Both the position numbers and the translations under genes were made by a program. The notes below the pieces were generated by a model. It searched no databases. It had not been told where the DNA came from and saw only the letters and a program-made list of their open reading frames with translations. Positions 1-64,000 of a stretch of 64,000 nt of DNA are shown one piece after another; position 1 is the stretch's first letter, and every line of letters begins with the position of its first letter. The stretch is from Chondrosia reniformis. Taxonomy: Eukaryota > Porifera > Demospongiae > Chondrillida > Chondrillidae. The stretch is from contig OX359190.1 in the NCBI GenBank assembly GCA_947172415.1, positions 2,418,001-2,482,000 of the forward strand, given 5' to 3'.

Positions 1-145
1 TCGGCAGGATTAGGTATAGTAAATTTTTGTTGCTGATTGCTCAACTGAAGATTAATCTCTACAGGTACAAATTTCTACTACACTCTGAAATTGATACATT
101 CTTATACATTGACATTTCTTCAGCATTAAGAGACCGTAGTTTAAT

Positions 146-3100
146 TCACAGAAGAGAATACACAGGGGCCAAAATGGCAAACAACAAAAGTCTTACTAAA
201 CTGTGTTGGTCAAAAGATGGTCAAAAGGTCAAAAGAGGACTGATCTAAAGATAAGTTAAAGCAGTCAGAAGAAATCCTCACTCTTAGCATGAAATATTTA
301 CCTGAAGTGATGTGGCCCGGAATGACCGGATACACAGGATGGTCCGGATGCAACACTGGATCCTTAATATTACAGTAGTCTGATGTGCAACAACAGAAGG
401 CACTAGTCGTGGGAGTGTCATCATTACCAGTAGTTGAGAGTACACAATCTTCATTGCACCTGGTTATAAGAGAGAGGTGGGTTAAAATGAGATTTCTTTT
501 AGGTATGTATATACTTTACCGGCCTCAAAAAGGAAGCCTTTAGGCACCATGGCGCCAAATTTTTTGAGGAGCACAATTTTCGTGGATTGGCCTTCCCCAA
601 GTTTTTGCAGAAATAATTTTTGTGGATGGAGAGCCTCGTGACCTTTTGAAGTGTTTGTTGATAACAGTAATTGTAATATTATGAGGTGTCATCGCAATGC
701 TGAAGGATTTCAAAGGGGTGAATCGTGCTAAAGACGTGTAGTCTAGAGATGACAAGTGAAAGCTTCAGTGTGGAGGTAATGGTGAGCGACTATCATGTGA
801 ACAAAGACAAATACTGCCAAAAATTTGCAGAGTACAATTTTCGCAGTTGAAAACTCATCTGCGAAAAACGCAAAAGTTGTGCTAGTCAAATATTTGGTGC
901 CATATGGTATGGTATGGGAAATGCCCGAAATGACTGTCTGAAACAAATGCTAGGGTAACCATGGAAACATACATACATAGGTATTCTTTCTAATTAAGAA
1001 ACTTTAACACTGAGTACTGTATTATGATTGCCCGTTAGCTAATTAAGACCTCATGAATCAAATTTGAAATCAGCATTATTTAAATAGATACGTAGTAAAA
1101 ATGAAATGAAGGGGAAATCAAGAGATGTTGCTATAGCAACTGTAGCTTAGTTACAGAGTACTGGTTGTGGTCTGCTTATGAGTATTTCAGACATCAAACA
1201 CTCACTCAAATGTTGGATTGTAAGCGCAGTAACCTGTGCGATGAGTAGCAGTCCCATCTGGATTTATATTATACAACGAGACACATATAGGATCTTCACT
1301 GGCATTATCGCAAGCCTGGTATTTGCATTCGGGGTGTACCTCATCAAATTCAAAGTTGCATATTAAAGTATCTGCAAAAAGAAGAAAAAGAATTTAAAGA
1401 TGGCCCGAAGTGATTAAGTAAAAATCAGCAAAAATTGAACGTTGAACAGGTGGATGGACTGTAGAGCGAACGGGTTTTGGAACTATCGTCAAATTCTTTC
1501 CTAAACAACAATAAAAGCTTTCACAGCATTATAGTGTGTACATTAACACCTTACGGAAGAATGTACGGACAGACAATGGACGGACGGTGAACGGTTTCTC
1601 TAGAATGGATTTCTATCAATTAAATATGGCAAGGCCTATGTACACTGGTACACCCTTGGATGTTCAGTTTTTGCTGATTTGTACTGTATTTTCAAATGAT
1701 TAATTACTTTTCTACTACAAGACTTTCATCAGAAAGTCCACAAGTATACATACAATATTTGCCATGGTTCTTTGAGCGTCTAAAGACTGTTTCTTGAGAA
1801 ATCGAATGTTTCAAACCAGGGGGGTCTTCTTCAGCCACTGAACAACTACTAGAGTCGCTGCAGAGGACCCCAGTTGAGTTGAGTCAAGAAACTAAATGGT
1901 GCCTTTCGATGCTCAAAAGACTTTAAAATTGGAATTCCTTTAAGATGATTCTGGTGCAGTTAGAAGAATCTCCTACAACCACATGTAAGGAATTGCTACA
2001 TATCTCCAAGTATACCACATACGTATAATATAGGCTAACATGAAGCACTACCTCATATAATATAGGTTAAAATGAAGCACTACCTGTCATACCATTATCA
2101 AGTTCAGGTTTTTCTTTGTACAATGTCCCCAGTGAATGATCCTCACAAGATTGAGGCGTAGGGGTAGTTGGAGGGGTTTCATTGAACAAAGGGTGGTTGC
2201 AATTATCAGTTTTACAGGAACAGTAGAGTGATTGGTCTGGTATAGAAAATGACGGCTGACAGTCATCAGTGACGTTGTTCTATATGAATGTACAAAATCA
2301 ATCATGATACATGGATGAAAGAGTATAACCTTTAACATATGTATGGTACATGCGGAAAGTCAGTTTCCATTCAAAGTTTCGAACTTGGCTACTACCTACG
2401 GAGTAACATCGTCACAGCTACATACCTTCGAAGTTTGGCTGAACTGCCCTCAAAATTCGGTGGAATTACCTTTGAATTTCCGAAGAACTTCAGCAAAACT
2501 TCAATGTAACTTCATGAGACTAAATAGTCACTTCACTAGGAATTCGAAGTGATAAATAGAGGCACCTATCGCAAGGTGTTTAATATTAATTCGAGATTTG
2601 AACTGAAATCATTTCACACCCACTGTTAGTCGTTGTCGTTAAAAGAAACAAGTAATTAAAATTAGAAACTTGTGGGCCACCCCATTGTTCAAATTACTTG
2701 CCACCTTGTTGGGTATATGTATGTATATTCGTAATCTTAACAATTAATCTTAACAATTAATCCTAACAATTAATCCTAACAATTAATCTTAACAATTAAT
2801 CTTAACAATTCAGAATGCTAAAATGTCCACAAAATTATCAAGGACAGTAAAAAGCTCAGTTTCTTGAACATCACCAATATGTATTTACATTAAGTATTAT
2901 AATAATTGGGTATGAACATGTATTATATATACGTATACATATATAATTGTGTAATATGAAGCCATACAATCAAATTGTAAATGAAATCAATATACGTACG
3001 TAGGGCAGCCCCTAGAATATCAAACACAGTGCGAGTACCTTTCGCATACAAAAGTAAAAAAAAGAAAATCCAACACACGCAGCTTGGTCACTTTCATACC

Positions 3101-3471
3101 TCCAGCATTTCACGACTGACTGCAGTTATACATCCCATTATGGATGGAATAAAGGCATAGGTTTCTTCATCATACATGTAATATGTAATGCAATATGCAA
3201 TAGGCATAGGACACTCTTCGGATACAGGTACATCCCTTTCACTTGGGTAAGTGACACAGTTGAGGGCGACAACCTCAAGATCTTGCAAGAGGACAACCCA
3301 TGCAAGGCAGAGCACTAAAAAGGAAGCGATAACAATACATGAAGGAGGTTGAGTATAAACCAGTATCATCAGTGTTGCAAAGGTTATCATTGGATACAAA
3401 TATAAAAACCAAGAAATCATGGATTGCAACATCATTAAAAGATGGCTGCCACATAATTTCTTGGCTCTCAC
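146..3471 (-). CDS. GPI-type cell-surface protein with two three-finger (Ly6/uPAR-like) domains, 5 exons
   Basis: Exons (minus): 3471-3100, 2279-2093, 1371-1206, 459-302, 195-146. All junctions are GT-AG and phase-compatible, giving 933 nt (310 residues plus TGA). Residues 1-70 hold hydrophobic stretches; a signal peptide probably ends just before Leu70-Asn71-Cys72, so the true start may be a later Met. Domain 1 has Cys72, 87, 94, 114, 131, 144, 146 and ends Cys151-Asn152. Domain 2 has Cys191, 202, 207, 216, 235, 243, 247, 264-266 and ends Cys271-Asn272. The closing CxC...CN / CCC...CN pattern is the hallmark of Ly6/uPAR and activin-receptor ectodomains. Each domain is split by an intron at a similar place. 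The last exon encodes small residues (TSG) and then a hydrophobic tail ending at the stop, as in GPI signals. Likely a secreted, membrane-anchored binding protein; ligand unknown. Alternative: a receptor ectodomain with further exons outside the window. Confidence 0.72.
546..912. mobile_element. MITE-like element, TIR ACCATxxxGC(A/G)CCAAAT
   Basis: Imperfect terminal inverted repeats of about 45 bp: the left end from 546 matches the reverse complement of the right end at about 870-912, sharing the core CCAAATnTTTGA followed by AGCACAA and TTTCG. No transposase reading frame is present. It lies in the last-but-one intron of the three-finger gene. Confidence 0.5.
2640..3025 (+). repeat. Interspersed repeat, copy 1 (second copy at 30270-30600)
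   Basis: The stretch shares blocks, in order, with 30270-30600: an AAACTTGTGGGCCACC-type start, CTTAACAATT, ATGAAGCCATACAAT, and a GGGCAGCCCCTA-type end. The GC-rich ends are roughly inverted, suggesting a nonautonomous element. It contains a 13 bp minisatellite (about 2736-2811, unit TTAACAATTAATC). It sits in the first intron of the three-finger gene. Confidence 0.5.
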
Positions 3472-4509
3472 ATAAAACTGCTGTATTGTTCAAATTTGAA
3501 CAGCCTTTGTTTTAAGGGGCCAAATACGCAACTTGTTATCTACTTAATTATTATAATATACTTTTATCAATTTTCCCATATCTATTGCTTTATTAATATA
3601 GAGGTAATATCTTAATATACGTAGGTTATTCATGGTCTTCCATGTTGCAATCATAAAATGCAGACACAGCTATACACATACGTACGTAGTAGCATTGTCA
3701 TATATTAAATGTTGTACCATTCACTTACCGTACAATTTCATGTCCATCAACTCAAGAGTACAAAAATCAAATATGCTTTTTCTCTCAAATCTCTAACTAG
3801 AAAAAAAAGAAAAAATCAGGTCAGTACATAGGTACGTACGTGTACGTACCTAGACTATTAATAATGCATACATGTATACAATATCTACCACAGTGGGAAA
3901 GGGAGAAAACCATTATGTGGTTTTGTGGCTATCAGTTGGGGGCGTGGCACCCTGGTTGGGGGTTGGGCATATCAATGACAGTTTTCCCTGCAAAATCCTA
4001 TTTTTCATTGATTCACTAAATTTTCTCCTTCAAAAGATACGCGCTGTATGGTACTACCAGGAATACGTAGATTAGTACGTATGTACATATGTAAGTCAAA
4101 ATGTATTACATCTATGTGCTAACAATGGCTGAAGGGTATGGACGCACGTACGTATGTATGGAAAACGTTTAGTTCTTACTGACTGGTACTGTAGTTTACA
4201 TGGAAATTATCCCAACAAAGTTGATTTACCAATATGAATTGAAGGGTTGAAAAAATAAAAGCCCAGTCTCCAATAAAAGCCCGGGTTCAGAGGGGTTTGA
4301 AAAAATACAAGCCCTGGGCTTATATTAGAGTATCTAAAACTATTTGTGTATCTCATCATGTACATACTGTACGTAAGAGATTCCATACGTATGTTCTTTG
4401 TACATAACAGTATCAGGAATGATTCTTATGCATACAGTATAGACAAAGTTGAAAAAATAGATTTGGGATTTCAATTTATCTCGAATGACAATCATCCCAG
4501 GTAACTGAA
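3472..4509. other. AT-rich stretch, no gene seen
   Basis: Upstream flank of the minus-strand three-finger gene. It holds several GTACGTAC-type palindromes and part of an interspersed repeat at about 4257-4320 (AAGCCCGGGTTCAGAGGGG type, also at 10240-10315). No exon with convincing splice sites was found. Confidence 0.5.
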
Positions 4510-4728
4510 TACTGTAAATCCCTTTATTTAAGCGGAACCAAAAGTTAGTGAAACTGGATTTTACCCCTACATAGCGGAATTTAATATTAGCAACTTACAA
4601 AATGCATGGAAGTTTTGTTAGTATTTAGTAGTAATACTATATTTAGCGAACTTTAATTTTAGCGGTAAATGTCAAATCGCTAATATAGCTAAATTTAAAA
4701 GCACACTAATAATAAGGGATTTACAGTA
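4510..4728. mobile_element. MITE, TIR TACTGTAAATCCCTTTAT, copy 1
   Basis: Starts TACTGTAAATCCCTT and ends AAGGGATTTACAGTA, an inverted terminal repeat with TA edges. The interior repeats TTAGCGA/TAGCGG motifs. Further copies are at 5856-6099 and 24382-24743. No coding capacity. Confidence 0.75.
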
Positions 4729-5015
4729 GACACTATAAATCTTCCTTCATCCCCCAAGGGAAATTAACACTTGTGACTAACATCTGCTTAAACATATTCA
4801 TAGTTATCGCTAAATATATTCATTGATGAAGCCCCTGCCCAGTCCACAATACAATACATTCATAAACAAACATTACCTCCAACTGAAGCACTAGTATAAT
4901 AACAAAGCACTTTAGAATACATTAGTCAAGTGGGTGTTGCACAATCAATAGCATCACAGTCCATGCCCTACTCACTTTACTGAGCAAACATTTCGAAAAA
5001 ATATTGCGTTTTTAT

Positions 5016-5119
5016 CAGTGATGGTTTTTATCTATCCTGGACCAGTGATGGTTTTTATCTATCCTGGACCAGTGATGGTTTTTATCTATCCTGGACCAGT
5101 GATGGTTTTTATCTATTCT
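5016..5119. repeat. 27 bp minisatellite, about 4 copies
   Basis: Unit CAGTGATGGTTTTTATCTAT plus CCTGGAC is repeated almost exactly; the last copy is truncated. Confidence 0.85.
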
Positions 5120-5145
5120 TTGATTAATAATACATAAGTGTTGCT

Positions 5146-5278
5146 GATGCTCAAATCTTAACCAATTCATTATGAACACAACAAGTATTCCTTATACGTA
5201 TATAGTATACTACATACTATAGGGAGTATTTGTTGTGTTCATATTAGTATAGGAGTTAGTTGAGTATCAGCAACACAA
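5146..5278. repeat. Fold-back (long inverted repeat) with attached GAAGACC...GTCGAAAC motif
   Basis: The left arm (AAGTGTTGCTGATGCTCAA, then GAACACAACAA) is inverted on the right (TTGTTGTGTTC, then CAGCAACAC). At about 5323-5352 follows CTGAAGAAGACCTTGGGGTC plus GAAAC, a motif also seen beside other fold-backs here (22690-22760, 32375-32400, 40420-40450). Confidence 0.65.
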
Positions 5279-5737
5279 ATTATTGTCAAATTGAACATTT
5301 AAACCCTTTTTCCTCATTAATTGCTGAAGAAGACCTTGGGGTCGAAACATTCAAATGGAGCATACAAATTAAATGCGTGATTCATTAATTCCTTCCCACC
5401 CATTCAGACAGATTGGTAAGGGGATGGAACTAAGGTTAGCTAATTAGAGATTTGGCAGACCTCTCTCAGGTTATCTGTCAGACAAAAAGGACTAAAGAAT
5501 TATTGAATAATTTTTCAATTACTCACCTATTATATGCTTATAATTTGCTAATTACACTATTGGGATAGCAAATAATGGTTTGCAATAAATTTATACATAT
5601 CTCTACATTTTCTCAGTGATGTATGCATGTACGTATGTACATCATGCAGATCTATTCCCAGCAGCCTCCAAAGAAGATCCAACAGATACTTATTCAAAGA
5701 AGATCCACAGGGCAGAAAGATCCAACGGATATTTAAT

Positions 5738-6222
5738 CTAAAACTGTCTTTTTTAAATGCTCAACAGACGAACCGTTTTAAAGATATATACAGGTAGGTA
5801 CCTATAAGTTGAATGTAGTTTATTTATTAGAGGGGTTACTATAGAAACTATTATTTACTGTAAATCCCTTTATTTAAGCGGAACCAAAAGTTAGCGAAAC
5901 TGGATTTTACCCCTACATAACGGAATGTAATATTAGCGACTTACAAAATGCATGGAAGTTTTGTTAGTTAATTACAGTAATAAAATAATTACAGTAGTAC
6001 TCTATTTAGTAGTAATACTATATTTAGCGAACTATAATTTTAGCGGTAAATGTCAAATCGCTAATTTAAAAGCACACTAATAATAAGAGATTTACAGTAA
6101 TCTAAAACTGTCTTTTTTAAATGCTCAAAACTTCAACAGACGAACCATTTTAAAGATATATACAGGTAGGTACCTACAAGTTGAATGTAGTCTATTTATT
6201 AGAGGGGTTACTATAGCAACCT
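5738..6222. repeat. Direct repeat of about 115 bp flanking MITE copy 2
   Basis: Blocks 5738-5850 and 6099-6222 are near-identical (CTAAAACTGTCTTTTTTAAA ... GAGGGGTTACTATAG). Between them is a MITE at 5856-6099 with the same TACTGTAAATCCC ends as 4510-4728. No gene. Confidence 0.75.
5856..6099. mobile_element. MITE, TIR TACTGTAAATCCCTTTAT, copy 2
   Basis: Very similar to 4510-4728 over its whole length, including the AGCGGAACCAAAAGTTAG start. A short internal insertion of TAATTACAGTA-type sequence separates the two copies. Confidence 0.75.
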
Positions 6223-6949
6223 TCTTCCAACAAGATACTAAATTTAGGGAATATAGCAACTGTTGAAAGTGTACAGTTGATTTATACTTCTGATCTGCCA
6301 GACTGTGTTATTGTTTCTAATAGTACTCTGTGAAATTTAATACACAACTCAGTTCCTCTGTAAACACTCAGAAGAAATTCATCTACAGTATAGTCAAGCT
6401 ATGAATTTCATTATAGTTCAAAATTCAGACTGAAGATTCCCATTACAATTCACCCAATAATAAAAGGTTGTCCTAAATCAAAAGAAAACAGTGTATGATG
6501 TAAGTGAACCATTTCAAGTGGAAGTGAAAAATATCACTTCAATTGTTGGTTAGTCTATGAACAAAGAGCCAACCATCACTGAAGCTGTACACGCCAACCT
6601 AGTGTCAAAGCTCTACAAAGGCTTAACAACAACGAGCCTTCTACTCTAGAATTGCTGCAACATGCAGTGGAGTAGTGCTTTAGATCCATTCATAGCTATG
6701 TACGTATATACGTCTACTGCAATTTTCTAGTTACGTACCTTAATTACGTATATGTTACCAGCCTTATATTAGTACATGATACAGTGACTATATAACAATA
6801 AAAAAGCTACAGGCATACTAAAGTGAACTTGTGTCAAGGTAGTTAGGAATAACACCATTCCAGGGGCACTTACTATTCTAATTAGGTCAAGCCTAACTGG
6901 AGCTGTTTCCTACTGAGAATTAGAAGAATTTGTCACCATTCACAGTGTT

Positions 6950-7723
6950 ACAATTTGTCACACCGAATTTGGCCCCCCCCCAAAATAGGCCCCCCTGGAA
7001 CCAAAACAGCAACCAAATTGGTTCCCCCAGGAACCAATTTGGTTGCTGAAATTGGACCCCCTTGTCTATTTTGGTTCCCCCTCTCAAACTAGGTACTTAC
7101 ATGTGTATGTGTGTGTACAAGGTAAGGATAATTAAGAACATGTAAATAGTGAAATATAGCAAAGACAAATATAGAATATTATATAAAGAAGACAAATGCA
7201 ATGGCGAAAAGTCCACAATCTGATCCACAGTTTGCTGCTGTACGCACACCTTCGTCATTGTCATTCTCGGCCTTAGGGTGTGCAGTATGGTCGCAAGCTG
7301 CCTACGGACTGTGGTGGAGACTTTTGTCTGCATTAAGCTATCGAAGATTTCAACTTCCCCACTTTGGCACTTACGATTGGATGTGCAGACCCAGTGGTTG
7401 TTGTCGTGAACAATCTGTACAAACTGTTCGGGCACAGACTTCCACTTCCTCTAGAACGCTATCGCCACTGTTCTCCTCGCTCATCTCGGCTTCGCAATCG
7501 ATTTCGTTCTAAGAAACGTCGGCTTTGCAATTGATTTCGTTCGAAGAAATGACGATTACGCCTTGTATAGTCGTCACACCTCTACTGTGCCCACCAATTT
7601 TAATGGCGTAATGAATGGGGGGCCAAATTCGGCAAAGCGGAACCGATTCGGCAGGCACTACGCTGCCGTTTTAGGCCCGGGGGAACTAATTCGGCAGGGG
7701 AACTTTTACGGCATGACAAATTC
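6950..7723 (-). mobile_element. Internally deleted DNA transposon with C48 (Ulp1-like) peptidase remnant
   Basis: The ends are inverted: AATTTGTCACACCGAATTTG on the left and GGCATGACAAATT on the right. Subterminal repeats of a CCGAATTxGTTCCCC-like motif face each other at both ends. Transcription would run on the minus strand: an ATG at 7484-7482 opens an acidic N-terminus, and the C48 fragment lies downstream in another frame. The autonomous parent probably coded a transposase between them; here most of it is missing. Confidence 0.65.
7188..7435 (-). pseudogene. C48/Ulp1-like cysteine peptidase fragment, frameshifted
   Basis: Minus-strand translation shows the C48 signature in order: catalytic His in NNHWV, Asp in IFDSL, a conserved Gln in VQQQT, then catalytic Cys in SDCGLFAIAF. 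The Cys block is in a different frame from the His block, so about one base is lost between them near 7223. Ulp1-like peptidase domains are a known passenger in several eukaryotic transposon families, and this copy sits between transposon-type inverted ends. It is not a functional gene as it stands. Confidence 0.7.
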
Positions 7724-8039
7724 CACAATAGAGCCCATAGGTAGATATCTATATACTTGTGATACATTTGAGTTTCTGGCTAATGAATATAGTTAATATA
7801 TACCCAATCACTGTTAATCACACAGCACCATAACCCTAGTCACACAGCACGGTCACATACAGGTACGTGTATACGTACGTATGTATACAAAAACACACAG
7901 TTCCAGTGAGTCACTGAAACATGTCAGAAACTCTATTCACAGTGAGCCATGTAAGTATGTATGTATAAGGCCATTCAAACTTTAATGTATGTACACCTGT
8001 ATCTGTGTATCATCTTCCAATGATTATCTATTTCCCCAT

Positions 8040-8201
8040 GTACATGAATAATCAATGTGATAATCAAACCACAAGTAATAATCAGTCAAACATCATAAAG
8101 AGGGAAAAACACGAAAGAAGCAATTGCTGGGAATTGAACCCAGGACAGCTGGTTATGACCACCAGTGCTCTGCCACTGAGCTACAACCGCCACAGCAATG
8201 C
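8040..8201 (-). mobile_element. tRNA-derived SINE, copy 1
   Basis: The minus strand begins with a tRNA-like head: A box TAGCTCAGTGGCAGAGC, an anticodon-arm-like CTGGT...ACCAG stem around CAT, and B box GGTTCAATTCC. It is followed by a body (CTTTCGTGTTTTTCCCTC ... CTTGTGGTTTGATTATCA) shared with 48848-49005. The anticodon loop lacks T33 and the copies share a non-tRNA body, so this is a SINE, not a tRNA gene. Confidence 0.75.
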
Positions 8202-8654
8202 CTCTCCCATGTATGAACTAAGAAACAGCAGCTGCTACTACTCACTTATCTATGTACTTATGTACATGAGTTCAGGAAATGCTCTTTGTACTTTAGAGGT
8301 ATGTACTGGGTAAACAGGAGTGTAGAGGAGGAAAACCTTGAGCTATAGAAATGTGATATTCACCACAACCAGACTAGAAATTCATTTTAACTGTTTCTTT
8401 TAGATTAAGGCAATCAACCAGCTTCTACTACTACTGGGACAAACTCTACATCTTGATCCAATCAAATTGTGGTTTTCCAATGACATCAGTGATTAACACT
8501 CACAGTTCATTTCACACAAGAAATTAAGCTCACAGCCCATCCCAAGGGTCATATATCACTAAACACAAATTCACCTCTCATTGCCTTTTTGAAAACATTG
8601 TATATAGGAAATTTCCAAATCACATAAATTAAGAGGATCAATTTGCCCAATATG

Positions 8655-8785
8655 CCATGGGAGAGCCAACCTGTCTTGGGAGAGGCCAACCTGTCTTGGG
8701 AGAGGCCAACCTGTCTTGGGAGAGGCCAACCTGTCTTGGGAGAGGCCAACCTGTCTTGGGAGAGGCCAACCTGTCTTGGGAGAGC
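8655..8785. repeat. 20 bp minisatellite, about 6.5 copies
   Basis: Unit GCCAACCTGTCTTGGGAGAG is repeated almost without change. It creates open frames on both strands with a 20-residue period; these are repeat artefacts. Confidence 0.9.
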
Positions 8786-9418
8786 CACAAGTGTTCCTTG
8801 TATAAAATCAGTTACTGAAAGTGACCCATTTCACAATAAACCAACTTCCATTTAATCATCTAACTCAGAAATGCAATCTACACATACTATATCAAAAAGA
8901 CCACCCTTTAACCTATGATAACCCACAGATATCAAAATTACAGATTACATGAAATAAGAAAAATCAAGGGAAGTGTTCAAAGCATAAATAGTCAGGGGAG
9001 ATAATCATCACAGATTAAATCAGAAACTTCAATGAAACTTTTAAAGGAAATTGAAGTCATTAAATATCACTGACAGAGGTGTGGTACGTATAAGAAGATG
9101 AAAGGTAAGAGATATATATACGTATGTACAATTACTCCATACCTCCCATGGAAACCACTAATGGATTGCATGAAGAGGAACAAACGTACCTTTATGGTTT
9201 GTTTGCATATAAACTTTTATTAATAGAATTCCAGCTTTACCAACCCTCATACATACAACCTAATAAGTGACAACTAATTTACTAGTGAATAAAAGGGGAG
9301 GAGCCTGTATCCATGGCAACCAAGAACTGCATATGCTCGTATTTCCCATTGGATCAAAAATTAATTACCTAATTGAAATGGGCACTACATAATTAGTCTT
9401 GGAAAACATGAAAGTAGA
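8786..9418. other. No gene seen
   Basis: AT-rich sequence without clear exon, repeat or RNA signature. Confidence 0.4.
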
Positions 9419-9767
9419 GCATTGCTGTGGTAATTGCAGCTCATTGGCAGAGCACTGATATGGCTGTCATGGGCTGAACTCTCAACATTTACCATTCCAG
9501 CTAGTTCCTACTCTACAGCGATGCCTCACAAAAGATCTAGAAGAAGACAAAGATTCCCAAGGTCACTGATGAAGGTTGGAATTCCCAGAAACAGCTGTCT
9601 GGCCCAGTGGAGAAGATGAGAAAACTCTTGTATCCTCATCCAAAGCTCGCACTAGGTTTAGTTCCCTATAGACCTGTACTCTAAAGTAGATGTCCATTGT
9701 ATGTTGAAAAATGTTGTGGTGATATTCATTGGCAATGACAACCACTTGTGGTTTGATTATCACTCAT
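9419..9767 (+). mobile_element. tRNA-derived SINE copy 3, split by a repeat-A insertion
   Basis: The head at 9419-9485 (GCAGCTCATTGGCAGAGCAC, decayed B box) and the tail at about 9725-9767 (CCACTTGTGGTTTGATTATC) match the SINE at 8040-8201. The material between, about 9505-9690, is a minus-oriented copy of repeat A (GGAATTCCCAGAAACAGCTG, then GTATCCTCATCCAAAGCTC). Confidence 0.55.
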
Positions 9768-9819
9768 GCACTCTTGCCCAGACATGTTGGACACACATTG
9801 TACAAGACCACTTCAAGAG

Positions 9820-10025
9820 ACACATTCCCAGAAACGGCTGTCTGACCCAGTGGAGAAGAAGATGAAAGAAGGGAAAAGAAGGAAGATGACCCATTGGAGA
9901 AGAAGATAAAAGAAGGAAGAAAAGACTCCTGTATCCTCATCCAAAGCTCTCTTCAGGTTTAGTTCCCCTATAGGCTCTTTTACAGAATAGGCATATAGCA
10001 TGTAGGAAAATGGTATCTTAGATAC
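9820..10025 (-). repeat. Repeat A, full-length-like copy
   Basis: Family defined by TTTCCTACATGCTATGCCTA, CTATAGGGGAACTAAACCT, GGATGAGGATACAGGAGTC and CAGCTGTTTCTGGGAATTCC. This copy is on the minus strand. Other copies: 11145-11215, 13900-14010, 15590-15640, 26685-26830, 41880-42160, 43755-43890, 44020-44140, 45178-45420, 46435-46685, 49825-50030 and 50146-50350. No protein or tRNA-like head recognised. Confidence 0.75.
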
Positions 10026-10951
10026 GTATTTCATATACACCTATGGAGATGATCTAGAAATGATTTCAGAATACTGTACCTCTTAAAAGTCTAATAGGAC
10101 AAAATAGGGTAATGATGGTGACATAATGACTTCAAATGGTATTAGTTTTAAGTGCACTTTGTGAGCTTTTAAGGGTTATAAACAAACTTAAATATTATAG
10201 CTGTTTCCATAGCAACTACACACTTGAGTGTGAATATAAGCCCAGTCTCTAATAAAAGCCCGGGTTCAGAGGGGTTTGAAAAGTACAATCCCTTTGGCTT
10301 ATACTAGAGATAATACGGTAGAGTGTCTAGTACATTCCAGGCAAGCAGGAATTTAAAACAAATCAGTAGAATACAGTATGTTTACAAATCACAGAATAAT
10401 ACTTTAAGAATACCTCCCTTTCCATTACACTATATAAATAATACAATTCAAATAATTATACCGTATACGTATACGTATATTTGAACAATTAGTAAGAGTA
10501 AAAATTTGTGAAGAGGTCGTTTTGTACTATATGAATAGTGTAATAATGCATATAAAAAGGTAAGTATTTATATACATTGTACATACGTACCATCAACAAA
10601 TTATTTAATCTTTATACATGTATATGCGTACGTATGTAAAACATTTGACAAGGTGGTGAAGAAACATTTCAGGAATCTCCAAGATAAAAGATAAATGGAC
10701 GTGGGTATTGCACACCTACTGACACTGGTCTCTAAAGAGAAGGAAGGGTCACTTGTTTCTCAAACATTTGACTCATCTAACTAATCTCATCTTCTAAAGA
10801 GAATGGTTGCCATGGATACAAGTACCAAAGGAAATGAGACTACAAACAAGATGGTTCATTATACTTCTTCTAAACTATAAATTAACTGCTGATCAAGTGT
10901 GTAATTTATTTTGACTGATATAAGTTCCATTGCTGTTCCTAAGCTATTTTT

Positions 10952-10998
10952 ACAGTTTACAATAATAGAATGTTTATATTCTATTAATTGTAAACTGT
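10952..10998. repeat. Short perfect hairpin
   Basis: ACAGTTTACAAT...ATAGAAT is inverted as ATTCTAT...ATTGTAAACTGT around a 6 nt loop. Confidence 0.6.
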
Positions 10999-11442
10999 AG
11001 ATAACTTAGGATAAGCTTACAGATAACTAATAGACTTAACCAATCCTAGCAATGAGAACCTCTAGTACAAGACGGTACATCTCTAGGTGTAATGAACTCA
11101 CAATGTTTTAGTAAGTACATAATTAGCTACTACACATTAAAGATCAAGAAGAAGACGACTCTGCCAAGGGTCACTGGAGAAGGGTAGAGAAACACCTGTC
11201 TGGCCCAGTGGAGAAGACGGTACATCTCTTGGTGTAATGACTTCACAATTGCTTCTTCTGACGGTCCGGTATCATTTGCACACAAACATATGCACAACCA
11301 CACAGCTATTGTGTCTTGCTACACTAGCAGTTTCATTCAGAGGGGTAATTCCTACAAAGATTGGCATGTCTGCTACATGTTGGGTTTAAAGGTCATTGTT
11401 GTCTTTGTTTCCATGGCAATACTTGGATATAAAGATGGTGGA

Positions 11443-11945
11443 TGTAACAGTATCAATGCTGCCTTTGTTTCCATGGCAACACATGGGATATACAGAAGGT
11501 GTTAATGTACAACACAAGTTGAGGACATCATACATGCAACAGTATCAATGCTGCCTTTGTTTCCATGGCAACACATGGGATATACAGAAGGTGTTAATGT
11601 ACAACACAAGTTGAGGACATCATACATGCAACAGTATCAATGCTGCCTTTGTTTCCATGGCAACACATGGGATATACAGAAGGTGTTAATGTACAACACA
11701 AGTTGAGGACATCATACATGCAACAGTATCAATGCTGCCTTTGTTTCCATGGCAACACATGGGATATACAGAAGGTGTTAATGTACAACAAGTTGAGGAC
11801 ATCATACATGCAACAGTATCAATGCTGCCTTTGTTTCCATGGCAACACATGGGATATACAGAAGGTGTTAATGTACAACAAGCTGAGGACATCATACATG
11901 TAACAGTATCAATGCTACCTTTGTTTCCATGGCAACACATGTAAC
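11443..11945. repeat. 92-95 bp minisatellite, about 5.4 copies
   Basis: Unit contains TTTGTTTCCATGGCAACACA, GGATATACAGAAGGTGTTAA and GAGGACATCATACATG. Copies are near-identical; some lack 3 bp (ACACAAG versus ACAAG). Open frames on both strands (for example 11640-11903 and 11686-11940) come from the repeat. Confidence 0.9.
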
Positions 11946-12292
11946 ATTATCTGTGTCACTGATCCCTATCTCTATTTCACTCTATTCACAGCCAGTCAGT
12001 CTAACCAACCAATCAGAATAATTCCACAGTTTAATGAACCATGCATTTAGAATAACTTATGGTATACATACATTTAAATGAATAAAATATTGGTTAATTA
12101 AACTTCATTCACAAAAGCAGATGTTCAGAAATGGTCATTATAAAGTTTACACTGTTAATTAAGATGTCTTTTAAGCATTTAATATTTAGGAAACTAAATA
12201 AATGTAATTGCACTAAAAAGGGATACTAAAGTATGAGATATTTTATATTTAAGAATGCGAACCAAAACAACATTATACATATGTGAGTGCTG

Positions 12293-12529
12293 TCAGTAGA
12301 AATCACAGAAAATGGCCTCCAAAAGAAATCGACTTTTTCTTAGCAAATGTCTTTATGGCCCTTAGAGAACGTTTGTACCAAATTTGAATTAAATCCCCTT
12401 TTTTACGAAGAAGATATGTTGATTAAAAATATCGTACTGTGTACATTCTTACTGTATCAAAAATATGACGGCCATTTTTCCATAATTACCAGAGTAATAC
12501 CTGAGGCCATTTTCTGCGATTTCTACTGG
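12293..12529. mobile_element. MITE with 25 bp inverted termini
   Basis: Left end AGTAGAAATCACAGAAAATG plus GCCTC is inverted on the right (GAGGCCATTTTCTGCGATTT plus CTACT) with one mismatch. The interior is noncoding. Confidence 0.75.
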
Positions 12530-12944
12530 TGGTTTAAAAAATATATACACACCTAAATCTGTATTGAAAAATAGTGTCAAATACAGATAAACCAAGGTCG
12601 GATATACGAGGGACTAAGGTATTACGGGGAATACACTTTAGATCAGTTTCAGTCGATTTCGTTTGGTTAAATAAGGTTGTCAGTAAAGTCAAGGCCTGTT
12701 AAACCAGAGCCCACTGTATATGTATCATACACTAATCCCGTTAAGGTTCCTTGGTTGGGTTAGTGGTGTACATACGTACCCGTTCCCATAGCAACATCTT
12801 ATCACAAGGCAAGTGTACATGGCAGCAGTGTGACATCATTAACACCCATACGTATAGGTTATGCCACTTCAGCCATGTACACACTGCCAATCAACTATAA
12901 TTAGTAATAGAATAAGGATTTCTCCTAACTGTGTTGTTATCTTT

Positions 12945-13056
12945 GGAAAGGGTCATCTTTCGACTTTGGGAGCGTCTAGAGATGCAGTTTTTTGGTTCTT
13001 CTTTCTGCCAAACGTTTCGTTCTAGACGCTCCCAAAGTCGAAAGATGACCCTTTCC
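12945..13056. repeat. Perfect 36 bp fold-back
   Basis: Arms 12945-12980 and 13021-13056 are exact reverse complements (GGAAAGGGTCATCTTTCGAC ... GCGTCTAGA), with a 40 nt loop that includes CAAACGTTTCG. Related pieces are near 14040-14075 and 33299-33420. Confidence 0.9.
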
Positions 13057-13239
13057 AACTATAATTAGCACACAAATACATACGTACACTGAAACAGTAT
13101 ATAGCAAACAAGTTTCACTGAAATTGATAGGAATTGCTTGTTGCAATCATAATGAGGTTAAATGAGCCTTTTTTTAATCATTCAAATGAAATGTTAAGAA
13201 TTAATAAGAACTGTCTGAGGCTCATTTAAGGGCAGGTCT

Positions 13240-13640
13240 TACTGTACTATACTGTACTATCAATATAATACTAATATATATACTGCACTAATACTATCAG
13301 TATAATACTAATATATATACTGCACTAATACTATCAATATAATACTAATATACCGTAGTTCGGGAAATATTCGTGTTCGGAAATTTTCGTGGGAACAGTT
13401 TTCGTGTTAAAATATTTTTTTTCGTGGTCTGGGGGTTACCACGATATTATACAACGTGTTATTATTCGTTGTTAAATATATTTCGTGCGATAAATTTTCG
13501 TGGTTTGAGCCAACCACGAAAATATTTTAACAACGAAAATTTCCCGAATTATGGTATATACTGCACTAATACTATCAATATAATACTAATATACGTATAT
13601 ACTGCACTAATACTATCAATGTATACACACAATATTCCAT
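13240..13640. repeat. 37 bp minisatellite interrupted by a MITE
   Basis: ACTAATACTATCAATATAAT-type units occur at 13240-13350 and resume at about 13557-13640. The interruption is the TACCGTA-type MITE at 13351-13557. Confidence 0.7.
13351..13557. mobile_element. MITE, TIR TACCGTAxTTCGGGAAA, copy 1
   Basis: Starts TACCGTAGTTCGGGAAATAT and ends TTTCCCGAATTATGGTA. The interior is made of TTTTCGTGGT and ACCACGAAAAT blocks. Other copies: 27503-27813 and a partial one at 54311-54450. Confidence 0.8.
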
Positions 13641-14352
13641 ATACGCATCAGGTTTAGCTACTGGGGAAGAAAATTCATAGAAAAATAACAGAAGAATGGT
13701 CACTGTAACTGTCAAACTTTTAAAAATGTGGATTTAGCAAAAGGACAGTTCATGTTTATTATAAGAGCTAAGCTTAAGCCTTATAAATATTCCGGTGAAT
13801 ACTCTGCCATAGAAACACAAGCTCCCAGAGCTTTGAATTAACTCAATTCTCGTGGGCATGTACCCATTAAATTCAGAGGGGCTAAGGACTTCAAGATTCA
13901 ATAAAGATCCCCAGGTTCACTGATGAAGGGTGGTATTCCCAGAACCAGCTGTCTGGCCCAGTGGAGTAAAAGAAGAAAGAGAAGGCTCCTGTATCCTCAT
14001 CTAAAGTTGTGAGGGTCTTCTTCAGTGATGCTCTAAAAGTTGAAAGATGATCCTTTCAAAAGATAAGTTCGACACAGTTGGAAGGAGTCCTTTCTCTATT
14101 ATTAAAGATTGAGTTTCACCAAATAACAAAATTTTACCAATTAACATTCTTTTCTATGTAATGAACACTATAATACAATATGTACTGCATTACCCACAAA
14201 AGAATAGGAATGTACACATGCATTCTGTATAATATATAGTTGAAGCATGTACATTGATTAGCATGCTATTCAGTATGTACTACTATATGTGTATACATAC
14301 GTACGTATATGAATGTCTTGGTATGTCTACATCTAAAGTATAAAATATTTAG

Positions 14353-14702
14353 TGGGGCAAGGGGTGGGGCAAGGGGTGGGGCAAGGGGTGGGCCAAGACT
14401 ATATATTCACTTGGGCATTGTCCAACAGTACATAGGCCTGATAATGTTCTGCATTATGGGATGGGACATAGTATGTCTATGCATCTGTCCCCTCCCACAC
14501 AACCTTGCCCCACCCATATAGAGGCTTAGAGAATACACTGAAAAGGAACTAGAGGTACGTACGTATACTAGGTCAAAAATATACTAGAGGTATACAAGAG
14601 GTATACAAGAGGTATACTAGAGGTATACAAGAGGGGTATACAAGAGGTATACTAGAGGTATACAAGAGGTATACTAGAGGTATACAAGAGGTATACTAGG
14701 GG
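14353..14702. repeat. Two short minisatellites
   Basis: 14353-14395 has four GGGGCAAGGGGT-like units. 14577-14702 has about eleven 11 bp units AGGTATAC(A/T)AG. No gene. Confidence 0.8.
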
Positions 14703-16355
14703 GGATATACATAGTAGAGGTACATATACGTACGTACACAAGCTACACAAGAGGTAAAGAAGAGGCATACTAGAGATATACTAGACACAAGAGCATAGAG
14801 GAGATATATAGGATAGAGGCTCATTACTACAGCATTTCTATAATATGATAGAGGCTCATTGCTACAGCAATACAATTATTACTAGGGGTATATAAAGCAC
14901 ACTGGATATTAAATGAGCAAAACAACAGATATAACAGAATTAAAACTGAACTTCAAACTACACACAATATCTCCTAATTACTATAACTTTTTTACAGCTT
15001 GTATAACTTTGTAAATTTTCAAACCTTTACAAGTCTTTCACAAGCTGGGTTCTAAGATCAAATTTCCAAATCTAGTCAGTAGGGCATCAATTACGTAGGT
15101 AGATCCATAAATCCAGCTCTTAATACAACTATACATGTATAAATACTTAGTTAATTGTACTAAACCTGTGCAAAGGTTATGTATAAAAGGAAGTTAATAT
15201 CACTGGAAGTTATTACATCAAACTGAGCAAGTAAATGAATATTTATGTACGTACGTGCAATACATTTGACTTGCGTATGTATATACGTATGTACATATGC
15301 AAAATATAACAATGACTTGTGTATTTCGCAAGGTGTTTAAATTATAATGCAATTATCTTTAAGTAACACAATAACAAGCATTAAATGCACCTGTTCAACT
15401 GGAGTGAGAAAGAAGGTGATGGCAGACAACACTAGTGTAGTGGCTAAAAAGATTCTTTAAAATAAACTTTAGTACAATGCATCCAATTTTACCCAACAAA
15501 AATATTTTTTAAGTGGAAAAATACCAATCTCATCAAGACTGTACACCAGATATTGCCATTTCCAAAGACATGAAAAATCTAATACACCATTTTCCTACAT
15601 GCCTATTCTGTAAAAAAGCCTATAGGAGAACTAACATGTACCAACTAATAATATTGTTCCTAGCTTGCTATTGCACCATTCATAAGCACCTTTATTACAG
15701 TAACATATTGTATTATTTTTATGGGCACACTTCCATATAAAAGATGCTATAAATGTACGTATAGAATGCCTACACTGTTGTATAAATAATATGATCAATT
15801 CATTCAATCAGTCAGCTAGAACAACCAATGAAACTATTAGCTGGAAAGGGGTCACAAATGATAAAGGATGAATGATTTACAGAAAATATTAAGTAACAGT
15901 TCACTAAATATTACTAAATATTATACAAACGGATAATTCTAACCTTTGAGACAAAAACAAGTTCAACTGGCAGAAGAAGGGCGCAAATAATTGCAAAGAA
16001 TTGCAAAGAATTATAAAAAACTGTTGGTCAAATATACTTTGTTAACAAGATTGACAATTACAAGACTCAGACAAAATAGTGATTATACAATCAAGTCTAC
16101 TCAATTAATCACTGCTCCAAATCATTTCCAAATCAACTCAAACTACTAATTACCAAAGAATAGGTTAATAAATGTACATACACTTTATTGTAAGAGCGAG
16201 ACATACACGCCGCCTTCACCAGTCAGCAATTATGAACGGCCAAGCGCCTAGCTAAACCATACATAAGTGATAAAATGTAACCAAAACCTATTTTATCCCA
16301 GCTCTCAAAAGGAAGAACCTCGTTATAGAACACTTTCCTTGAATGCAGAAAACAC
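14703..16355. other. No gene established
   Basis: AT-rich. It includes a short repeat-A piece at about 15590-15640. A minus-strand hydrophobic open segment near 15370-15460 has a plausible acceptor but a weak donor; it was not called. Confidence 0.4.
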
Positions 16356-16478
16356 TTTGAAACCGTCGTTAGAGATCCCCGATATAATTGAAATATTTAT
16401 CACCGTACAACATAAAACGCTTCTTTGAAACCGTCGTTAGAGATCCCCGACATAATTGAAATATTTATCACCGTACAG
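16356..16478. repeat. 68 bp tandem duplication
   Basis: TTTGAAACCGTCGTTAGAGA ... AATATTTATCACCGTACA occurs at 16356 and again at 16424. It lies in a CpG-richer stretch (about 16200-17250) that looks like the 5' region of the gene starting at 17281. Confidence 0.8.
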
Positions 16479-16799
16479 CACTGCACATTCTTACGGATTA
16501 TAACCGATAAACACGTCGTCTTAGAGAAACACAAACACGCGCTGGGAGCCAAACAGCCTAAAGATCCACACAACAAACTAGGAAAAGATTACATTTTTGT
16601 AATTCATTAACTTTCACACAAAATGGAAGAATAGTGAAAAGGAAGATGATATAATCGAAACTTTTGCCGTTAGGCAAAACTATAAATTAGATCTATTCAA
16701 AGCTACAGCACAAGCATGATTACAATTCTCTCACCAGAGACGCTTAAAAAATCGATACGAATACTAATCGGCGGGCCATAAATTAGAACTACCAGAAGA

Positions 16800-17280
16800 T
16801 AATGCGAAGATAATGCGAAGATAATGCGAACACCCGAAAGATGGGCGTAATGTCATTTCCGTCTTGAAGTTTCCCTGCCTAACTCGTTTATAAACATTAC
16901 AGTTCTGTCAACGGTAGATCTACCAGCTCCTAAGCAAACCAGTCTAACAGTATATAATAAATTAGTTTGTATGTCCATAGCCGTTTAGTCACAATATAGA
17001 CCACAATCTCGTAAATGCCGCATTCTTTGCTTTAATATAGCTGAACTCACCTTTGAGGGAAGACACTTCAGCGAATATCGACTGTTACCTCGGAGAGACC
17101 TCTTGCGTTACAATTTCACAGACAGAGGAAAAATCCGTCGACCGTTCTCTTCGTAAAAGGACTCGTCTATACTTGGCTCACGTGCCTATACATACTAGAT
17201 TGTGCAATAAATTAAATGGCGTTTGAGGACGGGGAATGCATTTGCCGAATCGAGTTTCTGGAATTGTATTGCCCTTGTAA
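16800..17280 (+). promoter_or_regulatory. Likely 5' region of the WSCD-like gene
   Basis: CpG density rises over about 16750-17220 compared with the AT-rich surroundings, directly before the start codon at 17281. A small 11 bp direct repeat (AGATAATGCGA, three copies) lies near 16797-16830. No TATA element is asserted. Confidence 0.35.
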
Positions 17281-20200
17281 ATGAATACAATGCGATGCCA
17301 TGTAAAATGTATTTTAATGACAATTCTCTTTACTGGTTACTTAATGCTGGCCATTTTCCTGGTGAACCATTTCGAGATTCACAATTCAAGTTCAGTCTTG
17401 ATGGAGAGTTTGGAGTTGGGAAAAGTGACTAATCCGCTTCCATTTGTATACTTTAGCGAGATACAAGCCAGGAAGAATTACGTTGGGAATCTATCCATCA
17501 TTCGAGGGACCATCTCCCAAGTCCTGGACATTCACATCGTGTGGAACGCCACGGAGAATATCACTCACATAGAGAACGTTGTTAATAAAGGTCTTAGCTA
17601 TATAAATGGTCTGAAAGAATTGGATTTTAACTCTAAAGTGGCATTTTTAAGGTGTAATGTTCCAGAAATCTCTTTATTAAAAAAACAATCTGAAGTTGAT
17701 GTTTTTAAGGAGAAGCCTTTGTATGCAGTTAAATTAAAAAATGGCGTATATCAGGAATTTTTTAGCAATTTTACCCTGGATTATTGTTGTTCACCTTTTA
17801 GTCACATGTCATTCATGAAGTTTAATGCTAGCCGGTTCTCTGTAGCCCTGGCCAGCATTCCAGGCTCGGGGAATTCCCTTTTGAGGTACTACATTGAACA
17901 GGTTACTGGCATTTTCAGTGGATCAACAAGTTGTGATGTTGCACTCAAGAGGGTGGGGCATCTTGGGGAAGGAGTGTTTAATTCTCAAGTGTCAGTTGTC
18001 AGATCTAATGAACCATACTCCAATTTATCAGTAATTGCAGTAACGTTTAGAAGAGCAATTCTTTTATTGCGCAATCCATATGCAGCCATTTTGGCAGAAT
18101 ATAATCGAATTGTAACACAAAGTTATGTTGCAAAGTTACCACTTCACCATTACAGTAAGTTTATACACATAAAATAGCATAGGTTATGCGTGCACATCAG
18201 TGTGTACATATTACCACATAACTAATTAAGGATAATCAGTATTAAAAAGCTAAAACCACTAGAGGAAATATCTTTAGAGAACCTGTTTTCTTCTCACTTA
18301 ATGTAACTACATGAAACCAGAAAGTAAAGTGTGTCTTGAGCTAGCCCTGCATGTGAGCATTGCTATTGCATGAAGTCATTTACCTCCTCCTCGCATACTT
18401 TCGACATCCTATTTACTATCATTACCTTAGACTAGCAGACAAATGTAGTATAGGAGTCAGTATTTATTTATTGTAGTATATATGAAGTTTATTGAGCAAC
18501 AGCAACATTAAATCTTTGGAATAGAACGTTTCAACCCGTAGGTCTTCATCAGCAATTCAATAAACTTCATATGTCATCATGATTGTGACAAATAAGCCCT
18601 ATCACTTTATTTATTTATTGTAGTGTATATATATTTACACTCCGTTGCTGGGGCAACCAAGGCAAATTATATTCCACAACTGAAGTATAACTATAATATG
18701 AGGCACAGTCACTTCACTGTGATTGGTCATCGTTGCAATAACCCGCCAAAAACTCAGTAAACGCCTATAAGCTTGCATTATCTCACGAAAATGCAAGAAA
18801 ATGCAACCTTAGGGATGGAGTGTATGACAGTTATGTAATGTCATCTGGTGGAGTGTATTGGTTATACAAGCACTCGCCCTCGGGTGCAAAGTGATATTGT
18901 ATATAACTATTTCTTGTTTTCTGATGTTTATGTGCCTTGCCAGGGTTAGGGCCATTTTGCAAGACAGTTGTGCAAGATTTGTCTATATATACTATATAAA
19001 CTAAATAAAGGATATGCATTGTATATATGTATGTATATATCCTCTTTATAGAATAATCAGGGCCCATGGTTTAGTGAATCTTCCATTCTTCAATGGTACT
19101 TTAGCCGGTATACCATTTTCACTAATATTTATAGTCTGAATCTAAATTTTAATTTATCTATAAAATTAAATTAAATTGTTTCCCAGTTTTTATGTAATAA
19201 CAAATTTTACCCCGTCTATACAACTGTTAGTATGAATAATAAATAGAAAGAGATATTGTATTTTAGGTTTCATAAAGGAATTATAATATTTGGACTGAAG
19301 ATCAATAAAAACTGTTCTAAAGCCTTGTCTCCTTGGTGTATTTTATCAGATGTTGTAGCTACATATGTATGTATAATAGCTGTGAATAGTATAATTATAT
19401 TATATTATTATTATTATTATTAAAGTGCATCATGTGCAAAGCACACTAGGGCGTTTGGCCCATGTAGCACTGTGCAGACAATAAATTAAATTATAAACAT
19501 AAAAAATGGGTTAATTTCCACAAATCGCCATTTAGTCAGTGACATCAGTACTATGTTCGTAGAATCTGTTATACCACATCTTCTCTAGTGCTCTTCCCAT
19601 TCTCCCTTCCTATCTAGTATTAGAACACATTTCTTCTTTTCTCCAATCTCCTGGAATCCTTTGACTGTGTCCCCCATGGCTTGCAAATTATATATATTTT
19701 AGATTATATATTCTCAATATAGATGTTGGAAACATATAGATTGTTTTTTCTTACAAAATCAAGTTACCTTTACTCACATACTGCTATTATATGCCTATTA
19801 AATACAATGGAATAGAATTAGTAAGTTGGGACATACATACGTTTGATACAAAAAATGTCAAATTTTCATAGCATTGCATTGAGATGACAAGTACACATGT
19901 TTCCACTGAAGTCTTAGTAAATATCAAGTCTGTCAGCACAATTGGGTCTTCAAGTAATATTGAACTGTTCTTAATGAATGGTTCTCCTATAGGTATGACC
20001 AATATTAATTGTGTTAATCCAGATTCCTTACATTGAATGGTATGCCTGTGTGAATCCATATTTGTAAAGTACAGTAGCTGTTACTGTTGGAGATTGGTAA
20101 CTTTATACTCCTCATAAAGTGTCATGCAGTTAAACTCAATCAGATAAATGTGGTTCTTTAAGGTTGTTTTTGATAAAACATATACATGCCTCGCTGAGAA

Positions 20201-23200
20201 TAATTGTCGTGTCAATTTGATACCAATTTTCTCCTTCTAATTGTATTAACAGTTTAGTGGGAAAGTAAATTTTACTTTTAGTCTGTTTAGTCTGATGCCT
20301 CCAGATTTATCTGTCATTGGGAGCTACATAGGTATGTCATTTGATGTACTTTATCATTGTGCAATCAATAAAGAGGTGTTTAGATAAAGAAAACGACTAA
20401 TAGGCCGCTTTGTTTAACACTCAAATGTGTTAAAGTGCATCCCGTGGGATTGGTGAGACTAGTACCCACTGTTGTTGCCATGGTGATGTAAAACATAATA
20501 TGTATGTACCTCAAACCTTTTAGCATGATTGATTTGGTTTGTGTAAGTGGTCAAACAAACAATGAACAAAATTGTGACCTTTCTAATTAGTATTGCTAGG
20601 TATTATTGCCTGGATGAATTACCTTAAAAATCATTTCTAATTTCTTATATGATTATCAGGAATATATATACCTATTTTTGGACATCTATAACTAGAACAG
20701 TCTACTTTGAATTCAAAGTTCTATTTCATTTCTCAGTCTCCTCTTTGCTGGTCCACTGTTCACAGAGTAGATGTGTTCATTGTTAAGTAGAACTTTTTTA
20801 TGGTGCTAGCTGTACTACTTCTAAAGTTTCATTTATCTGGCCAGAGATTTGTTTATAGGACTCACTTTTCATTGGGAAACATGAGAACCTTGATATTGGT
20901 CCTTGTAAAGCAGGTATCACAGATGTAGTTTACACATAAGGACTTCAAAGCATCAGGAGACTCTCCCAGGTTCACTAATGAAGGTAAAATTCCCAGAAAC
21001 AGATGTGGGTCAGAAGGTTCTTTCAAAGTTTCATATACAGCTGCTATGAATACTGTAATCTGAGATATAGGAATCGCTAGACAAGCTTCTTGTACATGCA
21101 ATTGAATATGCATTTCATGCATAAGAACCCTCCAATATGGTCCATGGTTTAAGAATATACGTCTTAACCTTCATTTGATTGCTTAACCTTTGGTATTCAC
21201 AAGGTTGTTCTTTGAAATGGTTTTAAGAAAACTTCAAAGGCCCTAGACCACACATATTGATTGATCCTTCCTTATACAAAGAAAAATATAGTTTTTTTTT
21301 GAAAATTGTGATGTTTTATGTGATAAATTCGACAACTGATTTGTCTATCTTTTGAAAGGATTATCTTTTGACTTCTAGAGAGTCTGATTTGTCTACTTAA
21401 AATTTTCTTTGTTAAATTAGATTGTTCCATTAGCTTGTTTTCACTTCTACTTCCAATTGTTGAGCCTGTCTGGTATATTATGGGTTCATACAGTATTATT
21501 ATAATATAATACTTCAAATAACCACATTCAGGAGGCTAAACTCTTGTCTCCTTTCTTCTGCCGTTCTTTATAATTTTGAGGATTCCTGAGTGTCCAGATT
21601 CCTCACAAATACAATTATGGGAGGTATCGGCTGCCTATTATGCGTGCCAAGTAACTTGTGTACAGGGAGTGACAGTCCCATAAAATATTAACTCAAATTA
21701 CTTGTTTTTTCTAACTTCACCTTAAAATGTACTCATTTTCTGTCTCAAGTTTGAAAATGTTAAATTGTGGTTGTTTCAATCAACTATGACATCACTAGTT
21801 TAAAGTACAAAGGAGCTGTTGTTATATATATTTAGGAAACTGAGGTTTAGTATTAAATATGTTACTATTACTATGAATCCTATGTATGTATCCTAGAAAG
21901 CTTATTATGCAATGGCTGATTTGGTCATCCAATATACGTATGTAATACTGTATAGTTGGACAAATTGGCGGAGATTTTAATTTGACCGTTTGGCAGTCTC
22001 ATGAATTTAAATCTGTCAATTTTACATTCGTATAACTGAGTGGTAGCCTATACGGTTATTTCAATAGGTTCTATGTGAGGAGGTTATCATCACATTACAA
22101 GTTATATATCTACACTGGCTAAGCTAGGTTTGGTTGCCCTAGACTTTCTGTGACCATTTGGTCTGTGGGGGAGGATTTACGTGATGGCTGGATAGTCATC
22201 CTTTGAGCAGTGTAGATATATAACTTGTAACTAAACGGTTATTGTTGACTGGATGACATCCAAGCCTTGAGCTATAACACTGTCAAGTTTAAATGCCGTC
22301 AAATATTCCCACTATATGGAAGATGGATTTATTAAGTGCCAGTTAAATAGTGATTGTGCAATAATGGGTCTGATTTCGTCACACATTAGACTGAAGTGAT
22401 TAGAATTGGTACACGGATAACATGGAACAAGCAATCATTAATTAGGACTATCCCAATCTAATATTCCCACTCTACTCCATAATGAAACTAGACCCATTAA
22501 ATATGTACCAATCAAATTATAAATAGTGATTGCACAATAAAAGCACCTGATTGTATCTATTACTGTATACATGATCATGATAATGAGGAATTTCCACAAA
22601 TTGTTAACTGAACAAAGATTTTACATTTTTATATTCACAAATGTGTTCAAGAATTGGTTCCAATTTGAGCATCAGCAACACTTATTATTAATCAAATTAT
22701 TAGGACTTTTTGACCCAGAGGTCTTCTTCAGCAATAAAACCTATGGGTCAAAACGTCCTAATAATTTGACTAATAATAAGTGTTACTGATGCTCAAATTG
22801 CAACCAATTCCTAATGAACGCAACAAATACCCTTTATTACTTCATTCAAATGTGTTCAAGTACAGATATTGTACATGTATAATATAAGCAGAGGTGGGAA
22901 ATACTTGTAACGTAGATGTTTGCCAATGTAACACCATTTAGGAAACTTGTGAAGGTACCTTCTTGTGAACGTTATCACACATACATTACTTCCAGCTGAA
23001 GTGATTTAGGTGTATTTTTTGAATAGAATATGACTTTAAAACAAGCATAATTACCGAGTAAATTGGTTTTCCAGTGGAATTACCAGCCTGTTTTTCAAGA
23101 AGACAAAATCTTTGTAGTTAAAAAATATTGCTACAGTTGAGGGGCATGCCAACTATTGTACTTATCTGAATAGAAGCCCGGGCTTTTATTCTTTCTGGGT

Positions 23201-25237
23201 GTTTTTGACTCGGTCTCAATTCAGGCCCAGTTTCTATGTACAATTAGCCCAGCTCCCCCGCTGCCTCTAAATGAGACCCGGCTTCTATGTACAATTAGCC
23301 CAGCTGCCCCGCGGCCTCTAAATGAGACCCGGCTTCTATACAGACTAATACAGTACATACAATGTGTATAATGATTTGAATTATATCAAATACTGTAGTT
23401 AGCTAATGATTCACTTCTGTACAATGAGAATGTTCAATAACACTAAGAATGAATGGTCAATTAATGGTAAATGTAAGAAAGTGTTTATATGGGAAGTGTA
23501 TATGTATGTATATATTTGTATTATATGTATATATATATATTTGTATTATATGTAGTAGAAATTGATTTTATTTGTCATCTTAATGATTTGAATTATGTCA
23601 ATTAAAAAGAAAATGGTCCAACACCTGCGTAATGGTTAGTTAGGATTTTAAAGTTAAGCTTATTTAATTGTGCTATAGAAATGCAATTGTGACAACTTAA
23701 AAGATCTCTTGTAAATCCTAATAGATATCATATATACATATATGAGTTATCAGGTTTCACTGGAGCTCCTTTAATCATTTTACCTCCTCACACCGATTTC
23801 AGTGGATTGATTACAGAGTTACTGTATCTTAGTTACGCTCTAGCTGCATACGTACGCCAAACACATGCATAGTTGACAAATTATTACGCAAATAGCAAAT
23901 GCTCTACCACTAAGCATCCTAAGTTGCATGGAGGTATTGTGCAGGTGATTGCATAATATATCCTAGGCTCAGCCAATCACATTCTATAGAAACCAATGCA
24001 TGCAGACCTTGTAGCTTTTCTGGGAAAATTAAAAGATTTGGCATACACACACACTTGATGTTAATTATATATCTGGCATGTTTTTGTAACAATTCTTAGT
24101 TGTATTCTTATTATTAATTGTTAATCGTTGACTGTTTTATTGGGTAAGTACTCCATAAATATAATTAGAAATAGAAAGTAGATAAAACTAATTAGTTTTA
24201 ATACAATGTAAATAATTGCATTCAAATACTATTCCGCACTCATTCACAATATTCCAATAATATTTTGTATTTAAATATGGTGTTGCTACATTGATTCATT
24301 GGTTTTTCTATTATTTGAAACCTTCCTAAGTGTTCCTACTAGTTGATTGCTTATTGAGTATTTGATGCTGTATCTTTCTCTTACTGTAAATCCCTTTAAT
24401 TTTGCGTCCCTATATTTTAGCGATTTGAGTATTTTACATCATAAAATGTCCTTATACTTTAATGATTTTGAAAATTAAATGAGCTTTAAGTACTAGTATA
24501 CTGAACAGTATAATAACAATAACAGTACTAGTATGACATACGATCAGTCAGTGATGGATCAGGTAGATATGGCTTGCTGGAAGTGCTCGAGAACCAGTTG
24601 TAGACTTTCTACTTGTGAGCTAGCTCCATGTGGCAATCACGTGATTAAGTAAAATTTTAACTAGCCATTAATTTTAGCAACTTGGAAGAAATCGTGAAAC
24701 TTGCGAAAATTATAGGACCACATAAATAAAGGGATTTACAGTATTATAGTAAGTTTTCATCTATTTTTTATACTTATGGAGCATTTAATTCATTCATTCA
24801 TTAACATTCCAAAAATATAATACGTTGTTGCAGTATTGTTTTCCTCTCTTGTTACTTCAGGCACCAACTTCACCCACTGGAATGTCACTGCCTATGATTT
24901 GATTGGCTACTGGTACCATTTCGTAATGTCCTGGCTTACCAGTACAGACCAAGTTGATTTGTGTGTGGTCGATTACAACACATTCAAGAATGACAAAAGA
25001 GGTCAACTGCAGCGGATTTTAAAGTTTTTAAATTTACCTTTTGAAGAAGAAAAACTAGAGTGTGCGTTGGGGGAACATGTTAGCCCATTCAAGGTCAAGT
25101 CTTCGGATAGGTACCTCGCTCAAGCCAATCCCTACACTTTGGAGCAAGCTATATACTTGAACAGATTTATCAGAACATTGGCACCGAGACTGGCGGATTA
25201 TGACATACCATATTACACATGGTTTAAATATGTGTAG
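17281..25237 (+). CDS. WSCD-like type II membrane sulfotransferase, 2 exons
   Basis: Exon 1 17281-18154 (donor GTAAGT) joins exon 2 24861-25237 (acceptor TTACTTCAG); the split codon restores Ser292 and the ORF is 416 residues plus TAG. Residues 12-29 form one membrane segment near the N-terminus, as in Golgi type II enzymes. The PAPS-binding loop is ASIPGSGNS at 191-199, with RYYIE after it. The 3'-phosphate motif is RAILLLRNPYAAILAEYNR at 258-276. Exon 2 carries the usual C-terminal block (WNVTAYDLIGYW, then VVDYNTFKND). WSCD proteins transfer sulfate to sialic-acid-type glycans; the acceptor here is unknown. The region between membrane anchor and PAPS loop lacks the Cys-rich WSC domains of vertebrate WSCD1/2. 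A poly(A) signal AATAAA lies at about 25283. Confidence 0.85.
22651..22810. repeat. Fold-back element, about 55 bp arms
   Basis: Left arm GAATTGGTTCCAATTTGAGC ... AAATTATTAGGAC is inverted on the right. The loop carries GACCCAGAGGTCTTCTTCAG, then GGGTCAAAACGTCC, the same motif seen by other fold-backs here. Confidence 0.8.
24382..24743. mobile_element. MITE, TIR TACTGTAAATCCCTTTA, copy 3
   Basis: Inverted ends TACTGTAAATCCCTTTA and TAAAGGGATTTACAGTA. It is longer than the copies at 4510 and 5856 because of an unrelated GC-richer middle (about 24530-24640). It ends about 117 bp before exon 2 of the WSCD-like gene. Confidence 0.75.
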
Positions 25238-25772
25238 AGGTGTACACATAGTGCAGTTACTATGCATATATATAGTGTTTTTAATAAATGAATCACAGAT
25301 ATACATAGATTATGCTATATGCATATGTTTTTATATTATATACTGTAAGTATGTACAGTATGTAGTGAATGTAAGTGTATGTATTTTAAAAAGTTTCTCT
25401 TCAATTAGATTGTAATAGTACAAAGTGTAATATTTTTCAGAATATCTAATTGATTTGTAAGGTGACAATTTATTATGAGAGGCGGCCATGTTTTTGGGCC
25501 ATCCTATATTATATGCTATCGTAAAGGGTTCAGTGCATGGTCCTAGGTTCTAGGTATAAGTCTTCATCCCTCTCTTTAGTTTGTGTTTCAATGGAAGTTT
25601 GCAATCATCGAACTTACCCGAACTTCAGCTACAGAAGAAATCCTTCTGTTATACTGTAACCTAGCTAGTATGGTCATTTTCTTGATCTGCAATTTCTACA
25701 CTAGCATGCAACTATATATATAGTACTCACTCACACAGGACATGCAGAGATATACCTGGTGTATATATTCGC

Positions 25773-26011
25773 AGGATCAAATTTCAGGTTTAATTATGGC
25801 ATGAAATCTATTTGAAACTTCTTTATACAGCCAGGTTTCAAAGGGTGCTCAAGTGCTCAAGTGCTCATGTACTAACAGATTAATTTCACGGGTGTCAAGT
25901 TTTTAACAGCCCCCTTTCCGAGTTTTATACATACTTTCATACCTTTTGAAACCTGGTAGTTCATTGAGTTTCAAATAGATTTCATGCCTTCTGAAACCTG
26001 AGATTTGATCC
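25773..26011. repeat. Fold-back with about 75 bp arms
   Basis: GGATCAAATTTCAGGTTTAA ... CCAGGTTTCAAAGG is inverted as CCTTTTGAAACCTGG ... GAAACCTGAGATTTGATCC. The centre contains a short CTCAAGTG direct repeat. Confidence 0.75.
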
Positions 26012-27139
26012 AATGTAGTATTATGGACTTACTGTACATATATACTGTTCATATATAAAGGCTATATGCTTATATAGGCTATATATTTCCTGTTTTGATT
26101 TATACTGAGCCAATTGCGTTTCTCAGCAAATCATACATGTAGGGATATCATATCTAATTATGCTATTGTTTTTATAGTAATTGAAATACAATATACCAGA
26201 AGAACCTAAAAATGTAAATTAAGTATTTCATTGAGGTCTATGAACTTATTAACTTAAGTAAAATGCTTTGATTCAATGATTGAATCAAAGCAGATCTAGA
26301 CCTCCTGAGATATATGTATACTAGAATATGAATAAAATTATTTATTTGTAATGTAGAAGTTTAATTATAATAACAAAAGTATTATGAATTACTCCTTGTT
26401 TTTAATTCTTTTTGCAATTACATTTATGTATAATTATATCTCTTAAGGATTTGATCAGACATGTTTGGTTAAAAGTTAGAACAAGTAGACATGATACATA
26501 AAATTCTGGTTTACGAAGATAATGTATGGTGAGACATATGAAGTGTCCATCAAAATTTAAAATAGCAATAGACATGCTTTATTAATATAGACATCTGTGA
26601 ATACTAACACCGAGTATTATAGCCTCATATATATCTTTTATTTTGATACAGTTACAGCAGTAGAAGTATAAAACCTGCATGATTCACAGAAGATCAAGAT
26701 AGAGAAAAAGATAAAAGAAGGAAGAAAAAACTCCTGTATCTTCATCCAAAGCTCTCTTCAGGTTTAGTTCCCCTATAGGCTTTTTTACAGAATAGGCATA
26801 GCATGTAGGAAAATGGTATCTTAGATTTTTCATGTGTAAGCAGTCATACTAACAGCTGCAGACTCTCATGCACGTATATACCTCCAAATTATTACTGTCA
26901 GCTCTTCTAAAGTTCATGTCTATTATACTGAGTCACATAGCTAAAAATACAAGTCATTCTATATAGATCTGACCCCAGGTTCACCACATTAGATAGGTTT
27001 CACTGTATTTCATGCATATTTTTAAGATATAAATATTTAGACTTCCAAACAAGAATTATGGCTATAACAAAAACAACAATATTTAAACAGAGTTTTTACC
27101 CACAAATATATATGCAAATTAGTCTGTATGTATAATATT
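26012..27139. other. Intergenic, no gene seen
   Basis: AT-rich; contains a minus-oriented repeat-A copy at 26685-26830 and a small perfect hairpin near 26268-26290. Confidence 0.45.
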
Positions 27140-27412
27140 GGTCTGACAATTACAGTTTAATGAGCTTCAAATTACAAAGTATACCAAACTGTTTATATTT
27201 CTTTATGCTACTTGAAAGATCAGGATTGCGCAAGAAGGACTGTGCATCAGCAATATTTCCCTATATACAATAAAGAAGAAACATTTATCTTTATTAGGGT
27301 ACCTCAGACAAAAGTTGTATATAAATCATGTATTTTGTCTCAGCAAAGACAATTTCATATATATATACTCTTTCATAGAGTTCTACTAACAAACTTTTTA
27401 CTACAATGATCA
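27140..27412. repeat. NLR 3' flank block, duplicated at 39665-39945
   Basis: Shares, in order and orientation, CAATTACAGTT, CTACTTGAAAGATCAG, TATATACAA(T/C)AAAGAAGAAA, ATAAATCATGTAT and CTACTAACAAACTTTTTA with 39665-39945. Confidence 0.7.
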
Positions 27413-27502
27413 TGCAAGGTATATATACATATACCCAATAACCGTGGTGTATTTGAGGGATGCATATATTAGTGATAATTAGAATGAATCCAGAACATTA
27501 TA

Positions 27503-27813
27503 TACCGTAATTCGGGAAATTTTCGTTGTTAAAATATTTTCGTGGTTGGCTGAAACCACGAAAATTTATCACACGAAATATTTTTAACAACGAATAATAA
27601 CACGTTGTACAATCTACATATATGTAAACACAACACAGCTGAGCACGGCCAAAATGGCTCTACTGTGATACCTGCAGCGCAAGGACGGTTTACTGGACCC
27701 AAAGGGCTCACTTTCGTCCGAAGTACCAGCAGCAACAATCGCTTGTGCGACCCAGACCACGAAAATATTTTAACACGAAAAATTTTCCCACGAAAATTTC
27801 CCGAACTACGGTA
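27503..27813. mobile_element. MITE, TIR TACCGTAATTCGGGAAA, copy 2, with extra internal segment
   Basis: Ends TACCGTAATTCGGGAAATTT and TTTCCCGAACTACGGTA; inner TTTTCGTGGTTGG blocks as in 13351-13557. About 130 bp in the middle (27610-27745, GC-richer) has no counterpart in copy 1. Confidence 0.8.
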
Positions 27814-28508
27814 ATACAGTTTTATTACATTACTAAAAGTATAGCATTGTGGAAATTAACCAACTAACATGGACTCGTTTTACAAATTATATCTTTACGT
27901 GAACAAAACTGAGAAATTAGAGTCCCTATATATAAGACAAAAGGCTACCCATTTAATACAAATATGTACTGTTACTGCTATTTTATCGATTTTAAATTGA
28001 ATTTTTTTGTGTAAAAACTTTCAAGAAGACAGAGATTACACATAATGACTACTTTTGACCATATATGGAGCTGTATATTTTGCAAAACCTTGTATAGCAC
28101 AGTACTATTGTTTATCTCGAGAACTAAAAGGAATGGAGTACTTGTTAACCAGCTTCCACTGTATAGTGATATAATTTAATGATAAAAAGCAAACATTCAT
28201 AATGTACATTCAACTTATTATTAGAACACTTCATTAGGTGAAATGATATTGAATCATTAGTGCCTACATGTAGATTGAAGAATAAAACTGTATAAGGATG
28301 ATAAGCCACATTAAGATGCTGTCAAAACTTTCTGTGTGGTTCATAAGAATTAACAAGTTCAAAATGTTATATAAATTCCTTTAGAATGTGTGTAATGAAG
28401 GTGTATTTCCAAGCAATTGATGGTTAAATCGGTTTGGATCTCTTAAATTGTCAGTAGTATATTTTGATAATTTTTATTGCTCAAAACAAGCATTATATTC
28501 AACGAATA

Positions 28509-29181
28509 CAGTGGAACCTCTCTATAACGGACATTTTGGGAATTGAAAGAAAGGATGTTATACAGAGGCTATATGATAAACCAAAACTATTATAACAGTT
28601 ATTACAATAATAGTATATAATGTTATGCTAAAGAAAACAAGATACCATAGAAGGTTAGATCCTGCCAAAAAAGTGTCCAAACTTGTTTGACTTTTACTAC
28701 TGTTAATACACAAAGTGGTAACTACATCCAATAGCTAGTCTCGTTCGCGTCCTCGTAATGCCAAATTGAAAAAGGAGGCATGACGGCGTCTTGTCTTGTG
28801 AACGTGAACCAGACCCCTGGCAGTTCTTCGAACCTTTCAGGGGTGTGGTTCACGAGGTTAGACGGCCGTGGCACTAAATGAGTCTAGATGGTCACAGGAA
28901 GGGTGTTAACTAGTCGGCACATTGGCACAGAGTTAGCGCAGAGTCGTGCGATCTATCATTATATAATTCATTTTAATACGATTTTACATCTTGTTCCGTT
29001 TCATAGAGGTTTTATTGGGACTATATCATTTCTTTTGCGTTCGTTATACAGGATATAGAGGTTTTGTTATTCGGAGGTTACGTAAGTATGGAATCCTATG
29101 ACAACTATTCGGGCCACAGAAAAATGTCTGTAGTAGAGAGGTTTCCACTATTCGGGGAGTCCGTTATAGGAGGTTCCACTG
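28509..29181. mobile_element. Tigger/pogo-like nonautonomous DNA transposon
   Basis: Left end CAGTGGAACCTCTCTATAAC plus GGACA and right end TGTCC-less GAGTCCGTTATAGGAGGTTC plus CACTG are inverted, flanked by TA on both sides. CAGTGGAACCTC termini with a TA target are typical of pogo/Tigger elements. No transposase frame remains. A nested hairpin (GTGAACCAGACCCCTG / CAGGGGTGTGGTTCAC) lies near 28801-28855. The element ends only 8 bp before the NLR stop codon. Confidence 0.75.
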
Positions 29182-29188
29182 TATTAAT

Positions 29189-32100
29189 TTACGAACCTTT
29201 AATATTGATTATTAATCTGGTCCTTGGTCTTTCACTTCTAACTTGATCAATAAATCGGTCCACTTGATCTGTTTTGTCACCCATTTTCAGCATAACACTC
29301 CTCAATACACTATTATCCAACACTCCTTGTAGGATGGGTACAGCAAGATGGCTAAATTTAGTCTCAATACACTTGATAGTTAACTTTACTAGTGCTGTGT
29401 TGTTTTGAATACTCTCTTGAACTGCTTTCATGCCTTCTGCAGTAACATCATCCTGTAAAGTGTTATAGAGGATCAAACCATATATTTGTGTTACATAATT
29501 CACTGTACCTACGTACCGCTGATGATTCAGTAAAACTTTCAATGAACAGTTCCTGTAATGTTGTATTATCCCGGAGTCCCTCACTTAGTAAAGTAGCAAT
29601 GTATCCAATTGAAATATTGTAGCTATTAGCAACTGTCAGCTTCCTTAACTTGTTGACCTTCAAGTGGCAACTTAGTCCTGTATGTACAGAGCTATATCAA
29701 CATCCGCTTTTCAATTCATAATATACGTAGAACAGAAGTATACCTTCAAAGTCACAGAATGCCAGTTGCACCTCTTCCAGTGAGTTGTTTTTAGCTATTC
29801 CGCTTATTACAGCAGCTGTCACACTTGGGTATACCTTATACATGCTCAACTTTCTAAGTGAAGTGCTCCCAGCTAGTGCTTGTTCTACAATACCTGGAAA
29901 TTCTGGAGCCATTTTAGGTTCACCAAAGTCCTACATACAAAAATGAGTTATATAAATATAAATATTTCAAATGACAATAAAACTCACGGCAAAGCCATAT
30001 GATAGTTCTTCTAGTTTACCCAAACTGGTAAATATTGCACAATCTTCTTCTTCTAAACTCCCTCTAAAAATATAAAGTACTTGCATCATTCCTCTCCTCA
30101 AATGTGGTACTATTAGTTCAGTTAAATGTCTTCCTTCTATATAATTGGTTTTGAACATTAATAATAATATAATAAAAAGTACAGGATACCTGTATACATT
30201 ATTGACATGAAGTTGGCACTTATCCTTTTGTACAATTACCAATGCATATGTATTTAATAAACAAGTATTTCAAGTTTAAAAACTCGTGGGGCCACCGCCC
30301 CCCCGAATTAACTTGAACTACTTTGCCACTTCGTTGAGATTTAATAAAATATTCATAATCTTAACAATTGAGGACGCTTAAGTGTCCTGAACATTATAAA
30401 TAACGATGGAAAAGCTTTGTTAACTAAAGCTTCCTGAAGCTATATATGCCGCCATTTGCAAAAAAACGATGTATTGACGTTTAAAATAAGTGTTATAATA
30501 GTTGTGTATTAACTCATATTATATATATATATCTTTCTGTAACATGAAGCCATACAATGTAATCGGCAAATGAAAACAATATAAGGGCTGCCCCTAAAAT
30601 TACAATATACCTATATATGTACATTATTGACATGAAGTTTGTATGGATCATACATTTACGTACACCATAGACAATTAGAGTCTTTATAATAGACTATCAT
30701 GAGTGTTCACCTTGTATATGTGCACTGATTCTCTTCAATGCCACCTCTGCACCAAGTGTACCTTTGACCAAATCTTCATCACAATAATGGAGTGAGATAT
30801 GTTCTAAGCATTTCATTTGCTCAAATCTTTTTTTCAATTCATAAATGCTATCCTATATATATATACACAGTATAATGTGTATTATGATTAATAATTTATA
30901 ATTATATACAAAATATTCACCCTTAAAATTTTTACTGTGCCGTTAACATTTAGAAACCTCTTTGTAAGGTCTTATATACGTATACAGTGCAGTCCACATA
31001 ATTTGTATCCGGTTCATTCAAAATTTTGCGTAATTAGAAGAATCCGTATATTCCCTGTATTTCAGTAATACAAAATTTTCGAACGGACAATTTTATTTAG
31101 TTTGAAAAATAGCTTTTGTTTCACCTTAATTTCTAGAATGAAAAGAGGCAGCTACTAATCTTTATCCATAAAGAAAAGGCTCGAAAAAATAGTTGACCAC
31201 TTTGAAGCTTAGTCTCGCGTGGCCCAGACCACTATTTCGCATAATTTTGCCGACTGTGTGACATCATCAAGAAAATGTGGAGGTGAAATAGCGGGACTGG
31301 ACTATGCGAGACTAGTTGAAGCCACAATCTTTGACTGTATGCGCAATTTTTTGACACGTATACACGTCCCGCATTCTTTTAACCACAATGTTTACTTATT
31401 CCCGATATACGGGACTTTACTAGACAGTAACTACTAATGCCAACAGTACTTATAATTGACTATTATAACTAATTTTCTTTCAGTAGAAATTGTGTTTATT
31501 ACATAATATTTGATTTTGATAAAATACTGACAATTCAAATTTTCACCTACGTAATTCAAATTTTTGATAATAAATTCTGAGATTTGAATTTTGTATGTGG
31601 ACTATACTGTATATCAGTAACTTTTAATGAAAATGTGGTCGCTATACATGGGTGGTTGCTTTTACAGCTTGCAGCTGACCATTTCATAACACTTACTAAA
31701 TCTTCACATTCTGAGAGTTTGAAGCATTCTAACTCAAGTTTGAGCAGTTGAACTTGCGTTTCCAATAATCTCAAGAAAGGCTTCAGAGGAAGGTCTGTCT
31801 TTGGAAAGTGTTTACCTGAAAGTTCCAAAGACTTTTGTTTCTTATACTTCATCAAATGTGGAATCATGTCTGCAGTCACTAAACATGAGAAATATAACAA
31901 ATAAATGATATATTAATTTATTATTATTATTATTATTGTATATATAATTTATCCATATTATAGTATGTACTAAAAGTAGTGATACCTCTAGATCTCCTCC
32001 AATATATATTTGAAGGTGAATCACTCAACAAGGCAAGTGCTAGAATGTTAATAAATCACTCATTAAAAACTCAATCCCTGGTAACTCCATGTTAAATTGA

Positions 32101-35100
32101 TTGAGTGAAAGAGTCATCATAATTGAGTTTAAGGCAGTTTTGCATTGATATTTCTTCAGATCATATCTTATATACAATGCCATCATATTTCCTTCTGATC
32201 CATTTGATTGCTATCCATGCAGTTTCTTTCCTTGTCATTCCTTTATTTGTCACCTATTTACTTGCCTCACTGAGTGATTTCTCCCTCGAATCTGATGAGT
32301 GTAAGTTACTTTTGGCATGTAAAAGTATATAAAATGTAGACTCAACACAGATTATATGTTATGTATATGGTCGCTGAAGAAGACCTTCAGGGTCGAAATG
32401 TCTGACAACAAAAAAGACAGAACAAAACTTTGTCTTTAGAGTTGAAACATTATCCTTTCAAAAGATTATACGTATGTTACATTTGGAATTTACATGAAGT
32501 CAAAATGAACAGCTCTTAAACCTGACCAGCTTTGTATAAATAGTTATAAAATTTGCAAAAAGAAAACAAAATGGCTGATCATGGAAAGTGCACCTCTTAA
32601 AATACCAGTCATCAGCCTAAGCAGCCAGTGTTAAAACATTGCCTGATGATAGCAATTCTTTAAGATTGGCTTTAGATCTTAAAGTTCCCCTATTTTTTTC
32701 ATTGATGATCATCGTTGACTTCTCAGCACAAATTGCAAATTGCTGTTTTGAATAAGATATGGCACAACAATTTGCCTACATGTAGCTATGTGTATAAAAA
32801 AGCGTATATTTCCCATTGGCAGAATGTTTTGCAGCAAACTGTTCTGTTCGGCATTTTACTAACACCTGCAAATTTCAGACATGCTGCTACTTGTTGACAA
32901 AGCCAGTTAAACCTCTTCAGCACTTCAAATATCACTTACATTAACCTACCTCTATCTATATGCAAATGCAATTCCTCCAAATTGTTGAAAAGATGGTCAA
33001 GACCTGGTAAATTTGGCATTACTACTGCAGGGCTAGAGTTACCCTATAAAAATCATATATCAAATGTTTTAGTAAAACCATTGGTAGTTGAAATTAAAAA
33101 CTTAACAAAATAGGTAAATATATTGTATAACTACGTACATCATGGCATAAAGAACTAACATGTAAGGAAACATTCAATGACTTCAGATGAGTTAGCTGTT
33201 TGAACAGTTTTGCTAGATTCGCTGTATCATCTAAAAATAATGGGAAAATAGACTATTATATCTCACAATCACACATCCTTAACTTGTCAAATTTATCTTT
33301 GGGATGGTACATCCTTCGACTTTTGAGCGTTTAAAAACGCAGTTGGTTTTTCGATTCTTGGTCAAACGTTTCGACCCTGGGGGTCAGTCCATCCCAAAGA
33401 TAAGTTCGACGCAGTTATAAGGAATCCTTATTCTATTGTCAAATTTAACTTGCAAGGCAATTATGACTGGTACCATCTACATGCAGTAACTCATTTCATT
33501 GTGGAAAATGCAAGTTTAAAAAAGGCATGCATTGCAAATGCAGGTCTCCATGGGGACTGTTGTGGGCATATACCACACACTCAAGAATCTACTGTAACTT
33601 AATTTAGAATCTATAACGTGTATATATATATATATGGTGAAGTTGGCTGCATGCTTACAAAAAGTATTACTAAAATCAAAGCAATTACATGTAACTCAAT
33701 ATGGATTCAGATTATTTTCTTAATGCATCTGTAAACTCATTAGTAAAATCTCTAAGTTGTAGTAATAATAATCACTTTAAAAAAAGTAAGCAATAATTTG
33801 ACGTGTACTGTGTTTAAAATGTGAAAACGATTCAAGCGGAAAATTTTGAATTCATTTAGGTAAATAAGTTGTAAAATTCATTGAAGAATTAAGATTCCAG
33901 CTGTAAAAAGGTATTAAAATATTACTTTGGGTACATATACGTCCCTTTTGGAATCAAAGTACATGAATTAACTTCTTACCCTTTGTAATCCACTCCAACT
34001 GAAGAGCTGTTATGGACTTGGAGTACGAGATAGCTGAGATAGTTGAGGGTATCTTCTCACTAAGCTGCAACTGAACTCTTACTGGAGCAGATGAGGCATG
34101 ACAAAGAAAAGACTCAGCAGCTTCATTATCATAGTGGTATTTATCAACTGTTACTTCAGGTCCTGTGCAGGAAACAATTTGCTGGTGGAAATCTTCAGGA
34201 TATATTAACTGGGGACAGCTCTCCTTTGGTCTAGCTTCTCTGAGGAGACGACACAGCTGGAGTAGTGGGGTATAATCTGAGAAGACAGGATTGGTTCCTT
34301 TGAGTGCATCCAAGAGGTTTTGTTGGAGATCTTTGTTGTGTAAGCCCCCTAAACCAGCATAGAACAGGAACACTCTCTCATACTTAGGGTCTGCAGTCGC
34401 TAGATACCACCTGTCAAATTCATCACATTGAACTGTGAACTTCTTCTGTATGATTTGGTCAATGTCAACTCCATCTGTGATCCATCCTTGTAACATAGCA
34501 TAGGCAGCCATGAATTCCTGAAAGGTCTTGTGAACAAAGTAACAAGATGGAGTCACTTTGCGAAGACCACCCTTTGCTTTGATGCAACTCATCAGACCAA
34601 GGCGATCCTCTTCTGAAAGCTTTTCATCTGAAAAGATCAATTCATTCTCGACAATGCCTTTCAAAGCTAGCTCACACAGGTAGCAAAACCTATCCCCAAC
34701 ATCAGGATGCTGCATAATGTCCTCCAGAGTGGCTACCTCATCTTCTTCTTCATCATAGTCGTCTCCTTTCTTCCTCTTCAAGTGACGCTGAACAGCAAAG
34801 CAGATGATGTGAATATGAAGTGCTGTTTCTGTATCAGGAACATCTCTACCAACATAGCAAATCATTAGTAGAGTTAGGGGTATATGGCAAAGGCTTTTGA
34901 TTGAAGGATATTTCTTAACCAGTTCTAGCATCTTGTCAGCTTGAGATGGAGTATCCTTGTAATAATTCCGCACAAAGAGTTTGATCTTTTCATCATCTAA
35001 TCCATTGATGGTGATACGACGATTGATCAGGCTCTGCAAGGAGTAGGATGCAATGGGACGAGAAGTGATGATAAAGGAGGATTCTCGAAACTGCTTGCCA

Positions 35101-37290
35101 TGAATAATTTCCTTCACTAGAGAGGATTTCTGAAATTTCTCTGAAAGTTCATCAAACCCATCCAAAATGAATAGCACTCCCTTTCCCTTAGATGACCTAA
35201 TATGGTCGCATAAAGTAGTAATTTCATCTTCTTCAAGAGAATAGTTAACATCAAAAGTGCAGCTCTCTACCAAATCTTCCAAAGTGAGCTTGTGTTTAGG
35301 GTCTGAAGGTAGACCTCTCAGAACAACATGGATCAACAGTTCAAAATCTTTACCAAATCTTCCTTGTACCGAGTCTGAACACATCTTCTTTGTTAGAGTT
35401 GATTTGCCAATACCTGCTTCCCCATCAATTAGGATCTTCTTACGACCAGTACCATCTCCCACATAGCTCAGAATATTGTCATATTGGATGGGCTTTGCTT
35501 CCTCCTTTGACTTTCTTTCCAAATCAGCATCAGTTTTTATAGTACAGTCGGGATTGACTAGACTAAGGTTGATGTACTCAACCTTACTGTGATCAGGAAT
35601 CCAATTTTCCTCTGATATATCATGAGACAGGTAGACACGATTTAGACTTTCTTTAGCTTGCTATATAAATACATCAAAAGAAAGAAACGATATTTATATA
35701 TATCTAAAAGGCAAAACCTTGTCAAACTGAATGCCCTTGTGACCAACTGTTCAAAGGCTGTTAGGATTAGTGAGGTATCACATACTACAATACCTAACTG
35801 AAAGAGTATATATTGATTCCATTTGTCACTTGAAACTTTTACAAATTGACAATTAAATTTAAATTTTATATTATCCAAAGACAAGTCAACTCTTTTTTAC
35901 TTTCAATCCGGTTAGTAGATATTATTTAGGCTTATCGAGTGCTTTTCATGGATGTTAACATCTTACGTGACTATATAGAACTACCAAGCAATGAATTCTC
36001 TATTATTGTGGAATTTGTATAACTGAACATGGATGCACATGTTCGATATAAAATTATATGCAATTGTGTTCACAGAAATCTTATTTGACTATATATGTGT
36101 TGTATACGATGTGTGAGAAGAACTGATACATATTTAGCCTAATACAAAAACCTACCATAAATGTCTGATCATTTGATTTGGGAGATTTGATGGCATCTGT
36201 TGATGTGTTCTGTATACCTAAAATATACCAATTAAAATTGGTGAGCTACGTAGTAATCACATTTGTGACTAGCAATTAAAAAGTACCAGATACTATAGTT
36301 TACATTAAAATTGCTTGTAGATCTAAGACTTATTTAAAATATTCTATAATCATGATCAATTAAAAGCCATGCCGGCATATATCAGTATCTAAGTAAGGAT
36401 GGCCCAAAAAATGGCCACCATATTCAATGTAGTGTATTATTTGAAAATAAACAACAAATGCATTTGTACGTAGTCTTTTTAAGCTTCCAAAACATCACTT
36501 CTTATCCATATAGTGAGGATTATAGCTAAACTATTTATATATGAAGCCTTAGCCAAGTAATTATATTTTTAAAATTTATACCCGATTACCATGGCATTCA
36601 GATGCATACGATTTTATTAACTTCCTGTATAAATTTACACCTTTATCCTATTAATCAGGAATTTCATTTATACAATTCCATGCACAAAGAGCTTTTCTTA
36701 ACCAACATAAGAATCATTTCTCAGAAAACACTCTGAGTAAATAGGAACCTTTTTAATCTGTAATCACACTATAGGAGCTATACGTTTATATAATTTCTGA
36801 AAACAAACGTTACGTAGCTATCTATTGACAAGGAAGGTGCATGTTTCTCTACTACAAGCCATAGACATGTACATGGTAATAGATGCTTATTCACATGCTC
36901 AAGAGTCTTTGAGACACAACTTTCTGTCAAAACATGTTTTGCCATCAATCAATCATTTTCATACCCACCTGATGAGGTAATTTTGAGAGATAAGAAAACT
37001 TCAATAGCCTTTGCAAACCTCTTGTTCGTGTTTGTAGTTTCAGGAGCTTCCTTTAGTACTTTGGCAGCTGCTTTAAGTGTCTCTGGAGCTGGGTCATTGT
37101 GAAGGAACTGGTGGAACAGGTTATTTGCATCAGCTGCACTTGAACTAGAGTCTATTTGTTGTCTCTGTCCTTGAGATATGGCATGCTCACGTTCAAGATC
37201 AAAACGTACAACTTTAGTATTACAGTGCTTTATATGACTCTCCCTGTGCTGGTCCAGGAAGGCAATGACCTCATCTGGACTCCTTTCCAT
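29189..37290 (-). CDS. NLR receptor: CARD-like, NACHT, LRR; 11 coding exons
   Basis: Exons (minus): 37290-36969, 36217-36156, 35660-33980, 33230-33160, 33043-32950, 31878-31697, 30852-30711, 30136-29988, 29930-29744, 29677-29517, 29452-29189. Every junction is GT-AG and phase-consistent; total 3315 nt, 1104 residues. Residues 1-107 look like a death-fold domain, CARD-like in the helix pattern around ADANNLFHQFL. NACHT: Walker A GEAGIGKST at 208-216, Walker B LFILDGFDEL at 291-300, then FIITSRP. After the helical region, residues about 689-1104 are leucine-rich repeats (for example SLRKLSMYKV, ALVKLTIKC), mostly one or two per exon. The architecture matches cytosolic pattern receptors that oligomerise on sensing microbes. 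The start ATG is 2 bp after an acceptor, so a 5' untranslated exon probably lies upstream. CARD assignment is less sure than NACHT. Confidence 0.87.
30270..30600 (+). repeat. Interspersed repeat, copy 2 (see 2640-3025)
   Basis: Begins near AAACTCGTGGGGCCACC and ends near GGGCTGCCCCTAAAAT, with ATGAAGCCATACAAT inside. It lies in an LRR-region intron of the NLR. Confidence 0.5.
31210..31314. mobile_element. Small MITE, TIR TAGTCTCGC
   Basis: TAGTCTCGCGTGGCCCAGAC on the left and GGACTATGCGAGACTA on the right are inverted over about 30 bp with mismatches. A relative is at 54453-54527. Located in NLR intron 6. Confidence 0.7.
31946..32450. repeat. NLR intron 6 block, duplicated at 39954-40495
   Basis: About 500 bp that matches 39954-40495 almost base for base, ending in CTGAAGAAGACCTTCAGGGT plus CGAAA. 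It carries no NLR exon on either strand. Confidence 0.85.
33299..33450. repeat. Diverged fold-back fragment in an NLR intron
   Basis: GGGATGGTACATCCTTCGAC ... TTTCGACCCTGGGGGTCAGT ... CCATCCC is a partial hairpin related to the 12945-13056 fold-back and to 14040-14075 (GATAAGTTCGACxCAGTT). Confidence 0.5.
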
Positions 37291-37292
37291 TG

Positions 37293-39660
37293 CTACAGAA
37301 CACAAAAACAACAGGTAAATTTAAAGACTTGCATCATATTACAGTAATGTCTATTTATTCTAGCCTGTACTAAAGCGATAATTCAGAAAAAAATGAAGAC
37401 AAAATGGTAAACTGAAGTTGTATAGTAAAATTAATGGTAGCCCTCATGTCCATCTTATAACAATTTATATATAGACAATATAGTGACTGCACTTTGTTAC
37501 TGGTTTTGTGTGAAATGGTATAGCTACCGGTCAGAGATATAAACCTAAAAATACACGGCAAATATATACACTTTATTACATCTAAGAGCATTTTACACAC
37601 ATATATATATGTAAAAGGAGGTGTGAAAAATGTGATTGCTTCAGGTTTCGAACCATCCACCCTCTCCATCTAGACAAACAAGTGAGTTATCATACGTACC
37701 TATCAGAGTTAACTGGAAAATATGCCTCTATATAAGCTGTGTCAGCTTCTGTTAGGATTTTAATTAGCCAGCAGACATGACAAAAACCTTAATTACACAG
37801 TAGGGTTAATTAAAATAAATGCCACTGAATTCAAGAACGTCTATATATAAATGTGCAATATACACTGCAGTCCTTAAGTTATATTTAGTGATCATAGTGA
37901 CATCGTCATACGTATATATAACAATTTGAGTTTTAAACCTATAGGCCTACACTGCAAAGGCTTTTTACTATATGTAAACTATGAATCATACACGTGAAAG
38001 CTTTAGCAAAGCTTATGCCAGTTTGAATGATATGAATCTAATTTAACAAATGAATCTAATTTAACAAAACAATCAGATGCTATACAGATAAGATACTACA
38101 TATTCAGGTAGATCATTTTCTATGACCCTATATAGTGAGAGGTGAGGTTGATTAAAGTAACTCTTGCCAAAAGATTTCACTAAAGGCTAAGTAATCTCCA
38201 ATTATTTCTTAAGAGAATGTTGGCCATTTACATGAAATTCAACACTGCAATAATGACTATGAATATCATTAAGTTTATGTTTCCTGTAACATTATCAACA
38301 CATGATTTTGGGAATCAACCAATCACTCAGGAATCACTAATATCCTATCTCAAAGGTGGATTCATGCATGCTAAATTTTGTCAATTATTAGGACTTTGAC
38401 AATGTCTTGACTGTATAGATCTGTGAAGTGAATTTGAAAATGTGAATGTGAATGTGAAAGTGAATAGTAACATTTGAGGTGAATTGTTCAGCTATATATA
38501 CATGAATCATACAACACCCTTGCTTGTAGGATTCATGCATAGCTAATGCTTCACTGTGTAACATCCCTTTCTTGTTTATGTGCTTTTTGTGCCATCCCTA
38601 CATTTTCACTATTTTTGTAGAAAATTTTTATTTTTCTCTAGTTTCTGTACTTTTTATGGAGCATAAGCTAGGAATTCGATTGTATTTAAACCCATTTTGG
38701 CTTCGCAATCTTCGATTGATTATGACGTCATTAAAATGGCGAATTTATTGAGGCCTTGACTCTGGGGCCATGAAAACTGTCATACTCAATAATAGCGTTA
38801 TCGCTCTCGCTTCTACAAAGAATACAGCTCGGAAAATTTGCAATAGTTTCGTTTAACAATTAGTCCAAAAGCTTGTATAGTTTTTTTAGTTATGGCTGAC
38901 GAAGAATAAGAAGAATAGGAAGACGAAATATAGCTAATTAAAAATCTGCGCACCTTAAAATTAGCATATTTTGTACCTAGGGACAATATGAATATTTACT
39001 CCATCTTACTTTATTGATCTTGGAAGATCTATATCTTGCAAGCTAGCTAGATTGCGTTAATCAGCTCTGCTACTGATATGGCTTCCCACTTTCCCTTTTC
39101 CCTTTTCCCCACTCCTGCGCTAGCGCGGCAACTGCTGCAACTCAAATAGTCTCCAGATAGGTATATAGATCGGTCTATGTATGAGTCGAGGAAATGAAGG
39201 AAAGTATTATATTGATCTTTCGGTATTGATCTCGTGATCTAACTATAAACTGCGCATGCGCTGCTCGCTATGTATACCGTAATTCTCTAAAAATTCGGAA
39301 ACATTAATTATTCGGGCATGCAGCAATGTTTACTTAGCGAAGGAAGAATTTTGTAAGCCATCATGCAGAGTATTGCTGCATTTAAGCTTCCCGAAAGCCG
39401 CCATTTGAAAATACGTAAGTAGATTCTGTGCTTATACAAATAGATCTGTAAAATCCCGAACACCGAAGACACATAAGAGACAAGAGATCTTAATCGGGAT
39501 ATCTCGTCCTTTTAATCCAGTACCCATATTGTGCTGGGACATTAATAGTAGAAAGTTTAACTAACGTTTCACTAGTGTATCGATTGAAGTACATAAAGTT
39601 GTTCTAATGAAGTCTTGAAATAGAGTGATTGCAGTATATTCAATTTTGTGTATGTAGCGT
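37293..39660. other. NLR 5' flank, no gene seen
   Basis: AT-rich to about 38650, then more CpG-containing sequence to about 39450. A noncoding first exon and promoter of the NLR are expected here, but I could not place them. Confidence 0.4.
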
Positions 39661-39664
39661 ATAA

Positions 39665-40495
39665 TATCGGTCCAGTAATTACAGTTCAATTAATGAGCCT
39701 CAAAATTACATACTGTTTATACTTCTTTACACTACTTGAAAGATCAGCTAGGATTGACTGTGCATCAAAAATATATAATATTTACCTATATACAACAAAG
39801 AAGAAAAATGTATATATAGAGTGCATCAGACAAAGTTATAAATCATGTATACTGTGGTAGAATTTGAATACAATGTCATAGCAAAGACAATTACATACTC
39901 CTCTTCTACTAACAAACTTTTTAGTTCAATGATCCTCATGAAATTAAGGTATTATAATTTATCCATAATTATAGTATGTGCTAAAAGTAGTGATACCTCT
40001 AGATATGCTCCAATATATATTTGAAGGTGAATCACTCAACAAGGCAAGTGCTAGAATGTCAATAAATCACTCATTAAAAACTCAATCCCTGGTAACTCCA
40101 TGTTAAATTGATTGAGTGAAAAAGGTCATCATAATTGAGTTTAAGGCAGTTTTGCATTGATATTTCTTCGGATCATTTCTTATATACAATGTCATCATAT
40201 TTCCTTCCGATCCATTTGATTGCTATCCATGCAGTTTCTTTCCTTGTCATTCCTTTATTTGTCACCTATTTATTTTTAAATTAGCTTTGTAAGCCACTTG
40301 ATCACTTGCCTCACTGGGTGATTTCTCCCTCGAATCTGATGAGTGTAAGTTACTTTTGGCATGTAAAAGTATATAAAATGTAGACTCAACACATGCAGAT
40401 TATATGTTATGTATATGGTCACTGAAGAAGACCCTCAGGGTCGAAACGTCTGACAACAAAGAAGAAAGAACAAAACTTTGTCTTTAGAGTCAAAA
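39665..40495 (-). pseudogene. Relic of a tandem NLR paralogue (deletion derivative)
   Basis: 39665-39945 matches the NLR 3' flank (27140-27412) and 39954-40495 matches NLR intron 6 (31946-32450), in the same order and orientation. In the NLR locus these blocks are 4.5 kb apart and enclose the last five exons; here they abut. The simplest reading is a direct duplication of the locus followed by deletion of the exons. No LRR-coding sequence remains. The relic has a 33 bp extra segment near 40275. Confidence 0.7.
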
Positions 40496-41100
40496 CCTGG
40501 CCGATCCCAATGAGCTAAAGCCTGTGCATGTGATGATTCTCATTGGTGGGAATTTGTGGTCCGCCAGGGTCAGGCTTGTTCCGTGAGGCAGTGCAGGACT
40601 AGTATAACTGGTCTTAGGTTGGTCAGGTACGCCGGGCCGTTCCCAAGCAGCTTCTCTTACGACGCAAGTAGTGGAATTGTCAAACAGAGTTTGGGGCACG
40701 AAGTACTTCTACCTCCACATGGTGTGCCTTCACACTCACATTTACACTCTGTAAAGTGATGCAAAATGAAGTACTACAGCACCATTCCAGTAACACTCAA
40801 AAGGAGAAGAAACAGTATGGTCTATTTACAAGCATGAAGAACTTGTTTAAGAACTACATTATTTTAACATTTTAAAAAATTTAAAATCATGTACATGATC
40901 TGTCAAACAAAAATGATCATTCTTATAATGAGATTGGTATAAAAAGATATGCTTCAAAATATAACCCAGCTCATCGCAAATGCATACATCTACGTAAGTA
41001 TTCAGTATACTCTTGTAAATTATTGGTCCAAATTATTCTATTACACAAGTAACTATTATACAAATCCAAAGGCCGGCCTATGTCCCTTAGATGCGGCAAC
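40496..41100. other. Unassigned stretch
   Basis: 40500-40760 is GC-richer with open frames on both strands that match nothing I recognise; 40760-41060 is AT-rich. It may be an old repeat. Confidence 0.35.
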
Positions 41101-41234
41101 GTTACAGGACAGGAAAAAAGAAGGAAGTAAACGAAAAAGAAAAAAAAGGAAAAGTCTTAGAGGAAAACACTTGAAAGGAAAAAAGGGAAAAACTTTCCTC
41201 TCAAGTAAAACGAAAAAGGAAAAAAAGATCTAGG

Positions 41235-41520
41235 TCAAGTCCTTTGCAAGGACTGCAACAGGACCTATATAGATAAGACGAAGAGGACTCTTAAGGTGAG
41301 ACTTGGGGAGAACTAACACAGTGAAGAGAGGTGATCCTAACAATGGCATCGTTATTCACGCCCATGAAATCCAGCATAAGATTGAATAGGTTGAGAGTTA
41401 AGAGTAGATACTACACCTAATTACCGACAGAGAAGAATCATGGAAGCCATGCGGATTAAGAGCAGTAGTGGGGTGATGAACTTGCAGTTGAGTCCGAGGG
41501 TGTTAAGGGTGTTATAAGGG
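41235..41520 (+). pseudogene. GIY-YIG endonuclease fragment, Penelope-like element
   Basis: In shifting plus-strand frames one reads CKDCNRTYID-TKRTLKVRLGE, then SDPNNGIVIHAHEIQH, then RRIMEAMRIKSSSGVMN. This matches the C-terminal GIY-YIG domain of Penelope-type retroelements (xCxxCxxxYIGxTxRxLxxRxxEH, then an HxH region and a late Glu). Stops and frameshifts break it (for example after LGEN). It lies about 65 bp upstream of the PCTP-like start codon. Confidence 0.6.
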
Positions 41521-41586
41521 CAGTAATAAACTACATAGCTAGCTACTCCCGGAATAAGGCTCCTCCTATAACCCAGCTGAAACAAA

Positions 41587-44500
41587 ATGGCTGACAGCAA
41601 AGGACACGCCAAGGCTCCGGAAACGCTAGAAGAAGCGAAGAAAGCATCGCTTTGTTCTGAAGTTTTTAGCGAGGATGACTTCAAGCAGGCGGCTCTCGAT
41701 TTTTGCAAAATGAATCTCGAAGGCTACGAGTTCTTTCTAGAAACCATGAATATAAAGTTCTACCGAAAATACCAAAAAGTTAGCTAATATGCTTTAGCTT
41801 CCTCTAATAATTTAATAGAATTAGGAATTAGGTTAATTATTTTCTTGCTGTAAACAATTCATGGATTCATAAATGATCAAGATCAAGAGAAAGACAAAGA
41901 TTCCCAGGGTCACTGATGAAGGGTGAAATTCGTCCAAAGGTTTAATTCCCTATAGGCTTTTTTACAGAATAGGGGCATCTATAGCATGAAAATCTAATAC
42001 ACCATTTTCCTACATGTTATGCCTACTCTGTAAAAAAGCCTATAGGGAACTAAACCTGAAGACAGCTTTGGATGAAGATTTTTCTTTTCTTTTCTTTCTT
42101 CTTCTGCTCCACTGGGCCATGTAGGAAAATGGTGTATTAGATTTTTCATGTAGGCCAGGTACATTTACAATATTTCATGTACGTAGGACTCCAAGTTATA
42201 TGAGTACAAGATCATTGGTGTTCAGGAAGATCTGGATCCAGAAATATCTGCTCAAGTGTACATGGACTGGGATTATCGGAAAAAATGGGACACATTTGTA
42301 TTAGGTAAATATATATCGTATAGACCTAAATTTTTGTAGGACTAAACTTTCGCGGTTTTCGCGGATTGGCAGCCATCCGCGAAAGTTAAGTCCCACGAAA
42401 ATTTAGGTCCATACAGTAGCTACCGAGAGACCTGTATTGGGTAAATATATAGCTACAGAGAGGCCTGTATTAGGTAAATATATAGCTACAGAGAGGCCTG
42501 TATTGGGTAAATATATAACTACAGAGAGGCCTGTATTGGGTAAATATATAGCTACAGAGAGGCCTGTATTGGGTAAATATATAGCTACAGAGAGGCCTGT
42601 ATTGGGTAAATATATAGCTACAGAGAGGCCTGTATTGGGTAAATATATAGCTACAGAGAGGCCTGTATTGGGTAAATATATAGCTACAGAGAGGCCTGTA
42701 TTGGGTAAATATATAACTACAGAGAGGCCTGTATTGGGTAAATATATAGCTACAGAGAGGCCTGTATTGGGTAAATATATAGCTACAGAGAGGCCTGTAT
42801 TGGGTAAATATATAACTACAGAGAGGCCTGTATTGGGTAAATATATAGCTACAGTGAGGCCTGTATTAGGTAAGTATATATAGCTACAGAGAGGCCTGTA
42901 TTGGGTAAATATATAGCTACAGTGAGGCCTGTATTGGGTAAATATATAGCTACAGAGAGGCCTGTATTAGGTAAATATATAGCTACAGTGAGGCCTGTAT
43001 TAGGTAAATATATAGCTACAGTGAGGCCTGTATTGGGTATATATATAGCTACAGTGAGGCCTGTATTGGGTAAATATATAGCTACAGAGGGGCTTGGATT
43101 TATTGACTGTTACTCAATAAAACTGTTGCTACACATATATTCTATTCTCTATATTGTAATGAATAAGAATCAGTATTCTGAGCACCCTCAGAACAGTACC
43201 AAGAATCAATAGTTTATAGCATTATTGGTTAGCTGTATGTCACTTTATCTTGCACTGCAGACCTGCATCCTATCAAAGATGACAAGAGTGGCAAGGAGGG
43301 ACTGTACTGGCTGGTAGACTACCCATGGCCTCTCTGGGACAGAGATGTATCCTCATTGTCCATTCAAACAGTTTCTCAATCTTTATGTGATGAAAGGGAG
43401 AGTTATATGATTGTGCAATACCTGTACAAGGTTTTACAGTAAATGTACTGGAAATATCTTCTCTTGGTTGAGGGATGTATCCATACACTATAATATGTAT
43501 GTATATGTATCTATACACTATAATATGTATCCATACACTATAATATGTATGTATATGTATCTATACACTAATGTATGTATATGTATCTATATGTACGTAT
43601 ATGTATCTATACACTATAATATGTACGTATATGTATCTATACACTATAATATGTATGTATATGTATCTATACACTATAATATGTATGTATATGTATCCAT
43701 ACACTATAATATAATGTATATATGTATCTACACAGTATAGTTTACAAGCTGATATACAGGTAAAATTCCCAGAAACAGTTGTCTGGTCCAATGAAGTAAA
43801 AGAAGAAAGAGAAGACTCCTGTATCCTCATCCAAAGCTCTCACCAGATTTAGTTCCCTATAGGAATTTACAGAGTAGGCATAACATGGAAAATGTTGTAT
43901 TAGGTAATTTATTTGCAAACTTGTATTTTACATTGTTGTGGACATATATTTGTTGAAAGATTAATAGTGTTAAAGCTTCTCTTATGAATAATCACTCTTC
44001 AATGTTCTACATCTACTTTAGAGTAGAAGACCTATAGGGAATTAAGTCAAGTGAGAACTTTGGATTAGGATACAAGAGATTTCTACTTCTACTTATCCAC
44101 TGGTACAGACAGCTGTTTCTGGGAATTCCACCCTTCCTGTATTCTGTATTTTACAATTATCATACTGTTTGAACTCACCAAATGTACACATAGTATACTA
44201 TATCTGTGCCTTCCTTGACTTCATTGTTGCTGTATAGTACACGTTTGTAAGAGATGCTAGGTTGGTTGAGGTTAATGGAATGAAGACCTGGGTGGTGATG
44301 GCTAGAAGTGAGCAGTTTGAGAGCGTGCCAGAGAAAGACGGATACGTCAGGGTGGATGGCTATGTACAGACCTGCGTTATGCAAAGTGATGGAAAGAAGG
44401 GATCCAAAGGTATCGTGTGGAACTGCCATATTTATAGTGTCTAACTACACTGGGACTGAGGAGTAGTTTGTGTTAAAAACTACCAACCTACCTATACATG

Positions 44501-45592
44501 TAGCTACAAAATCAATTAGTTAATCAATGTAGATTTTGAGAGAATTCTGGTTTATCTGATAGTTGATCTTTTTAATGGAATTTGATGTGTTCCTTTTAGT
44601 CTTTGAATCCAGCCCCTTCCTCTAGTAAATGTTTTTTTAAAAGTTGAAAAGAATTACCCTCAAAGTATCCTACATTGGCTTCCTCCTACGTATGTTATGA
44701 TAAATGTGGTATGGTTCAAAGCTGAAAGATTAATCCAATCACCATTACTACTTCTAATCTCCTTGCTTTCACTCCGAGCTTGTTTCTACCCTCAGCTTAT
44801 ATGCATTACTATGACAACCCAAAAGGCAATATTCCAACTTGGCTGATCAACTGGGTGTGCAAGGTGGGTGGGTATTAAGACTTCATCGGGAGTATTTACA
44901 CATGAGTATTTCCTGTTGGACAGTGCATGTTTTATGAATAATGAATAATTCTTGTCATTAGTGTTCCTCTGAATATTATGGTCAAAATCCATTCATATTC
45001 GCTCAAAGTGTTATATAGGGAGAGCTCTATTTTATAAGTCCATTAATTCTACAGTTTCTGTATTTTCTGTAATTTTTACCCAATGATATTGCCAAACATA
45101 TTCATTAAGGTTCCATATACAGTGTATTATTGATGTACATATCTGTGAATAGAACTGTTTTGTGACTGCCTACATGAAAAATCTAAGATACCATTTTCCT
45201 ACATGCTATATGCCTATTCTGTAAAAGAGCCTATAGGGGAACTAAACCTAAAGAGAGCTTTGGATGAGGATACAGGAGTCTTTTCTTCCTTCTTTTCCCT
45301 TCTTTCATCTTCTTCTCCATTGAGTCAGCCGTTTCTGGGAATTCCACCCTTCATCAGTGATCCTGGGAGTCTTTGTCTTTTCTTTATCTTGATCTTCTAT
45401 GAATCCTTGGCATGCATATCTAAAAGTATTGTATTGTTCACTTATGTTCTGCATGTGTTTGTATAGACTGGAGTTCCACAATTTCTGAAGTCAATGCATC
45501 AAGCTGTCTTGAAGTATCCAGAGTATTTGAAAGAAAATGGCCGTAGTTTATTCACTTTTGATGATGTCAGTACCATTAAAGTCAACCAATGA
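41587..45592 (+). CDS. PCTP/StarD2-like START-domain lipid-transfer protein, 6 exons
   Basis: Exons: 41587-41778, 42187-42304, 43261-43346, 44238-44409, 44796-44863, 45467-45592; all GT-AG, phases match, 762 nt (253 residues). From about residue 65 it follows the START fold of phosphatidylcholine transfer protein: YEYKIIGVQED, then VYMDWDYRKKWD, LYWLVDYPWPLWDRD, RKKGS-type SDGKKGSK, and the lid/C-terminal helix GNIPTWLINWVCK-TGVPQFL. PCTP binds one phosphatidylcholine and shuttles it through cytosol between membranes. There is no signal or membrane segment. The family member is slightly longer than human PCTP at both ends. The exon 1 donor is GTTAGC, weaker than the others. It lies head to tail with the protease gene less than 0.6 kb downstream. 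Confidence 0.9.
41880..42160. repeat. Two repeat-A copies head to head (intron 1 of PCTP-like gene)
   Basis: 41880-42000 is minus-oriented and 42001-42160 plus-oriented; together they form an inverted repeat centred near 42000 (TTTTTTACAGAATAGG / CTACTCTGTAAAAAAGCC). Confidence 0.7.
42418..43092. repeat. 33 bp minisatellite, about 20 copies, built on a 5' splice site
   Basis: Unit GGGTAAATATATAGCTACAG plus AGAGGCCTGTATT. It starts about 110 bp after the exon 2 donor of the PCTP-like gene. Each unit repeats the donor context (TGTATTxGGTAAATATAT) and also has a TACAG acceptor-like end. The repeat is open in all copies (11-residue period), which explains long false ORFs at 42437-42883 and 42901-43212. 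Confidence 0.95.
43485..43735. repeat. Minisatellite GTATGTATATGTATCTATAC
   Basis: Units of GTATGTATATGTATCTATAC plus ACTATAAT and shortened forms, about eight copies, in intron 3 of the PCTP-like gene. Confidence 0.85.
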
Positions 45593-46176
45593 ATTGTAGA
45601 TCTCTATTTAATATACATACGTAGTTTGTAGAGGAATAAAATTTGTATACTTTTAGACAATTCTTTCACTGAGAATTATCAACCTTTTGTATACTACAAT
45701 TGTATCATTATGATATTGTCCATGTGGTACATCACGGATTAATTGTATAACTCTTTATTGGTTATGGTAATTTGTATACACTGTACATGGAATAACATAT
45801 CTTTGTATGAATACTGTATTCATTAAGAAATTTAATTTAATCTGGTGAAAATTATGATTCAGTCAGTTATGAAATTTGCAACCACAATCTTCAGATGTCT
45901 GGTACAATCTATACAAGTTTATTTTCATAACTGACATGGGTAATGAATAGTTTACAAGTTAACTTTGAATCACTACTCACCCGAGGTATAGAATATAGAA
46001 AATTAATGAGGCAAGTCACAAAAAGGAAATGCATGTGTTACAGCTGGGCAACTGTTTTGAATCTTTGTGCATTGTATTGATTAAGTTAATCAATTACTTT
46101 ATGCCTAATTATTATAATATCCTCCTTTTTTAATTTGTGACGCCTGTTATAAAAAGGTAATAATTGGCTTTGCCAG

Positions 46177-48121
46177 CCACATGCCACCAGGGCAGCTTTG
46201 AATCACATTTCAAGACTCTAGAGGCTCTTTCATACGTAAACCATGTTCCTGGAGAAGGTAGTCCTTTTCGCCTCAATCATTGTACTCACCAATGCAGGTT
46301 AGGCTGTTGCAGTACAAATATATACATGATGTATTGTATTATATATATATATATACCTAACATACATAATTCGACCCGGAAGTCTTCGTCAGACTGATTA
46401 CCATATATATACCTAATAACATGTCAAGGATTCACAGAAGATCCAAGATAAACAGGATCACTGATGAAGGGTGGAATTCCCAGAAACGGCTGTCTGACCC
46501 AGTGGAGAAGAAGATGAAAGAAGGGAAAAGAAGGAAGATGACCCATTGGAGAAGAAGATAAAAGAAGGAAGAAAAGACTCCTGTATCTTCATCCAAAGTT
46601 CTCTTCAGGTTTAGTTCACCTATAGGCTCTTTTACAGAATAGGCATAATAGCATGTAGGAAAATGGTATCTTAGATTTTTCATGTATCTGAAGGAGTTCA
46701 ATGGAAAATGTTTTAAAATAAACCCTTCAACTACAATTTATACAAAAGCTGCACACACATGTAAAGCTTATAAGTGATTCACCCATATGTACTTATACAT
46801 ACCCCCTGTATGTATATCCCTTTCATTAGGTCCTGTTAAACTAGACCTTCCAGTGAAGTATGAATTTGGAAAAAATCCAAAGATTTTGGATGACAAGGAC
46901 CCGGAGTGGATCATGCCAGATGAGTATATGGTGGTTCTTGACCCGAACACCAACAGTAAGTTAATATCAAGTTTCTGTATATTAAATTGCTGATATTATT
47001 TTTATTATTGCTTGATTTGAGTGCACTGTGTGTAGTTGCACACTAGGGATGTATCGTGTCCCATGTAACTTGTAGTTATATACTTATATATGTACGTAAG
47101 TGTTCTTGTATATATAATGTATAATGTATCTGTAGCTAATGACCACATCCAAGGAATGGAGGACTTCTTTGCAATCGAGTGCAATCTAACTGGGGCACAA
47201 TGTGCTAAAGTCATTGGGAAACCAATTGAAATTGGAAAATTCAAATGTTATCAATTGAGGACCCAGGAAAAGTAATATATTTCTAGTTATCTGCCATTAT
47301 TTGGTCAACAATATATAATGTCTTTAAATGCAGGGACTGGCTGGAGTATCTTGCACAAAAGGATGATGTATTGTACATTGAACCCAACGTTGTAAGAGAA
47401 TAATAATTAATATGCCATGCATATGTACATAATATATTTGTATGTACAGGTTAATTCACCTATATATGGCATTTAGATAAGTGTACACAAATGACTGCAA
47501 ACACTCGAATGCAAATGAAAATCCTATCGTTGTTGATTTATGAAGTGTTAATTGATAATACATTGCCATGTCCTACTTAGAGAGTACTGCCGTACTCTTT
47601 AATACATATATAGCCACTAAATTCATTCTGCATGTAGAAATTCATTCATATGACGAAACTATGGTAAAACCCTTAAAATCCTAAATAGCAGCTATTCAGA
47701 ATTTGCAGCTGTTTCTTGTACAAGTGTATACAGTTTTATATTGGAAGGGTACAAATACACTTGTACAAGAAATAGCTGAAAATCTGAATAGCTTTTATGT
47801 AAGATTTAAGGGTTTATACCAAAATTAATTGTGTTTTGTATTCTTTCAATTAATTAGCTTGGAACTTCTGATGATTTATACACTTCAAAAGTTGAGCCAG
47901 ATCCAAATCCACTTACATGTGAAACATATTCCATTGATAGTTGGGTAAGATGATTGTATATATGCTAATAATCCTCGTCTGTGCCTCCTCCAACAAAAGT
48001 CACTAAAATTAGTATCCATCAAAATTAGTATTCTTACAAGGTAGTTTGATCTTCCCAGCCTCTTGTGGAACTGTCCAAATGTAATGAGATTATTAGTTTG
48101 CATGATGTAAAAATAATTATA

Positions 48122-48218
<97 letters not shown>

Positions 48219-51200
48219 GTGCCCATGCATACAACAGATGTATAAAATGCAAACCAAAAAAAAGGTGGTTAAGGTGGTTATATACTGTATGGCCAGATGT
48301 ATAAGTGGGGGAATTCATTTTGGTAGATTGGTGGTTTTGAGAGCAATCCACCAATATCTCAACCACCAAATTACACCAAACAACTGTCTTGTCAGTAAAA
48401 TCCTTCAAATACCATAATTTGAGCAATCCACATATTCATACGGTATATATAAATAATTTATGCAATTAAATACATGTGTATTTCATATTTTTTATTTTTT
48501 TTATATATATTCTGGGGTGATAATCAATATATGCATAAATAATATACAGTGTATAATACGTTTGTAATATGTTTACTTGAAGGCCACAACGAGAATCAAT
48601 AAAGTCTTGAGACCCCCATTTGACACTGAAGAGGTTGAGATGGAATTTATTCACAAGTATACAGGTGATGGTGTGAGGGTATACATTATGGACAGGTAAT
48701 TTATATTATACATATGCATTGGATTATGTACAATATGTATAATTTATGAATTCTTCATTATCAGCTTGGCCTGATAAAGAGAATCACCACTAATTATTAG
48801 TGAATGAAGATTAATTATATTAGCTTGTAGTTAGTTTAAGAGCATGAGGGAGGCATAATTGCTGTGGCAATTGTTTCTCAGTGGCAGAGCACTGGTGGTC
48901 ATAACCAGCTGTGTCTTGGATTTGATTCCCAGCAATTTCTTCTTTTGTGTTTTTCCCTCTTCATGACGTTTGACTGATTATAATTACTTGTGGTTTGATT
49001 ATCACTTCCATTATTCATGAACACTGGCATCCAACACTACATACTTGTGAATAGGATAATTGCATGTGCGTAGGTAGACCCTTGAAGAACCATGAGAATG
49101 TCACAGCAGTTATCTGTGATCCTTAAATGATTTTTTGCTTAATTTTGATGATGATTTTTTGTCATGGGAGGAAAAGTTACTATATGATTGCCATTTTATA
49201 TAACTTTGGTCTTTCAACCAAAATACCGTATGGATACAAATTTTCACAGGACCTACTGTATATTTCGCGAATGCCCCTCAAGTGGAGATTTTAGCTTTTT
49301 TTTCGTGAAACCCCAAGTGGCTCAATAGCATGCACGATTACGGAAATCAACAGAATGGCCTAGGTATGGGGAAATTTTCGCATTTTTATTTTCACAAACC
49401 CATGCTGATTTGTGAAAATCACGAAATTTATGTCCCGTGAAAATTTGCATGCATACAGTAATTGGTTAGTCAGGTGTATATATTATAGTAATTTCATGCT
49501 GTGATCACCATTATATATTCACATACAACCTACGTATATATGGACCTAGTATATATGTATGTATATATGGACCTATATATATGCATACATACATGTCTAT
49601 ACATACATGTATGTATAGACATTCTGTAATCAATTCTCCCCATTTGTATGAATATACAGTACATGAATATTTATATGCATAACCTGCACAGTACTTGTTT
49701 ATAAATATTTAGCGGCATCCAACCTGATCATGAACAGTTTACTGCTGGGCAAGTGGAGTGTGTAAGTCATATTCTAATAATCATTTAATGAAGTGTATTA
49801 TACATGAACAATCTAATTTATATACCATTTTCCTACATGCTATGCCTACTTTGTAAAAAAGCCTATAGGTGAATTATACCTGGAGAGAGCTTTAGATAAA
49901 GATACAGGAGTCTTTTCTTTCTTCTTTTCCTCTCTTTCATCTTCTTCTCCACTGGGCCAGACAGCTGTTTCTGGTGCAATAAGACAGTTTCTGGGAATTC
50001 CCCCGTCATCAGTGACCCTTGGTATTTATGAGTATTATGTATACATATACATGAACAGTTTGCTGCTGGGCAAGTGGAGTGTGTAAGCCATATTCTAATA
50101 ATCATTTAATGAAGTGTATTATACATGAACAATCTAATTTATATACCATTTTCCTACATGCTATGCCTACTCTGTAAAAAAGCCTATAGGTGAATTATAC
50201 CTGGAGAGAGCTTTAGATAAAGATACAGGAGTCTTTTCTTTCTTCTTTTCCTCTCTTTCATCTTCTTCTCCACTGGGCCAGACAGCTGTTTCTGGTGCAA
50301 TAAGACAGTTTCTGGGAATTCCCCCGTCATCAGTGACCCTTGGTATTTATGAGTATTATGTATACATATACATGAACAGTTTGCTGCTGGGCAAGTGGAG
50401 TGTGTAAGCCATATTTTAATAATCATTTAATGAAGTGTATTATACATGTTATGCAATAAGACAGTTTCTGGGAATTCCCCATCATCAGTGACCCTTGGTA
50501 TTTATGAGTATAATGTATACATATACATGTAGGGATATGATTTTGCTCACAACAGCCACAATTGTAGTGATGCTCTGCTTAGGCTTCATGGAACTATAGT
50601 GGCCGGTGTTATTGGATCAACTTTATATGGAATGGCTCGTGGTGCCAAACTAGTAATCCTAAGAATTACAAACGAGTCTGACAGTAGTGACGCCAGTAAA
50701 ATGGCAAGAGCTCTGGAGTGGGTTGCAAATGATCCCAAAAGAGTAGGAAAGCCAGCAATTATAAAGTATATTAGTGTGCGACATAATAATATTATGTATA
50801 TAGTATATACACAGTACATATTCTATGCACAATATACGTGCATACGAATAACCTGCTATAGCTGCTGAAACAATTATGTAACCACTGACAACTTTATAGA
50901 TTGTCAAATGGGCAAGTAATTAAAGTGCTTATATATATTAATATTATTGTTCACTGCATGATATATACATATATATGATATATTACTTTATTTTTGGGAT
51001 TCCATGTACTTATATAACTGTACTTATATTAAATTAAAATAATATTAATATAATATTAATTAATAATTATATTATTATAATTAAATTAATGTAGTTTGTC
51101 TGCAAGTCTAAAGTACTACTCTAGAGCTTTTAATGATGCAGTAAATAACTTCTTGGCAACCTTTGACATCCAAATTGTGAACTCTGTGGGAAACACTAAC

Positions 51201-51507
51201 ACTGATGCCTGCAGATATTCTCCGAGCAGTGCTACTGGAGGAAATACTATTCGAGTGGCAGCATCTACGATAGAAGATAGGATTTGGCCAAAATCGTGTT
51301 ATGGATCGTGTGTTGATATTCTTGCACCTGTGAGTATATATATATAGTAACATTAGCATCTCAGTGACATAATGAATGATCTCTATAATACGTGTGGATA
51401 TGACATAATTCATTTGAGCTCCAAAACCTGCATTTTATATACACTTTGGATTTTCATGTAATTCAAACCCTTATATGATATGTGTAGTAATACATATATA
51501 TAATAAT

Positions 51508-51543
<36 letters not shown>

Positions 51544-53177
51544 AATAATAATAATAATAATATAATAATAATAAATTAGTAAAACGGGAAATATACTAAC
51601 ACCAGAAATCAAAATATAACCTTAACATAAAATTTAAATTTTACAATGAATGAATAATAATGATAATAATAATAGTATTGTTATAGCTGCAACAACAGCA
51701 ACAAGAAAGTCCAAGTCAAGAGGTGGGCCCAAGGGAGCCCAACACTGAGATGGCATTCCCAGTCTGGATGGCCACAGAGAGCCTCTGCAATAGAAATACA
51801 AGAGACTGAGGCTCTCCTGTGGTCGTCTTCAAACGATGGCCAAGAACCCTCCAATCAATATCCATTTTAAGTTACTCTAACTCTAGGTGTGACTGAAAAG
51901 AAAACAAATTTTATTGTATCAATATAATAATAATAATAATAATGATAATAGTGTGGTTTATCTACATTGTTACTGTATATATATATATATATATATATAT
52001 GTAAGGGCTAATAATATACATATACATATACATATACATAGACATAGACAAGTTTCCTGATTTATTGAGACTCAGCAAGAATTGTATTTAAAACAAAATC
52101 GAACATTTTTTGTTTTAAATACAATTTGTTGCTGAGTCTCAATAAATTATGAACACAACAAAACCCCTTATCACTTCATATATACATCTGATTTACAGGG
52201 TGAGAATGTTCCTTGTATTGGACCTAAAGGCTCAGGGCACGCGTACATTACATCTGGTACATCTATATCTACTCCAATGGTGACATCTGCTTGTGCTTTG
52301 GCTATGGAAGAAAATGGCAATATGGGCTACCATCAGTTGAAAACCTATATGCTGTCTGGGTAAGGTGATTAGTGAACGCATATATGTACATGACTTTGTA
52401 TATATATAAATTCTACTATAGAGATTTTACTTCTATGACATTGTGTGTTTGTATAATTTAAGCACATGCATATGTACACTTACATATATATATGCTTGAT
52501 AATTATTTTAAGCACATGCACTTATACATATACATACGTATATGCTTGCATTATTTCTGTACTTATATGCACAATACAGTCCTATCTAATGAAGAGTAAG
52601 TTTTTGGGGCTAGCTGGAATAACCACACAATGTTGAGTTGACCTAATCACAGCTATAATCAGTGAAAAATTAAATTTTCAGAAAATTTCAATTCCGAAAG
52701 TATGGCACTATATATTTATATCCTCTTTTTATAGTTTAACCACCTACTATCATATTACTACCATCAATCCTCTTACTATTTTATTTGTACACTGAAGACT
52801 CAAATCATATGATCTCAACTGACATTCGTTTGATTAGGAAGTTTCTTCAAATATTCAGTTAAGAAACATCATTGGATCAAACACTCTAAAATTTGTTCAC
52901 TGACATACGTATATACCTCTTATATATAGCAGACATGTTACAATTGGCCTCAACCAAATGAACACCTCATAGTTTTTATAAATTTGTATACTATAGCTCA
53001 GAAATTTGAAATGTGCATGTTTATATATATATATATCTTATTTTTGGGGTATGTACATTTATATTATCAAATCATGTTACTCAATTCTTCAGTGCAACTC
53101 AAGGAGTGATTTCTGGCCTAAATCCAGTTAGAAAGAGGCTAACACCAAACAGACTACTACGTGCTGCATGCATATAA
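46177..53177 (+). CDS. Subtilisin-like serine protease (S8A, proteinase K/PCSK9-like) with I9 prodomain
   Basis: Exons: 46177(?)-46257, 46830-46955, 47136-47271, 47334-47391, 47858-47944, 48583-48695, 49713-49761, 50533-50765, 51095-51329, 52199-52359, 53093-53177. From 46830 on, every GT-AG junction is phase-consistent (1283 nt to TAA). The first listed exon is open only back to about 46164 and needs an upstream signal-peptide exon I could not find. The prodomain includes DEYMVVLDP and ends YIEPNV. The catalytic triad is Asp in VYIMDSGI, His in LHGTIVAG, Ser in GTSISTPM; the oxyanion Asn is in VNSVGNTN. The usual HGTHVAG reads HGTIVAG, keeping the catalytic His. INLSAS-type strand spans the 50765/51095 junction. 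Probably a secreted, self-processed protease; substrate unknown. Confidence 0.88.
47664..47818. repeat. Fold-back in a protease intron
   Basis: AAACCCTTAAAATC ... TTTCTTGTACAAGTGTA is inverted as ACACTTGTACAAGAAATAGC ... GATTTAAGGGTTT. Confidence 0.7.
48123..48218. repeat. (ATT)n microsatellite, about 31 units
   Basis: Uninterrupted TTA/ATT run of about 95 bp in an intron of the protease; a poly-Ile or poly-Tyr frame here is an artefact. Confidence 0.97.
48848..49005 (+). mobile_element. tRNA-derived SINE, copy 2
   Basis: Decayed A box (TTTCTCAGTGGCAGAGC), CTGGTGGTCATAACCAG stem-loop, B-box-like GGATTTGATTCCC, then the body CTTCTTTTGTGTTTTTCCCT ... TTGTGGTTTGATTATCAC. Opposite orientation to the copy at 8040-8201. 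In a protease intron. Confidence 0.75.
49224..49460. mobile_element. MITE, TIR TACCGTATGxATACAAATTT, copy 1
   Basis: TACCGTATGGATACAAATTT and AAATTTGCATGCATACAGTA are inverted ends. The interior shares CATTCTGTTGATTTCC (inverted) and the CCCCTCAAGTGG motif with 55873-56427. Confidence 0.75.
49730..50530 (+). repeat. 321 bp tandem duplication spanning an exon end and its intron
   Basis: Units start at 49730, 50051 and 50372 (third shortened). Each begins inside the protease exon 49713-49761 at ATGAACAGTTT and includes the exon end GGGCAAGTGGAGTGT, the donor GTAAG(T/C), a repeat-A copy and intron up to TACATATACATG. The true next exon starts just after the third unit (TAG at 50530-50532). The breakpoint shares CATG microhomology. 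Confidence 0.92.
51509..51562. repeat. (AAC)n/(AAT)n microsatellite
   Basis: Runs of AAC then AAT within a protease intron; a further AAT run lies near 51655-51675. Confidence 0.9.
52061..52147. repeat. Fold-back, about 37 bp arms
   Basis: TTTATTGAGACTCAGCAA ... TTTAAAACAAA is inverted as TTTGTTTTAAA ... TTGCTGAGTCTCAATAAA. It is followed by GAACACAACAAAACCCCTTA, as in the fold-backs at 5146 and 22651. Confidence 0.85.
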
Positions 53178-53946
53178 CCACTTTTCAAAATGGATACGGA
53201 CTCTCACCTGGCTTTGAACTTGGCAATTTGTTTAACCCTTTTGACTTACTTATTTTAACAGTTTAGCTTTTGTATTCCTCATATAAATGAAGCTAATAGG
53301 CCTATACTACATGGCTGATTAATATTAATATGGCTTGTTTTAGATGGCCACAATAAATTATAATCAAGTACAAGGCCGTCAGACCAGGTCAGGCTTTCGG
53401 GCCATGGCCTGACCACTTTTCGTCCTGGGTAGTCCTTGAGAAACGTCCAAAAATGGGGTAAAACAGATCTTCTACCCCCCATGGACTGAACAACCTCCGC
53501 GATAGTAGTATGAGTGATTGGAGCTGAGTTTCTTAGCGTTGAAAGCAGTAAGAGCCTCAATTACTTTGGTGGCGCGAAGAGTAGCTTGTAACACATTCTG
53601 ATGTAGAATTTGAAAACTAGGTGACACTTGCGATGGCAAGTCCATAAATTTCATGCAATATACTTGTGTTATACAATATGTAGAGTCTGTACCTGTGAGT
53701 GTTGACATAATGGTTAATCCTCATATATATACAGTAATTATGGGTCGGTTGTCCAGACTGGATATTGCAATCAGTAATCGGTTAACAACTCATGACTATA
53801 TACTGTCTAGACAACCAACCCAAAAAAGTCCTGTAATACATACTCTGATAATATATGTAATGTATTCAAAGATGAACTGCAATTAAATATACTAATATAT
53901 ACGTACTGAAAATCATTTTGTTCCACAACTTCAGCAAAATAAGACT
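53178..53946. other. GC-richer unassigned stretch downstream of the protease
   Basis: 53340-53600 has more CpG than its surroundings and minus-strand open frames (53708-53472 and 53560-53279) in different frames. No domain is recognised and no clean splice pair was found; it may be a decayed element. A short fold-back (GGGTCGGTTGTCCAGACTGG / TCTAGACAACCAACCC) spans about 53743-53822. Confidence 0.4.
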
Positions 53947-54091
53947 TTGGGTGTGTCAAGGAGAGAAGGGGAGGGTGTGTCAAGGAGAGAAGGGGAGGGT
54001 GTGTCAAGGAGAGAAGGGGAGGGCGTGTCAAGGAGAGAAGGGGAGGGTGTGTCAAGGAGAGAAGGGGAGGGTGTGTCAAGGAGAGAAGGGG
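53947..54091. repeat. 24 bp minisatellite, 6 copies
   Basis: Unit GTGTGTCAAGGAGAGAAGGG plus GAGG; frames on both strands have an 8-residue period. Confidence 0.92.
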
Positions 54092-54310
54092 TGGGACACA
54101 GCTGGAGATGCTAGCAGTATTTTTGTGATCCAAATTTAAGGGGCGAGTAATGAATAATTATTGTAGAATTATATATGGAACCTCACTATTAAGAACTATG
54201 TTAAGAGTTGTGACCACTGGGGCCAGGTCAAAGTGGTCTGAATAATTAGGTGGTCAAATAAAATTATTGAGTACAGTATATAGATTAAAGGGGAGTTTCT
54301 CTCGAGATCT

Positions 54311-54527
54311 ACCGTAACACGGGAAATTTTCGTGTGATAAATTTTCGTGTTGAAATGTTTTCGTGGTCTAAACCAACCGCACTTCATTCGCACGAAATGA
54401 GTGAAAATTTCGTGCGAGGAATTTTCGTGGTTTTGGGCCAACCATGAAAATATTAGTCTCGCGTACCCAGACCGCTATTTCGCCTCCATATTTTATTGTT
54501 GATGACGTCACACGGTCGGCGCGACTA
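54311..54527. mobile_element. Partial TACCGTAA MITE joined to a TAGTCTCGC MITE
   Basis: 54311-54450 is a one-ended copy of the TACCGTA/ACGGGAAATTTTCGTG family. 54453-54527 starts TAGTCTCGCGTACCCAGACC and ends GCGCGACTAA like the element at 31210-31314. Confidence 0.6.
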
Positions 54528-54880
54528 ACACCGTATTAGGAGCGGTATTTAATTACACCAGTGACATCATACAAAAATGGCCGTAATTCTAAGAGAATCG
54601 ATGTTAACTAACTGGCTTATAGACACTGGTGTCACCTATAAAGATCGGAATTCAGAATAGGGAGGTGGCCAAATTAATGTAAGAATACTTTCTGCTTACT
54701 GTGATGATCGTTAAGCGAGATTCCACTGTATATGTTTGGTAGACTAAAAGTGGGTGGATAAGGCCCGAGAGGTACTTAAACGTGATGCTGATGGTCCCCA
54801 TGGTGACCAAGGAGATATTGTAAAAGACTCGATCATATGATTACACTATATACATTGATATTTTACTATGGTATTATTAG

Positions 54881-54941
54881 GTTGGAAGTCAATGTTCAAG
54901 GTCTGAGTGGATTTACAGGTCTCAAGCTCATGGGTGCTCCA
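54881..54941 (+). CDS. Isolated exon-like segment, unassigned
   Basis: 61 nt between acceptor TATTATTAG and donor GTAAGT, open in two frames; one reads LEVNVQGLSGFTGLKLMGAP. Its phase would fit joining after the protease exon ending 52359, so it could be an alternative last-but-one exon, or part of another gene. No partner exon was found downstream. Confidence 0.3.
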
Positions 54942-55872
54942 GTAAGTGAATTGTCATCACTTGTATACGTTACCCCAATCTGATCATACCTTAGCACAAG
55001 GCATATACTCCATGCCATGGCATTTGAAAATGGAAATTGTTTTTGGCATGTATCTCTCACCATATCTTATTTTACAAACTTTAATCCATATTAATTGTCC
55101 AAAAATAATTCATTTTCATTAGATGAACTATAATCTTTATGTATATAAGGTCCCCTATTCATACCAGCATTTTGCTGATGGGGCTGTACCTTCAAACAAT
55201 TCAATTCACATTTGGTTCATATTCTAGTTTTAAATATATGAGTAATGCTACAACTCTATCAAATGGACAAATATGAAGCAAACGCTTGCTTCACAGAAAT
55301 CTATAAGGCATGCATAGGTTTTATGGCCCTTTACAGCCCGATCGTTTCAAGGACTCATGATGAAATGTGCTATAATAATCCTCGATCGCTATATACATTC
55401 CCATTTGTATTCATTTATATATTTGGTGTATTTACACATTACTATATATCGTCTTCGACGTGTGTACATATATGCTTCTTGATCTCTCGTTCAATAATCA
55501 CATACATATAGCACTCGCATATAGTACAGTCATACAGGACGCAGAAACGTCCGTGTATACGTATTAGTTATATGTGGTATGAGTGATATATGATCCGTCG
55601 CTTCTTATCGTTATTTTGGCGGGACTTTCAGGATGGCTCACTTAGCATCTGGTTGGTTTTGCTGAAACAGGATTTAAGAAGCCGATGCAGTATATAGCTT
55701 CTTAAATCCTGTTATATCACGGTTATGAAATTTAAACACAGGCGGTTGCCCCGGCAACGGAGTATATAGTGATATATAGTGTGATGCGTATATCATGGTG
55801 CTCTGAGGAAGCAAACTTCATGCAATACTGTTGGCAATATTAACAGAATCATCTTTTTGTTACTATAGTAGC
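54942..55872. other. Intergenic, repeat fragments
   Basis: 55240-55500 has an open plus-strand frame with CTCATGATGAAATGTG that looks like an interspersed repeat tail rather than a gene. 55660-55715 is a hairpin (AACAGGATTTAAGAAGC / GCTTCTTAAATCCTGTT). 55745-55770 (GGTTGCCCCGGCAACGG) resembles 18640-18660 inverted. Confidence 0.4.
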
Positions 55873-56427
55873 TACTGTATGCATACAAATTTTTGCAGGA
55901 TGTAAATTTTGCATGAATCAGCATGGGTTCGTGAAAATAAAAACACAAAATGTCCCCATACCTAGGCCATTCTGTTGATTTCCGGAATCGTGCACACTAT
56001 TGAGTCACTTTACCGTAGAAACATGAAGCAAATGCAGGATATGGTACGCGGAACGTGGCCAACAGTTAGACCATTTTTCTTGACTGCCACCGCGTCAGGA
56101 TTTCCATGTTCCTAGCTTCCCGTTCGCACTGCAGAACTGCTCCTACTGAAGCCGACCAGACATCCTTATATCCGTGATACCTACGAATGCAGCTATGTAG
56201 ATAAATGAAGACATATCTAGAGCCCGTCGGCAATGTTCCTCCAAAGTGTCTGTAGCGAGATCATTTGGTACGCATTTGAGTTCTCCAGCTGCTGATGTTG
56301 ATACCACGTGCACAAAGAGTCAATCTTCAGGCACACTCGGGCCTTCGCAAAAAAGAAATCGCTAAAATCCCCACTTGAGGGGCATTTGCGAAATATACAT
56401 CCCGCGAAAATTTGTACGCATACGGTA
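55873..56427. mobile_element. MITE-like element, TIR TACxGTATGCATACAAATTT, copy 2, larger
   Basis: Left TACTGTATGCATACAAATTT and right AAATTTGTACGCATACGGTA are inverted. Outer parts match 49224-49460; the middle, about 56020-56330, is GC-richer and unique to this copy, with no recognised protein. Confidence 0.65.
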
Positions 56428-57645
56428 ATATTTATTGACTCTCAGCTGAGTGTATCAAAAAGGTGCACATTGTCGATGAACCCTCTTGACCCCACCCATT
56501 GTTATTGTGTGGGCGTGGCATGCATGGTGATGCAACATCTGTTGATGAGGTCATGCTGTTTTGCCTTTTGTTTTGTACTTCCATGGGAGGTCTATACAGT
56601 CGGCATTACTAAAACATGGAATAATGGAATAACGGTGAAACAATGGAATAGTGAAGTAGTTAAGTCGTCGTAAAATAAAATGGCCAAAGCAGAAAGATTA
56701 CTTAACGTCTGCCAGGCCACTTGTGCGTGATTACACACTGATTACATTGCAATTAATTATACATTGCAGTTTGTTTGAACTGTCTCTGGTATCATTAGGT
56801 AACAATACTAATACTAATCTTATTCATTTAGATGGTCAAACAAGTGTACTGAAGAGCTAGGATATTGTCATTTGTCTGCAGTACCTCCTCTTTTCTAGTG
56901 CGCAATGGTTCAATTATGTGCAGTAGTGTTTGGTGTTCTGGACGCAGCTGTGAGGAAGGGAATGTCAGTGTTCAGGTGGAGGTTGGCATTGTGGGGCATA
57001 CAGGATGTTGTTCAGAGCAAACCAAACCAAAATTTATTCCATCAGGCCTCTTGCCTATCAGAGTAATAAACATCTGAAGGCTACAGGGGAGAAGGGACCT
57101 TTACAGAAGCCAGTGCACGAGAAGAATAGTTGTTGCCATGGGACAAGGCATCAGAAAAGTTAAGAAGAGGGGAGCTCTGAAGTGAAGGTGGAATGATTTG
57201 TTGAACCAGGTTTCAGCAGGCAGCAGCGAAGCGAGAAAGGCAGAGGGTACCAGCTGCACTGCACTCCTGATAAAAAGACCACTAAACCTCACAGGAAGTG
57301 TAGCCTGCATTCAGCCTTGACAAAATGAATCTTGACAATATAAAAATTATAACCCTATCGTAATTCACAAGCCTTGGTGAAAGAAAGCAAGGAGAAGTTC
57401 TCAGGCTATGCAACGGCTTGGGTATAGCGACAGAGAACTGCAGGAAGACAAGTATTTCAAGTGGCGCCCCCAAACTCCAACTACTTGCTGGTTATTAGAT
57501 GTCCGGCTCACTGATTCCGGTCATTACTTGAATGCCATCAATTTCAAGGCCATATCTTGTAGAAAACATTTTTGCACAGGCTTATATCGCATAGTATTAG
57601 TAAAGGTGGTTTCTAAATCCTATTCATCCTTGATTCAGTGTTTGA
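56428..57645. other. Unassigned; may hold the 3' remains of the YR retroelement
   Basis: A minus-strand frame in 57400-57540 reads like the end of a tyrosine recombinase (VVGVWGRHLKYLS, compare LGRWxSxxYxxYI), followed by stops. 56865-57077 has a plus-strand open frame without recognisable domain. Confidence 0.3.
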
Positions 57646-58974
57646 CCATAGATAGAGGAAAGACAGGGATTGGAAACGCGTACAGATCACGTGACATACT
57701 CCTATCTTAATGTACACGTTGTCGCAGAGGCGTGAATTCCATCCGTGTCTCGGCCAAAAAATGGCCGCATATAACCACGTGCAATACAAGCATGCATACA
57801 ACATGTCCTTTGTTAACGCTACTGGCACGTTGTGCACATGGCACATTAGAGGGTACACTATACATTGGATACACGTTTGTCAGCCATGAGACAGAAGTAA
57901 ATTTGCCGATGTTACGTGCGAAAAGCGGCTGTGCAGCGGCTTCAACAGCCTTTGTGTTCCTCTCCTGGCGACTGTAGAAGTAAGTCAAAGCATTTTCTTG
58001 GCTGGGCCAACTACTGGCACGCATGACAGTGGAACCAGACGATCACCGTCGTTGTAGGTCTCTGCGTTTGGCGGGATTTGCCGATTGCGCCGTTTTTATA
58101 TACCGCATCTTTGTGTTCCTTTAAGTAGACTAGCGAAAGCAGTACAGCGGTTGTTTCTGTACTGATACTGAAAGGATTGAACTAGGATTGGAACAGCCTA
58201 GATCTCATGCAAACTTGTGCCCAAGTTTGTGTGGTGTGAAAGTTTATAATTGTGGTAGCTAGGTAGCTATTTATAATAATTACTGATTACGTATATGACG
58301 AGGATATGATCATAGATAGAGGAAATGTTCTTTCCTCTATCTATGATGTGATGTAGAGGAAGCTAGTCTGACCTACAGCCTACAGGGATGAATTCAGAGG
58401 ACATTGTCCAGGCAAGATCATCTCGAACAATTTTTGACTGACGGACTGCTGCAGCAGCTGGTCACCTGCTTCAATCCTAATCTCCGCAAGGAAACTATCC
58501 CACGATCCTGGCAGTTTCGATAGCCTTACTTGGTGAAAGATACGCCATACTGCCCCTCGTTCTGCTGTTGAAGAGCGGTAGGTTACAGAAGTATGAAGAA
58601 TGCTTCTAAGGACGGTGGTTAGCTCAGAGGAGAAGGCATCAAAAGCTGTTATTTCAGCTTCGCCCTTTACTATCCTCTCCAGGATGCTTTTGCCGAGCTC
58701 TTTGAGGCTATCTATTCTAGAAGAGGTCATCTGCAATTCCTTGTCTTCCAGAACAGCACAAAGAGCACACCTCACCAATCCGCTTGCCATGTGTTGCGAT
58801 CTCTTCGACGACACTTCAACACATCATGGACACATTGAAACAGCGCTATACGTACTTACGTGTCTACATACACTCACCACAGGAATGCAATTATACATAT
58901 TACGCAACGCGAGACACGGATATATCGCGTGAGCTGCGGGCGTTTCCAATCCCTGTCTTTCCTCTATCTATGGT
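57645..58974. mobile_element. DNA transposon with perfect 35 bp inverted termini
   Basis: 57645-57679 (ACCATAGATAGAGGAAAGAC plus AGGGATTGGAAACGC) is exactly inverted at 58940-58974; similarity continues inward with mismatches. TTG flanks both ends, a possible 3 bp target duplication. A central palindrome at 58309-58347 repeats the terminal core ATCATAGATAGAGGAAA twice in inverted order, so the element may be two units joined end to end. It contains the ORF at 58380-58814 and a minus-strand open frame at 57707-58024. Confidence 0.8.
58380..58814 (-). CDS. ORF inside the 57.6-59.0 kb transposon, unknown function
   Basis: 144 residues, ATG at 58814 and stop at 58380. The composition is even and helical, with a Cys-rich start (VRCALCAVLED) and blocks such as LGKSILERIV, TVLRSILHTSVT, VRLSKLPGSWDSF and SVSQKLFEMILP. 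It resembles N-terminal parts of proteins encoded by invertebrate repetitive elements, but I cannot name a family. It is probably truncated, since the stop falls just before the central palindrome of the element. Confidence 0.5.
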   Translation of the reverse strand: MSSKRSQHMASGLVRCALCAVLEDKELQMTSSRIDSLKELGKSILERIVKGEAEITAFDAFSSELTTVLRSILHTSVTYRSSTAERGAVWRIFHQVRLSKLPGSWDSFLAEIRIEAGDQLLQQSVSQKLFEMILPGQCPLNSSL

Positions 58975-58984
58975 TTGCCGCAAA

Positions 58985-60260
58985 GGAAGAGAAAGCTAAT
59001 TTTTAAGCTTAGAAAAGTCATCCTTGGTCAAAAGCTGGCGAACTTCCTGTGCGAACCGCTCTTGTGTCAAAAAGGAGCCATCTGCAAACCTGAACAGTGG
59101 GCCCTTTTGTATACCCCTTAATGCCACATATGGAAGCAGAGCTGTGAGGAGGCAGAGCTTTTAATCCATTTTCCCAAGTCCTCTCTAAACGGATCTGTCT
59201 TGGATGCCTTTATAGTAATAAAAATCTTAGCTGGTGCCTCCAATAAATCTATCGCCAGGTCAGTAACCCATAGATGCCAACTGGGGTCAAATGTGCTGGT
59301 GGACAGATTGCAAGCCTCTCCTGCCCGCAGGAACCCAAAAAGGGGTTCGTGGCTGCCCAGACCATGAGCTTATCCTGAGAATGTGGGGACTACTGAATTA
59401 CTCTCCACACCTTCGATAGGATATCTGGTGTGTAGACAATGGACCACACCCTGCTGCATAATGAGCCACTGCGCTGCATCAGTCAATGCCATAAATATTT
59501 TAGGCGCTGACTGTAAGTCAAAGGGCAGCCTGGTGTCTACGTAGTAGCTACCTTTCCAGAATAATCACAGAAGTTCCCAATCCTGAGGGTGTAAAGGCAC
59601 TATGCGATATGCATCCTTGATGTCCAACTTTGACAGTCGGGTCCCCACTCCCAATTGCAGGATCTGGCCGTTAGCCAGATCTATTGTTGGGTACCGCAGT
59701 GAGCAGTGCCAGGTTACATCACAAAGATAAGTTCATATATACATATGGTCTGAAGGGTTTGTCCATGCCCCAAGGGCATGCGCTAGAGCAGTGGCCTGCA
59801 CTACAGCAAAATTGGCAAGTAGCTGACTGCCTACTTTGGGCTGTGACAAAGTGGGTGTATAAGCTTGCATCCACACACCTCCAGTTAGTCTTGCGTCGGG
59901 ATGCTGCCTGTACCCTAAAGGCACTATCGTAAATGTGCCAGCCGTCCCCCGTGAACTACAGGTGAGCTTGCAGTATACTGTTGGCGTAGGCCATTAACTC
60001 TTGGAGCATGCAAGGGTGAAAGGAGCATAGAACGGCTGCATAGCGGTGGAAGCAGAGCAGCCAGGTAAAAATATCACCCACGGTCCTCCTACTTGGTCGA
60101 GAGTGCGAGTGGTTGGAGCAGTGGCAGTGCGGATGACTGCAGTCGTCCTGCTGGAGAGCAGTCTGCATCAATGGGGCCGGAAGGAACCAATGGAGCTCCA
60201 CAAATGTAAAGTCCCGCAAGCATTGTAGCAGGCGAGAGGGCAATTGTGTCGCAAACGGTC
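58985..60260 (-). pseudogene. Decayed tyrosine-recombinase retrotransposon (DIRS/Ngaro-like)
   Basis: On the minus strand, in shifting frames: a gag-like segment (SRRTVGDIFTWLLCF, then CQFCCSAGHCSSACP, about 60150-59770); a reverse-transcriptase palm (KLDIKDAYRIVPLHPQDW at about 59634-59570, then TRLPFDLQSAPKIF); and a tyrosine-recombinase core (IKASKTDPFR at about 59213-59184). The order gag, RT, YR and the RT style match DIRS/Ngaro elements. Only 1.3 kb remains of several kb, so large internal deletions have occurred, with many stops. The 57645-58974 transposon sits at its 3' side, apparently inserted in it. Confidence 0.75.
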
Positions 60261-60275
60261 AGGTGTGATGCAGAT

Positions 60276-61645
60276 CTTACATCCTCCCCTGAAGATATAT
60301 ATTCTTTTGTTTGTGTAAAAGTGCTTTAGCTGCGGTTGTTCCAATCAACATTTCTGGGATAGCAGTAGACTTGAGGAAGTGACTCCTTGAATACAAATGA
60401 GATAGTCTAGACCATTTCTTCTTTTAAATTTCATATAAATCTGTAAGTTCCGTTGGTATGCCGTATCTTTACATCCTCCGCCGTAGTTGAATATTCTTTG
60501 ATGGTGTAAAGTGTTTTAGCATTGAATGCTTCAAATGGATGGCATTTCCCGTAATTGAATTGATTTGAGGAAGTGACCTTCTCCAGCTGTTAGGAGGTCA
60601 CTGTGAAATACTTTATTAGAGAGATATATATTCTTTTGTTTGTGTAAAAGTACTTTAGCTGCGATTGTTCCAATCAACATTTCTGGGATAGCGGTGGACT
60701 TGAGGAAGTGACTCCTTGAATACAAATGAGATGGTCTAGACCATTTCTTCTTTTGAATTTCATATAAATCTGTAAGATCCGTTGGTAAGCCGTATCTTTA
60801 CATCCTCCTTCGTAGATGAATATTCTTTGATGATGTAAAAGTGTTTTAGCATTGAATGCTTCAAATGGATGGCATTTCTGGTAATTCAATTGATTTTAGG
60901 AAGTGACCTTCTCCAGTCGACTTCTTATTAATCTGTTTGGTTATGAACCAATGTCTTCCAATGGCCAGGTTTCAAATCTCTTGTCATCTTTCTTGGTTCA
61001 TATGTGACCATCCATGCAAAAAGAGGCATTTTCGTATATGCAACGGAAATTCCTTTTTTGATAACATTTGAAAGGGCTTCCGTAGTTCTATAGAATGTTG
61101 CAAACGGAAGTGTTTTAGCTGTGAATGCTCCAAATGGATGGCATTTCCGGATATCGGTGGATTTGAGGAAGTGACCTTTCCAGCTGTTAGGAGGTCACTG
61201 CGAAATACTTTATTAGAGGCAAGAAAAATATTTTAATGATTAAAGCTTCCATGACTAGTGTGTATTTATAAAGTTGGTTGGTTAACATCTACAGAAACAG
61301 AATCATAGTCAGATGCAAAGCTGGCCAAAGTGACCAAGCTAAATCAGACAGACTATGACTCTGAAGTGATATTGGAACAACCGTTAGAACTAGAGTAGAT
61401 ATCTATTCGGTGTATCATTGGCAAAGCTATCCAGGGCTTCTACTCCCGACAGCAGGGATAGTATAAAAAAAGAAAAGCATCACAAAGAGATAAAACACAA
61501 CACCCAGGTTTGTTCGTAAGGTTGGAGTGAAACAAATTCATTTGCCTCCATTTGTCTTTCTACATTTAAACTTCAGATAAAAGACTACCTCAAACAATTA
61601 GACATGGTTTGGTTGCTTTGAACCACCCGAACTGAGGTAAAGTTA
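60276..61645 (-). repeat. Segmental duplication, copy 1, coding-like but broken
   Basis: Matches 62271-63610 nearly throughout (offset 1995 bp at the left, 1851 at the right, because copy 2 lacks about 140 bp). It contains alternating diverged monomers of about 165 bp (60290-60610 and 60625-60920), each reading on the minus strand as VTSSxxxxxxKC followed by FEAFNAKTLYTIKE-like or decayed sequence. No known domain recognised. Confidence 0.75.
60928..61175 (-). pseudogene. Open coding-like segment of unknown family
   Basis: An 82-codon open minus-strand segment ends at TAA (60930-60928). It includes IRKCHPFGAFTAKTLPF, EALSNVIKKGISVAYTKM, PLFAWMVTYEPRK and GHWKTLVHNQTD. Its start KCHPFGAFTAKTL is the same as the adjacent monomers (KCHPFEAFNAKTL). 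Copy 2 (63139-62909) keeps most of it but is fused by deletion to an upstream Met-rich hydrophobic lead. Confidence 0.45.
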
Positions 61646-61676
61646 TCATAAGTGTCATCCCCGACAGATGTGAGGT

Positions 61677-61909
61677 TTAAGCCATGGGTAAAAGGCAATT
61701 TACCCCATGATAGACACCATTTGGGATTGAGATTCTGTCAAGCAATCCTTTGAGGTTATCACCCGTCTCATCAAGGCACTCGCACTCGAATCTCTTGAGT
61801 ATAGGCCTTACTTTTGACGCGTACCATGATATTAAAGTCCTTTTATTTAGAATATCATTAGAACATTTTCCCTGGCCCGAAAGCTTCCAATCAATGAGAC
61901 TTCCCTGTA
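61677..61909 (-). pseudogene. Exon-like segment between the duplicated blocks, unknown
   Basis: A possible acceptor TACATACAG is followed by an open frame GSLIDWKLSGQGKCS ... RFECECLDETGDNLKGLLD ... GVYHGVNCLLPMA, stop at 61677. Just after it, in another frame, NLTSVGDDTYDNFTSVRV follows, and this is also present in copy 2 (NLTSIGDDTWDNFTSVRV at about 63600-63530). The shared frame with conservative changes suggests a once-coding origin. Confidence 0.4.
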
Positions 61910-62082
61910 TGTATATAAAGTACACTGGCTTTAGTATGAATAATACTAGTCGTTTATGGTGCATTAAAGCTTGATATTTTCCCAGTGATTCTATTTATAC
62001 TGCTTCCAGAACTACAATGGTCTTCATTTATTCCTACTTTTCAAGACCTAAGCCTTCAATGACAAGACATCGGGATATAGTA

Positions 62083-62268
62083 TCAGGTGGTTTGCATTGT
62101 ATATATACAATTCTTGCTGCTTTTAGCCTTTTCCTTGCAATAAGTGTCCCAACTTCCTGTTAGGGTTAGCTGCTTCTCTGCAATGGCTACTCCACTGTCA
62201 GAATGTGAAGGAGGTAGCTTTGACCTTTTTTCAATATTGTATATCTGTACAAACTGTTGAGATGCCAT
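62083..62268 (-). pseudogene. Exon-like ORF upstream of the duplicated blocks, unknown
   Basis: 61 residues, starting MASQQFVQIYNIEKRSK and including GVAIAEKQLTLTGSWDTYCK. No domain recognised, no paired splice sites confirmed. Confidence 0.3.
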
Positions 62269-62270
62269 AT

Positions 62271-63610
62271 CTTACATCCTCCCCCGTAGATATATATTCT
62301 TTTGTTTGTGTAAAAGTGCTTTAGCTGCGGTTGTTCCAATCAACATTTCTGGGATAGCAGTAGACTTGAGGAAGTGACTCCTTGAATACAAATGAGATGG
62401 TCTAGACCATTTCTTCTTTTAAATTTCATATAAATCTGTAAGTTCTGTTGGTATGCCGTATCTTTACATCCTCCGCCGTAGATGAATATTCTTTGATGGT
62501 GTAAAGTGTTTTAGCATTGAATGCTTCAAATGGATGGCATTTCCCGTAATTGAATTGATTTGAGGAAGTGACCTTCTCCAGCTGTTAGGAGGTCACTGTG
62601 AAATACTTTATTAGAGAGATATATATTCTTTTGTTTGTGTAAAAGTGCTTTAGCTGCGATTGTTCCAATCAACATTTCTGGGATAGCGGTGGACTTGAGG
62701 AAGTGCCCCTTTAAATACAAATGAGGTGGTGTAGACCATTTCTTCTTTTGAATTTCATATAAATCTGTAAGATCCGTTGGTAAGCCGTATCTTTACATCT
62801 TCCACCGTAGACGAATATTCTTTGATGGTGTAAAAGTGAATGCTCCAAATGGATGGCATTTCCGGTAATTCAATTGATTTCAGGAAATGACCTTCTCCAG
62901 TCAATTTCTTATTGATCTGTTTGGTTATGAACTAATGTCATCCAATGGCCAGGTTTCAAGTTTCTTGTCGTCTTTCTTGGTTCATATATGGCCATCCATG
63001 CAAAAAGAGGCATTTTAGTATATGCAATGAAAATTCCTTTTTTAATAACATTTGAAAGGGCTTCCGTAATTCTATAGAATATTTTAATGATTAAAGCTTC
63101 CATGACTAGTGTGTATTTATAAAGTTGGTTGGTTAACATCTACAGAAACAGAATCATAGTCAGATGCAAAGCTGGCCAAAGTGACCAAGCTAAATCAGAC
63201 AGACTATGACTCTGAAGTGATATTGGAACAACCGTTAGAACTAGAGTAGATATCTATTCGGTGTATCATTGGCAAAGCTATCCAGGGCTTCTACTCCCGA
63301 CAGCAGGGATGGTAGAAAAGAAAAGCATTTCAAAAAGATAGAAACAACACCCAGGTTTGTTCGTAAGGTTGTAGTGAAACAAATTCATAAAAATACTACT
63401 CATTCCTCGCTTCAAAATCTTGATCGAGTTGGCATTTATTCCACTTCACATATCCAGTTGTTTTAGTTATCTGGACATAGTCTGGTCCCACTTCAGATAA
63501 AAGACCACCTCAAACAATTTGTCATGGTTTGGTTGCTTTGAACCACCCGCACTGAGGTAAAGTTATCCCAAGTGTCATCCCCAATGGATGTGAGGTTTAA
63601 GCTGCTACAT
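62271..63610 (-). repeat. Segmental duplication, copy 2
   Basis: Tandem copy of 60276-61645 in the same orientation. Compared with copy 1 it lacks about 140 bp near 63075, where AAAATATT joins CTATAGAAT, and has scattered substitutions. Confidence 0.75.
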
Positions 63611-64000
63611 ACCTCAGACATATAAACGGGTAGAATGCCCTAGTATTCCTCTCCTTTGGTCATAGCCCACTTGACCATGCAGTCATTGTTCTGTGTACAA
63701 TAATAGAGCAAACATCCGTTTAATGTGAATAATGTAAAGTAAAATATAGAAGCTAGAAAGTTTACAGTTCTAGATCTGGTGAAATGTGGTACTTATCTGT
63801 CACAAGATCAGTTAACATGTGGACTATAGGTTCGTATAATGAAACCTCCTCTACATTTAATTTGTAAATACTACACTGTAAAGAAGAGGTGGTTAATTCC
63901 ACCGAAAAGAGTGGAAACTAGTTGAAAAGTATTGGCTTCCAATTGCGATGGAAATTACCAATGGTGGACATTACCACTATGTATGTAACCGTCAAATTGA
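63611..64000. other. Window end, no gene seen
   Basis: AT-rich; no repeat of the families above and no convincing exon. Confidence 0.4.

Follow-up and report, generated by a model that had tools for sequence, protein, structure and literature searches.

Structure of the gene

The window, a 64,000-nucleotide stretch of contig OX359190.1 of the demosponge Chondrosia reniformis, contained a CARD-like/NACHT/LRR gene on the minus strand (37290-29189), with all features described below on that strand unless other loci are named. An earlier note, made from the sequence alone, had described eleven intact, in-phase exons. This was confirmed: exactly these boundaries enclosed 11 exons that join, with GT-AG at all internal junctions, into one open reading frame (1086 codons and a stop). 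From its ATG, exon 1 (36969..37290; symmetric, phase 1-1) encoded a 107-residue N-terminal domain that looks like a divergent CARD, hereafter called type X. It was followed by a 62-nt linker (exon 2, 36156..36217; phase 1-0) and a 560-codon exon for NACHT and the subsequent helical region (exon 3, 33980..35660; phase 0-1). Since exon 1 began 2 nt 5' of the ATG, behind an AG acceptor, the gene probably has a further 5' exon, which was not located. A non-coding island 5' of the gene (37400..37531) showed 75-80% identity to the sequence preceding the X exon in five copies (L010, L014, L017, L028, and L033). Further upstream, 38490-38710 resembled L024 and 38512-38630 resembled L013, which hinted at a shared promoter; this idea was rejected because the sequence proved to be a dispersed repeat, of which at least 40 copies were scored.

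The Pfam NACHT match (E 3.9e-21) covered residues 204-364, and NLRP3 chains matched the NACHT exon with a best E of 1.6e-14. The Walker A (GEAGIGKST, residues 208-216; 35397..35423) and Walker B motifs (LFILDGFDE, residues 291-299; 35148..35174) claimed previously were both present, and the window gene thus showed the NACHT domain with Walker A and B expected of an NLR. A search for phage relatives of the NACHT exon yielded no match.

Exons 4-11 were of LRR type and contained twelve LxxLxL-like cores, counted by eye. Single cores occurred in exons 4 (33139..33230; phase 1-0), 5 (32950..33043; phase 0-1), 7 (30711..30852; phase 0-1), and 8 (29988..30061; phase 1-0), and two cores each in exons 6 (31697..31878; phase 1-0), 9 (29744..29930; phase 0-1), 10 (29517..29677; phase 1-0), and 11, the terminal exon that includes the stop (29189..29452). 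Because four of the eight LRR exons carried two cores, the proposed arrangement of one repeat per exon had to be abandoned. Matches to a strict LRR motif (10) exceeded the shuffle mean of 4.9 (P 0.021), and those to a loose motif (16, versus 13.7 in shuffles; P 0.28) were not above chance. The Pfam scan returned no LRR above cut-off in the window gene, and PDB matches of the LRR tail were weak, with a MOP84A chain (E 0.0037) ranking before ribonuclease inhibitor (E 0.07). Weak homologues of exon 11 (E 3e-6 to 0.01), located 3' of further NACHT places (C2, C3, and C7), supported the 3' end of the gene model. Alternation of phases 1-0 and 0-1 held for all eight LRR exons of the window gene (8/8) but not as a rule of the family: in the paralogue L040 on chromosome 7 (C7), of which the first three LRR exons were read, the third was 1-1 with two cores by eye. 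The earlier claim on the LRR exons was thus half right, and the evidence for gain or exchange concerned exon 1 instead of the LRR exon pairs.

Identity of the N-terminal domain and its occurrence near NACHT domains

The death-fold profile check proposed for exon 1 gave a divided result. Its Pfam scan matched no death-fold family, NCBIfam yielded nothing, and none of 26 members, comprising exon 1 of the window gene and 25 close copies, gave a Pfam CARD (PF00619) match at E 10. A direct profile match to an N-terminal CARD, by which an NLRC would be recognized, was therefore absent (0/26 members), while CARD homology through an intermediate family was found. The X profile picked up CARD1-type domains (E 1e-14), and two of these, together with domain 2 of L035, matched Pfam CARD at sub-threshold E-values of 0.0015-0.0071. 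In hhalign comparisons, the wide family profile A5 scored 91.9 against ten Pfam CARDs of the same genome and 0.3 against ten Death domains; in separate runs, A5 scored 81.4 against CARD, versus 3.8 for the best of 200 column shuffles. CARD8-CARD was the best PDB match of the wider X-family profile (E 0.013 and 0.029); an ASC fusion chain appeared at E near 1, and unrelated chains were also among the weak matches of the wider profiles. The narrow profile A1 did not match CARD (hhalign 2.9) and returned Midline-1 first in PDB (E 0.81), with NLRP1 close behind (E 0.89). We take the matched segments of NLRP1 and the ASC fusion chain to be their CARDs.

On these profile comparisons, Death was rejected as the N-terminal type; the Pfam scan and the Death profile controls likewise revealed no N-terminal Death domain of the NLRD kind. 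Residues 1-107 thus look like a divergent CARD rather than a Death domain, which makes the earlier CARD-like assignment firmer. This call depends on the wider family, since exon 1 and its close copies lacked a Pfam CARD match and profile A1 was negative. The same two results, as well as the empty NCBIfam search with exon 1, would fit a small helical fold of some other kind, or a death-fold subfamily other than CARD, whether DED, PYD, or a new one. Such a fold is nevertheless quite unlikely, given a family profile that fits CARD and not Death, a PDB list headed by CARD8-CARD, and the presence of NLRP1 and ASC fusion chains in these searches at E near 1.

A cryptic CARD of the X or CARD1 type lay within 5 kb upstream of at least 46 of the 101 NACHT places in the genome. 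Death domains were found at this distance upstream of 13/101 places and a Pfam CARD of none (0/101). Links were defined by the same strand, a distance of at most 5 kb, and no intervening NACHT; an opposite-strand control gave 0/101 NACHT-CARD links. For CARD1, 150 of 342 candidate matches were scored. A census with the 79 top CARD1 rows and three picked near NACHT places also gave 46/101, and the count was unchanged with all 150 rows. Since so many places had a cryptic CARD and none a Pfam CARD, Pfam-based censuses would miss CARD receptors in C. reniformis.

Age and proposed exchange of the X exon

The list of X copies comprised 78 of 150 scored matches, two 63-residue C11 fragments and 70 lower-ranked rows being left out; 66 of the 78 had no flagged in-frame stop and 12 had one each. 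The window exon was separated by dS 0.11-0.28 from 26 of the 28 copies compared, and by dS 1.62 and 1.37 (pS 0.66 and 0.63) from the distant copies L035 and L037. Pairwise comparison of X with NACHT covered 12 of 16 X-NACHT genes, with one in-frame stop in the C1 NACHT piece left out codonwise. In cross-lineage pairs with saturated NACHT divergence (pS > 0.6; four lineages), X pS was at most 0.27 in 49/49 cases. In 17 within-lineage pairs it was 0.05-0.18, and some lineage signal persisted in X. Identity of the window exon to 22 copies stopped 2-17 bp inside the following intron. Among 29 X exons, window included, the acceptor was kept in 26 and the phase-1 donor in 27; that of L011 had an in-frame TAA immediately 5' of its donor. 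The unlinked copies L011 (C3) and L017 (C7) had approximately 1.1 kb of upstream flank in common.

The pN/pS ratio was 0.90 (0.67-1.26) for X, calculated from 24 of 29 sequences (window plus L010-L037, without L023, L025, and L027, which are near-identical to L024, and without the distant L035 and L037), versus 0.44 (0.38-0.53) for 17 C7 NACHT exons taken from 30 loci. A ratio of about 0.9 would not be expected of an interaction domain under tight constraint. Between the window exon and the distant L035 and L037, dN/dS was 0.15-0.18.

Because the exon is symmetric (1-1) and its copies have low dS while the adjoining NACHTs are saturated, X seems to have been recently moved, or converted, between otherwise very different genes. 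Strongly kept splice-junction sequences, and a pN/pS that could come from depressed synonymous change, might instead indicate that X only appears young, its synonymous sites being constrained by splicing or codon signals and the receptors having inherited it vertically. Synonymous sites in X are not frozen, however, since L035 and L037 have diverged so far; moreover, all four NACHT lineages have X copies no more than pS 0.27 apart and some unlinked copies, such as L011 and L017, have long flanks in common. Vertical inheritance under such constraint is therefore improbable. The near-neutral pN/pS of close copies would also suit a spreading passenger without function in the window gene, but the 1086-codon frame has stayed open, dN/dS to the two distant copies is low, and most retained copies are free of flagged stops, which leaves very little probability for this explanation.

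Proposed function and relation to known receptors

In NLR signalling, LRRs mediate sensing or restraint, ATP drives oligomerization, and CARD filaments recruit partners by CARD-CARD contacts. The window gene is likely to encode a cytosolic CARD-NACHT-LRR receptor with a young, exchanged CARD effector exon. By analogy with NLR biology, its LRR tail may sense or restrain, ATP binding to NACHT may drive oligomerization, and clustered CARDs may nucleate a filament, whereupon proteins with the same CARD type would be recruited and relay the signal. The effector exon could be swapped via ectopic gene conversion or intron recombination, an exchange that would keep or reset the receptor's choice of adaptor while sensor and motor diverge. 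Much more tentatively, the CARD exon may act as an exchangeable signalling code, in which ectopic conversion spreads new CARD variants among receptors with unrelated NACHTs and among adaptors; sensors and adaptors would then stay compatible because both receive these variants. If so, the shared, fast-changing part (pN/pS ~0.9) would be the effector, not the sensor.

Vertebrate NLRC and NOD receptors have the order CARD-NACHT-LRR, Walker motifs, and a single large NACHT exon with short LRR exons after it, and the window gene, with its divergent CARD and LRR-type tail, is organized alike. Unlike these receptors, the window gene has a CARD that lies below Pfam detection and appears to be exchanged at the exon level, and its LRR exons have mixed repeat numbers and alternating phases.

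A study on the demosponge Dysidea avara describes a large expansion of NACHT genes in chromosomal clusters, with NLRC, NLRD, and NLRX types (PMC12909245), and expansion with clustering is a likeness to C. reniformis. The Pfam and SMART census reported there found NLRC absent from 7 of 11 sponge genomes (PMC12909245), whereas in Chondrosia 0/101 NACHT places had a Pfam CARD within 5 kb upstream but at least 46/101 a cryptic one. In zebrafish NLR-B30.2 genes, gene conversion differs between exons and N-terminal repeats are shuffled among NACHT groups, with cross-group conversion and positive selection on the C-terminal B30.2 (PMC4852459). The differential conversion of separate exons and the shuffling of an N-terminal module resemble the situation proposed here; however, the shuffled zebrafish N-terminus is a short peptide repeat (PMC4852459), while the Chondrosia module would be a death-fold effector that occurs also away from NACHT. 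Lophotrochozoan innate sensors, judged by the title of the report, offer a likeness in domain grafting and exon-intron change, although they are RIG-I-like receptors and not NLRs (PMC8998645).

If our reading is right, domain-database censuses undercount CARD receptors, at least in C. reniformis, which would bear on the view of CARD receptors as rare in early animals. Trading of the NLR effector domain, rather than the sensor, between genes would then be a testable route to rewire innate immune signalling.

The signalling partner, left open in the earlier note, was partly addressed by the neighbours of X copies. Ten partner-type queries, Death-like pieces included, were run against the window, and their sole match at E < 0.1 was to exon 1; neither a second CARD nor a TEPQ linker like those of L017 and L028 turned up upstream in the window. 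Elsewhere, where gene joins were made by proximity and reading of sequence rather than from cDNA, X copies adjoined Death-like, second CARD-like, P-loop-like, and COR-like sequence, identified by weak matches or by eye. A second CARD-like domain preceded X in L017 and L028, and the Death-like reading of L020 had no Pfam match at all. Death-like domains lay on the upstream side of X in L010 and on its downstream side in L036, with Pfam Death E-values of 0.033 and 0.019, respectively, both below cut-off. Genes with X beside a Death-like domain are candidate signalling partners.

Structure of the receptor gene and its LRR tail

The genome search covered 117,379,552 bp in 15 contigs, with the window at C2:2418001-2482000. 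The eleven exons of the minus-strand receptor gene, described in the earlier note as intact and in phase, were confirmed: the spliced frame comprised 1086 codons and a stop, with GT-AG at each internal junction. Exons 1 (37290-36969), 2 (36217-36156) and 3 (35660-33980) were followed by eight LRR-type exons. Inspection by eye identified one LxxLxL-like core in each of exons 4 (33230-33139), 5 (33043-32950), 7 (30852-30711) and 8 (30061-29988), and two in each of exons 6 (31878-31697), 9 (29930-29744), 10 (29677-29517) and 11 (29452-29189). The tail therefore contained twelve cores, and the proposed arrangement of one repeat per exon did not hold. A strict LRR motif occurred above shuffled expectation (10 matches vs 4.9, P 0.021), while a loose motif did not (16 vs 13.7, P 0.28). 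Weak homologues of exon 11 were found 3' of other NACHT places in the genome, which supported the assigned gene end. The claimed alternation of exon phases applied to all eight LRR exons of this gene and failed in L040, a NACHT paralogue on C7, whose third LRR exon was read by eye as phase 1-1. In-frame gain or loss of exon pairs, also suggested earlier, is arithmetically possible, and no sign of its occurrence was seen in the data examined.

NACHT was the sole Pfam family above cut-off in the full 1086-codon protein (E 3.9e-21), and NLRP3 chains were the best PDB matches to the NACHT exon. Its closest genomic relatives, mostly in a chromosome-7 cluster, were approximately 42% identical, a distance that makes the window NACHT an isolated lineage within the genome.

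A putative divergent CARD and its association with NACHT

Exon 1 alone gave neither a Pfam death-fold match nor an NCBIfam match, and Pfam CARD (PF00619) matched none of 26 members of its domain type, termed X (window exon 1 and 25 copies). The family is large, with 78 X-type copies kept and at least 150 places of CARD1, a second cryptic CARD-like type; X and CARD1 places showed zero overlap. Genome-wide, these at least 228 cryptic CARD places compared with 25 Pfam CARD places, none of which overlapped either type.

The X profile retrieved CARD1-type domains at E 1e-14. Against Pfam CARD, wider-family members gave E-values of 0.0015 to 0.0071, under the curated cut-off, and 3 of 18 members of the wide family profile A5 matched at E 1. 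In profile-profile comparison, the family profile scored 91.9 against ten Pfam CARDs of the genome and 0.3 against ten Death domains; a rerun with our own settings gave 81.4 and 0.4, with a maximum of 3.8 among 200 column shuffles. In the PDB, the wide profiles matched CARD8-CARD chains best, with E improving from 0.11 to 0.013 as the profile widened; among the weaker matches were unrelated proteins such as an NADH dehydrogenase subunit and a capsid protein. The narrow X profile alone did not match CARD (2.9), and its top PDB match was an unrelated chain. Based on these sequence comparisons, the exon 1 domain is called a putative divergent CARD. The earlier reading of a CARD-like but divergent N-terminus was thus upheld via the wider-family profile, without a direct Pfam CARD match.

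For each of 101 PF05729 places, a census recorded which of these domain types, or Death, stood upstream in the same orientation at a distance of up to 5 kb. X preceded 16 places, Death 13 and, among the CARD1 matches listed, CARD1-type domains at least a further 30; 42 places had none of these three among the same matches. Pfam CARD preceded none of the 101 within these limits. The opposite-strand control for the census gave 0/101. In a published sponge survey built on Pfam and SMART, 7 of 11 genomes are reported to lack NLRC, and NLRX is given as the main class (PMC12909245). Since its main text does not mention Chondrosia, the bearing of the cryptic-CARD census on other sponges is a prediction.

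Probable exchange of the X exon

Comparison of the window exon with 28 X copies yielded dS values of 0.11-0.28 for 26 copies, four of them near-identical to one another, and of 1.37 and 1.62 for the remaining two. X and NACHT divergence were compared in twelve genes, which fall into four NACHT lineages (window; C7; C4/C6/C8/C9; C1/C10). In all 49 pairs with NACHT pS >0.6, X pS was at most 0.27 (median 0.18); a C10-C8 pair showed an X pS of 0.05 despite a NACHT pS of 0.87. Within lineages, X pS was 0.05-0.18 (17 pairs), indicating that some lineage signal is left in X.

Against 22 copies, BLAST identity of the window exon stopped 2-17 bp inside the next intron. On the 5' side it began anywhere from 3 bp within the exon to 29 bp ahead of the ATG, or 74 bp ahead of it for locus L011, and a separate upstream island of similarity lay at 37531-37400; other copy pairs had longer flanks in common. 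Junctions were in phase 1 at 26 of 29 acceptors and 27 of 29 donors, window included, a form that would leave the frame intact if the exon moved. The proposed exchange is compatible with gene conversion and equally with intron recombination. The pN/pS of X was 0.90 (0.67-1.26; 24 close copies) and that of C7 NACHT 0.44 (0.38-0.53; 17 exons); the X value may reflect relaxed constraint, diversifying selection or age effects.

Exon swapping is reported for vertebrate NLR genes such as zebrafish NLR-B30.2, with different effects of gene conversion on NACHT and on B30.2 and shuffling of N-terminal repeats among groups (PMC4852459). Titles also point to grafting of domains in lophotrochozoan RLRs (PMC8998645) and to shuffled exons in brown-algal ROCO genes (PMC11378527). 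The new element would be a death-fold effector exon common to divergent NLRs and other genes, which we have not seen described in an incompletely covered literature judged by titles and abstracts.

Neighbours of X copies and other features of the window

The 28 X copies with at least 68% identity (window included) were distributed over ten chromosomes, 16 of them with NACHT within 5 kb downstream. Neighbourhoods read around other copies are described here as adjacent reading frames. In L010 (Pfam Death E 0.033) and, by eye, in L033, X came after a Death-like frame and then a TEPQ-type linker. In L017 and L028, the order was CARD1-type domain, TEPQ linker, X and NACHT, and L011 had a fragment of a CARD1-type domain near X, by eye. 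A PPQKE-type linker followed X in L020, L030 and L032; L020 also had a P-loop-like frame (AAA_22 E 0.02) and, by eye, a Death-like frame without Pfam match. L036 carried a Death-like frame after X (E 0.019) and L035 a COR-like sequence ahead of it (COR-A E 0.15). Judged from sequence, genes with X beside these domains would be natural candidates for homotypic CARD partners of the receptor. On C3, caspase-like sequence (L030:2-295; Pfam Peptidase_C14 E 0.003, under cut-off) was observed 5' of an X copy.

Elsewhere in the window, positions 38490-38800 contained a dispersed repeat (approximately 95% identical, at least 40 scored copies) that is MITE-like, with partial opposite-strand matches beside many copies. 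An open frame of 298 codons at 17281-18177 (plus strand) had no Pfam family above cut-off. A minisatellite at 42403-42966 was open on both strands (YLPNTGLSVAI and ERPVLGKYIAT units), and ARAGORN, in its bacterial setting, called a selenocysteine tRNA at 8117-8191 (minus strand).
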